Under the pieces are notes generated by a model that searched no databases, was not told where the DNA came from, and worked only from the letters and a program-made list of their open reading frames with translations. The position numbers and the translations under genes were made by a program. A stretch of DNA of 51,986 nucleotides, from the NCBI GenBank assembly GCA_944323035.1, contig CALUQY010000016.1, forward strand, positions 1 through 51,986, in the 5' to 3' direction. Source of the stretch: Candidatus Gastranaerophilales bacterium (GTDB lineage Bacteria > Cyanobacteriota > Vampirovibrionia > Gastranaerophilales > Gastranaerophilaceae). Positions 1-51,986 of the stretch are shown here, piece after piece (positions within the stretch are counted from its first letter, which is position 1; each line of letters opens with the position of its first letter).

Positions 1-120
1 ACCCGGGTTCATTTTTCTTACATTCGGTCATATCCCTTATTAACTTTTTAACCTATTAACTTTTTAACTTTTCTTGTTCATTTGGCCATAACGACTTATT
101 GCCATATTGCCTTATTCTCT
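1..120. repeat. Partial hairpin-forming A/T-rich repeat element
   Basis: This stretch is built from short reiterated words (TTATTAACTT and TTGCCTTATT types). It is the right half of the element seen whole at 6035, 19430, 24413, 41937 and 48240. It should be the 5' UTR of a minus-strand prepilin-like cassette whose coding part lies beyond the left edge. The opposite arm of the hairpin is not in the window. Confidence 0.6.
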
Positions 121-133
121 TATTGACTTATTC

Positions 134-162
134 ATTATGTACCATGTTTTACTACATGTCAA
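134..162 (-). promoter_or_regulatory. Sigma70-type promoter of an off-window cassette
   Basis: On the minus strand, TTGACA, a 17-nt spacer and CATAAT. The spacing and -10 match the promoters at 6215, 19540 and 48359 that precede prepilin-like cassettes, so a further copy probably lies just left of the window. Confidence 0.6.
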
Positions 163-209
163 CTATTTAGAGGGTTTTACTTTTAAAGAAAAAGTATTAA
201 ATTATAAGT

Positions 210-779
210 ATGAAAAAGAAATTTTTGATTTTAATTGCGGCATTAATAACTTTTGCACCGGCATTTGCTGAAGGTGACGGCAGTCTGTGGGATAATTTCG
301 GGGATATAAATTTTTACAACTCAAAAAAACAAACCGCGGTTAGTGACGAGCAATTTGACGAAACAGTTGAAAAAGTCAAAGAAAAACAAAAGAAAAAAGG
401 ATTCTTCAACTTCAACCGCGAGCCGAAAAAGATGAAAGGCGAAAGCTACCAGCAAAGCAACGAAACAGAAATTATAAAAGGTATCAGTAAAGAAACACCG
501 ATTCTACGTGTTCCGTACGAATTAAAGACGCAAGACGGCGGAGTGCTGCCGATAGGCCACTATCAGGCGGTATTTGAAAAAGACGAGAACGGCGCTGTTA
601 CAATGAAACTTTATCAGGCGCATTACCTGATGGCGCAGTATCCCGCACAGGAAACCGACGAGGATTTATTTGACGAACACATAAACTACCTGACGCTTGA
701 AGATTTCGGCGAAAATAAGGTCAAAATAAACTACGGTTCAATGGATTTTAACGCGTTTGCGATAGTCGACAAAAAATAA
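210..779 (+). CDS. Secreted protein of unknown function
   Basis: A 189-residue protein. The first 20 residues form a classical signal peptide (KKK, then a hydrophobic stretch, then APAFA before EGDGS), so it is probably exported. The mature N-terminus is polar. A Lys-rich segment (about residues 50-75, with KVKEKQKKK) is followed by a mixed region that looks globular (about 95-189), with no motif I recognise. It appears to stand alone: a weak hairpin follows the stop, and the upstream side is the divergent promoter of an off-window cassette. No strong Shine-Dalgarno is visible. Function unknown. Confidence 0.75.
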   Translation: MKKKFLILIAALITFAPAFAEGDGSLWDNFGDINFYNSKKQTAVSDEQFDETVEKVKEKQKKKGFFNFNREPKKMKGESYQQSNETEIIKGISKETPILRVPYELKTQDGGVLPIGHYQAVFEKDENGAVTMKLYQAHYLMAQYPAQETDEDLFDEHINYLTLEDFGENKVKINYGSMDFNAFAIVDKK

Positions 780-782
780 AAA

Positions 783-803
783 GAGCGTCTTTCGCAGGCG
801 CTC
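783..803. terminator. Possible weak terminator hairpin
   Basis: GAGCG and CGCTC arms sit a few bases after the stop of the secreted-protein gene, followed by an imperfect T-rich stretch. The stem is short with a mismatch, so it is only a candidate. It could also serve the small minus-strand ORF at 860. Confidence 0.35.
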
Positions 804-859
804 ATAAACTTTTCGTGCCATATTCGGCACTAACATATCCAAAATCAACAGCGATGCAC

Positions 860-973
860 TCATCGCTCAATCTTTTTCAATAATTTGTCAATTTCTTCCT
901 TGATTGCCAGAAGGAAAAGACTAATTTCGTTTTTGAAGCTGTATGCTCCGGGCCAGAAAGAATATCTGTACAT
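860..973 (-). CDS. Small 37-residue ORF
   Basis: An ATG preceded by AAGGAG about eight bases upstream opens a 37-codon frame. The product starts MYRYSFWPGAYSF, then has an amphipathic Leu/Lys/Glu-rich helix-like tail ending KKIER. The near-ideal ribosome-binding site is the main support. No family recognised. It fills most of the otherwise gene-free interval between the secreted-protein gene and bioC. Confidence 0.4.
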   Translation of the reverse strand: MYRYSFWPGAYSFKNEISLFLLAIKEEIDKLLKKIER

Positions 974-1075
974 TCTTATTACTCCTTATAAACTAACTGT
1001 CTACAGGAATATATTCGGCAGAGCGGAGAAAATCTTTAAATAAATCAGGGTTAATGTAACAAAAGCGTAACAAAG

Positions 1076-1816
1076 CTATTTTCTACGTGCTGCAACGATC
1101 ACCGGAGCGTAGGTCAAACGGGCTTTTCCGTCATTTGCAGAAATCGCGTCACAAAAATTCTTAACCCCGGCAAAGGTCATTTTTTTAGCGGAAAGAGAAT
1201 TAACACCCGTATTTTTCAGGTGTGCAAGGAGTTCAAGCGGATTTGAAAACTCCAGAACTTTTTCATATTCAATCATCTCCAGAAGTTCAAAATCCTTCTC
1301 CAGCGCATCTTTTATTTCCGCTGCAGAAAGATATTTAAGCGACAGCCCCAGAACTGAATGAATTTCTTTAAAATTTTCCGTGGAGAAGGTAGAAAAAGCA
1401 AGAATTCCGTTTTTATTCAAAAAGCGTGAATATTGCTCCAAAGCAGAGGGAAGAGAAGAAAACCACTGAAACATTGCGTTTGAAATCACCAGATCAAAAC
1501 GGCCGGAAGGTTTTATTTTCATTGAATTACCCGCGATAAAAGTATAATTTTTCACAATTTTATCAAGATAAAACTTTGATTTTTCAACTATATCGTTGCA
1601 GGTAAGGTGTTCATAGAAAAGTTTATCCGCGATAATTTCCGTCAAAAGACCGGTGCCGCAACCCAACTCCAAAATTTGAGCGAAAGTTTGTCCTGCATTT
1701 TTAATAAGAGTATTAACAAGAAGTTCTGCCATTTCACGCTGCACACTTGCATTCTCGTTATATTTCGGCATACTTTTTTCAAACTTTTGTTTTAAAATTT
1801 TCGGGTTTACTTGCAT
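1076..1816 (-). CDS. bioC: Malonyl-ACP O-methyltransferase BioC
   Basis: This 246-residue class I SAM methyltransferase has motif I ILELGCGTG near residue 48 and the SNAMFQWF segment typical of BioC. BioC methylates the free carboxyl of malonyl-ACP so that the fatty-acid machinery can build the pimeloyl chain of biotin. It is the last gene of a minus-strand bioF-bioG-bioC operon, and its start overlaps the end of bioG by 10 bp, which points to translational coupling. Length is normal for the family. bioA, bioB and bioD are not in the window. Confidence 0.9.
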   Translation of the reverse strand: MQVNPKILKQKFEKSMPKYNENASVQREMAELLVNTLIKNAGQTFAQILELGCGTGLLTEIIADKLFYEHLTCNDIVEKSKFYLDKIVKNYTFIAGNSMKIKPSGRFDLVISNAMFQWFSSLPSALEQYSRFLNKNGILAFSTFSTENFKEIHSVLGLSLKYLSAAEIKDALEKDFELLEMIEYEKVLEFSNPLELLAHLKNTGVNSLSAKKMTFAGVKNFCDAISANDGKARLTYAPVIVAARRK

Positions 1817-2457
1817 ATTTCTTTCCAGCTTTTGAAGTTATAGAACGGGAAATGACCGTCAGGGAGCACTATTACAGAAACTCCAAGTTCTTCCCATGCA
1901 TTATGCTGATTGCGCGGCGGTATAATCTTATCATTTTCGCTGACGTAGGCAATTTTATAAAAACCGTTTGCCTCCGCCGGTGTTGTGCTTATCAAGGCTT
2001 TGAGGCTGTGAAGTTCTTCAACTCTGTTTTCAATCGTCCGCGCAACAGGGCAGGTCATATATCTTTCAAGCTGTTCTTCACCGTAAAAAACATTTTGATA
2101 GAATTTGCCTTTCAAACCTTCTGCCGCGTATTTTAATGTCAAATCAAAGGTTCTGTGCGGAATACCGAACCCGTTATCAATCGGCATAGGTGTTCCGTTT
2201 AGCGCAATGGTTCGTTCAAATTCCGGCAGCTTATCTTTCAGCAATGCTGCTATATAAACACCCATAGACCAGCCAATCAGATAGTATTTTTCGTACCCCG
2301 AAAAATCCACATCCAGCGTCAAATCGCTGTAATCATAAATTACAACAACATCTAGTCCGGAGGCATCTAAAAATTTAAACGGGTTTTCATCAAAACTCCA
2401 GCCTGCAAAAAAGATTAAAAGTTCAGAATTTCCCTTATTGAGCCAGCAATGTTTCAT
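1807..2457 (-). CDS. bioG: Pimeloyl-ACP methyl ester esterase BioG (DUF452)
   Basis: This 216-residue alpha/beta-hydrolase has the nucleophile elbow GWSMG (Ser about 64), an Asp in the SENDKIIP segment and a His in DGHFPFY near the C-terminus. The first-strand segment FFAGWSFDENPF is characteristic of DUF452/BioG. BioG removes the methyl group that BioC added once the pimeloyl chain is complete, doing the job of BioH. It lies between bioF (23-bp overlap) and bioC (10-bp overlap), the order seen in other bacteria that use BioG. Confidence 0.9.
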   Translation of the reverse strand: MKHCWLNKGNSELLIFFAGWSFDENPFKFLDASGLDVVVIYDYSDLTLDVDFSGYEKYYLIGWSMGVYIAALLKDKLPEFERTIALNGTPMPIDNGFGIPHRTFDLTLKYAAEGLKGKFYQNVFYGEEQLERYMTCPVARTIENRVEELHSLKALISTTPAEANGFYKIAYVSENDKIIPPRNQHNAWEELGVSVIVLPDGHFPFYNFKSWKEICK

Positions 2458-3595
2458 CGAAGAGAATCTCCACTAATTTTTCCAAATCTTTTTCTTCAAT
2501 ATCAGTTGTGAGCGACAATCTCAGTCTTGACGTTCCTTCCGGAACCGTCGGCGGTCTGACAGGAAGCGTAAAATATCCGTTTTGATAAAGAATATCACAC
2601 ACTTCACAGGTTTTTGCATTATCGCCAATTATCACCGGAACTATATGTGAATAATGGTTATCAGAACCGTTCAGGCGTGCAAAGAGTTTCTGTCCGAGAG
2701 CAATCATCCTGTAACGTTCATCTTTCATCTGCGCAAGGAAGTTTTCAATTACCCAGAGTGAAAACGCAATGTTTACAGGCGGAAGCGATGTCGAAAAGAT
2801 AAACGGACGCGCTCTGTTTACCAGATAATCAATCAAAATATCATTACCGGTCACAAACGCACCGACAGAACCGACAGCTTTGCCAAAAGTTCCGACAATC
2901 AAGTCAATTTTGTCAATTAAATTCAGATGTTCGCAAACGCCAAGCCCTTTTTCACCAAAAACTCCGAATGCATGCGCTTCATCAACAACAAGAATACAGT
3001 CAAATTTTTCTTTCAATTCAACAAGTTTTGCAATATCTGCGCAATCTCCGTCCATTGAAAAAATACTTTCGGTTACGATGACAGCATTTTTAAAATTATG
3101 TCGTTCCCGCACAAGCAATGCTTCCAATCGCTCCATATCGTTATGCGGATAACGGAAGAATTTTGCACCGCCAAGACGCATTCCGTCAATAATACTTGCG
3201 TGATTAAGTTTATCAGAAAATATTACATCCCCGCTCTGCGCCAGCGTGCTGTTAACACCTACATTGGCATGATAACCGCTGTTAAAAAGCAAAGCCCTGT
3301 CCTTACCGTAAAGCGTTGCAAGAAGTTCTTCCAATTCGTTATAAACAGGAAGATTTCCCGTCAAAAGCCTGGCTGATGCGCTGCCGAATGAATACTCATT
3401 TCCGCCGGATTTTAAAAATTCTGCAATAATCTCATGATTATCTGCAAGTCCCAGATAATTATTAGAGGACAAATTTATAAGCCGCCTGCCGTCAAACTCA
3501 ATAAATTTGCCGTTTTTCATCGTAATATTTTTTATAACCCGATGGTGTGAATTAAGTTTTAAACCATCTAAAATTTCTCTATAACTCTCAAACAT
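2435..3595 (-). CDS. bioF: 8-amino-7-oxononanoate synthase BioF
   Basis: A 386-residue PLP enzyme of the alpha-oxoamine synthase family. It joins pimeloyl-ACP and alanine to make 8-amino-7-oxononanoate, the first committed ring-carbon step of biotin synthesis. Visible hallmarks are SNNYLGLA near residue 45, the VVDEAHAFGV segment that contacts PLP, and GTFGKAVGS, which holds the Schiff-base lysine near residue 240. It is the first gene of the bioFGC operon. No clear Shine-Dalgarno precedes the ATG and the sequence directly upstream is A/T-rich, so the message may have a very short leader. Confidence 0.93.
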   Translation of the reverse strand: MFESYREILDGLKLNSHHRVIKNITMKNGKFIEFDGRRLINLSSNNYLGLADNHEIIAEFLKSGGNEYSFGSASARLLTGNLPVYNELEELLATLYGKDRALLFNSGYHANVGVNSTLAQSGDVIFSDKLNHASIIDGMRLGGAKFFRYPHNDMERLEALLVRERHNFKNAVIVTESIFSMDGDCADIAKLVELKEKFDCILVVDEAHAFGVFGEKGLGVCEHLNLIDKIDLIVGTFGKAVGSVGAFVTGNDILIDYLVNRARPFIFSTSLPPVNIAFSLWVIENFLAQMKDERYRMIALGQKLFARLNGSDNHYSHIVPVIIGDNAKTCEVCDILYQNGYFTLPVRPPTVPEGTSRLRLSLTTDIEEKDLEKLVEILFDETLLAQ

Positions 3596-3643
3596 ATAGA
3601 TAATTTACGACAAAAAGCAAAAATTGTCCAGTTGTTAATTCTG

Positions 3644-3802
3644 TTATTTCATAATATCAGAAAGCTTAAAATCGCTGTCCTTCTTAGGCGCACGAACCTC
3701 CTGAATTATTTGTATTTTTTCAATAGATTTTAATCCGATGCTCTCGTCCTGTGTAAAAACGCTCGTTACAAAATCTTTAATTTTACTTAAACATTTAACC
3801 AT
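3644..3802 (-). CDS. Small 52-residue ORF
   Basis: An ATG with GAGGTGA six bases upstream opens a 52-residue frame. The product is polar and Lys-rich: MVKCLSKIKDFVTSVF, then EKIQIIQEVRAPKKD, then a C-terminal DFKLSDIMK. It has no signal peptide or membrane segment. The good ribosome-binding site and protein-like composition support it. No family recognised. It is divergent from the alpha-helical gene at 3939 and lies upstream of bioF on the same strand, with about 50 bp between them. Confidence 0.5.
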   Translation of the reverse strand: MVKCLSKIKDFVTSVFTQDESIGLKSIEKIQIIQEVRAPKKDSDFKLSDIMK

Positions 3803-3938
3803 AATATCACCTCTCTAATGCAACGGCCTGCGTGCACGGCTGCGCTGCCTTATATAAACATTATTAAACCAATTTTTCCAAAAACATTAATATTTATGGT
3901 ATATTTTGGAATAAGGAAAAGGAATTAGAAATAATAAA

Positions 3939-4643
3939 ATGAGTTATAGAGAAGAAAAGATTTCAGATTTTGACGGATGCTGCAAATTTTTTGAATCGGA
4001 TTTATCGCAGGATGAACTTTACGACAGGCTTAAACACGGAACCATTGCAGAGAAACAGCTTTCCTGCGTGCGTCTTTCCGACTGTAACAACAATGAGCAG
4101 GCAGAAATTCTAATGGATAATTTAACCGGTATAGACGGCAAAGTCAGGGAATCAGTTTCGTTTAAGCTGAAAACTTTTATTGCAATGCGGCCGGAACTCT
4201 TTTGCCGGAAGGATTTTTACGAAATTTTTCTTGACGCGATTATAGATATAAACGGAAACATCTGCCGCAACGTGATTAGCGCATTAGAAGCCCTGACTCC
4301 GAAAAGATATTTCTGTGAATATTTTATTAAAAATATTATCGCCCGCGCGCTTGCCGTCACTGGTACAATAGAAAAATTTGAGTACAAAGACCGCAAATAC
4401 GTTACCAATAAAGAAGTTTTTAAACTTTACTGGTATCTTGAAACCTTAGGAATTTTCAGCGAGATAGCGGCAGAAGAATTATTTCCGCTTCTTGAACGAA
4501 CCTCAAAAATTGAAGAATACACCATTAGAGAAAAAACAGCCCGTCTGCTTTCAAAACTTCCGCCGGAAATGGCAGAAAAGCTTGACGGACTGAATTTTGA
4601 TAATAACTTTTACGTTAATCTGGCATTGAAAACCAGAGTTTAA
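3939..4643 (+). CDS. Predicted all-alpha, HEAT-like protein
   Basis: A 234-residue protein with no signal peptide. The sequence reads as successive amphipathic helices, for example EQAEILMDNLTGIDGKVRES and NICRNVISALEALTPKRYF, with the spacing of HEAT/ARM-type repeats. This is an impression of pattern, not a match to a named family. An AAGGA-containing site lies upstream. It converges on the prepilin-like gene at 4760 and the degenerate 60-bp repeats begin at its stop codon. Function unknown. Confidence 0.65.
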   Translation: MSYREEKISDFDGCCKFFESDLSQDELYDRLKHGTIAEKQLSCVRLSDCNNNEQAEILMDNLTGIDGKVRESVSFKLKTFIAMRPELFCRKDFYEIFLDAIIDINGNICRNVISALEALTPKRYFCEYFIKNIIARALAVTGTIEKFEYKDRKYVTNKEVFKLYWYLETLGIFSEIAAEELFPLLERTSKIEEYTIREKTARLLSKLPPEMAEKLDGLNFDNNFYVNLALKTRV

Positions 4644-4777
4644 CACTTTACACACCTGCCGGGGTCAACCGGCTCCCATAACGGAACCTGTGCTTGCGTT
4701 TAATGTTTTACGCACCACTGCCGGTCAAGGCGGTTTCATAACTGAAGCTGTACCTGCGGTTATCGTTTTACGCACCA
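4641..4777. repeat. 60-bp tandem repeat at the 3' end of a prepilin-like gene
   Basis: Two imperfect 60-bp units (4641-4700 and 4701-4760) plus the first 17 bp of a third. The third overlaps the terminal codons of the prepilin-like gene (TGC GTA AAA CGA). Unit 2 repeats the TGG TGC GTA AAA end in the same orientation and unit 1 is more diverged. Each unit carries a CCGG-based inverted repeat around TTGAC or TCAA. It looks like the gene end was duplicated outward and then decayed. Confidence 0.6.
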
Positions 4778-6011
4778 GGCGTAATATGAATATGTTTCTT
4801 TTTCATAATCATCTGTTAAGCCGCTAGATATTGACATACCCCAGACTTTTGTACTGGAAATATTGGTTGTCGACCAAATCGTTGGAGCACTGGAAGAGCT
4901 TGAATCTATCAACAAATTTTTATTGATATACATTGAAGCCAGTTCATCAATATTTGGCAGTCTGTATTCCGTATCATAGGCAGTACAAGCTTTCACGGCT
5001 TCAGGCTGATTATATGTATCATCTAATCTCCGCGGTGCAGGATACGGTGCAACAACTTTCACGTCAGACGGATACAGGGCTGTGATAAAACCGATATCTT
5101 TACCAACTGTGTTAGGGCCCTTGTTGCCATTTAAGTCATAGACAAAGTTTGCACAAATTTTAGGTGAAATTCTAAACCCGCCGTAACCTTCAGAAGTTTC
5201 GGCCAGACTGCCAACGCACTTAGGGTTATAATATAGGATTACGCTTTCACCGTTTGCAGTTTCAAAAGCCGCGGCCTTCGTGTCATAAAGTGAATAATTA
5301 TTATAACTGTCAGAAAGTGATATTGCCATTTGATCGTTTAATTCTCCCATGGTTTTCGGAACATTAATCTGCGACGCTTGTAATGTTGTTATCCGGCTTG
5401 CGACCCCGCAGTCTTCCAGATGATCACTGTCACAGATATTATTAATTTTCATCACTTTAGACAACCCGCCGGTAATAAATGTTTCAGCAGCGGTATCAAT
5501 TGCAGAGGCAGACGATGTAGCCTCCACAACTGTTCCATAACCGTTAATTGAATCCATTAATGGAATTGCCTGACTAAATCGAGCGTAGAGTGCTTTTCTC
5601 TGCGTATTCCATGTCCGCTCATTAATGTTTCCGGTAAGGCTTGGTAACGTTATCGCAGCCACCACACCGATTATCGTGAGGGATAATAAAATCTCAGCCA
5701 TGGTAAATGCACATTTCTTGACCGACAGCCTGTTGACCAAACATAGAACCGACTCAGTCGGTGTCATCCCGAATTGCGCGAGCGAGCGGAGGCACAAAGC
5801 GAAAACCACGCTTTTCGCGGTGCCGTTTTTCGCGAGTCGAGCAAGACGGTTTCGGGATCTGGCCAACGTTACCGGTAGCTCGCATCGCTGGACAGATGCT
5901 GAAACGAGTTCAGCATGACATGGGGAACTAACATCCTCAATACCTAATTTTGCGGGTAAGGAACCCCCCCCCCCCCCCCGTGCACGGGAATACTCTTCGT
6001 TTGTTTTTCAT
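4760..6011 (-). CDS. Prepilin-like surface protein, phase-variable (assembled OFF)
   Basis: The body has an N-methylation prepilin segment (CAFTMAEILLSLTIIGVV; F+1 and E+5 present), a helical stalk (NERTWNTQRKALYARFSQAI), a middle with KAAAFETANGES and VYDLNGNKGPNTVGKD, and a C-terminal lectin-fold-like part (LPNIDELASMYIN, IWSTT, ending AWCVKR). It should be a membrane-anchored pilin or pseudopilin with an exposed variable end. I place the start at ATG 6011 because AGAAAGGATGGAAAG precedes it and the same start context recurs in the paralogs. From there the 16-G run is one base too long and the frame stops soon after. With 15 G it would run about 416 residues. From the in-frame TTG at 5866 it is 368 residues. 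No secretion or pilus-assembly gene lies nearby. Confidence 0.7.
5964..5979 (-). repeat. G16 homopolymer (phase-variation tract)
   Basis: Sixteen C on the plus strand, i.e. G16 in codons 11-16 of the prepilin-like gene starting at 6011. In frame at 15, or any multiple of three. As assembled it is out of frame. Confidence 0.75.
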
Positions 6012-6034
6012 CTTTCCATCCTTTCTTTTTTCTA

Positions 6035-6156
6035 GTTAATGAGTTAATCAGTTAATAAGTTAATTAGGATTATGGAATTTTATCCGGGTTTATTTCTCTT
6101 CCATTCGGTTATATTCCTTATTAACTCTTTAACTTATTAACTTATTAACTTTTATC
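6035..6156. repeat. Hairpin-forming 5' UTR repeat element
   Basis: The left arm is made of AGTTAATAAG-type words and the right arm is its inverted counterpart (TTATTAACTTATTAACTT). They flank a centre with GGGTTTATT and CATTCGGTTATATTCC. The arms could pair over roughly 30 bp. It lies in the 5' UTR of the cassette starting at 6011, and related elements lie at 19430, 24413, 41937 and 48240. Confidence 0.65.
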
Positions 6157-6214
6157 GTCCATTCGACAATTACGACCTATTGCCTTATTAACTTATTTTC
6201 CTATTGCCTTCTTT

Positions 6215-6243
6215 ATTATGTAACATGTCGGAGAATTAGTCAA
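6215..6243 (-). promoter_or_regulatory. Sigma70-type promoter of prepilin-like cassette
   Basis: Minus-strand TTGACT, 17-nt spacer, CATAAT. It is shared almost exactly with the promoters at 19540 and 48359. It would give a 5' UTR of roughly 200 nt before the ATG at 6011. The -35 abuts the stop codon of the upstream TPR gene. Confidence 0.65.
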
Positions 6244-6245
6244 GC

Positions 6246-7838
6246 CTACGCGAAAAGCTCGTTAATTTTATCCGTAATTTCCTGCGGATCCATCTCGTTT
6301 GTAACTTTATTCACATCCTGCGCGATTTGATAAAGCTTTGCAGCTTCAATCTTATCGCCCGTAATCGTTACGGCACGCGCCAGATTAAAATGCGCAAGCG
6401 CATAGTTCGGATTACATTCCACGGATTTTCTGAAAAGCTCAATTGCACGCGCAACACGCCCCAAATCATCCAGATTAATTACGCCAAGGTTGTTATATGC
6501 AATGTCATAATTCGGATCGTATTTTATGGCAAGTTCGTATTCTGTAACGGCTTCATCCAAATCACCTCTGCCCCAGTGTAAAAAGCCCAAATTACAGTGA
6601 ATTCTGGCATTTGTCGGTTCAAGTTCCAGAGCATTTCTGTAAACAGCAAGAGCGTTATCAATATCTTCTTTGTCATAAAAAGCACTTCCGAGATTGATAT
6701 ACACGTCAATATCCTCAGGCGTCAGAAGATAAGCGCTTTGATAAGAACTGATTGCGGCGTCAAGATCGTTCGTTGATTCCTGAAAAACAAACCCGAGAGT
6801 CTGATTAACGACACTTGTCCAGTTTTTACGCGGGTTCAGCGTAACCGCCGTTTGGAAGTGCGAAATAGCGCCTTTAATGTCGCCTTTTACATACAAAATA
6901 TTTGCAAGGTTTGCGTGAACCTCAGGCAGATTAGGTGTAATTTTCAAAATTTTGTTATACGTATCAACGGCGCTGTCGAAATCACCCTGTTCTTCATAAG
7001 CCTGACAGAGGTGTTTATATGCCGGAATATTCAGGGTATCAAGCCAGATAGCCATTTTGTATTCAGTAATTGCGTCCTCAAATCTTCCGAGAGCGAGATA
7101 AACATCACCCAGAAGGCAATAAAGAGGAGTAAACCCCGGAGCCTGATCAATAATTTTCAAATAGATGTCCAGAGCCTCATCATACTTTTGGCGCTGAATA
7201 TTCATATATGCCCTGAAAAGAGCCGGGAAGAATTTCATATTCGCAATGACTTTTGAAACATATCCGAGCGCAATATCATCAAACGGGAAAGTCAAAACCG
7301 CAAGAAGGAATTCCCATTTTGCAAGACATCTTCTCAAGAGTGCCTTGTAAGAAGAAACCTCATACAGACTTGCAAGGAGGTATCTTGCAGAAGATGACTT
7401 AAACGGTGCGCATTTTATGGCTTTAAGTGTGTAGTCGATTGCCTCCTGAAATCTGGCTTTTTTAGCATAAATCTGCGCCAGAATATAATAAGCTTTAGGC
7501 TGCTTATCATCTTTAGAAAGCGCTGTATTGAGATAGTTTACCGATTTATCCAGTTCACCTTTATAGAAAAGCGCCTGTCCGATTTTGAAATAAACCAGAG
7601 CGGAATCGAGGTAAGATTCCAGTGCAATCTGGTATTCCGTAATTGCATCGTCAATATACTGACAGGAGTTAGAAATATCAATATGCCATGCAAGATAAAG
7701 ATCGCCGAGCCGGATATGTAAATCCGCGTTGGTCGGATCATCTTTCAAGCCTGTCTGACAAAGTTCAATGGCTTTTTTTACGTTTCCTGATCTGTAAGAT
7801 TTATTAATTTTCTTTTCCAGTTGTTGAGTTGTATTCAT
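6246..7838 (-). CDS. TPR-repeat protein
   Basis: This 530-residue protein is almost entirely tetratricopeptide repeats of about 34 residues, for example PTNADLHIRLGDLYLAW, KAYYILAQIYAKKARFQEA and DYDIAYNNLGVINLD-like units. It has no signal peptide or catalytic domain. TPR arrays scaffold protein complexes, and the partner cannot be read from the sequence. A patch near residues 160-210 (YKALLRRCLAKWEFLLAVLTFPFDD) breaks the repeat pattern and is more hydrophobic. It lies just upstream of a prepilin-like cassette and downstream of the DGR, but nothing shows a functional link. Confidence 0.85.
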   Translation of the reverse strand: MNTTQQLEKKINKSYRSGNVKKAIELCQTGLKDDPTNADLHIRLGDLYLAWHIDISNSCQYIDDAITEYQIALESYLDSALVYFKIGQALFYKGELDKSVNYLNTALSKDDKQPKAYYILAQIYAKKARFQEAIDYTLKAIKCAPFKSSSARYLLASLYEVSSYKALLRRCLAKWEFLLAVLTFPFDDIALGYVSKVIANMKFFPALFRAYMNIQRQKYDEALDIYLKIIDQAPGFTPLYCLLGDVYLALGRFEDAITEYKMAIWLDTLNIPAYKHLCQAYEEQGDFDSAVDTYNKILKITPNLPEVHANLANILYVKGDIKGAISHFQTAVTLNPRKNWTSVVNQTLGFVFQESTNDLDAAISSYQSAYLLTPEDIDVYINLGSAFYDKEDIDNALAVYRNALELEPTNARIHCNLGFLHWGRGDLDEAVTEYELAIKYDPNYDIAYNNLGVINLDDLGRVARAIELFRKSVECNPNYALAHFNLARAVTITGDKIEAAKLYQIAQDVNKVTNEMDPQEITDKINELFA

Positions 7839-7949
7839 CTAAAATTCCTGCATGCTATATAATATTATTTTACAAAAAGCAGGCTAAAAAGGCAAATTGT
7901 AAACCAACAATCGAAACCGCCCGACTTTTAGAATGACGGCCGCCACGCC

Positions 7950-9155
7950 TCAAGCCACACCTGCATAATCCCAGAGTCTTTTAAGAATAAACGCCTGACG
8001 AACACAGGTATAATCTTTTGCCGGATAGTAAAACGGGTATGTAATCGCGTGGCAGATACGTTTTCGGAGTTTGTATCCGTTTGTTGCCCGAAGCATTCCG
8101 ACATAACTGTTAAATACCGACGCCAGCCACTCAAGAACATTTTCGCCGATATCATAAACACCGTTTTCGTAGCGTTTTACGAGCCTGAAAATATCCCTTA
8201 ACGTTCTTTGGCGCAGGTAGAAGCGGTTAGGTTTTGCGACGTATCCAACGAAATCAATTCCGTTAGAAACGAGGTTAACCGTCTTTTTATCTTTGTGCAG
8301 GACAATGAGCAGATTTTGCGAAATAAAATCCGCGATTCTGTCATAGCAGTAATTAAGCCTTTCAGGCGACTCATCCATAATCACGAAATCATCAACATAG
8401 CGGCAGTAATATTTACATTTCAACTCGTGCTTAACAAACTGGTCAAGCACATCAAGATACACATTACTAAAAAACTGGCTGGTAAGATTGCCAATCGGAA
8501 GCCCCTTGTCAGCAGGGCAATTCCAGAGGCTTTTGTAGGAAGGCAGCAGGTTAAATTTCCACTGCGGCGACTGAACGATTACATTATCCTTCGGGTTATG
8601 ATAGACAATTTGCCGGATTAAATCGCGCAGCCACGGTTCCGGAATTCGCTTCAACAACAGTTCATAGAGAATATTTTTGTCAATTGAAACAAAAAAATTC
8701 TTCAAGTCTGCCTTGAGGTAATAAGCTTTTTTTGTGTAATCGTGCGTAACAGCCTTGGCATATTTAGCGACTTTTTTGGCAGCGTTCAGCGTCCCTCTGC
8801 CGGGGATACAGCTGAAAGTATCCTTTATAAAGGTCGCGTAAAATCTGTCTTTAATCGCATTATACACAAGGTGGTGAACAATTCTATCCCTGAAAGAAGC
8901 AGCCCAAACTTCACGCGGCTTGGGTTTGAGCACGACAAAACAGATGCTTACTCCGATTTTATATTCACCGGATTTCAACTCATCATAAAGCTTCATCATG
9001 TTAGATTCCAGATCGAATTCAAACTCCATGGCAGAAAGCGAAGAGCGCTTGCGCTTCCTGCACTCGTAGTAAGCCTTATAAAGGTCCTCTATTGTAAAAT
9101 CCAACTTGAAATCAACGTTTTTGAATCTACGTTTTTTATGCTTGTCTTTTGCCAT
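7950..9155 (-). CDS. Diversity-generating retroelement reverse transcriptase
   Basis: A 401-residue reverse transcriptase. Palm motifs in order: YLKADLKNFFVSID (catalytic Asp about 150), GLPIGNLTSQFFSNVYLD (about 218-235) and YCRYVDDFVIM (YVDD about 253-256). The GxxxSQ form in place of QGxxxSP is the recognised mark of DGR reverse transcriptases. There is no maturase or endonuclease domain, so it is not a group II intron protein. It copies the TR RNA into adenine-mutagenised cDNA that replaces the VR of the target gene. I start it at ATG 9155. A longer in-frame reading from 9224 would run into the TR, and GGTGG and GGAA lie just ahead of 9155. Gene order target-avd-TR-RT matches the Bordetella phage BPP-1 DGR. 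Confidence 0.93.
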   Translation of the reverse strand: MAKDKHKKRRFKNVDFKLDFTIEDLYKAYYECRKRKRSSLSAMEFEFDLESNMMKLYDELKSGEYKIGVSICFVVLKPKPREVWAASFRDRIVHHLVYNAIKDRFYATFIKDTFSCIPGRGTLNAAKKVAKYAKAVTHDYTKKAYYLKADLKNFFVSIDKNILYELLLKRIPEPWLRDLIRQIVYHNPKDNVIVQSPQWKFNLLPSYKSLWNCPADKGLPIGNLTSQFFSNVYLDVLDQFVKHELKCKYYCRYVDDFVIMDESPERLNYCYDRIADFISQNLLIVLHKDKKTVNLVSNGIDFVGYVAKPNRFYLRQRTLRDIFRLVKRYENGVYDIGENVLEWLASVFNSYVGMLRATNGYKLRKRICHAITYPFYYPAKDYTCVRQAFILKRLWDYAGVA

Positions 9156-9208
9156 TTCCAGATTTTCCACCGGGGGCAGCCAAAAAGAAAAAGTTAAAAT
9201 CTCCTGTT

Positions 9209-9346
9209 TTATCACCTGACGCACCGCACATTGTTGCTATTGGACCGCGTGTTCGGGTTGCGGTTGCCCGTATTGAAATTCTGGTTCCATGCTGTGCCAG
9301 ACTCTCCAGAAGAAATGACAGAGCCAGACCAAAAGTTACCGGACGC
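9209..9346 (-). repeat. DGR template repeat (TR)
   Basis: A 138-bp repeat of 11221-11358 lying between avd and the reverse transcriptase. Read on the minus strand, 9 of the 11 TR/VR differences change a TR adenine (A to G, T or C). They fall in codons AAC, AAC, AAC, AAC, AAT and AGC. By my count TR has 34 adenines in this sense, so about a quarter are changed, against 2 changes among 104 other bases. Near the 3' end TR reads TGATAA where VR reads AGATAA, a single non-A difference like the IMH*/IMH polymorphism of known DGRs. Confidence 0.93.
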
Positions 9347-9619
9347 TTGGAGGCAGACAAAAATCGACAAGACGAATGAATACTTACCGCATTTTTACCT
9401 GAACCCCGTTTCCGTCATCCCCGGTCACGGGCAGGTGCAATGCGTTTTTGCAAAAATCCGTTCATAATGCCGACTCAAGAGCTTTCACTCTTGACTTCTG
9501 TTGGCACGAGACCTCCTCACAATAAAAGATTAATCGTTACTTTTTAACGCCCAACCAGTTATAAGAGGCGGTTGACCCCGCCAACCGCTGCCGACGAGAT
9601 AAAATAGCACGCTCTGTTC
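9347..9619 (-). other. DGR RNA leader between avd and TR
   Basis: About 270 bp with no convincing gene. On the minus strand it holds two hairpins: GCGGTTG/CAACCGC just after the avd stop (about 9568-9592) and CAAGAG/CTCTTG with a six-base loop (about 9478-9497). A GAGGAGG site is followed by only a ten-codon GTG frame. It is expected to be part of the TR-containing transcript that the reverse transcriptase and Avd recognise. The hairpins are seen; the role is inferred. Confidence 0.5.
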
Positions 9620-9988
9620 CTACACCGGGGAACAGACTCTGGCCGTATTTTCAAAAGATTTTAACCAACCCGTTGACTGTTTTTCCAAACTGTCACGTTT
9701 TTGAATCAACGCAAAAAATCGGTTATCACCCAGTATTTTAAGGTCGTGGGCCGCTCTGATGAGTACGCCCAATTCTTGTATATAACACAGTAAAAGCTTC
9801 AAGGATTCCACCTTGTCTTTGGCTGTATTTGTTATATACACCTGTTTAAGTAGTTTAATCGCAGAGTGATGAAAGTGTTCCCCCAAAGTATATCTGTAAT
9901 CCTTATGGAAGGTTTTGGTCACCTGCAGGACATCTATAAACAAGTCATACGTAGTCTTATAAATAGGCAGATGCTCATACCTAGCCAT
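9620..9988 (-). CDS. avd: DGR accessory variability protein (Avd-like)
   Basis: A 122-residue helical, basic protein resembling the four-helix-bundle family shared by Avd and the 23S rRNA intervening-sequence proteins. Visible features are MARYEHLPIYKTTYDLF, an aromatic/Lys helix (KTFHKDYRYTLGEHF) and a C-terminal helix with WLKSFENTAR. Avd binds the reverse transcriptase and TR RNA and is needed for cDNA synthesis in studied DGRs. AGGAGA lies about ten bases before the ATG. It has its own promoter candidate (10026-10054) and is probably co-transcribed with the TR and reverse transcriptase. Confidence 0.85.
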   Translation of the reverse strand: MARYEHLPIYKTTYDLFIDVLQVTKTFHKDYRYTLGEHFHHSAIKLLKQVYITNTAKDKVESLKLLLCYIQELGVLIRAAHDLKILGDNRFFALIQKRDSLEKQSTGWLKSFENTARVCSPV

Positions 9989-10025
9989 ACTTTCTAACTC
10001 TCCTGGAAAAACTAATTACAGTTGT

Positions 10026-10054
10026 AATATAACACGCCAAATTTAATTTGTCAG
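10026..10054 (-). promoter_or_regulatory. Promoter of the avd-TR-RT unit
   Basis: Minus-strand CTGACA, 17-nt spacer, TATATT, about 40 bp ahead of the avd ATG. It sits back-to-back with the strong promoter at 10100, so the region is a divergent promoter pair. Confidence 0.55.
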
Positions 10055-10099
10055 CCGAATGTTAATTTTTGTTATAGATTTTGCCAAAAGATTAGCCCG

Positions 10100-10128
10100 T
10101 TGACTAATATAAAACATTAACCTATAAT
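10100..10128 (+). promoter_or_regulatory. Strong consensus promoter of a small gene in the DGR locus
   Basis: TTGACT, exactly 17 nt, TATAAT: one of the closest matches to the sigma70 consensus in the window. It would start transcription near 10135 and drive the small peptide/RNA gene at 10207. Confidence 0.7.
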
Positions 10129-10206
10129 ACCGACAGGGTAAGTGCCTTCCACTTCCGCTGACACACACGATTATATGAAGAAATCGGTCAGAGAGGAGGT
10201 GAGGAA

Positions 10207-10281
10207 ATGACAAAGGAACAAATAAAGACTGCTATAATTGCAGTTATAGCAGTCCTTAAATTCATTTTAACTTTGTTATAG
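10207..10281 (+). CDS. 24-residue hydrophobic peptide in the DGR locus
   Basis: A very strong Shine-Dalgarno (GGAGGTGAGG) directly precedes an ATG opening 24 codons. The peptide begins MTKEQIKT and continues as one hydrophobic stretch of Ile, Ala, Val and Leu with a single Lys: a short membrane peptide. A perfect 11-bp stem-loop lies inside the coding sequence and another long hairpin follows the stop. The combination of consensus promoter, strong ribosome site, tiny hydrophobic product and structured message resembles type I toxin genes, or the RNA itself may be the product. I do not recognise a family. It is on the opposite strand from every DGR gene. Confidence 0.6.
   Translation: MTKEQIKTAIIAVIAVLKFILTLL
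10227..10254 (+). other. Perfect 11-bp stem-loop within the small gene
   Basis: Arms GACTGCTATAA and TTATAGCAGTC pair perfectly around a 6-nt loop (TTGCAG), within the codons of the 24-residue peptide. Such a stem right after the start codon could control translation or be the functional part of an RNA. Confidence 0.7.
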
Positions 10282-10286
10282 GGCAT

Positions 10287-10329
10287 GAAGAGAGTCCTTA
10301 AACTAGAGATTAAGCTTTAAGGGCTCTTC
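10287..10329 (+). terminator. Long hairpin after the small gene
   Basis: Arms GAAGAG-AG-TCCTTAAA and TTTAAGG-GC-TCTTC pair with a small internal loop. The following bases are only moderately T-rich, so it may be a terminator or an RNA-stabilising 3' structure. Confidence 0.5.
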
Positions 10330-10381
10330 CCTATATTGTTATTATCAACTATTTATATAAGTTTGTCAAGTGATGAAAACA

Positions 10382-10720
10382 GAACGCCATTGCATAATAA
10401 AGGCTCTGCGGAAGAGAACTCCTCCGCAGATGCAGACCGAACTTAGCCGTTAAGTATATCGGGTATATTAAAGATTAAGTCCGGTTTACGTGTGTCTAAA
10501 TTCAACTGAAAGGATAGAATTGTTGTTGTTTTTTGTCACACGAAAAAATTTTTTATGCCGGCATTACAAGCACCGGCAAAGTTGAAGAAAAGACTCGCGC
10601 AAGTTGGATTTAATACACGAGTCTTGGTTTATACTAAATCCGAATTTACAATTACTGTATAACCTGGAAAATACCGCAAGTAAATTGGACAACGGTGTAT
10701 AAACCGTACAAGCAAAGTTT
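10382..10720. other. Gene-poor interval with small hairpins
   Basis: I see no convincing gene here. It contains short inverted repeats CTGCGGA/TCCGCAG (about 10406-10431), GCCGG/CCGGC (about 10557-10579) and AAGACTCG/CGAGTCTT (about 10587-10625). A 35-codon plus-strand frame from ATG 10555 to 10662 spans the last two but has no ribosome-binding site. It could be part of a structured RNA or a decayed region. Confidence 0.35.
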
Positions 10721-10722
10721 TC

Positions 10723-10880
10723 GTCATTGCGAGGAGTGAGCGCAGCGAACGACGCGGCAATCCACTTAAGTACGCAACGTCGATTGACTGGATCACCACG
10801 TTGCCTGCGGCTCCTCGTGATGACTACAGCACGTCATTGCGAGGAGTGAGCACTGCGAACGACGTGGCAATCCCGCTAAG
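10723..10880. repeat. Two copies of a dispersed REP-like palindromic repeat
   Basis: Two direct copies start GTCATTGCGAGGAGTGAG and end GGCAATCC (about 10723-10765 and 10833-10875). They are separated by a related diverged copy. The same family recurs at 12554-12815, 24022, 39729, 47777, 51513 and 51694 in either orientation. Confidence 0.65.
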
Positions 10881-10911
10881 CACGCAACTTGCCATGACTG
10901 AAAATTTTCAC

Positions 10912-10940
10912 AAAAATCCGCCGGTAAACGGCGGATTTTT
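10912..10940. terminator. Bidirectional intrinsic terminator
   Basis: A perfect 12-bp stem AAAAATCCGCCG/CGGCGGATTTTT with loop GTAAA. It lies downstream of the DGR target gene on the minus strand and would separate the target from the avd-TR-RT unit. Confidence 0.8.
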
Positions 10941-11220
10941 GCGTTTAACCTGGATTAACCCGTCCTTGAACTTTGTATTTACAAAATTTCCGGATATGTG
11001 CTAATCATATTTTGTTGTCAAATTTCAATATCATCTATTTGGTGTATTTTTGCCTTATTTCCTTGACCTGCGGGCGTTTTAGCCTTATAATTAAATAACA
11101 GATTGGTATTTAACGTGAGGTTTAACGCTTTTTAAATATTTAGGTCAGGTTTCTGGAATTCGATGTGAGATTTGTTAACAGGCTCTTTCGGTTTCGAAAA
11201 ACACGAAATGACTGAATAAC

Positions 11221-11358
11221 TTATCTCCTGACGCACCGCACATTGTCGCCAACGGACCGCGTGTACGGGTTGCGGTTGCCCGTATTGAAATTCTGGGCCC
11301 ATGCTGTGCCAGACTCTCCAGAAGAAATGACAGAGCCAGACCAAAAGACGCCGGACGC
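11221..11358 (-). repeat. DGR variable repeat (VR)
   Basis: The last 46 codons of the target gene, 127 of 138 bases identical to the TR. Changes relative to TR codons, from N to C: AAC to GTC, AAC to GCC, AAC to TAC, AAT to GTT, AGC to GGC and AAC to GAC. In the 340-residue reading from ATG 12243 these are residues 299, 316, 327, 331, 332 and 333. Structural codons (TGG, GGC, TTC, CAG, TGC) are unchanged. The changed residues cluster in the lectin-like end, as expected for a displayed binding surface. Confidence 0.93.
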
Positions 11359-12403
11359 AATACCTAGGAGAGTTCTATTATAGAACATGGCTGACAGTTC
11401 ATCGCGATTTGGCAGCCTTGCTTCGCTGTCTTGTTTTTTGCAGAGTGCTCCTGCTTCTGTCTGGGCAGATGTGCCAGCGTTGGACGCCATCGGGAACGGT
11501 GCAACTACAACCGGATCTGACGGATACAACGCCGTAATAAAGCCGATATCTTTACCGACTGTGTTTGGGCCTTTGTTACCATTTAAGTCGTACACAAAGT
11601 TTGCGCACATTTTTGGCTGAGTGTAATGCCAGCCTGTTTCCTGCATATCTGCGACACAATTCGGGTTGTAGTAAACAAGAATTGATTCGCCGTTTGCAGT
11701 TTCAAATGCTGCCGCTTTCGTATCTAATTGACTATAGGTATAAGATGTTGATGCACTATCTGAACCAACATAAGTACCATTGAACATACTATTGAATGCT
11801 ACTAATGTGTTGTAGCTTGTCGTAAAGTTACTCAGCACATCTCCGTTCATCGCGGTAATTATGCTTGGAATACCGCAATCCTCCAATGCGTCATAATCGC
11901 AAAGGTTAGTTGTTTTTAATACTTTAGTAAGACCTTCGGTCAAGAACGCCATTGCAGCATCATCTTCAGCCTCATAGGAACTGCCGCTGCCGTCAATACC
12001 GCCAGCATGCAATGTGCCATAGCCATTCAGGTTAGGCATCAGAGAAAGCGCCTGAGAAAAACGCGCATAAAGAGCTTTACGCTGCGTATTCCATGTACGC
12101 TCATTGATATTACCTGTCAATGACGGTAACGTAATTGCAGCAACAACACCGATAATCGTTAAGGACAAGAGTATTTCTGCCATAGTAAACGCAGCATTTT
12201 TACACGGATTCCATTTATAGAACCGGCTCAGCCGGGCTGCCATAGTGAATACTACGCTTGTCGCAGCGGTTGTTGTTGACTGGGAGAATTTACCTAGCCA
12301 CTTGGATATTAGCCAGTCGGGCTGTTCAGCCGGTCGCCCCCCCCCCCCGGGTCAAAATCCCCATATTACAAGGATTTTCAGCTTTTTTGTTTTTCATGTA
12401 CAT
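11221..12403 (-). CDS. DGR target: hypervariable prepilin-like protein, phase-variable (assembled OFF)
   Basis: The conserved body has leader KNAA, then FTMAEILLSLTIIGVV (F+1, E+5; cleavage expected before F), a helical stalk, the family blocks ETANGES and VYDLNGNKGPNTVGKD, and a C-type-lectin/FGE-like end (LPNRDELSAMFYN, GVFWSGS, TAWAQNF, NVRCVRR) that carries the VR. It is therefore a predicted membrane-anchored, pilin-like display protein whose outer surface the DGR rewrites. AGAAAGGAG precedes ATG 12403 (a second in-frame ATG is at 12397). From there the G12 run is out of frame and a stop follows; 11 or 14 G would give about 393 residues. From ATG 12243, which lacks a good ribosome site, the product is 340 residues. 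Its leader is the shortest of the family. Promoter at 12440-12468. Confidence 0.85.
12337..12348 (-). repeat. G12 homopolymer in the DGR target leader
   Basis: Twelve C on the plus strand, G12 in the message within the first 25 codons from ATG 12403. Unlike the others this copy needs 11 or 14 G to join the start codon to the prepilin frame. The flanking sequence also differs from the other copies. Confidence 0.75.
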
Positions 12404-12439
12404 TCCAGTATAACTCCTTTCTGATTAACTCATACAATA

Positions 12440-12468
12440 ATTATAAATCTTGTTGTATACGTAGGCAA
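12440..12468 (-). promoter_or_regulatory. Promoter of the DGR target with paired TGTATACGT sites
   Basis: Minus-strand TTGCCT, 17 nt, TATAAT, some 40 bp ahead of ATG 12403. It is unrelated to the TTGACT/CATAAT promoter of the sister cassettes. TGTATACGT occurs in its spacer (12454-12462) and again exactly 60 bp upstream (12514-12522), which suggests a regulator binding site. Confidence 0.5.
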
Positions 12469-12539
12469 TAGAAAATTAAGAATACGTTTACAAAATGTTA
12501 CATTGATTTATGATGTATACGTCGAAATACAGTAGAAAA

Positions 12540-12830
12540 TCGGTAGGCAAAGTCTCTTACTGAATTGCCACGCGGTCTACGACCGCTCGCAATGACGCAC
12601 TTTTGTCATCACGAGGAGCCACAGGCGACGTGGTGATCCAGTCAACCAATGTTGCATTCTTAAGTGGATTGCCATGTCGTTCGCTCTGCTCACTCCTCGC
12701 AATGACAAAAACCGTGAACTCGGTAACGAATATGGCTGTCGACTCAGTCGACCTCGCGATGACAGGCTTGACACAACGTCATTGTGGGGAGTGAACGTAG
12801 TAAGTGGCGAGGCAACCGGCATAATTTCCT
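12540..12830. repeat. Cluster of REP-like palindromic repeats
   Basis: Four or more diverged copies in alternating orientation, with hallmark ends GTCATTGCGAG and GGCAATCC, for example 12554-12597, 12606-12643, 12666-12705 and 12778-12815. No gene is visible in this stretch upstream of the DGR target. The short frames across it are repeat translations. Confidence 0.6.
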
Positions 12831-12887
12831 TAACATTTCTACACATAAGCGCAAAAATTTTTATTCAGGAATGTTATACTAGCCACT

Positions 12888-14534
12888 ATGAGAATAAACA
12901 GTATAAACACGATAACATTTAACCCTTATAAAAACACTAATTACCCAAACTCGAAACATAACACACAACAAACAACAGGGCTGTATCAAAACAATACAGT
13001 CCTGTATAACCCCGCAATATTGATGAATTTCAACGGCGGTGCGTCCCTCAACCTCAAGGCAACGATTGAAAACCTTGAGTTCCTCGGTGCGCAGTTCAAC
13101 AAAATGGATACAATCTTCCCGCCAAAAGTAAAAGAAGCAGCAGAGGCTATTATCCACGCGGGCAACCCTGAAAACCTCAAGCTGGTTGACGTGCACAAAA
13201 GAATTTTCGGAAAGCTGAAAGAATGCTCTTCTCTTGAAGAAATAAAAAATTTATTTAAAGAAGATAAACTCTTTGATGACGTAAAAAACGCATCAGATAC
13301 TGAATTCGCACCCGGAACCTACGGGCATAAACTCGTCAGCGGGGAAAACTCATATTTTACAAAAGATGAAGATCTTTCAGTACAATTAATCAAGCTATAC
13401 TGGGGCGACGGATTTTCACTGACAGACTTAAAAACTTACACTGACGGCAAGGATATTAACTATCTTCTGAATAAGTTAAATATTCCGAAACGCGACCAGC
13501 ACTACGGCGCATATTTAAAGTTGTCAGATGAAGAGTATAATACCCGCCTTACGCGCGAAATGGCCGAAAAGCGAATGGAAACCATGGATAGAAAAGCCGC
13601 TCAGGCAGAAGGCGAGCCTGTCTACATTCCGCGCAAACCGCTCTCTGATTTGCATAAACAGCACATTTCCGAAGGATTAATACGCTACTATCAGGAACAC
13701 CCCGAAGCATGCTATAACCTCTCACAGCGACAGCGTGAATTTTACGAAAAACATCCGGAACAAAAACTTATTTTCACAGAAGTTCTAAAACGTGCCTGGA
13801 ATCTCAAATCTGCAGATAATATCAAAAAAGCACTCAGCAAACACATGTCACGTAGTGGTTTCAAAAATTTTGATTTTTCAAATTTAACCAACCCTTTTGC
13901 ACTGGATCAAAAACAATCTGTTGCAATGAAAAGCTTCTGGGCTATGAATGATTGGGCAAGAAACGCTCATTCCAAAAACATGCAGTACGGCTGGAAAACT
14001 GTAAAAAGAGATCTTGAAAATCCGCCGGTATTCTTTAACTACCCGCTCGGATTAGTTAAAGACATCATTGCTTTTGCAAAAGAAAAAGGAGTGAATCTTG
14101 CCGTTGAGGATTTTGTAACTCATTTTGAACCTATAACACAAAGAGCAATGTATAAACCTCAATTTTTTGATGTTTATTCTGACTTTATAAATGACTCAAA
14201 TAACGCGGACATACTGGCAAGTCTTTATCAGTATTCCCTTGTAAAAAGCATTCAGGGTATGGTTAAAAATGCAACCCCGCAAAACATTAGTTCAAGAAGA
14301 AAAATTCTTGAATTCTTAACCAAAAAATATCAATCCCAAATTTATGAACTCGACCCTAAAACCGGCAGGGTTATACGGTTTAAAGATATGAACATTGACC
14401 AGTCAAGAAATACTTTTATGAATGTACAACTTGATTTACGCAAACTTGATCCGGATCTTGAAAGAGAATTTGTAGAAAACCTCACAACCGATTATCCGAT
14501 AGTAAAGGCAGAAGGTCTGAAACATAGGGAATAG
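12888..14534 (+). CDS. Lineage-type protein with Asn-rich N-terminus (family A)
   Basis: A 548-residue protein with no signal peptide. The N-terminus is MRINSINTITFNPYKN followed by an Asn/Gln-rich low-complexity stretch, the style shared with 14538, 48480 and 49140. The rest is predicted helical and charged. Near residues 250-310 are two helix-turn units with KQHISEGLIRYYQEHPEA and SQRQREFYEKHPEQ, loosely reminiscent of DNA-associated NUMOD-like helices (tentative). It is a paralog of the next gene (EEIKNLFKEDKLF against EDIKELFPNEPKF, then matching blocks in the same order). No Shine-Dalgarno is seen; a TATACT element lies about nine bases before the ATG, so the message may be nearly leaderless. 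Function unknown. Confidence 0.85.
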   Translation: MRINSINTITFNPYKNTNYPNSKHNTQQTTGLYQNNTVLYNPAILMNFNGGASLNLKATIENLEFLGAQFNKMDTIFPPKVKEAAEAIIHAGNPENLKLVDVHKRIFGKLKECSSLEEIKNLFKEDKLFDDVKNASDTEFAPGTYGHKLVSGENSYFTKDEDLSVQLIKLYWGDGFSLTDLKTYTDGKDINYLLNKLNIPKRDQHYGAYLKLSDEEYNTRLTREMAEKRMETMDRKAAQAEGEPVYIPRKPLSDLHKQHISEGLIRYYQEHPEACYNLSQRQREFYEKHPEQKLIFTEVLKRAWNLKSADNIKKALSKHMSRSGFKNFDFSNLTNPFALDQKQSVAMKSFWAMNDWARNAHSKNMQYGWKTVKRDLENPPVFFNYPLGLVKDIIAFAKEKGVNLAVEDFVTHFEPITQRAMYKPQFFDVYSDFINDSNNADILASLYQYSLVKSIQGMVKNATPQNISSRRKILEFLTKKYQSQIYELDPKTGRVIRFKDMNIDQSRNTFMNVQLDLRKLDPDLEREFVENLTTDYPIVKAEGLKHRE

Positions 14535-14537
14535 TCT

Positions 14538-16886
14538 ATGAAAATAGCAGCCATAAACAATATTAAATACGCCAACAATCAGCAATATAATAAAAACACC
14601 GCTGCGAAAACTCCGCAAGGACTTCAACGCGGTGTTTATAATCCCGTTTTCTATAAAGATTACAATGTACAAATAAGTTTCGGCAAGCGCTCACCGGAAG
14701 ATTTCTACTCTCAAGACTTCAACAGAGATAACATGCCGGAAACCATGAAAAAATATCTCTATGCAAAATTTGACGAAAGAAGCAAAATCGCACCCGTTCA
14801 AATTATGCAGGAGGCCTTTGACGGGCTGGAAAGTGCATCAACCGTAGAGGATATCAAAGAACTTTTCCCGAACGAACCGAAATTTCAAAAACTCCGTCCG
14901 GCCAACTACAACAATGCAACAAGCGGCATATTGAAAAAGATTAAAGATATTAAAGACATGCAAGATGCTCCTGAACCGCTTTTCAAAGACGGAACAGATG
15001 ATTTAACCACGTACCTCGTAAAAAAAATCTATCTGGAAGGAAAAACCGCAAAAGAAATTGACAAAGATTTTGCAAAAGAGATAAATTCCGTCTACGAACT
15101 TGCCGCAAAAGTTTCTGATGAAACAAAAAAGGCCACAGGCAAAAATGAAAGCGTATATTTTTCACATTCAACAATGTACAATCTCGGAATCCGCTTTCCC
15201 GAAGTCCCGTTCTGGAACTCATTTATAGCAACAAGGGATGATTACGAACGTACGAAACGCGTTAAAACTCTAACCGGAGAGTTCGTAAACGCCGACAGTG
15301 CAGAAGGGAAAGCGGCAATTCATCAACGCAGCCGGACAACCCGCACCGACAAGCCGGCACCACGAAAATATAACTTCAAACGCGACAGAGTAAAAAACAT
15401 CTCCGACACAATAGTTAACTCAAACGGCGATACTCAAAAAGCACTCAAAGAAGTTCACCGAAGAGGCAGAAATCCGGAGGAATTAACCTTTGTTCAAAAA
15501 TACCTGAGCCAGATTATGACGCTTGCAACAGAAAAAATTCACCTCTCGGAAGAAATGATTTATTTCAATGAGTCACGCAGAAGCACACAGAATAAACTCG
15601 ATGGCAGCATTATCGACAAACTTATCTCGGGAGATGACCTCACTAAACGCGAAAGTACACCGTTCAAAGAATTCTGGCGCCAGAACCCGTATTTAAAAAC
15701 CGAATTTTCCGCAGCAATCACAGACAGCATTATGCAGTTGACAGACGCTTACGGCGCTGACGGTAATAATTCTTACTTCAAACTCCTGCTTGAAGATATC
15801 GAAAAAATTAAACCTGAACGGGAAAAAGCAAAACTTGAACACGCCCGTATTCAAGCCGAATACGATGAGCTGGCTAAATCACTTCAAGCGGAAGAAACAT
15901 TTAAAAACTCGATAGAAGAAGCTAAAACCGCCGTTCAGGAAATTCAGACAGCACAGGAACCCCAAAAATTTAAGTACATTATTGACGGACACAAAATCGA
16001 AACCCCGTTTGATATTAAACAATATGCATACAAAGCATTTGAAAACGATTTTACAATGGTTCCGCGTAAAATCTTTGATATTTACATGCGCGAACAGGCA
16101 AAACTCATTAAAGATAACCCTGAAAAATTTTATATCAGCTGCTGTTTTGAAAAATCAGACGAAACTCCGGAAATTAACAAAGTTCTTTATACAAACGAAG
16201 AACTATATAAAATTAGTGATGATTTAATCGCGGAAATGGAAATTAACCACAATGCCGAACTCGAATCCTGCCGCCTGACACTCATTGAATACGCAGACCG
16301 GCACAACCTGGCAACTCCGGAAGAAATCAAAAAATTTGCGAACTCTGATATTTTAAGAATTCGCGATAACCTGTACAAAAAAGTTCTTGAATCCGGCGAT
16401 GTGGAAATGGCTCATAAAGAAATTCAGGAAATATTCAAAACTGTGCACACCCCGCTGTCTAACAAAGAAAAAATCAGTATCAAACATAAACTCGTTCAAC
16501 TTCTAAAAGAATATAACCCGAGAAATTCTATGTCACCGGGCACCAGTGTTCCTGCAATGATTGAACTCCTTTCTGATGGTATACAAAGACATGCTCCTTA
16601 TGCTGAAGCCATAAAATCCCTGCTGGGCGAGGATGCAATAATGAACTTTGAAGGGCCGTCACTTCGCTATCTGCTCAAAGAAAACGTAAACCCGCTTTTT
16701 AAACATCTGATAAGTGAACATACCTTTAAATCCCTAATATATCTTCATCCTGGCGACTGTTCTATTATCGTAACCTCAAACGCAGAAAACTTTGTTCGTT
16801 TAATGAGTTCATTCCCGTCTGAGCGGGAAGCGATTTATTCACTCTCAAAAAGAGTTATCGCCAGCACAGCCGGCTTATTAAAATAA
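14538..16886 (+). CDS. Lineage-type protein, paralog of the preceding gene
   Basis: A 782-residue protein starting 3 bp after the previous stop, so the two form an operon. The N-terminus is MKIAAINNIKYANNQQYNKN, then an Asn/Gln-rich stretch ending QISFGKRSPEDF. It shares with its neighbour the order: Asn-rich head, a DIKELF-type block, a YLVKKIYLEGKTAKEID block, then a Lys/Arg-rich middle (KPAPRKYNFKRDRVKN). It adds a longer C-terminal half with a probable coiled coil near residues 420-465 (EKAKLEHARIQAEYDELAKS). No signal peptide or transmembrane segment. Function unknown. The shared head could be a targeting or secretion signal, which is inference only. Confidence 0.85.
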   Translation: MKIAAINNIKYANNQQYNKNTAAKTPQGLQRGVYNPVFYKDYNVQISFGKRSPEDFYSQDFNRDNMPETMKKYLYAKFDERSKIAPVQIMQEAFDGLESASTVEDIKELFPNEPKFQKLRPANYNNATSGILKKIKDIKDMQDAPEPLFKDGTDDLTTYLVKKIYLEGKTAKEIDKDFAKEINSVYELAAKVSDETKKATGKNESVYFSHSTMYNLGIRFPEVPFWNSFIATRDDYERTKRVKTLTGEFVNADSAEGKAAIHQRSRTTRTDKPAPRKYNFKRDRVKNISDTIVNSNGDTQKALKEVHRRGRNPEELTFVQKYLSQIMTLATEKIHLSEEMIYFNESRRSTQNKLDGSIIDKLISGDDLTKRESTPFKEFWRQNPYLKTEFSAAITDSIMQLTDAYGADGNNSYFKLLLEDIEKIKPEREKAKLEHARIQAEYDELAKSLQAEETFKNSIEEAKTAVQEIQTAQEPQKFKYIIDGHKIETPFDIKQYAYKAFENDFTMVPRKIFDIYMREQAKLIKDNPEKFYISCCFEKSDETPEINKVLYTNEELYKISDDLIAEMEINHNAELESCRLTLIEYADRHNLATPEEIKKFANSDILRIRDNLYKKVLESGDVEMAHKEIQEIFKTVHTPLSNKEKISIKHKLVQLLKEYNPRNSMSPGTSVPAMIELLSDGIQRHAPYAEAIKSLLGEDAIMNFEGPSLRYLLKENVNPLFKHLISEHTFKSLIYLHPGDCSIIVTSNAENFVRLMSSFPSEREAIYSLSKRVIASTAGLLK

Positions 16887-16947
16887 TTTAATATAATATT
16901 CTTTTCTTAAATGTTCATGGTAACATAAAGAAAATAGGGAGTAGTTT

Positions 16948-17232
16948 ATGATTACAATAAAAGATGTAGAACACGTTGCAAAGCTTGCCCGTCTGGAATT
17001 AACCGACGAGGAAAAAGAACTTTATACAAAACAACTCGGCGATGTTCTCCAGTACGTTAACCAGATGAATGAAGTCGATACCTCTAACATTGAACCGATG
17101 AGTCAGGTCGTAGACTTCGTAAACGTTATGAGAGAAGACAAAGTCGTCTACGAACAGACAAAAGAAGAATTAATGAAGAACGCACCGGAACAGGAAAACG
17201 GCTTCTTCAAAGTCCCGAAAATCGGGGGATAA
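16948..17232 (+). CDS. gatC: Asp/Glu-tRNA amidotransferase subunit C
   Basis: A 94-residue protein typical of GatC: VEHVAKLARLELTDEEKE near the start, then LGDVLQYVNQMNEVDTSNIEPM. GatCAB converts Glu-tRNA(Gln), and often Asp-tRNA(Asn), to the amidated form. GatC is the small linker that stabilises the A and B subunits. gatA and gatB are not adjacent. GGGAG lies about seven bases before the ATG. A strong terminator separates it from pyrG. Confidence 0.93.
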   Translation: MITIKDVEHVAKLARLELTDEEKELYTKQLGDVLQYVNQMNEVDTSNIEPMSQVVDFVNVMREDKVVYEQTKEELMKNAPEQENGFFKVPKIGG

Positions 17233-17239
17233 AGTTAAC

Positions 17240-17262
17240 GGGGGGTTCTTGCCCCCCTTTTT
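17240..17262 (+). terminator. Intrinsic terminator after gatC
   Basis: GGGGGG/CCCCCC stem with loop TTCTTG followed by five T, a few bases after the gatC stop. Confidence 0.85.
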
Positions 17263-17291
17263 AGTATGTAGATATTTTTATGAGGGGCAAC

Positions 17292-18896
17292 ATGACAAAG
17301 TATATTTTTATAACAGGCGGTGTAGTAAGTTCACTGGGTAAAGGCATTATAGCAGCATCTTTAGGACGTCTTTTGCGTGCAAGAGGTTTTAAGGTTATTA
17401 ACCAGAAATTTGACCCGTACATAAACGTTGACCCCGGAACAATGAGCCCCTTCCAACACGGTGAAGTATTTGTAACCGATGACGGAGCTGAAACTGACCT
17501 TGATCTCGGCCACTATGAACGTTTTACCGATACTAACCTCGGGAAGTTCAACAACGTAACATCCGGCAGCGTTTATCAAACAGTTATTAACAAAGAACGC
17601 CGCGGCGACTATTTAGGCGCAACTGTTCAGGTAATCCCTCATATAACAAACGAGATTAAGGCACGTATTATTGGTGCTACAAAACAGTTTAAACCGGATT
17701 TTCAACTTATTGAAGTCGGAGGCACCATAGGTGACATTGAAAGCTTGCCTTTCATTGAAGCTATCAGACAGTTTAAGACCGAAACCGGCATAGGAAATGC
17801 CATTTCAATTCATACGACATTGCTTCCGTACCTGCCGACATCAGGCGAGTTGAAAACAAAGCCTTCACAACACAGCGTCAATGTTCTGAGAAGTTACGGT
17901 ATTCAGCCGGAAATCCTTGTTTGCAGAACCTCACGTTCCATTCCGAAAACAGAAAAAGAAAAACTCGCGCTTTTCTGTTCTCTTGCCAAAGAAGCGGTTT
18001 TTGAATGCAAGGATATGAAAAGCATTTATGAAGTACCGCTGGCGCTTGAAGAACAACACATGGCAGACGTTATTCTTGACCTTTTACGTGTTGAAAAGCG
18101 TCCGGCAAATCTTGATAAGTGGAAAAAACTTGTAGAAACGATTAAAAACCCGAAAAAAACAGTTAAAGTGGCAATCGCAGGCAAATATACAAAACTTTCA
18201 GATGCTTATATTTCCGTTGTAGAATCACTTAAACACGCAGGTTTTGCTAACGATGCCGCAATCGAAATCAAATGGATAAATTCCGAAGACTGCGTTGACT
18301 GGGAAAAATGTAAAGAACTTTTCTCAGACGTTCAGGCCGTAGTTGTTCCTGGCGGCTTCGGCGTCAGAGGCATTGAGGGCAAATTAAATGTAATTAAATA
18401 CGCAAGAACCAATAACCTGCCATTCCTAGGCTTATGCCTTGGCATGCAGTGCGCAGTAATTGAATACGCAAGAAATGTTGTCGGACTAAAAGGAGCTAAT
18501 TCCAAAGAGTTTGATGAAAACGCACAATATCCTGTAATTGACTTAATGCTTGAACAGAAAAATGTTCAGGCTTATGGCGGAACAATGCGTCTGGGCGCTT
18601 ATGACTGTGTTGTCAAAAAAGGTACAAAAGCCCACAAAGCATATAAAGCGGACTTAATCTCCGAACGCCACCGCCACAGATACGAAGTAAATAATGAATT
18701 TATAAAACAGCTTACAGATGCAGGACTTGTCTTTTCCGGTATGTCGCCTGACGGAATGCTTGCTGAAATGGTTGAGCTTCCGAAACTTGACTGGTTTGTG
18801 GCGTCACAGTTCCACCCTGAATTCAAATCACGTCCGGAGCACCCGCACCCGCTATTTAAGGGTTTGATTGACGCGGCAGTAAAAAGAGTTAAATGA
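17292..18896 (+). CDS. pyrG: CTP synthase
   Basis: It converts UTP to CTP using glutamine and ATP. The N-terminal synthetase domain shows TGGVVSSLGKG at its start and GGTIGDIES; the C-terminal class I glutaminase domain shows LGLCLGMQ (nucleophile Cys) and SQFHPEF (His, Glu). I start it at the second ATG, giving MTKYIFITGGVV (534 residues), because GAGGGG lies just upstream and the family begins this way. An ATG at 17280 is also in frame. A convergent cassette remnant overlaps its last bases. Confidence 0.96.
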   Translation: MTKYIFITGGVVSSLGKGIIAASLGRLLRARGFKVINQKFDPYINVDPGTMSPFQHGEVFVTDDGAETDLDLGHYERFTDTNLGKFNNVTSGSVYQTVINKERRGDYLGATVQVIPHITNEIKARIIGATKQFKPDFQLIEVGGTIGDIESLPFIEAIRQFKTETGIGNAISIHTTLLPYLPTSGELKTKPSQHSVNVLRSYGIQPEILVCRTSRSIPKTEKEKLALFCSLAKEAVFECKDMKSIYEVPLALEEQHMADVILDLLRVEKRPANLDKWKKLVETIKNPKKTVKVAIAGKYTKLSDAYISVVESLKHAGFANDAAIEIKWINSEDCVDWEKCKELFSDVQAVVVPGGFGVRGIEGKLNVIKYARTNNLPFLGLCLGMQCAVIEYARNVVGLKGANSKEFDENAQYPVIDLMLEQKNVQAYGGTMRLGAYDCVVKKGTKAHKAYKADLISERHRHRYEVNNEFIKQLTDAGLVFSGMSPDGMLAEMVELPKLDWFVASQFHPEFKSRPEHPHPLFKGLIDAAVKRVK

Positions 18897-19408
18897 TAAT
18901 AATATCTCTGCCTTGGTAAAGGCACTGAGTGCCATCCACAAGGGTTGAACATGACATTTTAACGACCAACCTAAACAGGAAGCCACCTTGACCGGCGGTG
19001 TCATTCCGAACTGCGCGAGCGAGCGAGCGGAGTGCGGAGTGCTGAAAGCACGTAGGCACGTTTTCCGCGAGTCGAGCAAGACCGTTTCGGGATCTGGCCA
19101 TTGTTACCGGTAGAACGCAACGCCGGATAGATGCTGAAACTGTCTTGGATTTGCTCCACGCTCGCAGAGTTTCGCCTAAGGAGCTTTGCTCCAACAGGCT
19201 CAATCTGCTCGCTAGCCGGTTTTCACTTCGTTCAACCGTACGCAAATCCGCTAGTTCAGCATGACAGGTATGTTTTACATTCCCGCTTAGTGCCTCTGCT
19301 CGCTCGCGCAGTTCGGAATCACAATTATAGGCTTTCGACTCGCCAATAGTGCCTGTTAAGAGAGGCCCCCCCCCCCCCTGATAAAATGCTTACTCTTCGG
19401 TTTTTCAT
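18889..19408 (-). pseudogene. Body-less prepilin cassette: leader remnant
   Basis: It has every 5' part of the prepilin-like cassettes: promoter (19540-19568), hairpin UTR, AAAGGATGG ribosome site, ATG AAA AAC start, and a G run followed by PLLTGTIGESKAYNC. It then has repeat-derived leader text (CHAELADLRTVERSENR, LARLAENVPTC) and stops, abutting pyrG, before any prepilin segment. With 12 G the frame would run 172 codons to its stop; with the assembled 13 it is closed. The leader is most like that of the pseudogene at 22753-24240. Loss of the body is probably due to recombination between cassette copies. Confidence 0.65.
19366..19378 (-). repeat. G13 homopolymer of the leader remnant
   Basis: Thirteen C on the plus strand preceded by AAGAGAGG, the same flank as the runs at 24195, 48142 and 51940. 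In frame at 12, out of frame as assembled. Confidence 0.75.
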
Positions 19409-19429
19409 TCTTTCCATCCTTTCTTTGTC

Positions 19430-19533
19430 ATAAGGCAATAGGTCATTAGAGCATTACGGCAATAGGACTATTCTTTTTTTCATCCATTTGGCCATTACGA
19501 CTCATTGCCTTATTCTCTTTTTGCCTTATTGCC
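19430..19533. repeat. Hairpin-forming 5' UTR repeat element
   Basis: The left arm has AAGGCAATAGG-type words. The right arm has their complement (CATTGCCTTATTCTC, TTGCCTTATTGCC), around a centre with CCATTTGGCCATTACG. It is nearly the same as the element at 24413-24513. Confidence 0.6.
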
Positions 19534-19539
19534 TCTTCC

Positions 19540-19568
19540 ATTATGTAACATGTTTTCCATTTAGTCAA
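19540..19568 (-). promoter_or_regulatory. Cassette promoter
   Basis: Minus-strand TTGACT, 17 nt, CATAAT, retained although the cassette has lost its coding body. Confidence 0.6.
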
Positions 19569-19572
19569 GAGC

Positions 19573-19610
19573 GAAAAAAGAAAAAGCTCTTTCGGATAGA
19601 AGGAAAGAGC
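19573..19610 (-). terminator. Intrinsic terminator, minus strand
   Basis: GCTCTTTC/GAAAGAGC stem followed on the minus strand by a T-rich run. It lies between the secY terminator and the cassette promoter, giving a second stop for transcripts leaving the ribosomal-protein operon. The roughly 100 bp between the two terminators holds no supportable gene. Confidence 0.65.
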
Positions 19611-19708
19611 ATAGACTGAGCAATCAGAAGAGTTGAGGATATTTTGTATGCTTTAATAATATCTCTTTTAGCAAGCTCAAACCTTGACTCAAAGCATTAA
19701 CTTCGCAT

Positions 19709-19739
19709 AAAAAAATAGCCCCCGAAGGGACTATTTTTT
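19709..19739. terminator. Intrinsic terminator after secY
   Basis: AAAAAATAG-CCC/GGG-CTATTTTTT stem with a short CGAA loop region, about 20 bp after the secY stop. It could act in both directions. Confidence 0.8.
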
Positions 19740-19757
19740 ATTTTATTATTAATCCTC

Positions 19758-21095
19758 CTACTCTTTCAGGAAGGATTCATAATTCCGTGCAAGTAGGTGG
19801 CTTTTAACCTGATTGATTAAGTCAAGCGCAACCCCGACCATGATTATCAGAGATGTGGAACCGATACCCATAAGAGTTTTGATTCCGGTTGTGTAGCTCA
19901 TCAAGGACGGAATTAACGCGATAATTCCAAGAGCGATTGCACCAATAAAGGTTGTTTTGCTAAGAATTTTATCCAGAGCTTCCGCAGTTGGTCTGCCCGG
20001 CTTGATACCAGGGATTGAAGATCCGTATTTTTTCAGGTTATCTGCAATATCCTTCGGCTGCATATTCGGCATAATCGACGCATAGAAGAAAGTCAAAATT
20101 ACAATCAGAGTGAAGTAAATTACATAATAAAGAACCCCATCCGGATTTAACCAGTGACTTAAATTCAAAATAGTGGATTTTACCGCAGCGTTTGAAATAT
20201 TAGCCTGCCCCACCAAACTCAAAATAGTAGATGGGAAAAGCAAAATCGCAATTGCAAAGATAATCGGCATAACACCGCCCGGGTTAAGTTTAAACGGAAT
20301 AAACGAATTCATACCGCCGTAAACTTTATTTCCAACCTGACGTTTCGGATTAACGATAACAACTTTTCTTACAGCTTCCTGCATAATTACAATGACAATC
20401 ATCGTAACAAAGAATACCGCAAGAAGGACAAGTAAGCCAAGTTGTAATGCACCGTTATTTGCTACCATTTGCGCAGTTCTTGACGCGTAAACAGGAATAC
20501 CGGATAAAATACCGACAAAGATAATCAGAGAACCGCCGTTTCCGATACCTCTTTCGGTAATCAATTCAGAAATCCACATTACACATACCGAACCTGCTGT
20601 TAATACCAGAACAGAGCTCAGGAAAAACATCCCGTGATTAACGTTTGGCATTATTGCTGTCGGCAGGTGTTTCATGTAAAGCATAAAAACAAAAGATTGG
20701 AAAAACGCCAGAATACAAGTAAAATATCTTGTATATTGCGCCAGTTTTCTTCTGCCGGCTTCACCTTCTTCTTTCTGTAATTTTTCCAGATGCGGAATAA
20801 TTACAGACATCAACTGGATTATAATTGACGCGGTGATGTAAGGACCTATACCTAACGCAAAGATAGATACGTTACCTAAAGCACCGCCTGAAAATAAGTC
20901 CAGAAACCCGATGATATTGTTTCCCTGTGCTATTTGTCTGAAAGCTTCGTTATTAATACCGAAAAGCGGTAGCTGAGCACCAAGACGGAACGCAGCAATC
21001 ATTAAAAATGTGAAAATAATTTTCTGTTTTAATCCTGATGCGTGCCACATTGAAACCAGATCATCTGTTGTAGGCATTCTCATTCCTTGTGCCAT
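19758..21095 (-). CDS. secY: Preprotein translocase subunit SecY
   Basis: A 445-residue integral membrane protein with the ten hydrophobic segments of SecY. Typical blocks include PLFGINNEAF, the FSGGALGNVSIFALGIGPYI plug region, GIGNGGSLIIF and RPTAEALDKILSKTT. It forms the channel for exported and membrane proteins, presumably including the prepilin-like proteins here. The start overlaps the rplO stop (TAATG). It ends a minus-strand rpsE-rpmD-rplO-secY run; adk, map and infA, which often follow, are absent. Confidence 0.96.
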   Translation of the reverse strand: MAQGMRMPTTDDLVSMWHASGLKQKIIFTFLMIAAFRLGAQLPLFGINNEAFRQIAQGNNIIGFLDLFSGGALGNVSIFALGIGPYITASIIIQLMSVIIPHLEKLQKEEGEAGRRKLAQYTRYFTCILAFFQSFVFMLYMKHLPTAIMPNVNHGMFFLSSVLVLTAGSVCVMWISELITERGIGNGGSLIIFVGILSGIPVYASRTAQMVANNGALQLGLLVLLAVFFVTMIVIVIMQEAVRKVVIVNPKRQVGNKVYGGMNSFIPFKLNPGGVMPIIFAIAILLFPSTILSLVGQANISNAAVKSTILNLSHWLNPDGVLYYVIYFTLIVILTFFYASIMPNMQPKDIADNLKKYGSSIPGIKPGRPTAEALDKILSKTTFIGAIALGIIALIPSLMSYTTGIKTLMGIGSTSLIIMVGVALDLINQVKSHLLARNYESFLKE

Positions 21096-21541
21096 TATAC
21101 TAACTCAACCTTTCCGCCTGCTGCTTCAATTTTTTCTTTTGCTGATGGAGTAACATAGCTTGCCTTAACAGTCATAGCTGATTTCACTTCACCATTGCCT
21201 AATACTCTCAATCCAACAGTTGCAGGATGAGCTTTTCTCATTTCTTTCAAAGTTTCAATAGAAACTTCTTTAATGCCAAGTTGATCTAATCTACCGACAT
21301 TGATTTCTTGATATTTAAGTTGGTTGATAATTTTGAAGCCTTTTAATTTAGGCATTTGTCTGTAACCAGGCATTTGACCGCCTTCAAAGCCTCTTTTAGA
21401 GCTTCTGCCGGATCTTTGGCCTTCACCGTTGTGACCGCGGCAGGAGGTTTTACCGTGACCTGATGAACGGCCTCTGCCTACGCGTTTTGTTTTGTGTGTT
21501 GAACCTTCTGCAGGTTTTAAATCTTGTAATGTTATTGTCAT
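21095..21541 (-). CDS. rplO: 50S ribosomal protein L15
   Basis: A 148-residue protein with the Gly/Arg-rich head of L15 (KRVGRGRSSGHGKTSCRGH) and the C-terminal VKASYVTPSAKEKIEAAGG block. A late-assembly protein of the large subunit. It overlaps secY by one base, as in other spc operons. No anomaly. Confidence 0.96.
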   Translation of the reverse strand: MTITLQDLKPAEGSTHKTKRVGRGRSSGHGKTSCRGHNGEGQRSGRSSKRGFEGGQMPGYRQMPKLKGFKIINQLKYQEINVGRLDQLGIKEVSIETLKEMRKAHPATVGLRVLGNGEVKSAMTVKASYVTPSAKEKIEAAGGKVELV

Positions 21542-21624
21542 AATTATTTTCCTCTTGGCGGGATCAACCGCTCCTTCTAATATGCTATTTGTTACACTGC
21601 ACCGGTTATAACCGGTTTAATCTC

Positions 21625-21819
21625 TTACTCTGTCACTTCCAATAAGTGAGGGATTTTGTTTACCATACCCATAATTACCGGGGAATTGTAGTGTTCGACT
21701 ACCTGATCTTTTTTCGTGAAGCCTAAAGCTTTTGCAACTTTGCGCTGTGCTTCGGAGCAACCGATTAAACTTTTAACAAGTTTGATTTTTATTTGTTTAT
21801 TTGCTGTTTTTGTCATCAT
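21625..21819 (-). CDS. rpmD: 50S ribosomal protein L30
   Basis: A 64-residue protein matching L30: KIKLVKSLIGCSEAQRKVAK, then DNSPVIMGMVNKIPHLLEV-like text near the end. I start at the first of two adjacent ATGs because AAAGGA lies six bases upstream; a longer in-frame reading from 21858 lacks a site. It lies between rpsE and rplO as in standard spc operons. Confidence 0.92.
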   Translation of the reverse strand: MMTKTANKQIKIKLVKSLIGCSEAQRKVAKALGFTKKDQVVEHYNSPVIMGMVNKIPHLLEVTE

Positions 21820-21866
21820 TTTATTTCCTTTATAAGTTAAATTATTATCTAAAATCAATTAGTCAA

Positions 21867-22520
21867 TTAGTTAAGCAATTGAGCTAATGTCAGCCCGCGG
21901 CGTGCAGCAACTTCAGAGAACGGAGTGAGGCTTTTTAATGCTTCAATCGTTGCATAAGCAGCGTTAAGCGGGGATTTTGAGCCTAATGATTTAGACAGAA
22001 TATTTTCGATACCAGCAAGTTCAAGAACTAAACGAACCGAACCGCCGGCGATAATACCTGTACCTTGAGAAGCAGGTTTCAACATAACTTCACCTGAACC
22101 GGAACGGCCTGTTATAGGGTGAGGAATAGTTGTTTTGAAAATAGGTACTGTAATAAGATTTTTTCTTCCGTCAGCGATAGCTTTTTGGATAGCAATGATA
22201 ACTTCAGAAGCTTTAGCACAGCCAACGCCTACCTGACCTTTTTTGTTACCAACGATAACAACTGCGCGGAAGCTTAATTTTTTACCGCCTTTAACAACTT
22301 TTGTAACACGTCTGATTTGAACAACACGTTCTGTCCATTCAGATTGCGGTTTTTCATCAGATGTTTCGATTTTTTGTTTTCTGCCGCGGGATTTTCTTCT
22401 TGATTGTCTGTCTTCAGCTGTGCTTTCTTCAACAACAGCTTCTTCTGCAGCAGCATCTGTTGTTTCTACTGTTGTTTCTGTAACTTCAGAAACCATTTCT
22501 TCTTTGTTTTCTAAATCCAT
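21867..22520 (-). CDS. rpsE: 30S ribosomal protein S5 with acidic N-terminal extension
   Basis: The conserved part (about residues 60-217) has the S5 RNA-binding block [18 protein letters not shown] and the C-terminal [16 protein letters not shown] and RGLTLAQLL. It is preceded by about 60 extra residues, first acidic and Thr/Glu-rich ([20 protein letters not shown]) and then basic ([10 protein letters not shown]). That makes 217 residues against about 165 in most bacteria. AAAGGT precedes the ATG. It is the first gene of this operon piece: rplR, the usual upstream neighbour, is missing and a prepilin-like pseudogene lies there instead. Confidence 0.95.
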
Positions 22521-22706
22521 TGATTTTACCTTTCAAATTAATTAGTTAGTATCGTTTTATATTTTGAGAGAATACGCCAAAATAAAGCTTTTTTTATAAA
22601 CAATTAAAGTGTCTAGCCACACCATAATCGCGACCGGTTATCAAACACCGGCAAAATAGCATTTTGAAATCGTATTCGGGTTATTTCTGACAGGGGTAGA
22701 ATAGCA

Positions 22707-22736
22707 TAAACAAAACACCGCGTCAAGCGCGGTGTT
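22707..22736 (-). terminator. Intrinsic terminator after prepilin-like pseudogene
   Basis: Perfect 9-bp stem AACACCGCG/CGCGGTGTT followed on the minus strand by TTTTGTTT, just downstream of the pseudogene stop. The rest of the interval up to rpsE is A/T-rich with no gene. Confidence 0.8.
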
Positions 22737-22752
22737 AAGAAATTATAAGAGA

Positions 22753-24240
22753 TCAATTCCGTTTTACGCACCTTACATAGCCTTTGCTTTCATGAGGATA
22801 AATAGTTCCGTCATACACAGACAGGTGCCATGAAGTTCCGGGAGCAATCAGCGAGGATGAGATGTAATAATAACCACTTGTACCGATACCGCCAATTAAA
22901 TTTTTATTTACAAAGATAGCCTTCAACTCATCATGAGTCGGCAAACGGCTTTCACTATCCAACTCCCTGCAGTGCTTTAAAGCTTCCGAAACAGAGTATT
23001 TTGAATTTAAATCCCTTGCCAGTGGATAAGGCGCAACAATTACACTATCAACAGAGTTAAATACCGTGATAAAACCAATATCTTTTCCAAAAGTATTAGG
23101 CCCTTTGGTACCGTTCAAGTCATAAACAAAATTTGCACACATATAAGGCTGAATATAATGAGTTTCATAACTAGTATCAGTACGGCAATATGGATTATAA
23201 TAAACTATTACACTCTCGCCGTTAGCAGTTTCAAAAGCCGCAGCTTTTGTATCTATCTGTGAATAACTATGCACAACACCGTCACTTCCGACACCACTAT
23301 TATAATTAAAATAGTTGTTAAGTTCTACAAGTGTTTTCGGGACAGGTGAAATCGGACTTCCGGAATAAGGAATAATTTTATCAGGGATTCCACAATCCGA
23401 TAAGTGTTCACTGTCACAGATATTGTTAAGTTTTAACACTTTTGAAAGCCCGTTTGTAACAAAAGTTTCTGCAGCAGTATCCACAGCGTCGCTTGCACCG
23501 GAAGAGCTTTCTTCTTGTAGTGTTCCGTAACCGTTTAGTGCGGCATCAAAGCAATTGCCTGACTAAACCGTGCATAAAGCGCTTTTCTTTGCGTGTTCCA
23601 TGTACGTTCGTTTATGTTGCCGGTGAGTGACGGTAACGTTATCGCCGCTACCACGCCGATTATCGTGAGAGATAATAATATTTCTGCCATTGTGAATGCT
23701 AAATTTTTGCTCGGATTCAATTGTGGAAGTCGCTCAGCCAGTGACATCCCGAATTTATTTCGGGATCTGGCCGGCGTTACCGGTAGCACGCAACGCCGGA
23801 TAGATGCTGAAACTGTCTTGGATTTGCTCCACGCTCGCAGAGTTTCGCCTAAGGAGCTTTGCTCCAACAGGCTCAATCTGCTCGCTAGCCGGTTTTCACT
23901 TCGTTCAACCGTACGCAAATCCGCTAGTTCAGCATGACAGATACTTTTCACATTTTCGCTTTGTGCTTCTGCCCGCTCGCGCAGTTCAGCATGACAACAT
24001 GGGGGCGCGGCGTTTTTGACTGGATTGCCACGCCGGCATTCGTCGGCTCGCAATGACGAAATATTGTCACCCTGAACTCGTTTCAGGGTCTGGCCAATGT
24101 TGAATACCTGCTCGTATCGCGGGACAGATTCCGAAACAAGTGCGGAATGACAATTATAGGCTTTCGACTAGCCAATAGTGCCTGTTAAGAGAGGCCCCCC
24201 CCCCCCCTGCATTTGTTAATACATTTCTGCGGTTTTTCAT
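22753..24240 (-). pseudogene. Prepilin-like gene broken by a frameshift and a nonsense codon
   Basis: It has full-length family architecture but at least two lesions besides its G run. After QAIALMP the sequence reads ATGCCGCACTAAAC where the paralogs imply ATGCCGGCACT, a one-base loss that stops the N-terminal part at 23535. The frame resumes at ALNGYG and runs to CVKRN. In the leader, the GAG present at this point in the orphan leader and its sisters is TAG, inside the frame the G run would open. The G13 run is itself out of frame. The body is otherwise well conserved (ICDSEHLSDCGI, AFETANGESVIVYYNP, LPTHDELKAIFVN). The lesions could be real decay or, for the missing G, a sequencing error. 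Confidence 0.75.
24195..24207 (-). repeat. G13 homopolymer of the pseudogene
   Basis: Thirteen C on the plus strand in the common AGAGAGG flank, about 11 codons after ATG 24240. One G too many to reach the prepilin frame. Confidence 0.75.
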
Positions 24241-24412
24241 TTCTTCTATCCTTTCTCCGGGATGTCACCCGGGTTTTATCATGGTACCGGCTTTTCTTGC
24301 TCGACTCGCCGAAAACGAGTTACGTGCGTCACGCACTCCACTCTCGGCTCGCTCGCGCCGACCGCCGGTCCTTTCTTTTTGTTCCGTTGGGCTGGAAAGC
24401 CCAAACTACTTT

Positions 24413-24513
24413 ATCATAAGGCAATAGGTCATTAGGGCATTAGGGCAATAGGACTTTTTTTATCCATTCGGTCATTACGACTCATTGCCTTATTCTCTTA
24501 TTGCCTTATTGCC
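24413..24513. repeat. Hairpin-forming 5' UTR repeat element
   Basis: The arms ATAAGGCAATAGGTC and CATTGCCTTATTC-type words can pair; the centre has CCATTCGGTCATTACG. Between this element and ATG 24240 lies a further G/C-rich palindromic patch (about 24258-24400) not found in the sister cassettes. Confidence 0.6.
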
Positions 24514-24518
24514 TTCTT

Positions 24519-24547
24519 CATATGTATCCTGTTTTCTATTTAGTCAA
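24519..24547 (-). promoter_or_regulatory. Cassette promoter with altered -10
   Basis: Minus-strand TTGACT and the usual 17-nt spacer, but CATATG where the other cassettes have CATAAT. A weakened -10 fits the broken state of this copy. Confidence 0.5.
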
Positions 24548-24549
24548 GA

Positions 24550-25485
24550 CTAGACGTTACCTGTAGAGCTGTTTCTATCGTCCTCAAGCTGTTTAATAGT
24601 GCGCATGTCAACATTGGAGTCCTCCTCATAATTATTTATAGATACAGGAACATCAATTTCAACGTTAACATCTGCTTCTACCATTTCTATATCATCTTTC
24701 GGGAACTCTTTAGTCTTACCGTCTTCCATTTTAACTGCAACAGTTCCGGTCAGAAATTGCAGGTAGCACACTTTACCCAGACCGTCCGGTGTCATAACTG
24801 ACGAACCGACAGGCGGCATGCCTTTGGCAACTTCTATGTAATTTGAATATTCATAAGTAAGGCAGCACAAAAGCCTTCCGCAGGTACCGGAAATTTTGCC
24901 AGGCGTAATCGGCATACCCTGATCTTTTGCATATTTAATATTAATTGCTTCAAACTTTCTCAAAAAACTTGAACAACAGAAGGGTTTTCCGCAAACACCC
25001 ATGCCATCAAGAATAGAGGTTTCATCGCGGACGCCGATATGTCTTAAATCAATTCTGACACGCGTAAACACCTGTGTTAAATCTTTCAATAACCCGCGGA
25101 AATCAACTCTTTCCGGTGCGGTATAGTAAAACGTAATTTTCCTTCTGTCAAACGTGATACGGCATTGAACCAGATTCATCACAAGCTTATGCTGCTTAAT
25201 AAGCGCCTGACATTTAAAAAATGAAGTTACTTCCTCTTTTTTTATCTCTTCAAGGGTTTGAAGATCTTTCTGCGACATAACACGAATAACCGGAAGCGGT
25301 TCCGGCATTTTTTTACTTTTTTCCCAGATTTCAGCGATTTGAGAATTAACTTCAATAGCTTTTAGAGCTTCTTCACCTTTTTCCGTACGGACAAGAACAA
25401 GCTGACCGTCCTCAATATTTATTGAGTCAGGAACCGAAAGCGGGTAAAACGTATTTTTCAGGTACAGAGTTGCAAATTTAAACAT
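24550..25485 (-). CDS. ricT: PSP1-domain iron-sulfur protein RicT (YaaT)
   Basis: A 311-residue member of the PSP1/RicT family, with the Cys clusters CGKPFCCSSF and CGRLLCCLTYEYSNY and the adjacent RIDLRHIGVRDETS. In Bacillus subtilis RicT acts with RicA and RicF to promote RNase Y-dependent RNA maturation and affects development. The Cys clusters are known iron-sulfur ligands there. The acidic C-terminal tail is lineage-specific. It overlaps the end of gpsA by 8 bp. The role in this organism is inferred from the family. Confidence 0.88.
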   Translation of the reverse strand: MFKFATLYLKNTFYPLSVPDSINIEDGQLVLVRTEKGEEALKAIEVNSQIAEIWEKSKKMPEPLPVIRVMSQKDLQTLEEIKKEEVTSFFKCQALIKQHKLVMNLVQCRITFDRRKITFYYTAPERVDFRGLLKDLTQVFTRVRIDLRHIGVRDETSILDGMGVCGKPFCCSSFLRKFEAINIKYAKDQGMPITPGKISGTCGRLLCCLTYEYSNYIEVAKGMPPVGSSVMTPDGLGKVCYLQFLTGTVAVKMEDGKTKEFPKDDIEMVEADVNVEIDVPVSINNYEEDSNVDMRTIKQLEDDRNSSTGNV

Positions 25486-26479
25486 ATCTTTCTTCTTCCT
25501 TCAGCTTTCTGTTCATAAGTTTTGCCAGCAGTTGTTCAGGCGTAATATCTGTATAAACAGCTTCATAGATTGCATTAGAAACCGGTGCGTCAATTTCAAG
25601 TTTTCTGGCGAGTTCACAGATTGCGCGTGAAGTTTTTACGCCTTCTGCAACAGAGCCGAGTTCAGCCAGAATATCATCAATTTTTTTGCCGCGGGCAAGC
25701 ATAGCGCCTACGGTGTAGTTTCTGGACATAGGGCTTGAGCAGGTAGCAATTAAATCGCCCATGCCGGAAAGCCCGTACAGTGTTGAAGGGTTTGCTCCCA
25801 GACGCAGACTGACGCGGACGATTTCTGCCATTCCGCGGGTCAAAAGCGCGCCTGTGCAGTTGTCGCCAAGCCCCATTGTTTTTGCAAAACCTGATGCAAT
25901 AGCAATAACGTTTTTCAGGCTGCCGCCAAGTTCTACGCCGATAACGTCAGTATTTGTATAAAGTCTAAATTTATTCGGAACAGAGCAGGCTTTTTGGACA
26001 AATTCGGCAGTTTTTATATCTTCACACGCAACAGAGGCGGCTGTTGGTTTTCCCTGCAAAACTTCTTTTGCAAGCGTCGGGCCGGAAAGCGTTACCAGTT
26101 TTTGTTCCGGAAGCACATCTCTTATAACCTCCGACATACGTTTAAGGGACGGGAGTTCAATACCTTTTGATGCATTAACAAGAATTTGTTCAGGCTTAAT
26201 ACCGGCTTTTTTCAACTGTTCACAAACATCACGCGTACCGGAAGTGGCTACAACGGATAAAATAATTTCAGCGCCGGCAATTGCGCTTTTTAAATCCGAC
26301 GTGATTTCAACCTTATCCGAGAGTTGAACTTCTAACGGTTTTGAACAGTGCTTATTTTTAATAAGCTCTTCTGTCAGATCCTGCGCACGCCCCCAGACCG
26401 TAATTTCATCAAAATTACCGGTCAATAACCACGCTAATGTCAACCCCCAGCAACCTGCTCCTAAGACTGTTAATTTCAT
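25478..26479 (-). CDS. gpsA: NAD(P)-dependent glycerol-3-phosphate dehydrogenase
   Basis: A 333-residue enzyme with the N-terminal dinucleotide-binding GAGCWG motif, the conserved LVNASKGIE and LSGPTLAKEV segments, and the catalytic-lysine region VELGGSLKNVIAIASG. It reduces dihydroxyacetone phosphate to sn-glycerol 3-phosphate for phospholipid synthesis. It sits in a tight minus-strand run, 3 bp after murQ and overlapping ricT. Normal length and motifs. Confidence 0.95.
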   Translation of the reverse strand: MKLTVLGAGCWGLTLAWLLTGNFDEITVWGRAQDLTEELIKNKHCSKPLEVQLSDKVEITSDLKSAIAGAEIILSVVATSGTRDVCEQLKKAGIKPEQILVNASKGIELPSLKRMSEVIRDVLPEQKLVTLSGPTLAKEVLQGKPTAASVACEDIKTAEFVQKACSVPNKFRLYTNTDVIGVELGGSLKNVIAIASGFAKTMGLGDNCTGALLTRGMAEIVRVSLRLGANPSTLYGLSGMGDLIATCSSPMSRNYTVGAMLARGKKIDDILAELGSVAEGVKTSRAICELARKLEIDAPVSNAIYEAVYTDITPEQLLAKLMNRKLKEEERYV

Positions 26480-26482
26480 TAT

Positions 26483-27379
26483 TTATACTACCTCAATCTT
26501 CTTGTTTAATACTTTTCTTAATACTCCGCAAGCATGTTTTAATTCAAGTCTTGCCTCTTCCTTATCAATTGATTTCATAATTGAAACAATTGAAGTTTTA
26601 ATCTCCCAGTTTGTGTCCAATAACGACTCTAAAGCTTTACTATAACTCACATTCGCAATATTTGCAACTATTCTGATTGCTCTGTCTTTAAGTTTTTCGT
26701 TGGTAGCTTTCAGGTCAATCATAAAGTTTTCATAAGTTTTGCCTATTTTAATCATCGAAGCAGTCGTGAGAATATTCAAAATCATTTTTTGAGCTGTACC
26801 GGCTTTCATCCGGCTTGAGCCTGCAATAACTTCCGGCCCGACTTCCACACAGATAACAAGCCCTGCTTCCTGCGCAATTTTACCTTTTGGATTGCAGGTG
26901 ACAGCAATGGATTTAACGCCTTTTTCTTCCGCAACACTCAGCACACCGAGTAAATATTTAGGGTTGCCGCTTGCAGAAATTACGACTACAACATCTTCTT
27001 TATCAAGGATTTCTGCATCCATACAGCCCAAATTGAAATCATCCTCCGCGCCTTCAACTGCGGTTCTAAGCGCGACATCACCGCCGGCAATAAAGCCTTG
27101 AACCATTTGAGGATCAACGCTGAAAGTCGGAGGGCATTCAGACGCATCCAGAACCCCGAGCCTGCCGGAAGTTCCCGCGCCGTAATAGAATAAACGCCCG
27201 CCTCTGAGAAACTGTTTTGAAATCAAATCCACAGCCTTCGCAATTTCGTTTTGCGCCTCTTCGACCGCAAACGCCACCTGCTTATCTTCTTCATTAATCT
27301 TTTTAACTATTTCCAGAGTCGGCAGCAAATCAATATCTATTGTATTTTGATTTCTGCTTTCAGTGATGATTTCTGACAT
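26483..27379 (-). CDS. murQ: N-acetylmuramic acid 6-phosphate etherase
   Basis: A SIS-domain enzyme with YYGAGTSGRLGVLDASECPPTF, followed by SASGNPKYLLG and GSSRMKAGTAQKMILN, all diagnostic of MurQ. It cleaves the lactyl ether of MurNAc 6-phosphate to give GlcNAc 6-phosphate in recycling of cell-wall sugars. I start at the ATG giving MSEIITESRN, which lines up with the usual N-terminus. In-frame ATG 27391 and GTG 27397 are also possible. No PTS transporter or AnmK is adjacent. Confidence 0.93.
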   Translation of the reverse strand: MSEIITESRNQNTIDIDLLPTLEIVKKINEEDKQVAFAVEEAQNEIAKAVDLISKQFLRGGRLFYYGAGTSGRLGVLDASECPPTFSVDPQMVQGFIAGGDVALRTAVEGAEDDFNLGCMDAEILDKEDVVVVISASGNPKYLLGVLSVAEEKGVKSIAVTCNPKGKIAQEAGLVICVEVGPEVIAGSSRMKAGTAQKMILNILTTASMIKIGKTYENFMIDLKATNEKLKDRAIRIVANIANVSYSKALESLLDTNWEIKTSIVSIMKSIDKEEARLELKHACGVLRKVLNKKIEVV

Positions 27380-27426
27380 ATTCACATCCATTCTCACATA
27401 AAGGACTTATTGCCCAAATGTCATAT

Positions 27427-27891
27427 TTACCCTATTGCCTTCATCAAATTTGCCATTTCAATAGCGGTTTTAGCTGCGTCAGCACCTTTATTACCGGCTT
27501 TAGTTCCTGCGCGCTCAATTGCCTGTTCTATGTTGTCCGTGGTAAGAACGCCAAAGATTACAGGAACACCCGTTTGTAGGCTGACAGATGCAACACCTTT
27601 GGAAACTTCCGCACTCACGTAATCAAAATGAGGAGTTGAGCCCTTAATCACCGCACCGAGCGTAATAACCGCATTATACTTGCCGGATTTAGCAGTTTTT
27701 TGCGCAACCACAGGAATTTCAAAAGCTCCCGGAACCTTTACCACATCAATATTTTCTTCTTTTACACCGTGGCGCTTAAGTTCATCAATTGCGCCGTCCA
27801 AAAGTTTTGAACCTATAAAATCATTAAATCTGGCGATAATGATACAGAATTTTTCATCCCCTGCTACCAGCCGGCCTTCATATATTTTCAT
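27427..27891 (-). CDS. ribH: 6,7-dimethyl-8-ribityllumazine synthase
   Basis: A 154-residue enzyme with the RibH signatures [19 protein letters not shown] and [14 protein letters not shown] (catalytic His) and [13 protein letters not shown]. It condenses the ribitylamino-uracil with dihydroxybutanone phosphate, the penultimate step of riboflavin synthesis, and usually assembles into a capsid-like oligomer. I use ATG 27891 because AAGGAG is 11 bases upstream; the earlier ATG lies only two bases from it. Other rib genes are not in the window. Confidence 0.95.
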
Positions 27892-27941
27892 AATACACAT
27901 TTCTCCTTAAATCCTATATGACTATAATAGCGCATATTAAC

Positions 27942-28646
27942 TTATTTGACAATAAGCGGAGCAAAAATCTTATAATAAATATACATAGAAGCCAGAACTA
28001 ACAGAAATCCGCTTGCTTTCAAAAGGAAATCAGATACCATATAGAAGTTTTTCATAGTCTTAATTTTAGACGTCAAAACACCTGCAAGAATAAGGATTAA
28101 TCCCTGACCTAGCGAAAACAGGAAAAGCATTATAACAGCGTTCGGGATATTTGCATTCAACGAAGCAAATGCCATAATTCCGGCAAGAATCGGTGTAGAA
28201 CACGGGGTTCCGGCAAGCGCAAACACCCCGCCCAGCAGCACCGGATAAACATACTGGTTCATCCCTTCATTCTTAGGCATTTCTTTCACAAGTACCGGAA
28301 GTTCAAAATCCAGCACTCCCAGAAGTTTCAACCCCATAACAAGAATAATCCCTGCCAGAATCAGTCCGAAATATCCGCCCGAAAACGATGCAAAGACCTT
28401 ACCCGTTACCGCGCAGATTATTCCTATAACAGTGAAAACAACCGCAGTACCCAAGACAAACATAAACATTTGCAGCAAAGTTTTTGAGGGTTTTGACTCA
28501 CCGTATCCGCCGACATACCCAACAATTATCGGAAGCATTGCCAGAGAACACGGAGAAATCGAAGCCACCAGCCCCCCGAAAAACGAGAGTGCAAATAATA
28601 ACCATAAACTGTTTCCGCCGGAGAATAAACTTGCAAAATTTTCCAT
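27942..28646 (-). CDS. CcdA/DsbD-type transmembrane thiol-disulfide carrier
   Basis: A 234-residue membrane protein with about six hydrophobic segments and two proline-flanked cysteines at equivalent positions of an internal duplication (SISPCSLAMLP and GTPCSTPILAG). This matches the CcdA/DsbD central domain. Such proteins carry reducing equivalents from cytoplasmic thioredoxin across the membrane. Its start overlaps the stop of the exported thioredoxin-like protein upstream, so together they form a two-gene reducing pathway, in effect a split DsbD. Substrates are unknown. Confidence 0.88.
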   Translation of the reverse strand: MENFASLFSGGNSLWLLFALSFFGGLVASISPCSLAMLPIIVGYVGGYGESKPSKTLLQMFMFVLGTAVVFTVIGIICAVTGKVFASFSGGYFGLILAGIILVMGLKLLGVLDFELPVLVKEMPKNEGMNQYVYPVLLGGVFALAGTPCSTPILAGIMAFASLNANIPNAVIMLFLFSLGQGLILILAGVLTSKIKTMKNFYMVSDFLLKASGFLLVLASMYIYYKIFAPLIVK

Positions 28647-29041
28647 TACTGCATTCCTTGTTCTAAATATTTAACCAGTTCTTCTTTAGGAATAGAACCT
28701 TCAACACGCGCTACCTGCTCGCCTTTAGAGTTAAGAAAAACCATAGTCGGCACAAGTTTAACATTATAACGTTTAATCATTTCACTAACCTGCGGAGATT
28801 TTTGGTTAACCGAAATTTCAACAAACTCAACTTTATCTTTATACTGCGGCTCAACTTCACTCAAAACTTCAGCCATAGCCTGACAATCAGAGCACATCGG
28901 CGCCGAGAACTTAATCATCTGCGGCATGCCCGTAGCTGCAACAGCAACTTCAGTAGCAGCCGGCTGCTTAGCAACCAGAAGCGCATACGCAATCACCGGA
29001 AGAGCAAAAATCATACATATCACAAGCAAAGTTTTTTTCAT
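28646..29041 (-). CDS. Membrane-anchored thioredoxin-like protein
   Basis: A 131-residue protein with an N-terminal signal anchor (KKTLLVICMIFALPVIAYAL) and a thioredoxin fold carrying the active site CSDC and the cis-proline segment KLVPTMVFL. It is predicted to work outside the cytoplasm, receiving electrons from the CcdA-like protein encoded immediately downstream with a one-base overlap. AAGGAG lies ahead of the ATG. The CSDC centre differs from the classical CGPC, common in exported redox proteins. Confidence 0.88.
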   Translation of the reverse strand: MKKTLLVICMIFALPVIAYALLVAKQPAATEVAVAATGMPQMIKFSAPMCSDCQAMAEVLSEVEPQYKDKVEFVEISVNQKSPQVSEMIKRYNVKLVPTMVFLNSKGEQVARVEGSIPKEELVKYLEQGMQ

Positions 29042-29111
29042 AAATATTTCTCCTTTTGCTTATATGATTATACATAAAACAAAAGAAGTTAATTGCCGAC
29101 CCTACCTAAAC

Positions 29112-29190
29112 AAAAAAAAAGCCATTCTTTCAGAACGGCTACCAGACTTGGGGAGGAGATACGGAACTACCCGCATCCTTCCCTAAGTCT
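29112..29190 (-). terminator. Terminator region with two hairpins
   Basis: The inner hairpin AGCC-TTCT/AGAA-GGCT (29120-29140) is followed on the minus strand by a long T run, a good terminator for the gene at 29248. A second, longer imperfect hairpin (29144-29190, arms starting AGACTT and ending AAGTCT) lies between it and that gene. The rest of the roughly 200-bp interval shows nothing else. Confidence 0.7.
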
Positions 29191-29247
29191 TTCGTTTAGA
29201 ATTTAAAACTCTTTAAACAATAAATAAAAACTCATACAATTAGAGGA

Positions 29248-30153
29248 TTAAATATATATCGCTATAGGTATAACAATTGCAGATGGACCTTCAATCTCAA
29301 AAACGACATCAGGAAGATTAAATTGAGAAAGTTCACTGCTTTTAAAGGTCTCACTAAAAGATTGTAAAATAGTTGCATTCATTGTACGCAAAGAAGTTTT
29401 ACGCAATAAATCAATACTTTCCTGTCCCGAGCTGCAAACTTTAATAACTTTTCCTAAAACCTTAAAACGCCCGCCTATTATTTCAGAAACATTATCATTT
29501 CCCACTAGATATTGTTCCAGTAGTGATAAAACTAGTTTGCCACCCTCTGCCTTAAGGATATAATCAATTGTTCCAGACTTATTAAGTTCATCTGCAAAAG
29601 ATTTAATCTGTTTTTTATATATTTTAAGTGAATTCTCTTCCGAGGATTTAGCACGCTGCTTTTTAACACCGGTCGTTGCTTCCTGCGAAAAGATTTCACC
29701 CATACTACAAATACTTGAAAACTTTTCTAAAACATCCAGTAATGGATTTTTTTGCAATTCTCCCTCCACTTCAACAAAATCGCCAACCTTTATTTTAGAA
29801 AAATCAAACTTAGCTTTAGAAGTATCAAATAAAAATCGATTTTTTAACAAAGCAGTTCTCAATTTTGAAAAGAGAGAGACATTAGTATGAACCTTTTCAA
29901 ATTTAGTTGCAGACGACTGTGAAGAATTAACGTTTCCCGAAAGATTTGCATCAAACTGGATTTTAAATAACTGCTCCAAAAGTGATTGAGCCGAATTAGC
30001 ACCTGCAAGTTTTGCTTCGCCATTTGCTGCGACACTGGAGCCATTCGTTATCTCACTAACAGTAGAGAATCCATCTTCCATAATAGCAAGCATGTCAAAA
30101 ACAGTTTTTTCATTAAGATACACAGGTATGACCAATTGTTCTTTCGTAACCAT
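29248..30153 (-). CDS. DUF6414-like protein of unknown function
   Basis: A 301-residue soluble protein. The opening IPVYLNEKTVFDMLAIMEDGFSTV is the pattern I associate with DUF6414; this is recognition by eye. The middle contains KVGDFVEVEGELQKNPLLDVL, an OB-like strand pattern, and GGRFKVLGKVIKV. The C-terminus ends in strongly hydrophobic strands (FEIEGPSAIVIPIAIYI). GAGGGGG precedes the ATG. It stands alone between the redox pair and rpoB. Genes of this family can occur near defence or mobile loci, but nothing here shows that role. Confidence 0.7.
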   Translation of the reverse strand: MVTKEQLVIPVYLNEKTVFDMLAIMEDGFSTVSEITNGSSVAANGEAKLAGANSAQSLLEQLFKIQFDANLSGNVNSSQSSATKFEKVHTNVSLFSKLRTALLKNRFLFDTSKAKFDFSKIKVGDFVEVEGELQKNPLLDVLEKFSSICSMGEIFSQEATTGVKKQRAKSSEENSLKIYKKQIKSFADELNKSGTIDYILKAEGGKLVLSLLEQYLVGNDNVSEIIGGRFKVLGKVIKVCSSGQESIDLLRKTSLRTMNATILQSFSETFKSSELSQFNLPDVVFEIEGPSAIVIPIAIYI

Positions 30154-30355
30154 ATTATCCCCCTCAAGTAATTTATCTCTTTATAACACATTTTTAAGCA
30201 AACGTAAAGATAAAGGCCGAGAACCTGCGTCACATCTACATTTCCGGAATCGCCAAATTGCAATATTTTTCGCCGGAGTATTCTGACTAAAACCCGCTTA
30301 TATCAATAGTCTAACATATTGTTAAAAAACTTTAAGGAGATAATAGAGTGTTATA

Positions 30356-30401
30356 TTGACTATCAATATTGACGGTGTATGATTTATTAACATGGTATAA
30401 T
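30356..30401 (+). promoter_or_regulatory. rpoB promoter region
   Basis: Two overlapping possibilities: TTGACT, 16 nt, TATGAT (30356-30383), and an extended -10 TGGTATAAT ending at 30401 with TTGACG 21 nt upstream. Either gives a leader of about 160 nt or more before rpoB. rplJ and rplL are not upstream, so the polymerase genes have their own promoter. I see no known leader motif in the 30402-30565 UTR. Confidence 0.5.
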
Positions 30402-30565
30402 TTAATTTGGGTAAGTTGTGCCAATTTTCAAGAAGTAAAGCAGTTTTCCGCTGCACCGCATCGCTAAACCGCGAGCCGTAGCAGCTACACTGCCTAAACA
30501 AAGAAGACAAAGCAGAATATAATTTAAATTTATATAGATAGTAAGTACATAGACGAGGTGAATTG

Positions 30566-33883
<3,318 letters not shown>

Positions 33884-33957
33884 GAAATTTTTAAGGGGGC
33901 TGCTTACAGTGCCCCCTAAAATCCTCATCTTCAAAAATTTAAAAGGAGAAAATAAAA

Positions 33958-35667
33958 TTGACTACAAGTATTGATTATTTTGACTATATACGAATAAGTA
34001 TTGCATCTCCGGAAAGAATACTTAAATGGTCTTACGGGGAAGTCACAAAACCGGAAACTATTAACTACCGTACGTTGAAACCTGAAAGAGACGGTTTGTT
34101 CTGCGAAAGAATTTTCGGGCCTACAAAGGACTGGGAATGCTATTGCGGTAAATACAAACGTGTTAGACATAAAGGTATTATCTGCGAACGCTGCGGCGTT
34201 GAAGTTACAGATTCCAAAGTAAGACGTCAGAGAATGGGTCACATTAAACTCGCTGCACCTGTTTCTCATATCTGGTTCTTAAAAGGTATTCCTTCATACC
34301 TTGGTTTACTTTTAGACATGACTCTTAAAGATCTTGAACAGGTAATCTACTTCAACAGCTACGTTGTATTAGACGGTGCAGAAAGCCCTTATAGAAGATT
34401 ACAATTAATTACTGAAGAAGAATATGATGATTATATTTCAGAAAACGAAGAAACTGAATTAAAAGTAGGTATCGGTGCTGAAGCAATCAAACAACTTCTC
34501 AGCGAATTAGATATAAAAACTCTGGCAGAAGAAATCCGCTCAGAACTCGAAATGGGCGTAACTTCTGTTCAAAAGAAAAGTAAATTAATTAAGAGATTAA
34601 GATTACTGGATTCATTAATCAATTCAGAAACTGATCCAACCTGGATGGTAATGGATGTACTTCCTGTAACACCGCCTGATTTGCGTCCAATGGTACAATT
34701 GGACGGCGGACGTTTTGCGACATCTGACCTGAACGACTTATACAGACGTGTAATCAACAGAAACAACCGTTTGCAAAGACTTTTGGAAATGGGCGCACCT
34801 GAAATCATCGTCAGAAACGAAAAACGTATGTTACAAGAAGCAGTTGATGCCCTGATTGATAACGGCCGCCGCGGAAGAACCGTTGTAGGCCCGAACAACA
34901 GAGCGTTGAAATCACTTTCTAACATTATTGAAGGTAAACAAGGTCGTTTCCGTCAAAACCTGTTAGGTAAACGTGTTGACTACTCCGGCCGTTCGGTTAT
35001 TGTTGTAGGCCCGCAATTAAAACTTAATCAGTGCGGTCTGCCGAAAGAAATGGCAATTGAGCTATTCAAGCCTTTCGTTGTAAATAAATTGATAGAAAGA
35101 GGACATGTACAAAATATCAAATCTGCTAAGAAAAAAATCGAAAGATCTGATGCGGACGTATGGGATATTTTAGAAGAAGTAATTGACGGACACCCGGTAA
35201 TGCTGAACCGTGCTCCGACCCTTCACAGATTAGGTATTCAGGCATTTGAGCCAAAACTGGTCGAAGGCCGAGCAATTCAGCTTCACCCGCTTGTTTGTAC
35301 AGCGTTCAACGCCGACTTCGACGGTGACCAGATGGCTGTCCACGTTCCGCTCTCTATTGAAGCTCAAACAGAAGCAAGAATGTTAATGTTAGCAACTAAC
35401 AACATCCTCGCTCCTGCAAACGGTAAACCTATCATCACTCCAACTCAGGATATGGTCTTGGGTATGTATTACTTAACAATCCTCAAAAATCCTGATATGG
35501 AACCAAAAGGTTACTTCTACAGCTTCCAGGATGCAATTTCTGCACTTGAAGTCGGAGTAATTGAGCTTCACGACAAAATCGTTGTAAGAGATGAACACGG
35601 TGAAAGAATTGAAACTACAGCAGGAAGAATTATCTTCAATGAGGCTGTAAAAAATGCACTTGCCTAA
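33958..35667 (+). CDS. rpoC1: RNA polymerase subunit gamma (split beta', N-terminal part)
   Basis: A 569-residue N-terminal half of beta'. The zinc-binding head reads [24 protein letters not shown]. The catalytic loop [12 protein letters not shown] with its three magnesium-binding Asp lies near residue 450. The protein ends just after the segment [20 protein letters not shown], with NEAVKNALA. Division of rpoC into two genes is a hallmark of the cyanobacterial lineage. The start is TTG, supported by AAGGAG nine bases upstream. The gap to rpoC2 is 44 bp with its own ribosome site. Confidence 0.96.
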
Positions 35668-35711
35668 CGGCCAGTTTGTACACAAGTTACAATCAAAAAG
35701 GAAAAGTATAA

Positions 35712-38700
35712 ATGGAAACAACATACACTAATACAAAAAAATCTATTGAATTCATCAACAAACAGATGGATAAAAAAGGTTTGAATAAATTGTTGGCTCA
35801 AATCTATTTGGAATTCGGCGGTGCCAAAACTGCGGAACTTGCAAACAGCTTGAAAAATTTGGGCTACAAATATGCAACAAAATCCGGTGTAACAATTTCA
35901 ATTAACGACCTGTCAGTTCCTGCTGTAAAAAAAGAACTTTTGCAAGAAGCGGAAGCTGAAATTGAAAAATCAACAAACCGATATTTGAAAGGTGAAATCA
36001 CCGAGGTAGAAAGATATACAAAAGTTATTGACACCTGGTCTGAAACAACTTCAAAATTAACAGAACAGGTAGTTGAAAACTTTGACAGATTAAATCCTGT
36101 ATACATGATGGCATTCTCCGGTGCAAGAGGTAACTTATCACAGGTATCACAACTGGTTGGTATGCGTGGTTTGATGGCTGACGCACAGGGACAAATCATT
36201 GACTTGCCTATTAAATCAAACTTTAAAGAAGGCCTGTCAGTAACTGAATACATCATTTCATCATACGGTGCACGTAAAGGTCTGGTAGATACAGCGTTAA
36301 AAACTGCAGACTCCGGTTACTTAACAAGACGTCTGGTTGACGTTGCACAAGACGTTATTATCCGTGCAGATGACTGCCATACAACAAAAGCTATTAATAT
36401 GAAAGCTATTATGGACGGTGATCAGGTTATTGTTCCGCTTATCGACAGATTGCTGGGCAGAACAATTGCAGAAGATATTAAAGACGCAGAAGGCAACGTA
36501 ATTGTTCCTAGCGGCACAACAATGAACCGTGATGATATCAGAAAAGTTGAAAAAGCAAAAATCAACTTAACAGAATTAAGAGTACGTTCAGGCTTAACCT
36601 GCGGACTTGAATACGGCATCTGCCAAAAATGCTACGGCTGGGCAATGACTACGCAAAAATTAGTTGATATAGGTGAAGCAATCGGTATTATCGCAGCACA
36701 GTCAATCGGTGAACCTGGTACACAGCTTACAATGAGAACATTCCACACCGGCGGTGTATTCAAAGGTTCAGGTGCTATGAAGTCAGTTGAAGCTAACCTT
36801 GCCGGCGAAGTTATCTCAAATGTTAAAACAAGAGAATTAAGAACCCGTCACGGGGATATCGTTCAGGTTTCCAACTACGAAGCCGATATTGAAGTTAAAG
36901 GCGAAAAACGCTCTGAAAAATATCACATCCCTGCCGGTTCAAAAATCTTCTTCAAAAACGGAATGAAAGTTGAAAAAGGCTTCAAACTTGCAGAATACGA
37001 ACCTGTTTCTTCAGGTGACGGTTCCCGTTTAACCGAAAAAGCAACAAAGGATATTACAACCGACCTGAGCGGTGAAGTTATCTTTGAGGATTTCGTTGCT
37101 GATGAAAGAAAAGACCGACAGGGAAACATTTCCAGAACTACTAACAAACAAGGTATTATCTGGGTTTTAGGCGGCGACGTTTATAACCTTCCGGGCGGTT
37201 CTAAAGTCCTTGTTAAAGACGGCCAGAAAATTAAAGCCGGCGAAAAACTCGCTGAAACTTTAACAATCTCCGAACACAGCGGGGAAGTAAGGTTTGGTGA
37301 AGATTTAGTTCTTGAGAAAGTTGACTTTGAAGGAAAGAAAATCAATAAGATCGTACAGGGTAAAGAAATTACAATCGTTATTGCATCAATCGCTCCGGGC
37401 AATGCAACATTTGAACAAACCAAGAAAGAACAAATATGGACAGTTCCGTCAACCGGTGAAAAATATATCGTTAAAGCTCCTGTTGATACAACAGTTGAAA
37501 ACGGCATGATTATCGCGGAATTAATTGACGAGGACTGCGTTGTTTCATCATCCGGCGAAATCCGCTACGTTGACGTTGAAGTTGATGAAAACCAAATCAT
37601 CACAAAACCTGGTAAAGTAATCTTCATTCCGGAAGAAATTCACCAGATTAACAAAGATTCATCTCTTAAAATGGTTGAAAACGGAACTCAGGTTACAGCA
37701 GGTACCGAAATTGTTAAAGATATCTACTGCCACTTAGATGGTATCGTTGAATTTAAAGAATACAACGACGTAATCCACGAAATTACAATCCGTCCGGGTT
37801 CAATTCACACACTTTCAAGCGTTTCTGAATTGAAAGTAGACGAAGGCGAAGTGGTTAAAAAAGGTACCGTTATCGCTGACGGTATAAAAGCAAAAGAAAC
37901 TTCTATCGTTACGATTATGGATTCAAGCCTTGACGACCTTGATATTGACGATCTGGATGAAGAAATTGACACAACTTTATCTCTGGATGAAGATTCAATC
38001 TCTAACCAGCCAATCCAAATCCTTGTAAGACCGGTTCAGGTGTTAGACGTTAAACAAAGAGATGTTTCTATCAAATTTGATACAACTGATAACTTAATCG
38101 ACATCGTAAACGTAACACAATTACAATACAAAGACGGTGCAAGAGTAAGAAATCTTGACGGTTCAACCATCACAAGAACAAGTCTGGTTCTTCAAATGCA
38201 AGGCTACCTGTCACACCTTAAAGGTATGGTTGAAGTTGACGATCAAAACAACTTGAGAATCGTTGTACTTGAAAACTTAATCGTCCGCCGTGAATTTGAC
38301 AGCAGTTCTAAATTGATGACATCAATGCAAACTGAACTTCTTGTTAAAGACGGTCAGGTAATTGATGCAAAAACTCCGGTTGCAAAAACTCAGGTTCTTG
38401 CAATTGAAGACGGCGTTGCATCAATGAAAAATACTACAGAAGATGCAAGAAGACTTCTGCTTACAAGCGATACATTTGAAACAAAAATTCCGGTAAAAGG
38501 AAAAGCTGTTGTTTCTAAAGGCGACTTTGTAAGAATGGATAACGTAATTGCAGAAAGCGGCGAAAAAACTGAAGTTTCAGGTCAGGTAATTGCCGTAAAT
38601 AAAGGCGAAATTACAATCAGAACAGGCCGTCCTTACTTAATCAGCCCTGGTACAATGTTACAGGTTGAAAGCGGCGCTCTTGTTCTTCGCGGTGATAACA

Positions 38701-39593
38701 TTGCAACACTGGTATTTGAAAGACAAAAAACCGGTGACATCGTTCAAGGTCTTCCGCGTGTAGAAGAACTTCTTGAAGGTCGTAAGCCAAAAGATTGTGC
38801 TATTCTGGCAGAAGAAGAAGGTATTGCTGAAATCGTGACAGATGAAGATTTACCAAGACTCTACATCGTAAACGAAAACGGCAGAACTGAAATCAAATAC
38901 GCAGTTGATTCAAATATCATTGTTAACAACAAACAAAAAATCAGCAAAGGTCAGCCTTTAACAAGCGGTCCTTTGAACCCGCAGGATGTAATCAGACTTT
39001 GTGGACCGGAAGCGGCTCAACAATACCTTGTAGACGAAGTACAACGTGTATACCGTTCTCAAGGTGTAGAAATCGCTGATAAACACATTGAAATCATCGT
39101 AAGACAGATGACTAAAAAAGTTAAAGTTATTGAAAGCGGTGATACAACATTGCTGCCAGGCGATTATGTTGAACTTCAAACATTTGAAGAAGCTAACAAA
39201 GAAGCAATAGATGCCGGTAAAAATCCTGCGACCTGCGAATATCAACTGTTGGGTATCACAAAAGCTTCATTGAAAACAGACAGCTTTATCTCATCAGCTT
39301 CCTTCCAGGAAACAACCAAAATCTTAACAGAAGCGGCTGTAGAAGGTAAGAAAGATATGTTAAGAGGTTTGAAAGAAAACGTTATTATCGGTAGATTAAT
39401 CCCTGCCGGAACGGGCTTCCACCACCTGACAAATTCTGATGAAGAAAAAGAACGTGAAGAACGTAAACGCGCAGTTGCACAACGCAATCAGGCAAGAAAA
39501 CCTTCAGCAATTCTGGAAGAAATCGAAGGAATGTTCGGAACTCCGGATTTTGCAATGGATGAACACGACGACGATGATGATATTGAGTCATAA
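35712..39593 (+). CDS. rpoC2: RNA polymerase subunit beta'' (split beta', C-terminal part)
   Basis: A 1293-residue C-terminal half of beta'. The bridge-helix/trigger-loop region lies near residues 130-345 (FSGARGNLSQVSQLVGMRGL, AAQSIGEPGTQLTMRTFHTGG). Directly after it come some 650 residues of repeated barrel-sandwich units (SGEVIFEDF, SGEVRFGEDL, SSGEIRYVDV): the SI3 insertion characteristic of cyanobacterial polymerases. The conserved core resumes with VQGLPRVEELLEGRKPK near residue 1015. An acidic tail ends EHDDDDDIES. Start ATG with AAAAGGAAAAG upstream. Confidence 0.96.
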   Translation: METTYTNTKKSIEFINKQMDKKGLNKLLAQIYLEFGGAKTAELANSLKNLGYKYATKSGVTISINDLSVPAVKKELLQEAEAEIEKSTNRYLKGEITEVERYTKVIDTWSETTSKLTEQVVENFDRLNPVYMMAFSGARGNLSQVSQLVGMRGLMADAQGQIIDLPIKSNFKEGLSVTEYIISSYGARKGLVDTALKTADSGYLTRRLVDVAQDVIIRADDCHTTKAINMKAIMDGDQVIVPLIDRLLGRTIAEDIKDAEGNVIVPSGTTMNRDDIRKVEKAKINLTELRVRSGLTCGLEYGICQKCYGWAMTTQKLVDIGEAIGIIAAQSIGEPGTQLTMRTFHTGGVFKGSGAMKSVEANLAGEVISNVKTRELRTRHGDIVQVSNYEADIEVKGEKRSEKYHIPAGSKIFFKNGMKVEKGFKLAEYEPVSSGDGSRLTEKATKDITTDLSGEVIFEDFVADERKDRQGNISRTTNKQGIIWVLGGDVYNLPGGSKVLVKDGQKIKAGEKLAETLTISEHSGEVRFGEDLVLEKVDFEGKKINKIVQGKEITIVIASIAPGNATFEQTKKEQIWTVPSTGEKYIVKAPVDTTVENGMIIAELIDEDCVVSSSGEIRYVDVEVDENQIITKPGKVIFIPEEIHQINKDSSLKMVENGTQVTAGTEIVKDIYCHLDGIVEFKEYNDVIHEITIRPGSIHTLSSVSELKVDEGEVVKKGTVIADGIKAKETSIVTIMDSSLDDLDIDDLDEEIDTTLSLDEDSISNQPIQILVRPVQVLDVKQRDVSIKFDTTDNLIDIVNVTQLQYKDGARVRNLDGSTITRTSLVLQMQGYLSHLKGMVEVDDQNNLRIVVLENLIVRREFDSSSKLMTSMQTELLVKDGQVIDAKTPVAKTQVLAIEDGVASMKNTTEDARRLLLTSDTFETKIPVKGKAVVSKGDFVRMDNVIAESGEKTEVSGQVIAVNKGEITIRTGRPYLISPGTMLQVESGALVLRGDNIATLVFERQKTGDIVQGLPRVEELLEGRKPKDCAILAEEEGIAEIVTDEDLPRLYIVNENGRTEIKYAVDSNIIVNNKQKISKGQPLTSGPLNPQDVIRLCGPEAAQQYLVDEVQRVYRSQGVEIADKHIEIIVRQMTKKVKVIESGDTTLLPGDYVELQTFEEANKEAIDAGKNPATCEYQLLGITKASLKTDSFISSASFQETTKILTEAAVEGKKDMLRGLKENVIIGRLIPAGTGFHHLTNSDEEKEREERKRAVAQRNQARKPSAILEEIEGMFGTPDFAMDEHDDDDDIES

Positions 39594-39622
39594 TCGTTTA
39601 GCACGGTTCAAATAAAGCATAA

Positions 39623-39656
39623 AAAAAAGCCTTAAAGTAAACTTTAAGGCTTTTTT
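39623..39656. terminator. Intrinsic terminator after rpoC2
   Basis: A perfect 15-bp A/T-capped stem (AAAAAAGCCTTAAAG with its complement, loop TAAA) ending in six T, 30 bp after the rpoC2 stop. Confidence 0.9.
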
Positions 39657-39714
39657 AGTATTTAACTGATGGAGATAGAAGTATCTGTACCATTGTGAGA
39701 ATACCGTGCGGGGC

Positions 39715-39845
39715 CAGCCATCCAGTGTCATTGTGAGCCGGCGCGGCAATTCTGAATGGCATAACTCTACTTGATTCAGGATAACTGGCTTTGCTGCTTT
39801 ACGCCTCGCTCGCACACGCAGTTCTAAATGATAAAATAAAGCAGT
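39715..39845. repeat. Diverged REP-like repeats
   Basis: GTCATTGTGAGCCGGCGCGGCAAT-type text and fragments resembling the CTCGCTCGC and GCAGTTC repeat words lie between the rpoC2 terminator and the DUF3326 promoter. No gene is visible here. Confidence 0.45.
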
Positions 39846-39879
39846 TCTCCGTTGACTCTGCCGGGTGTGAGACTTTATC

Positions 39880-39924
39880 GGACATTGTGACACAATGTCC
39901 TTTTAGTCAAGTTTGTTATATAAT
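39880..39924 (+). promoter_or_regulatory. Perfect palindrome and -10 box ahead of the DUF3326 gene
   Basis: Arms GGACATTGTG and CACAATGTCC pair exactly around one A (39880-39900). TATAAT follows at 39919-39924, only six bases before the ATG. The palindrome overlaps where a -35 would be, so a repressor or activator site is possible. It is followed by TTTT and could instead be a terminator hairpin with a 5-nt loop. Confidence 0.5.
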
Positions 39925-39930
39925 AATTGT

Positions 39931-40920
39931 ATGTATAAAGATAAAAAACTCGGAGCATTTATTGTGCCGACCGGAGCCGGCGCAAGTATAGGCGGTTTTG
40001 CGGGTGACGCAAGTCCGTGGGCGCGCAGGTTCAGTGAAACCTGCCGGCTTATAGTTAATCCTAATGTCGTCAACGCTGGCGGATTTTCCGGCATAAACGA
40101 TAATATGTTTTATGTTGAAGGATACTCTCTTGATGAATTTTTCAAGGGAAATTTAAACCTGATTCCTTCACGCTGTAACAAAATCGGAATAATTATTGAT
40201 AAAGGAATTCCGCAGCACATTTTGAATGTTCATATTAATACCATGAACGCGGTAAAAGCCGTATATGGTCTTGATATTCCGTTTTTTAAGATTACGAATG
40301 AGCCTGTGGGCGTAGAGTTTAATATGGAAAAAAGCGGGATTTCAACAGGTTCGCTCACAAACCCGCAAACACTTCTGGACACGGCAAAAGTGTTATTGTC
40401 AAAAGGGGCAGACGCGCTTGCCATTGTTTGTATGTTTGAAAATCCGGAGGATGATAATCCTGATTATCAAAACGGGTTAGGAGTTGATCCTGTAGGCGGT
40501 GTTGAAGCCATTATTTCGCATTTTATATCAAAAGAGTTAAAGGTACCTTGTGCGCATTCACCGGCCTTTGACGACCTTGAAATCACAACAGAATTGATTG
40601 ACGGCAAATCCGCGTCAGAATATATTACACCGACTTTCTTACCGTGCATTCTGCTGGGGTTAAGCAATGCGCCGAAATTCAGCACAAGGGAGGGAATAAG
40701 CATCAACGAGCTTGATTTTTTAATAATGCCTCACAACTCACTCGGTTCAACACCTGTATTTGAATGTTTAAAACGCAATATTCCGGTTTTTGCCATTGAA
40801 GAGAATTCTACCGTACTGGAGGTTACAAAGCAAAAAATATTCCCGAAAGCCGACGGAATAATACCGGTCAAAAGCTATCGGGATTTATTAGAGAAGATGT
40901 GCGGCAGTGCCGCCTTTTAA
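39931..40920 (+). CDS. DUF3326 family protein
   Basis: A 329-residue protein matching the DUF3326 pattern: IVPTGAGASIGGFAGDASP at the start, NPNVVNAGGF, MFYVEGYSLDEF, GVDPVGGVEAIISHF, VPCAHSPAF and ITPTFLPCILLGLSNAP. The family is found mainly in cyanobacteria and plastid-bearing eukaryotes and has no established function. The conserved Gly-rich N-terminus suggests a ligand-binding pocket, which is inference. I start at ATG 39931. No Shine-Dalgarno is present and a TATAAT box ends six bases upstream, so the message may be leaderless. Confidence 0.88.
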   Translation: MYKDKKLGAFIVPTGAGASIGGFAGDASPWARRFSETCRLIVNPNVVNAGGFSGINDNMFYVEGYSLDEFFKGNLNLIPSRCNKIGIIIDKGIPQHILNVHINTMNAVKAVYGLDIPFFKITNEPVGVEFNMEKSGISTGSLTNPQTLLDTAKVLLSKGADALAIVCMFENPEDDNPDYQNGLGVDPVGGVEAIISHFISKELKVPCAHSPAFDDLEITTELIDGKSASEYITPTFLPCILLGLSNAPKFSTREGISINELDFLIMPHNSLGSTPVFECLKRNIPVFAIEENSTVLEVTKQKIFPKADGIIPVKSYRDLLEKMCGSAAF

Positions 40921-40972
40921 ATATTGACATCCATTTTGTTATAAAGCCTTATTGCCCTATTGCCTTATTCAC

Positions 40973-41842
40973 TTATTTCTTTTGAAATATCATAACGTAT
41001 TCGTGTTTGAAGATGTAGAAACCGCCTGCAAGCGCCCTGTAGCGCCATAAGTTTGCGTCTTTGCCTTTGCAGCGTTCGTTGCCCTGAATATCTTTTACGA
41101 TAACGGCTTTTGTTGTAAAACCGATTTCGTTCATACGGCGCATGCACTCAAAACCGAGCGGAATATATTGCGAATCCGCATATTTATCACCAATTATAAG
41201 AGCTGCGAAACGTCCTTTTTCAAGAAGGTCATAGCCGTTTTTCGCGACTTTTTCAAACAAATCATAAAAATCTTCCGTTGAAGCACAATTAGACAAATCC
41301 TCTTTTCTGTCTGAGAATTTTATAATATCGTCATAGGGCGGATGCAGGATTAAAAGCTGCGCCTTTTCCTCACCCATAATTTCAAGGCGCGCTTTGATTT
41401 TTTCTTTAGCGAGTTCTGATGCGGAATCCGCGCAGATAATATTCACATCTGTAACGAGTTGTTTTGGCGTAAATTTTTCAGAAACGCTTTCTGCGAGTTC
41501 GTCTTTCAATTCGACACCAATACAGCGTCTGCCCATATTAATTGCTTCAATTCCTGAAGTGCCTGAGCCGAAAAATAAATCCAGAACGATATCACTTTTC
41601 TTTGTAAATCTTTCATAGAGTTGTTGTGCGATTTGAGGAATATAATTGCCGTGGTATTCGTTAGAATGCCCGTTTTCGCGCGAACGTGACGGGAATTCCC
41701 ACAGAGAATCTGTCAAAATGTGCGGATAATCCTTCCAGTTATTCAAATCAATATCGCTGTATTTTGTAGTTTTAACCGGCTTTATAACCTGCAAATCCGG
41801 TTTTTGTACGGGTTTAAGTCTGGTGTTCCCTCTTATTGTCAT
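40973..41842 (-). CDS. Orphan DNA methyltransferase (N4/N6 type)
   Basis: A 289-residue amino-methyltransferase. SAM motif I reads LDLFFGSGTSGIEAINMG, and VELKDELAE follows. The catalytic motif is LILHPPYDDII, where His takes the place of the usual Asp, Ser or Asn of D/S/NPPY. Motif I precedes the PPY motif. No restriction endonuclease or specificity gene is nearby, so it looks like a solitary, possibly regulatory methyltransferase. I start at ATG 41842, which has GAGAGGG seven bases upstream; an upstream in-frame start at 41902 lacks this. It could act on RNA instead of DNA. Confidence 0.82.
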   Translation of the reverse strand: MTIRGNTRLKPVQKPDLQVIKPVKTTKYSDIDLNNWKDYPHILTDSLWEFPSRSRENGHSNEYHGNYIPQIAQQLYERFTKKSDIVLDLFFGSGTSGIEAINMGRRCIGVELKDELAESVSEKFTPKQLVTDVNIICADSASELAKEKIKARLEIMGEEKAQLLILHPPYDDIIKFSDRKEDLSNCASTEDFYDLFEKVAKNGYDLLEKGRFAALIIGDKYADSQYIPLGFECMRRMNEIGFTTKAVIVKDIQGNERCKGKDANLWRYRALAGGFYIFKHEYVMIFQKK

Positions 41843-41936
41843 ACATTTCCCTCTCTTCTCTAACACTTTAATCTTATAAAATTGTTTCAAATTTGTAATC
41901 AAACGTATAGATGAGATTTTGTTTGATGTAGAATTT

Positions 41937-42065
41937 AAGAGTTAATAAGTTAATAAGTTAATCGTGCCCCAAAGGGCGCTGTTAATATGGTTTATAGGAA
42001 TTAACCCGAATTTATTTTATCAATTTTGGTTATATTCCTTATTAACTTATTAACTCATTAACTTT
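41937..42065. repeat. Hairpin-forming repeat element without a cassette
   Basis: AAGAGTTAATAAGTTAATAA on the left is mirrored by TTATTAACTTATTAACTC on the right, with an inner GCCC/GGGC hairpin. It resembles the 5' UTR element at 6035-6156 but lies between the methyltransferase gene and mutL with no prepilin-like gene. Half-copies of the related TTGCCTTATTG type appear at about 40943-40976 and 27400-27432. Confidence 0.65.
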
Positions 42066-42105
42066 TCAACCATAAAGCGGTAAATCATCCGAGGAGAAAA
42101 TCATA

Positions 42106-43884
42106 TTGCCACGTATTCAACAGTTATCAAAGCACATGATTAATCAGATTGCAGCTGGAGAAGTAATTGAGCGACCGGCGTCTGTTGTTAAAGAACTGGT
42201 TGAAAACTCAATTGATGCCGGTGCAGGGCGTGTTAGTATTGAAATTACTAACGATTGCAGAAATATACGTGTTGCCGATAACGGAAGCGGGATTCACCCT
42301 GATGATATTTATCTGGCGTTTTCCAAGCATGCCACAAGCAAAATCAGAGAAAGCGAAGACCTTTTTGATATTCACACACTAGGCTTTAGAGGAGAAGCGC
42401 TTGCTAGTATAATTTCTATTTCCAAAGTCACCTGCACGACAAGAACAAAGGATTACGACCACGGAACCCGCGTAATCTGCGAGAATTCCGAGGTTAATAA
42501 AATAGAAACAAGCTGCGCTGTCGGAACAATTATGGATGTAAAAGATCTTTTCTACAACCTGCCTGCACGGCTTAAATTCCTCAAAAATTCCAACACGGAA
42601 TTCTCATACATTCAAGAGTTAATTCAGAATCTAGCGCTTTCACATCCGGAAGTGGCGTTTGAACTCAAGAGAAACGGCAAAACTGTTCTCAAAACTACAG
42701 GTCAAAACATTCCGCTTCTTACGATAAAAGAAATTTACGGGGAAGAAGTTTCTAAAAATTTAAAAGAAGTCTTGAGAACAGATGAGCTTTCTGGGCTTAA
42801 AATCAGCGGTTTTGTAAGCACGCCTGATTTAACCCGCTCCAGCAAAAAATATTATCATATTTACATTAATTCCAGAACAGTAAAATGTCCTGTGTTTCTC
42901 AAAGCAATTGACACCGCTTACAAAAATATGATATCAATCGGCAAATACCCGGTTGTCATTCTAAACCTTGAACTCCCGACATCAGACGTGGATGTTAACG
43001 TTCACCCGACAAAAAAAGAAGTACGTTACAAAAACCCGAACCAGATTTTCAACTTTATCATGACCTCAATAATTGCAGGGCTTTCAAACTACACAGAACG
43101 CCAGTCAAATATTGTCGAAATAAACCAGCCGGCTCCGCGCAGGTTTGAAAATCCGGAAGTTGAAGAATCTCCGGCAGTTATAAACCTTATGTTCCCGCAA
43201 TCATCACCGTCCTCCGCTGACGATACCGTTTACCTGAGTGAAAAAGCAACCGGAAAGATTGAGGAGCAAAGAAAAGAAGAGATTTCACAAACACAGTTTT
43301 TCACGCATGTTGAAACCGCTCCGCCAGAACCTGAGGACAAAATTATCGGACAATATAAAAATACATATATTCTTATAGAAAAAGAGGACGGACTGGAAAT
43401 AGTCGACCAGCACATAGCTGAAGAACGCTATATTTACGAAAAACTAAAAGAGTCCAAAGAAATAATTTCACAGCTTCTGTTTATCTCGGATGTGCAGACA
43501 GTTTCGGCAAGCGAGGCAGAATTAATCAAAGAAAATCTGCCAAAATTTGAGCGCTTCGGCTACGGAATAGAATTCCTTTCTGACACCGAACTCATCTTCC
43601 GCAAAGTTCCGCAAATGCTTGCTAACGTCAACCCTAAAGAAATCCTCGCCGATATCTTTGAGCATATTGACGGCGACATAGATAATTTAGAAGAAAAAAT
43701 TCTTATAACAACCTCCTGCAAAGCTGCCGTAAAAGCCGGTCAAAAACTTTCTACCTGGCAAATGCAGGAAATCATAAAAAAATGGCGGACAACAAAACTT
43801 CCGTACACCTGTCCGCACGGACGCCCGATTTGCAAATTTTTTGAGCACAAAGACATCGCAAAATGGTTCCAGAGAAATAATTAA
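42106..43884 (+). CDS. mutL: DNA mismatch repair protein MutL
   Basis: A 592-residue GHKL ATPase with motifs ELVENSIDAGA, VADNGSGIHPDD and HTLGFRGEALASI. After a variable linker the C-terminal domain has DQHIAEERYIYE, close to the DQHA(x)2E(x)4E endonuclease motif, plus ACKAAVKAG and CPHGRPI, all found in nicking MutL proteins. It couples mismatch recognition to strand removal. The start is TTG, giving MPRIQQLSKHMINQIAAGEV, with GAGGAG upstream. mutS is not adjacent. Mismatch repair can affect slippage at homopolymers elsewhere in the genome. Confidence 0.95.
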   Translation: MPRIQQLSKHMINQIAAGEVIERPASVVKELVENSIDAGAGRVSIEITNDCRNIRVADNGSGIHPDDIYLAFSKHATSKIRESEDLFDIHTLGFRGEALASIISISKVTCTTRTKDYDHGTRVICENSEVNKIETSCAVGTIMDVKDLFYNLPARLKFLKNSNTEFSYIQELIQNLALSHPEVAFELKRNGKTVLKTTGQNIPLLTIKEIYGEEVSKNLKEVLRTDELSGLKISGFVSTPDLTRSSKKYYHIYINSRTVKCPVFLKAIDTAYKNMISIGKYPVVILNLELPTSDVDVNVHPTKKEVRYKNPNQIFNFIMTSIIAGLSNYTERQSNIVEINQPAPRRFENPEVEESPAVINLMFPQSSPSSADDTVYLSEKATGKIEEQRKEEISQTQFFTHVETAPPEPEDKIIGQYKNTYILIEKEDGLEIVDQHIAEERYIYEKLKESKEIISQLLFISDVQTVSASEAELIKENLPKFERFGYGIEFLSDTELIFRKVPQMLANVNPKEILADIFEHIDGDIDNLEEKILITTSCKAAVKAGQKLSTWQMQEIIKKWRTTKLPYTCPHGRPICKFFEHKDIAKWFQRNN

Positions 43885-43918
43885 CGCCGTTCTGACGTCT
43901 AACAACAAGGAGAAATTT

Positions 43919-45028
43919 ATGACTAAAGAAACCTATCTGCACGAAAAACACATCGCATTGAACGCAAAAATGGTTGATTTTGCCGGCTGGCACATGCCCG
44001 TTCAATACAAGACGACAATCATTGAAGAACACAACACTGTCCGCAGCGCTGTCGGACTTTTTGATGTGTCGCACATGGGTGAAGTTTTTGTGTCGGGCAA
44101 AGATGCGCTTAAATTTCTTAATTCTGTTGTTCCGCAGGATATTTCAAAGCTTGCTTATGAAAAAGCCGTCTACTGCCAGCTTCCGAATAAAAACGGCGGG
44201 CTTATTGACGACTTGATAATCTATAAGCTGGGTATAAAAGATTATCTGATTATCTGCAATGCTTCAAGGCTGGACGAGGACTTAAACTGGCTTGTCCGCA
44301 ACAAAAGAGGGCTTGATGTAAAAATCGACAACCAGTCGCATAACTTCTCACTCCTTGCAATTCAAGGCCCGAAAGCCGCTGATTTGATGAGAAAAATGGG
44401 TCTGAATACCAATCAGGACTCTTTCACCATAAAAGCCGGCGAAGTTGCAGGAATAAAAGTTCTGGCCTCCCGCACCGGCTACACCGGCGAGGACGGCTGG
44501 GAAATCCTCGTGGAAAACGAATTTTCCGAATACCTCTGGGATAAAATTTTAGAAGCCGGACAAGAATTCGGCATAAAACCGATAGGACTCGGCGCACGCG
44601 ACACTTTAAGACTAGAAGCGGCTCTGCACCTCTACGGCAACGACCTTGACGAGGACACAACACCCGTTGAAGCAGGACTTTCCTGGTCTATCCCGAAAGA
44701 TAAAAAAGATGACTACAACGGCAAAGCTGTAATTATGGAACAGCTCGCAAACGGCGGAAGAAAGAAACTAATCGCGCTGAAAATGCAAGACAAATCTATC
44801 GCCCGCCACGGTTATGACGTCTATTTCAATGGTGAAAAAGCCGGACACATTACCAGCGGCGGGCCGTCCCCGACTCTCGGCGAAAACATAGCCCTTGCTT
44901 ATGTAAAAAATCTTAAAGAAATTTGCACAGATACAGTTGTTCAAGTTATGATAAGGGAAAAATTACACGATGCAGTTGTAGTTAAAAAACCTTTTGTCAG
45001 CAAAAGAAACAAAGTAAAAGGAGAATAA
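43919..45028 (+). CDS. gcvT: Glycine cleavage system T protein (aminomethyltransferase)
   Basis: A 369-residue folate-dependent enzyme with VDFAGWHMPVQY, DVSHMGEVFVSG, ASRTGYTGEDGWEI and LGARDTLRLEAALHLYGNDL, all typical of GcvT. It releases ammonia from the aminomethyl group on the H protein and passes the carbon to tetrahydrofolate. AAGGAG lies seven bases before the ATG. It begins 34 bp after mutL, too close for a glycine riboswitch, and is followed 1 bp later by gcvH. Confidence 0.95.
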   Translation: MTKETYLHEKHIALNAKMVDFAGWHMPVQYKTTIIEEHNTVRSAVGLFDVSHMGEVFVSGKDALKFLNSVVPQDISKLAYEKAVYCQLPNKNGGLIDDLIIYKLGIKDYLIICNASRLDEDLNWLVRNKRGLDVKIDNQSHNFSLLAIQGPKAADLMRKMGLNTNQDSFTIKAGEVAGIKVLASRTGYTGEDGWEILVENEFSEYLWDKILEAGQEFGIKPIGLGARDTLRLEAALHLYGNDLDEDTTPVEAGLSWSIPKDKKDDYNGKAVIMEQLANGGRKKLIALKMQDKSIARHGYDVYFNGEKAGHITSGGPSPTLGENIALAYVKNLKEICTDTVVQVMIREKLHDAVVVKKPFVSKRNKVKGE

Positions 45029-45029
45029 A

Positions 45030-45413
45030 ATGGGTATCACAGAAAAAATATTATGCTCTTCAACGCACGAATACCTGTTAGACAACGAAGACGGCACCTT
45101 CACAATCGGTTTAACAGACTACGCCGTAGAACAATTAGGAGATATTGTATTCCTTGAACTGCCGGAAGTCGGTACTGAATACCAAAAAGGCGAAAGTTTC
45201 GCAGCTATCGAATCCGTAAAAGCCGCATCTGAAATCTATATGCCAATATCCGGCAAAATTATAGAAATTAACGAGCACCTCGTTGAAGCTCCGGAAGAAT
45301 TAAATCAGGATGTTTACGAAAACGGCTGGCTCGTAAAAGTCGAATCCGACGCAGATGCCGCTGAAATGGCTGATTTAATGGAATATGAAGACTACAAAGA
45401 AAGCGTAAAATAA
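45030..45413 (+). CDS. gcvH: Glycine cleavage system H protein
   Basis: A 127-residue lipoyl carrier. The segment FAAIESVKAASEIYMPISG contains the lipoylated Lys near residue 64. It shuttles the aminomethyl intermediate between the P, T and L proteins. Flanked by gcvT and gcvPA with almost no gap; its stop overlaps the gcvPA start. No anomaly. Confidence 0.95.
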   Translation: MGITEKILCSSTHEYLLDNEDGTFTIGLTDYAVEQLGDIVFLELPEVGTEYQKGESFAAIESVKAASEIYMPISGKIIEINEHLVEAPEELNQDVYENGWLVKVESDADAAEMADLMEYEDYKESVK

Positions 45414-46669
45414 TGGAAAATTTTTTAGTACATAACAAAAACACAAGAGAGCAAATGCTTGCCGATATCAATATGTCAACAATCGACGATTTATTTGCAC
45501 AAATCCCGCAAACAGCCGTTCCTGTTGACTTTGAAAAAGAAATCGGCAAGGCACAGAGCGAACTTGAAACACAAAAAGCAGTAAAAAAACTTGCGGGGAA
45601 AAATAATATTTCATTAGAAAGTTTTCTCGGCGGCGGCTGCTATAACAAGTTCACACCGGCCTGCGTGCTCCAAACTGCACAGCGCTGGGAATTTCTAACC
45701 GCCTACACCCCGTATCAGGCCGAAATCTCGCAAGGCACACTGCAAGTTATGTACGAATTTCAAACAATGATTTGCCGTCTTACGGGCATGGATATTGCAA
45801 ATGCGACAGTCTATGACGGTGCAACAGCCTGCGCTGAAGCTATCCTTATGGCAGCAAGGATTTCAAAAAAATCCAAAGCTCTTATCCATGCAAATATTAA
45901 CCCTGAATACGAAAAAGTTATTAAAACTTATGCGTGGGCTAAAAATATTTCAATTGAAAAATTCAGCGACAATTTACCTTCGAATTTGTCAGATTATGCG
46001 TGCGTTTTAATCCAAACTCCAGACTATTACGGCGAAATTCTTAAAACTCCGGAGCTTGAAAACACTCTTTTAATCGTAAGCACAAATCTCAGCGCATTAT
46101 CAATCCTTGAGCCGCCAAAAGGCGCTGATATTCTGGTAAGCGATGTTCAGACGCTCGGGATTCCACAATCGTTTGGCGGGCCTTACGCCGGCATCATTGC
46201 CTGCAAAGAAAAATATATGCGCCAGCTTCCGGGACGTCTTGCAGGCCGTACAGTTGACACTAACGGCAATACCGCTTACTGCCTGACAATCCAAACCCGC
46301 GAACAGCATATTAAGCGCGAAAAAGCTACAAGCAACATCTGTTCAAATCAGGCGCTAATGGGGCTTTGTGCCGCAATGTACCTGACGGTTATGGGCGAAA
46401 AAGGCTTTAAAGATGCGGGCTATCTCTCCGCTAAAAATGCGCACCTTCTGGCTGACAAATTGCAAGCCGCAGGAGCCAAAATTGAAACTAAAAATTTCTT
46501 TAATGAATTTGTTTTCAGCGTAAAGTACGCAGACGCTACCTTAAAAAAGCTTAAAGAAAACGGTATTCTGGGCGGGATTAAGCTTTCAGACACACAAATT
46601 CTCACCGCGGTCACAGAAATGAACAGCGATGAAGGAATTGAACAATTCGCAAAAATGATTAATAATTAA
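45413..46669 (+). CDS. gcvPA: Glycine dehydrogenase (decarboxylating) subunit 1
   Basis: A 418-residue first subunit of split P protein. Typical blocks are FLGGGCYNKFTPACVLQ, TAYTPYQAEISQGTLQ, DGATACAEAILMA, QSFGGPYAGIIACK and REQHIKREKATSNICSNQAL. The PLP lysine resides in the second subunit (gcvPB), which should follow but does not: a terminator comes next. A functional P protein therefore requires gcvPB, and L protein, elsewhere in the genome. Its start overlaps the gcvH stop by one base. Confidence 0.95.
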   Translation: MENFLVHNKNTREQMLADINMSTIDDLFAQIPQTAVPVDFEKEIGKAQSELETQKAVKKLAGKNNISLESFLGGGCYNKFTPACVLQTAQRWEFLTAYTPYQAEISQGTLQVMYEFQTMICRLTGMDIANATVYDGATACAEAILMAARISKKSKALIHANINPEYEKVIKTYAWAKNISIEKFSDNLPSNLSDYACVLIQTPDYYGEILKTPELENTLLIVSTNLSALSILEPPKGADILVSDVQTLGIPQSFGGPYAGIIACKEKYMRQLPGRLAGRTVDTNGNTAYCLTIQTREQHIKREKATSNICSNQALMGLCAAMYLTVMGEKGFKDAGYLSAKNAHLLADKLQAAGAKIETKNFFNEFVFSVKYADATLKKLKENGILGGIKLSDTQILTAVTEMNSDEGIEQFAKMINN

Positions 46670-46670
46670 T

Positions 46671-46705
46671 AAAAAAGGGCGCTATATAAATATAACGCCC
46701 TTTTT
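46671..46705. terminator. Intrinsic terminator after gcvPA
   Basis: AAAAAAGGGCG/CGCCCTTTTT with an extended TATAT/ATATA upper stem. It lies between the convergent gcvPA and prepilin-like genes and probably serves both. Confidence 0.9.
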
Positions 46706-46707
46706 AT

Positions 46708-48186
46708 TCATCGTTTAACACACCAGACTTTAAGGTTACTCGATGTGTTACGTGCAAAATCATCAACCTGTCCGTTTGCATAAACAGCTAAAAATCTGAC
46801 AGCAGTATTATTTGAAACTAAGGTAGATGTCCAAAAAACACCGCTGGATAAGCCAATCAGATTTTTATTAACAAACAGTGAATACATTTCCTCCATATTT
46901 GGGATTCTATATTCACTATCATTAGCAGTACACTCTTTGATAGCATCAGAACTGTTTGTGTAGGTTGTATTGGAAGATCTAACATACGGATAAGGCGCAG
47001 ATATTTTAGGATCACTCGGATACATTAACGTCATAAATCCTATATCTTTACCGACAGTATTAGGCCCTTTGTTGCCATTTAGATCATATATAAAATTTGC
47101 ACATACACGGTTTTGTCCCCAATATCCCGTGGTACCGTGCCATGTAAGGTTTTGCAAATCACCAACACAATTCGGATTATAATAGACTATAATACTCTCC
47201 CCGTTCTGTGTTTCAAATGCCGCGGCCTTTGCATCCATAATGCTTATACTTTCTGTTGCCATAGATATTGCCCCAACCATATTAGAATTCAGCTCTCCCA
47301 TAGTTAAAGGAAGTGATATTGCACTGCCGCCGCCAAGCGGAGTAATTACAGAAGAGAAGCCGCAATCTTCCAAATGTTCATTATCACAAATATTGTTAAT
47401 TTTTAAAACTTTTGAAAGCCCGCTGGTTATGAAAGTTTCTGCGGCAGTGTCCTCAATGGATGTTGAACCCGCACTGTCTGTAGATTCTCTTAATATGCCG
47501 TAACCGTTCAACGCCGGCATAAGCGCAATTGCCTGACTAAACCGCGCATAAAGGGCTTTGCGCTGGGTGTTCCATGTGCGCTCATTTATGTTACCCGTAA
47601 GGCTTGGCAAGGTAATCGCCGCAACCACACCGATTATCGTGAGGGAAAGCAAAATCTCAGCCATGGTGAACGCTATTCGTCGTCCGTGAGCCCGTAAACC
47701 CTTTATGGCTCTCGACTCAGTCGAGCGGCTCAGCCGGGCGGCCATGGTAAACGTTGCATGCTCCAACCACCCTCTGTCATTGCGAGCGGTCGCAGACCGC
47801 GTGGCAATCCAGGCACTGAGTACCATCCACAAGGGTTGAACATGACTTTTTAACGACCAACCTAAACAGGAAGCCGCCTTGACCGGCGGTGTCATTCCGA
47901 ACTGCGCGAGCGAGCGGAGTGCGGAGTGCGTGACGCACGTAGGCACGTTTTCCGCGAGTCGAGCAAGACAGTTTCGGAATCTGGCCATTGATACCGGTAG
48001 AACACATCGCTGGACAGATGCTGAAACGAGTTCAGCATGACAGTTATGTTTTACATTCCCGCTTAGTGCCTCTGCTCGCTCGCGCTGTTCGGAATCACAA
48101 TTATAGGCTTTCGACTCCTCAATTGTGTCTGTTAAGAGAGGCCCCCCCCCCCCTGTGCAAGTAATTACACTTCTCTGTTTTTTCAT
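46708..48186 (-). CDS. Prepilin-like surface protein, phase-variable (assembled ON)
   Basis: The only family copy whose start is in frame through its G run. AAAGGATGG precedes ATG 48186, giving MKKQRSVITCTGGGGPLL, then a leader of about 170 residues translated from palindromic repeats (CHAELVSASVQRCVLPV, LARLAENVPTC). The prepilin segment IAFTMAEILLSLTIIGVV follows, then the stalk, the ETQNGESIIVYYNPNC and IYDLNGNKGPNTVGKD blocks and the lectin-like end (IPNMEEMYSLFVN, GVFWTSTLVS, ending VWCVKR). Total 492 residues. A leader this long is unusual for prepilin peptidase, so processing is uncertain. A longer in-frame reading from 48255 has no support. Confidence 0.8.
   Translation of the reverse strand: MKKQRSVITCTGGGGPLLTDTIEESKAYNCDSEQRERAEALSGNVKHNCHAELVSASVQRCVLPVSMARFRNCLARLAENVPTCVTHSALRSLAQFGMTPPVKAASCLGWSLKSHVQPLWMVLSAWIATRSATARNDRGWLEHATFTMAARLSRSTESRAIKGLRAHGRRIAFTMAEILLSLTIIGVVAAITLPSLTGNINERTWNTQRKALYARFSQAIALMPALNGYGILRESTDSAGSTSIEDTAAETFITSGLSKVLKINNICDNEHLEDCGFSSVITPLGGGSAISLPLTMGELNSNMVGAISMATESISIMDAKAAAFETQNGESIIVYYNPNCVGDLQNLTWHGTTGYWGQNRVCANFIYDLNGNKGPNTVGKDIGFMTLMYPSDPKISAPYPYVRSSNTTYTNSSDAIKECTANDSEYRIPNMEEMYSLFVNKNLIGLSSGVFWTSTLVSNNTAVRFLAVYANGQVDDFARNTSSNLKVWCVKR
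48142..48153 (-). repeat. G12 homopolymer, in frame
   Basis: Twelve C on the plus strand, read as four Gly codons (CTGGGGPLL). It is the reference for the ON state of copies with the AGAGAGG flank. Confidence 0.8.
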
Positions 48187-48239
48187 TTTTCCATCCTTTC
48201 TTTTTATTGTGTTGGGCTGGAAAGCCCAACCTACTGGAA

Positions 48240-48352
48240 TAAGGCAATAGGTCATTAAGGCATTAAGGCAATATGACCTTTATATTATTTTCTGCCATTT
48301 CGGTCATATCCCTTATTAACTCTTTAACTTATTAACTTATTAACTTATTAAC
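48240..48352. repeat. Hairpin-forming 5' UTR repeat element
   Basis: It mixes both word types of the family: AAGGCAATAGGTCATTAAGG on the left and CCTTATTAAC plus repeated TTATTAACTT on the right, with CATTTCGGTCATATCC between. It lies between the cassette promoter and ATG 48186. Confidence 0.6.
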
Positions 48353-48358
48353 TATTTT

Positions 48359-48387
48359 ATTATGTACCATGTTTTCTATTTAGTCAA
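48359..48387 (-). promoter_or_regulatory. Cassette promoter (ON copy)
   Basis: Minus-strand TTGACT, 17-nt spacer, CATAAT, about 170 bp before the start codon. Confidence 0.7.
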
Positions 48388-48410
48388 GACTACGTATTTG
48401 AATGCAGAAT

Positions 48411-48432
48411 AAAAGCCCCTTGCGGGGCTTTT
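48411..48432. terminator. Bidirectional intrinsic terminator
   Basis: AAAAGCCCC/GGGGCTTTT with a TTGC loop, downstream of the small gene at 48480 on the minus strand. Confidence 0.85.
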
Positions 48433-48479
48433 GATGTGTGTTCTAGGGTAAATAATTATCGGATTTCAGTTATTTTTTA

Positions 48480-48791
48480 CTACGCCATATATGAAATATG
48501 CGGCATATTATTTACAGCTTCATTTCTTCTATTTTGAATAATTTTTATAGCTTTTTGTATTTTATAGAATGGAGATAAGAACATATTTGATTGAACAGCA
48601 TCCGCCTCTTTTGTTACATTCCAATCTCTTTCAAAGCTTGTTCTTGCGCCTTCACCTTGAATTGCAAGAGCCGCAATATTCGGCATGCGTCTGTCATAAT
48701 TATTTTTATTGATATGATGATTATAATTATTATCTCTGTTGCCGAAAACTACCGGATTTGTATTGATTTTAACTGGATTGATAGCGATCAT
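48480..48791 (-). CDS. Small protein with lineage-type N-terminus
   Basis: A 103-residue protein starting MIAINPVKINTNPVVFGNRD and then Asn/His-rich (NNYNHHINKNNYDRR). This is a compact version of the Asn-rich heads of the genes at 12888, 14538 and 49140. The C-terminal half is helical and basic (FYKIQKAIKIIQNRRNEAV). AGGAGG lies directly upstream and a consensus promoter stands at 48868-48896, so it is well supported as expressed. No function recognised. Confidence 0.75.
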   Translation of the reverse strand: MIAINPVKINTNPVVFGNRDNNYNHHINKNNYDRRMPNIAALAIQGEGARTSFERDWNVTKEADAVQSNMFLSPFYKIQKAIKIIQNRRNEAVNNMPHISYMA

Positions 48792-48867
48792 ATTGACCTC
48801 CTTTCGGGCTTAAAAACCTTCTGCCCTTTTTATTAAGTGTTTTTCAAACACTTCTTTTAACACTTTT

Positions 48868-48896
48868 AATATAACTCGTATTAATATTTTTGTCAA
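48868..48896 (-). promoter_or_regulatory. Consensus promoter of the small gene
   Basis: Minus-strand TTGACA, exactly 17 nt, TATATT. In the UTR, AAGTGTTT/AAACACTT form an inverted repeat (about 48835-48853), a possible operator or leader hairpin. The remaining interval to 49139 shows no gene. Confidence 0.65.
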
Positions 48897-49139
48897 TACT
48901 TTAAAAAGAAAATAGCCCGATTGGCTCAAAAGCCTGAAACGAAAGAGGAAAAGCATAAAGTGTCCAAGATGCACTTATTACGCTATTTTTAAGTGTTATT
49001 TTTACAATTATATTATGTTAAGAATTGTGAAGCCTTTTTTAAATATCCTTTATTCAGAGGAAAAGCCCCTGCTTTTTACATTTCGTAATAAATATTACAA
49101 TATTAGCAAAATTTCAGGTTAAAATAACTTTAGATAAGT

Positions 49140-50546
49140 ATGACAGTGTGTGTAAACGGAATAAATTTATACAGTACGAATCCTGTGCAGAACGTGAACA
49201 GCAAGACGAATACTCCTGTTCAGGCACAGCCTGTTAACCGTGCTCAAAAAATGGCTTTCTGCGCAAATAACGATAAAACCGGCGTGAATTTCAGAACAAA
49301 ACTCGCGTCAAAAGAGGAAAAGGAGTATTTCAATACAGTTTCCTCGGCTATTTCCGGAGAAGATAAAAAACTTTTGAACGGTCTTTTGAAAAGCGGCATC
49401 CTTCTCAAAAACAACTCTGACGACAAATCCACGGTTTTAGATAACTTATACAAAATTGCGACAACTGAACGCGCAGAAGGACTTGATAAAACAGTAATAC
49501 TTAAAAACGTCATAAGAACGCTTGCTTTCCCGTATTCAATCAACCAGAAATTAGGTGATATTCCGCCGGAATACAAAGCTAAAGCGTTAGGTTCGCTGCT
49601 TGAAAACAAAGAATTGGGCTTGAATACATTGCAGGAAGCGGATGCGAAGTTTAACGACCTGCATTCGAGCACCTGCCCTACGGCATGCGTGGAATTTAAC
49701 CTTGCAAGCAAGCATCAGGCAGAATTTGCCCGTTTTGCAAACGATTTAACCTCTCCGAAACTTTCAACCGAAAAGATTGTAGATTTAAGAAATCTGTCCA
49801 AGAATTTAGGAGAGGCTGTAAGGCTTTTAAATATGTTTAATACTAATTTCGAAGTTATAGATGCAAACAGAGTAAAAGTAACGCTTAAACCGGACAAGGA
49901 TGTCCTTCTGCGCGCACAAATCCAGACTAAACATCAGGACGGCATGGAAAGAAACACAACGGACGTTCTTATTCAATCAACACTTATGAATTTAGGCTCC
50001 CAACAAACATATAACTCTTTAATTGATGAACGTAAGGGCGATATCGCAACGGAAAATACCGGATTAATTGAATTTGAAAAGACATTTATTGAATCGGTCG
50101 CCGAAAATAAAAGTACAACGTCCATGCTTTATCAACAGGTAGATGATAATCTGGTTGTGACAGGATACGAGTGCGATTTTGCTACAACCAAACAACAAAT
50201 TCTGGATACTCTGAAACGCGATCAGAATGTCATCATAGGCATAACATTCTTTGAAAAAGACAAAGAACAGCCGGATCCAAACCGGCCGGCAGATGCTATT
50301 GCCGGCGGGCACGAAATAACAATTGTTGGTGCCCGCACAGACAAAAACGGTGAAACTATATTTATCTGTCAGGATTCTGATGACGAGGTGAACATGCCAA
50401 TTGAATATCCTGAAAGCTGGCTGCTGCCGCGGCTTCACCATGCAGGGCTTCCTGAGGACATTGCAGATCGGACAATGCCTGATACAAAAGAAAACTGGCA
50501 GATAACAATGGAAACTTATAAAGAGCTTAAAAACAACGCGGCATAA
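49140..50546 (+). CDS. Lineage-type protein with possible cysteine-protease-like domain
   Basis: A 468-residue protein. The head (VCVNGINLYSTNPVQNVNSK, then MAFCANNDKTGVNF) resembles the Asn-rich heads of 12888, 14538 and 48480. The body is mostly helical to about residue 170, then has SSTCPTACVEFNLASKHQAE, and near the C-terminus AGGHEITIVGARTDKNGE followed by ICQDSDDE. A Cys followed at long distance by His in a strand and a later Asp is the layout of papain-like or C39-like peptidases, but I cannot place it in a family and the residues are only candidates. No signal peptide. No clear Shine-Dalgarno. It converges on the next prepilin-like gene across a shared terminator. Confidence 0.8.
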   Translation: MTVCVNGINLYSTNPVQNVNSKTNTPVQAQPVNRAQKMAFCANNDKTGVNFRTKLASKEEKEYFNTVSSAISGEDKKLLNGLLKSGILLKNNSDDKSTVLDNLYKIATTERAEGLDKTVILKNVIRTLAFPYSINQKLGDIPPEYKAKALGSLLENKELGLNTLQEADAKFNDLHSSTCPTACVEFNLASKHQAEFARFANDLTSPKLSTEKIVDLRNLSKNLGEAVRLLNMFNTNFEVIDANRVKVTLKPDKDVLLRAQIQTKHQDGMERNTTDVLIQSTLMNLGSQQTYNSLIDERKGDIATENTGLIEFEKTFIESVAENKSTTSMLYQQVDDNLVVTGYECDFATTKQQILDTLKRDQNVIIGITFFEKDKEQPDPNRPADAIAGGHEITIVGARTDKNGETIFICQDSDDEVNMPIEYPESWLLPRLHHAGLPEDIADRTMPDTKENWQITMETYKELKNNAA

Positions 50547-50570
50547 AAAAGCCGGTTTCCCGGCTTTTTT
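50545..50570. terminator. Shared bidirectional terminator
   Basis: AAAAAAGCCGG/CCGGCTTTTTT with a TTTC loop, between convergent stop codons. Confidence 0.9.
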
Positions 50571-51985
50571 AACGTTTTACACATAAGGCATGATATGCTG
50601 CCCCGTCGCCTGGAACTTGTATTCCATAACGCCCATTTGTCATATCCATAACCCAGAGAACAGTGCGAGTCCGTGAAGTTTGGCTTCTACTGGATGTCCA
50701 ATAATTACCTGAAGTTCGCCCGATTAAGTCACGATTTACATATAGAGCAAAGGCTTCTTCCTTATTTGGCAGCCTGAAATCAGAATCCGATTGCGTACAC
50801 AATTTCGCTGCGTCAGATATTTCTACCGAATCAGAAACATTATTTGTCTGCGGCATTGGTGCAACGACAATACTATCAGAAGGATAGTATACAGTTAAAA
50901 TTCCCATGTCTTTTCCAACAGTATTAGGGCCTTTGTGACCATTTAAATCATAAATCATATTCACGCAGACTTTTTCCTGCGCTACATAAACAGAGGTTTC
51001 ATTATAAGACGGACGACACCCGGGAGAATACAGCAATGCTATACTTTCTCCGTTTTGGGTTTCAAAAGCCACAACATCCTGATCGTCTTGTGAAAATGAG
51101 CCATCAAAAGTAGTTCCATCAGATCTGGTATAAAATACACTTATTGAAACCATTGTAGAATTCAACTGACTCAATGTCAACGGAAATGATTTTTGAGAAC
51201 CGGCCAGGTTAGTATAACTGGAAACAATACCGCAATCTCTAATATGATCTTTGTCACAGATATTGTTAATTTTTAATACTTTGGCCAGAGCGCCGCTAAC
51301 AAAAGCCTCACCGCTAGAGTAAGTATTAATACTGTCAAGCAAAGGAAAAGCCTGAGAAAATCTTGCATAAAGCGCTTTTCTTTGCGTATTCCATGTGCGC
51401 TCGTTTATGTTGCCTGTAAGTGACGGAAGCGTAATCGCCGCTACCACACCGATTATCGTGAGGGATAACAGTATTTCTGCCATGGTGAAACCGACACACG
51501 CAAACCACTTCCTGTCATTGCGAGCGGTCGCAGACCGCGTGGCAATCCAAGCACTGAGTGCCATCCACAGGGGTTGAACATGACTTTTTAACGAACAAGC
51601 CAAACAGGAAGCCGCCTTGACCGGCGGAGTCATTCCGAACTGCGCGAGCGAGCGGAGTTCAGCATGACAACATGGAGACGCTGTGTTTTTGACTGGATTG
51701 CCACGCCGACATTCGTCGGCTCGCAATGACAAAAAATTGTCACCCTGAACTCGTTTCAGGGTCTGGCCAATGTTGGATACCTGCTCGTAACGTGGAACAG
51801 ATTCCGAAACTGTCTTGCTCGACTCGCGTAAAACGGCACCGCGAAAAGCGTGGTTTTCGCTTTGTGCCTCTGCTCGCTCGCGCTGTTCAGAATGACAATT
51901 ATAGGCTTGCGACTCCTCAATAGTGCCTGTTAAGAGAGGCCCCCCCCCCCCCTGTGCAAGTAATTACACTTCTCTGTTTTTTCAT
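50569..51985 (-). CDS. Prepilin-like surface protein, phase-variable (assembled OFF)
   Basis: The body has VGFTMAEILLSLTIIGVV, the stalk, AFETQNGESIALLYSPGC, IYDLNGHKGPNTVGKD, and a lectin-like end (LPNKEEAFALYVN, GNYWTSSRSQ, ending ALCVKR). ATG 51985 lies at the right edge and opens MKKQRSVITCTGGGG exactly like the ON copy, but the G13 run shifts it into a stop within ten codons. With 12 G the frame would be open for 471 residues. The leader again consists of translated palindromic repeats. From an in-frame TTG at 51732 the reading is 387 residues. The promoter lies beyond the window. Confidence 0.7.
51940..51952 (-). repeat. G13 homopolymer, out of frame
   Basis: Thirteen C on the plus strand with the same flanks as the in-frame run at 48142; the surrounding 40 bp are nearly identical to that copy. 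Confidence 0.75.
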
Positions 51986-51986
51986 T

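Follow-up and report, generated by a model that had tools for sequence, protein, structure and literature searches.

A diversity-generating retroelement and poly-G tracts in the prepilin family of a Candidatus Gastranaerophilales bacterium

The locus described here raises the question of what a diversity-generating retroelement (DGR) rewrites in the chromosome of a gut bacterium, and whether it is still at work. It occupies positions 7950-12403 of a stretch of 51,986 nucleotides (contig CALUQY010000016.1, assembly GCA_944323035.1), the whole of which was analysed and is referred to below as the window. The host belongs to the gut-dwelling, non-photosynthetic cousins of the cyanobacteria; its earlier naming as a gut melainabacterium agrees with the genus, which includes Candidatus Gastranaerophilus phascolarctosicola Zag_221. 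The answer reached is that, very probably, one prepilin has its lectin-like tip rewritten by a functional cellular DGR and is a contingency gene as well.

The retroelement, its setting and its target

The DGR is complete and its parts lie in the order target, Avd, template repeat (TR) and reverse transcriptase (Table 1). The preliminary description, made without database searches, had recognised this arrangement as that of BPP-1 with all genes on one strand, and each part was recovered with several libraries. The reverse transcriptase matched RVT_1 (1e-16) and the PHROG reverse transcriptase (PHROG 1423, 5e-102), its nearest solved sequence was the 8ub7 reverse transcriptase (E = 1.3e-40), and the NCBIfam reverse transcriptase models gave only matches below their cut-offs. 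The GxxxSQ and YVDD motifs noted previously were both found, the former as IGNLTSQ. The Avd protein matched Pfam bAvd above the gathering score (1.4e-11), the PHROG 'Avd protein of DGR' (1.5e-18) and, under the model's cut-off, NCBIfam DivGenRetAVD (7e-11); it had no match in a sequence search of the PDB. No Rfam match was obtained for the locus. A small hairpin 3' of the variable repeat (VR) is weakly supported (z -2.1) and poorly conserved among congeners, though a ATTTCGCGTTTTTCG-like sequence is conserved in them. Judged by sequence, the element is a genuine DGR.

Table 1. Features of the retroelement locus and of related prepilin genes in the window.
Feature	Position	Strand	Details
Paralogous prepilin-Lcl gene	4760..5710	minus	G16 upstream at 5964-5979
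DGR reverse transcriptase	7950..9155	minus	401 aa, ATG at 9155, IGNLTSQ / YVDD
Template repeat (TR)	9209..9346	minus	138 nt, from repeat alignment with VR
Avd accessory protein	9620..9988	minus	122 aa, Pfam, PHROG and NCBIfam matches
Variable repeat (VR)	11221..11358	minus	last 45 codons of target plus stop
Target prepilin, Lcl/C-type-lectin-like C-terminus	11221..12403	minus	ATG at 12403
Poly-G tract, proposed phase-variation switch	12337..12348	minus	G12 on coding strand, after the start codon and ahead of the prepilin motif
Shine-Dalgarno region (AGAAAGGAG)	12404..12425	minus	5' of target ATG
Paralogous prepilin-Lcl gene, broken frame	22753..23699	minus	G13 upstream at 24195
Paralogous prepilin-Lcl gene, ON as assembled	46708..47673	minus	in frame with G12 at 48142
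Paralogous prepilin-Lcl gene	50569..51492	minus	G13 tract at 51940

The setting bears on whether this could be the DGR of a prophage with a phage structural target, a reading encouraged by the many DGRs that are phage-borne and by other genomes of the family whose DGRs have a phage-like target (L061). The window around the element holds reading frames recognised by sequence as cellular (a TPR protein and CTP synthase-like, SecY-like, ribosomal-protein-like and RNA polymerase subunit-like proteins), and PHROGs show no phage structural genes beside the locus. The target belongs to a prepilin family, and viral contigs held no match to the TR and no close relative of the element, the nearest reverse transcriptase there being 25% identical. 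The cellular gene setting refutes the prophage reading, which keeps practically no credibility.

The target protein carries a class III prepilin signal, A/FTMAEILLSLTIIGVVAAITLP, of the (G/A)-F type with E at +5 and a hydrophobic stretch, and it matched Pfam N_methyl (E = 0.001), falling slightly short of that library's cut-off. The genome also has a single prepilin peptidase gene and several genes for pilus-type ATPases. The motif and these genes bear out the earlier label of a prepilin-like protein, which would be displayed as a pilus or pseudopilus subunit. The other end of the protein had been called a lectin-like tip, and this too agrees with what was found. Pfam Lcl_C matched 6/7 family members, with the DGR target itself below the gathering score. 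The AlphaFold model of the target (mean pLDDT 53) is confident only for residues 240-323, which resemble the C-terminal domains of Legionella Lcl and Bdellovibrio Bd2740. Foldseek gave 8q4e (Legionella Lcl) at 1.2e-4, and structure comparison gave Z 11.7, rmsd 2.7, 92 aligned and 28% identity for 8q4e and Z 11.8, rmsd 2.5 and 94 aligned for 8oks. The VR spans the final 45 residues of this Lcl-type domain.

Homing from TR to VR

The TR and VR form an ungapped direct repeat that is 92% identical. Realignment reproduced the 11/138 differences counted before, 9 of them at TR adenines on the coding (minus) strand; given that adenine makes up 34/138 of the TR bases, the excess is significant (hypergeometric p = 5.1e-5). 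The altered codons are AAC, AAT and AGC, the same three types as first listed. Tryptophan, glycine, cysteine and phenylalanine codons had been described as untouched, and this holds for the residues, all of which are kept, but not for every codon, one glycine having changed silently from GGT to GGC. Of the two differences that are not at adenines, one is a T>C close to the 5' edge. The other, a T>A, sits six bases before the 3' end; relatives show it at this position too, and it is the mark of an IMH/IMH*-like end. With 10 AAY codons and one AGC codon mutable, about 2.3e12 protein variants can be calculated. The search for further VRs in the genome that had been suggested gave none: there is one TR and one VR, and no additional VR was found at the DNA level among the C-termini of 74 paralogs.

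A single VR, in a target gene that is out of frame as assembled, would also suit a dead relic in which the TR/VR differences are old and renewal has ended. The comparison that bears on this was made between this genome (G000) and six congeners, so that VR variation is judged between species. The preliminary description had proposed a comparison of VRs across relatives and had named VR variation away from TR adenines, or a disrupted reverse transcriptase in close relatives sharing one VR, as counting against its reading; neither was seen. The reverse transcriptase is intact in 6/6 congeners (83-98% identity in five, 66% in the sixth), as is Avd, and VR variation is concentrated at TR adenines. 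The nearest species, G003, has a TR identical to that of this genome over 138/138 positions, yet the two VRs differ at 14 sites, 13/14 of them at TR adenines. All six congeners have a TR, and the VR is adenine-biased in each but G002, where TR and VR agree at all mutable adenines outside the 3' end. The G002 repeat counts in favour of a relic. G004 has one resolved VR, at a distance of 90 kb from the TR; in the target next to the TR, Ns stand in place of the VR.

Changes in the TR that are particular to one species were found copied into the VR. At non-adenine columns with TR differences across six species, the VR matches the TR of its own genome in 156/162 cells, and the co-varying differences include a 25-nt indel that TR and VR have in common. 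All 6/162 mismatches lie within the 3' IMH-like end, where TR and VR differ (IMH/IMH*) in six species, with no such difference in the aligned part of G005. Since TR and VR otherwise change together within each species, repeated retrohoming is indicated, and the simplest reading of these alignments is that TR-to-VR transfer has occurred repeatedly after the species split. The intact genes, the divergent VRs beside identical TRs and the copied TR changes all speak against a relic, which is very unlikely.

Poly-G tracts and the prepilin repertoire

The preliminary description had implied a target reading frame running from the ATG in Table 1. As assembled this frame is not open: it crosses the G12 tract and stops after 25 aa. 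The length of the reading frame depends on the tract, being 393 aa at 11 G and 25-31 aa at 10, 12 or 13, so that the target is in frame only at 11 (or 11 plus or minus 3n). The tract is out of frame at G12 here and at G15 in G003. It is in frame at G11 in G004, where the leader runs directly into the pilin. The DGR targets of G002 and G005 are without a tract.

The target is one of about 80 near-full-length paralogous prepilins (113 matches) in a genome of 1.94 Mb. They are scattered genome-wide, with the first 48 residues nearly identical, divergent tips and, in most, a W...CVKR frame at the end; the prepilin-lectin repertoire amounts to ~5% of this small genome. Large families are present in five other genomes of the genus (at least 37 members each) and few members in G005. 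Concerted evolution of the pilin N-termini by gene conversion was considered and gave no clear signal, identity being 0.81 within G000, 0.78 within G003 and 0.79 between them. Neither the family nor its poly-G context appears in the preliminary description.

Tracts were surveyed in 74 paralog copies of this genome, of which 66 have enough upstream sequence, and were found in 58/74 (58/66). Of the 16 copies without one, 8 are cut by the ends of contigs or of the sampled stretch. The tracts are 8-16 G long (G13 in 34, G12 in 15) and in all 58 copies the G is on the coding strand. The tracts come shortly after a Shine-Dalgarno sequence and an ATG. In most copies a conserved AAGGATRGAAA...ATGAAAAA start lies ~30 nt ahead of the tract, a spacing that is ~50 nt in a small number of copies, among them the DGR target. 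Six G/C runs of at least 9 occur in the window; all are oriented in this way, and five lie upstream of a family gene. A genome-wide search for the tract pattern gave many matches and the reversed control 0 (reverse-strand counts repeat the same tract). Tract lengths of orthologs differ between species (12/15, 12/14, 13/17), and in another genus (G027) G tracts precede other prepilins in 8/8 loci looked at.

Could the tracts be leftovers, or part of a transcribed leader, with the pilin starting downstream and no switching at all beside a real and active DGR? Some leaders contain an internal ATG or possible GTG start (M of MAARLSR, V of SVKKCAFT), and in the assembly the majority of copies, among them the DGR target, are out of frame with the start codon and hence off. 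Against this, the pilin frame is open from the tract to the prepilin motif in 55/58 copies of this genome and in 16/16 of G003, over up to 765 nt, and the other two frames together are open in 1 and 0, respectively; the preservation of this one frame points to selection on translation across the tract. Three species conserve the protein sequence of the target leader 3' of the tract (RP.EQP..LI..WL), and the G003 target has no Met codon between tract and pilin motif. Tracts that do not switch are unlikely, and tracts that switch the pilins are preferred. Counting against that preference, the stretch from start codon to pilin is of unusual length for a leader. As assembled, 11 copies are on, 43 off in one phase and 3 off in the other, a skew between the off phases that departs from the expectation of free slippage and may include assembly error; because homopolymer lengths are unreliable in draft assemblies, the on or off state of any single gene is uncertain. 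The anatomy of the tracts is of the slipped-strand phase variation type, from which we infer that they switch.

The paralogs may also bear on what becomes of the products of the DGR. In G001 about nine copies have VR-like ends, besides the VR adjoining the TR. Each differs from the TR at 10-15 adenine sites and at 0 to 30 non-adenine positions, and most of the matches end before the IMH-like (homing) end. This pattern would be expected if the ends were archived products that differ in age, and these alignments are suggestive of tips that were diversified in the past and are now beyond rewriting. No VR-like copy was recognisable among the 74 C-termini of this genome. A wider reading, possible though somewhat doubtful, has the DGR generate the entire repertoire: tips would arise at a single VR site or a few and spread by duplication or tip copying. 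Recipients would in that case be stripped of the IMH, retain a fossil VR and be toggled by poly-G slippage.

Proposed mechanism and comparison with known systems

In the mechanism proposed, the error-prone reverse transcriptase with Avd would copy TR RNA and the product would replace the VR, altering the 10 AAY codons and the AGC codon. Slippage of the G tracts would switch every pilin between on and off within a single cell, leaving a population with a few pilins shown at a time. The prepilin peptidase and pilus ATPases would display the pilins as pilus subunits, the tips of which may bind gut glycans or proteins. Less surely, duplication of the target may spread finished VR variants into the phase-variable family.

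One surface gene would then carry two unrelated devices of local hypermutation: a retroelement for rewriting and a G tract whose anatomy is that of a switch. With this system it can be asked if paralogs serve as a store of DGR products, and it gives an entry point to the ligands of these gut Melainabacteria. No paper on phase variation or DGRs in this order was found in searches of the open-licence literature.

The DGR of Bordetella phage BPP-1 has the order mtd-avd-TR-brt. The present element resembles it in gene order, adenine-specific VR change, Avd and a C-type-lectin-like target domain, and its reverse transcriptase is related to the solved reverse transcriptase 8ub7. It differs in being chromosomal, in having a prepilin as target where BPP-1 has a tail-tip protein, in the upstream poly-G tract and, apparently, in lacking a conserved strong hairpin after the VR. 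With the collagen-like adhesin Lcl of Legionella it shares the family and fold of the C-terminal domain (Pfam Lcl_C, 8q4e), but no collagen repeats were seen here and the domain is fused to a prepilin N-terminus.

Poly-G phase variation is described for HmbR/HpuAB of Neisseria and for Campylobacter (PMC3786947, PMC8355987). As there, the poly-G lies inside a reading frame that depends on it, and here the lengths differ between orthologs; the difference is that about 80 paralogs of one prepilin family are involved, one of them with a DGR VR. Bacteroides DGRs diversify the tip proteins of type V pili (Macadangdang et al. 2024, as cited in PMC12632263), and so resemble the present system in acting on a pilus tip or adhesin of a gut commensal. 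Within the account given in that citing source, the pili concerned are type V (lipoprotein) pili of Bacteroidales, whereas those of the Gastranaerophilales would be built from type IV-type prepilins, and unlike the Bacteroides DGRs as presented there the system described here includes a large paralog family that looks phase-variable.

Repeats, leaders and tips of the prepilin family

The diversified target gene is flanked by two inverted copies of a dispersed repeat beginning GTCATTGCGAGGAGTGAGC, with 87% complementarity between the two. Many pilin leaders seem to contain similar repeats that are translated in frame. Leaders of paralogs in the genome under study (G000), for example at loci L028, L029 and L094, often carry AFTMAARLSR... 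ahead of the genuine AFTMAEIL; this arrangement resembles the outcome of an element inserting at AFTMA and leaving that motif duplicated. No pilin gene is recognisable behind a G13 tract at 19366-19378 of the window, and this tract is a probable remnant of a prepilin family member.

At four loci paired between G000 and the nearest related species (G003) the 3' flanks match at 87-97% and the C-terminal coding parts differ. The tip may have been swapped while the locus stayed fixed.

Locations of the features
Feature	Location
Dispersed repeat, 127 nt, inverted, either side of target gene	window 10717-10843; 12586-12712
G000/G003 locus pairs	L020/L141; L022/L148; L021/L145; L019/L133
Divergent DGRs of relatives	L061 (G001:C16); L060 (G012:C14); L059 (G013:C7)

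DGRs in other genomes

The same DGR (RT identity 84%) is present at L155 in a public genome labelled Fusobacterium sp. (JAMPIJ010000002.1). This contig matches G002, a congener of the window genome, and the label is probably wrong. The divergent DGRs are unlike that of the window; the target at L061 looks like a phage tail protein.
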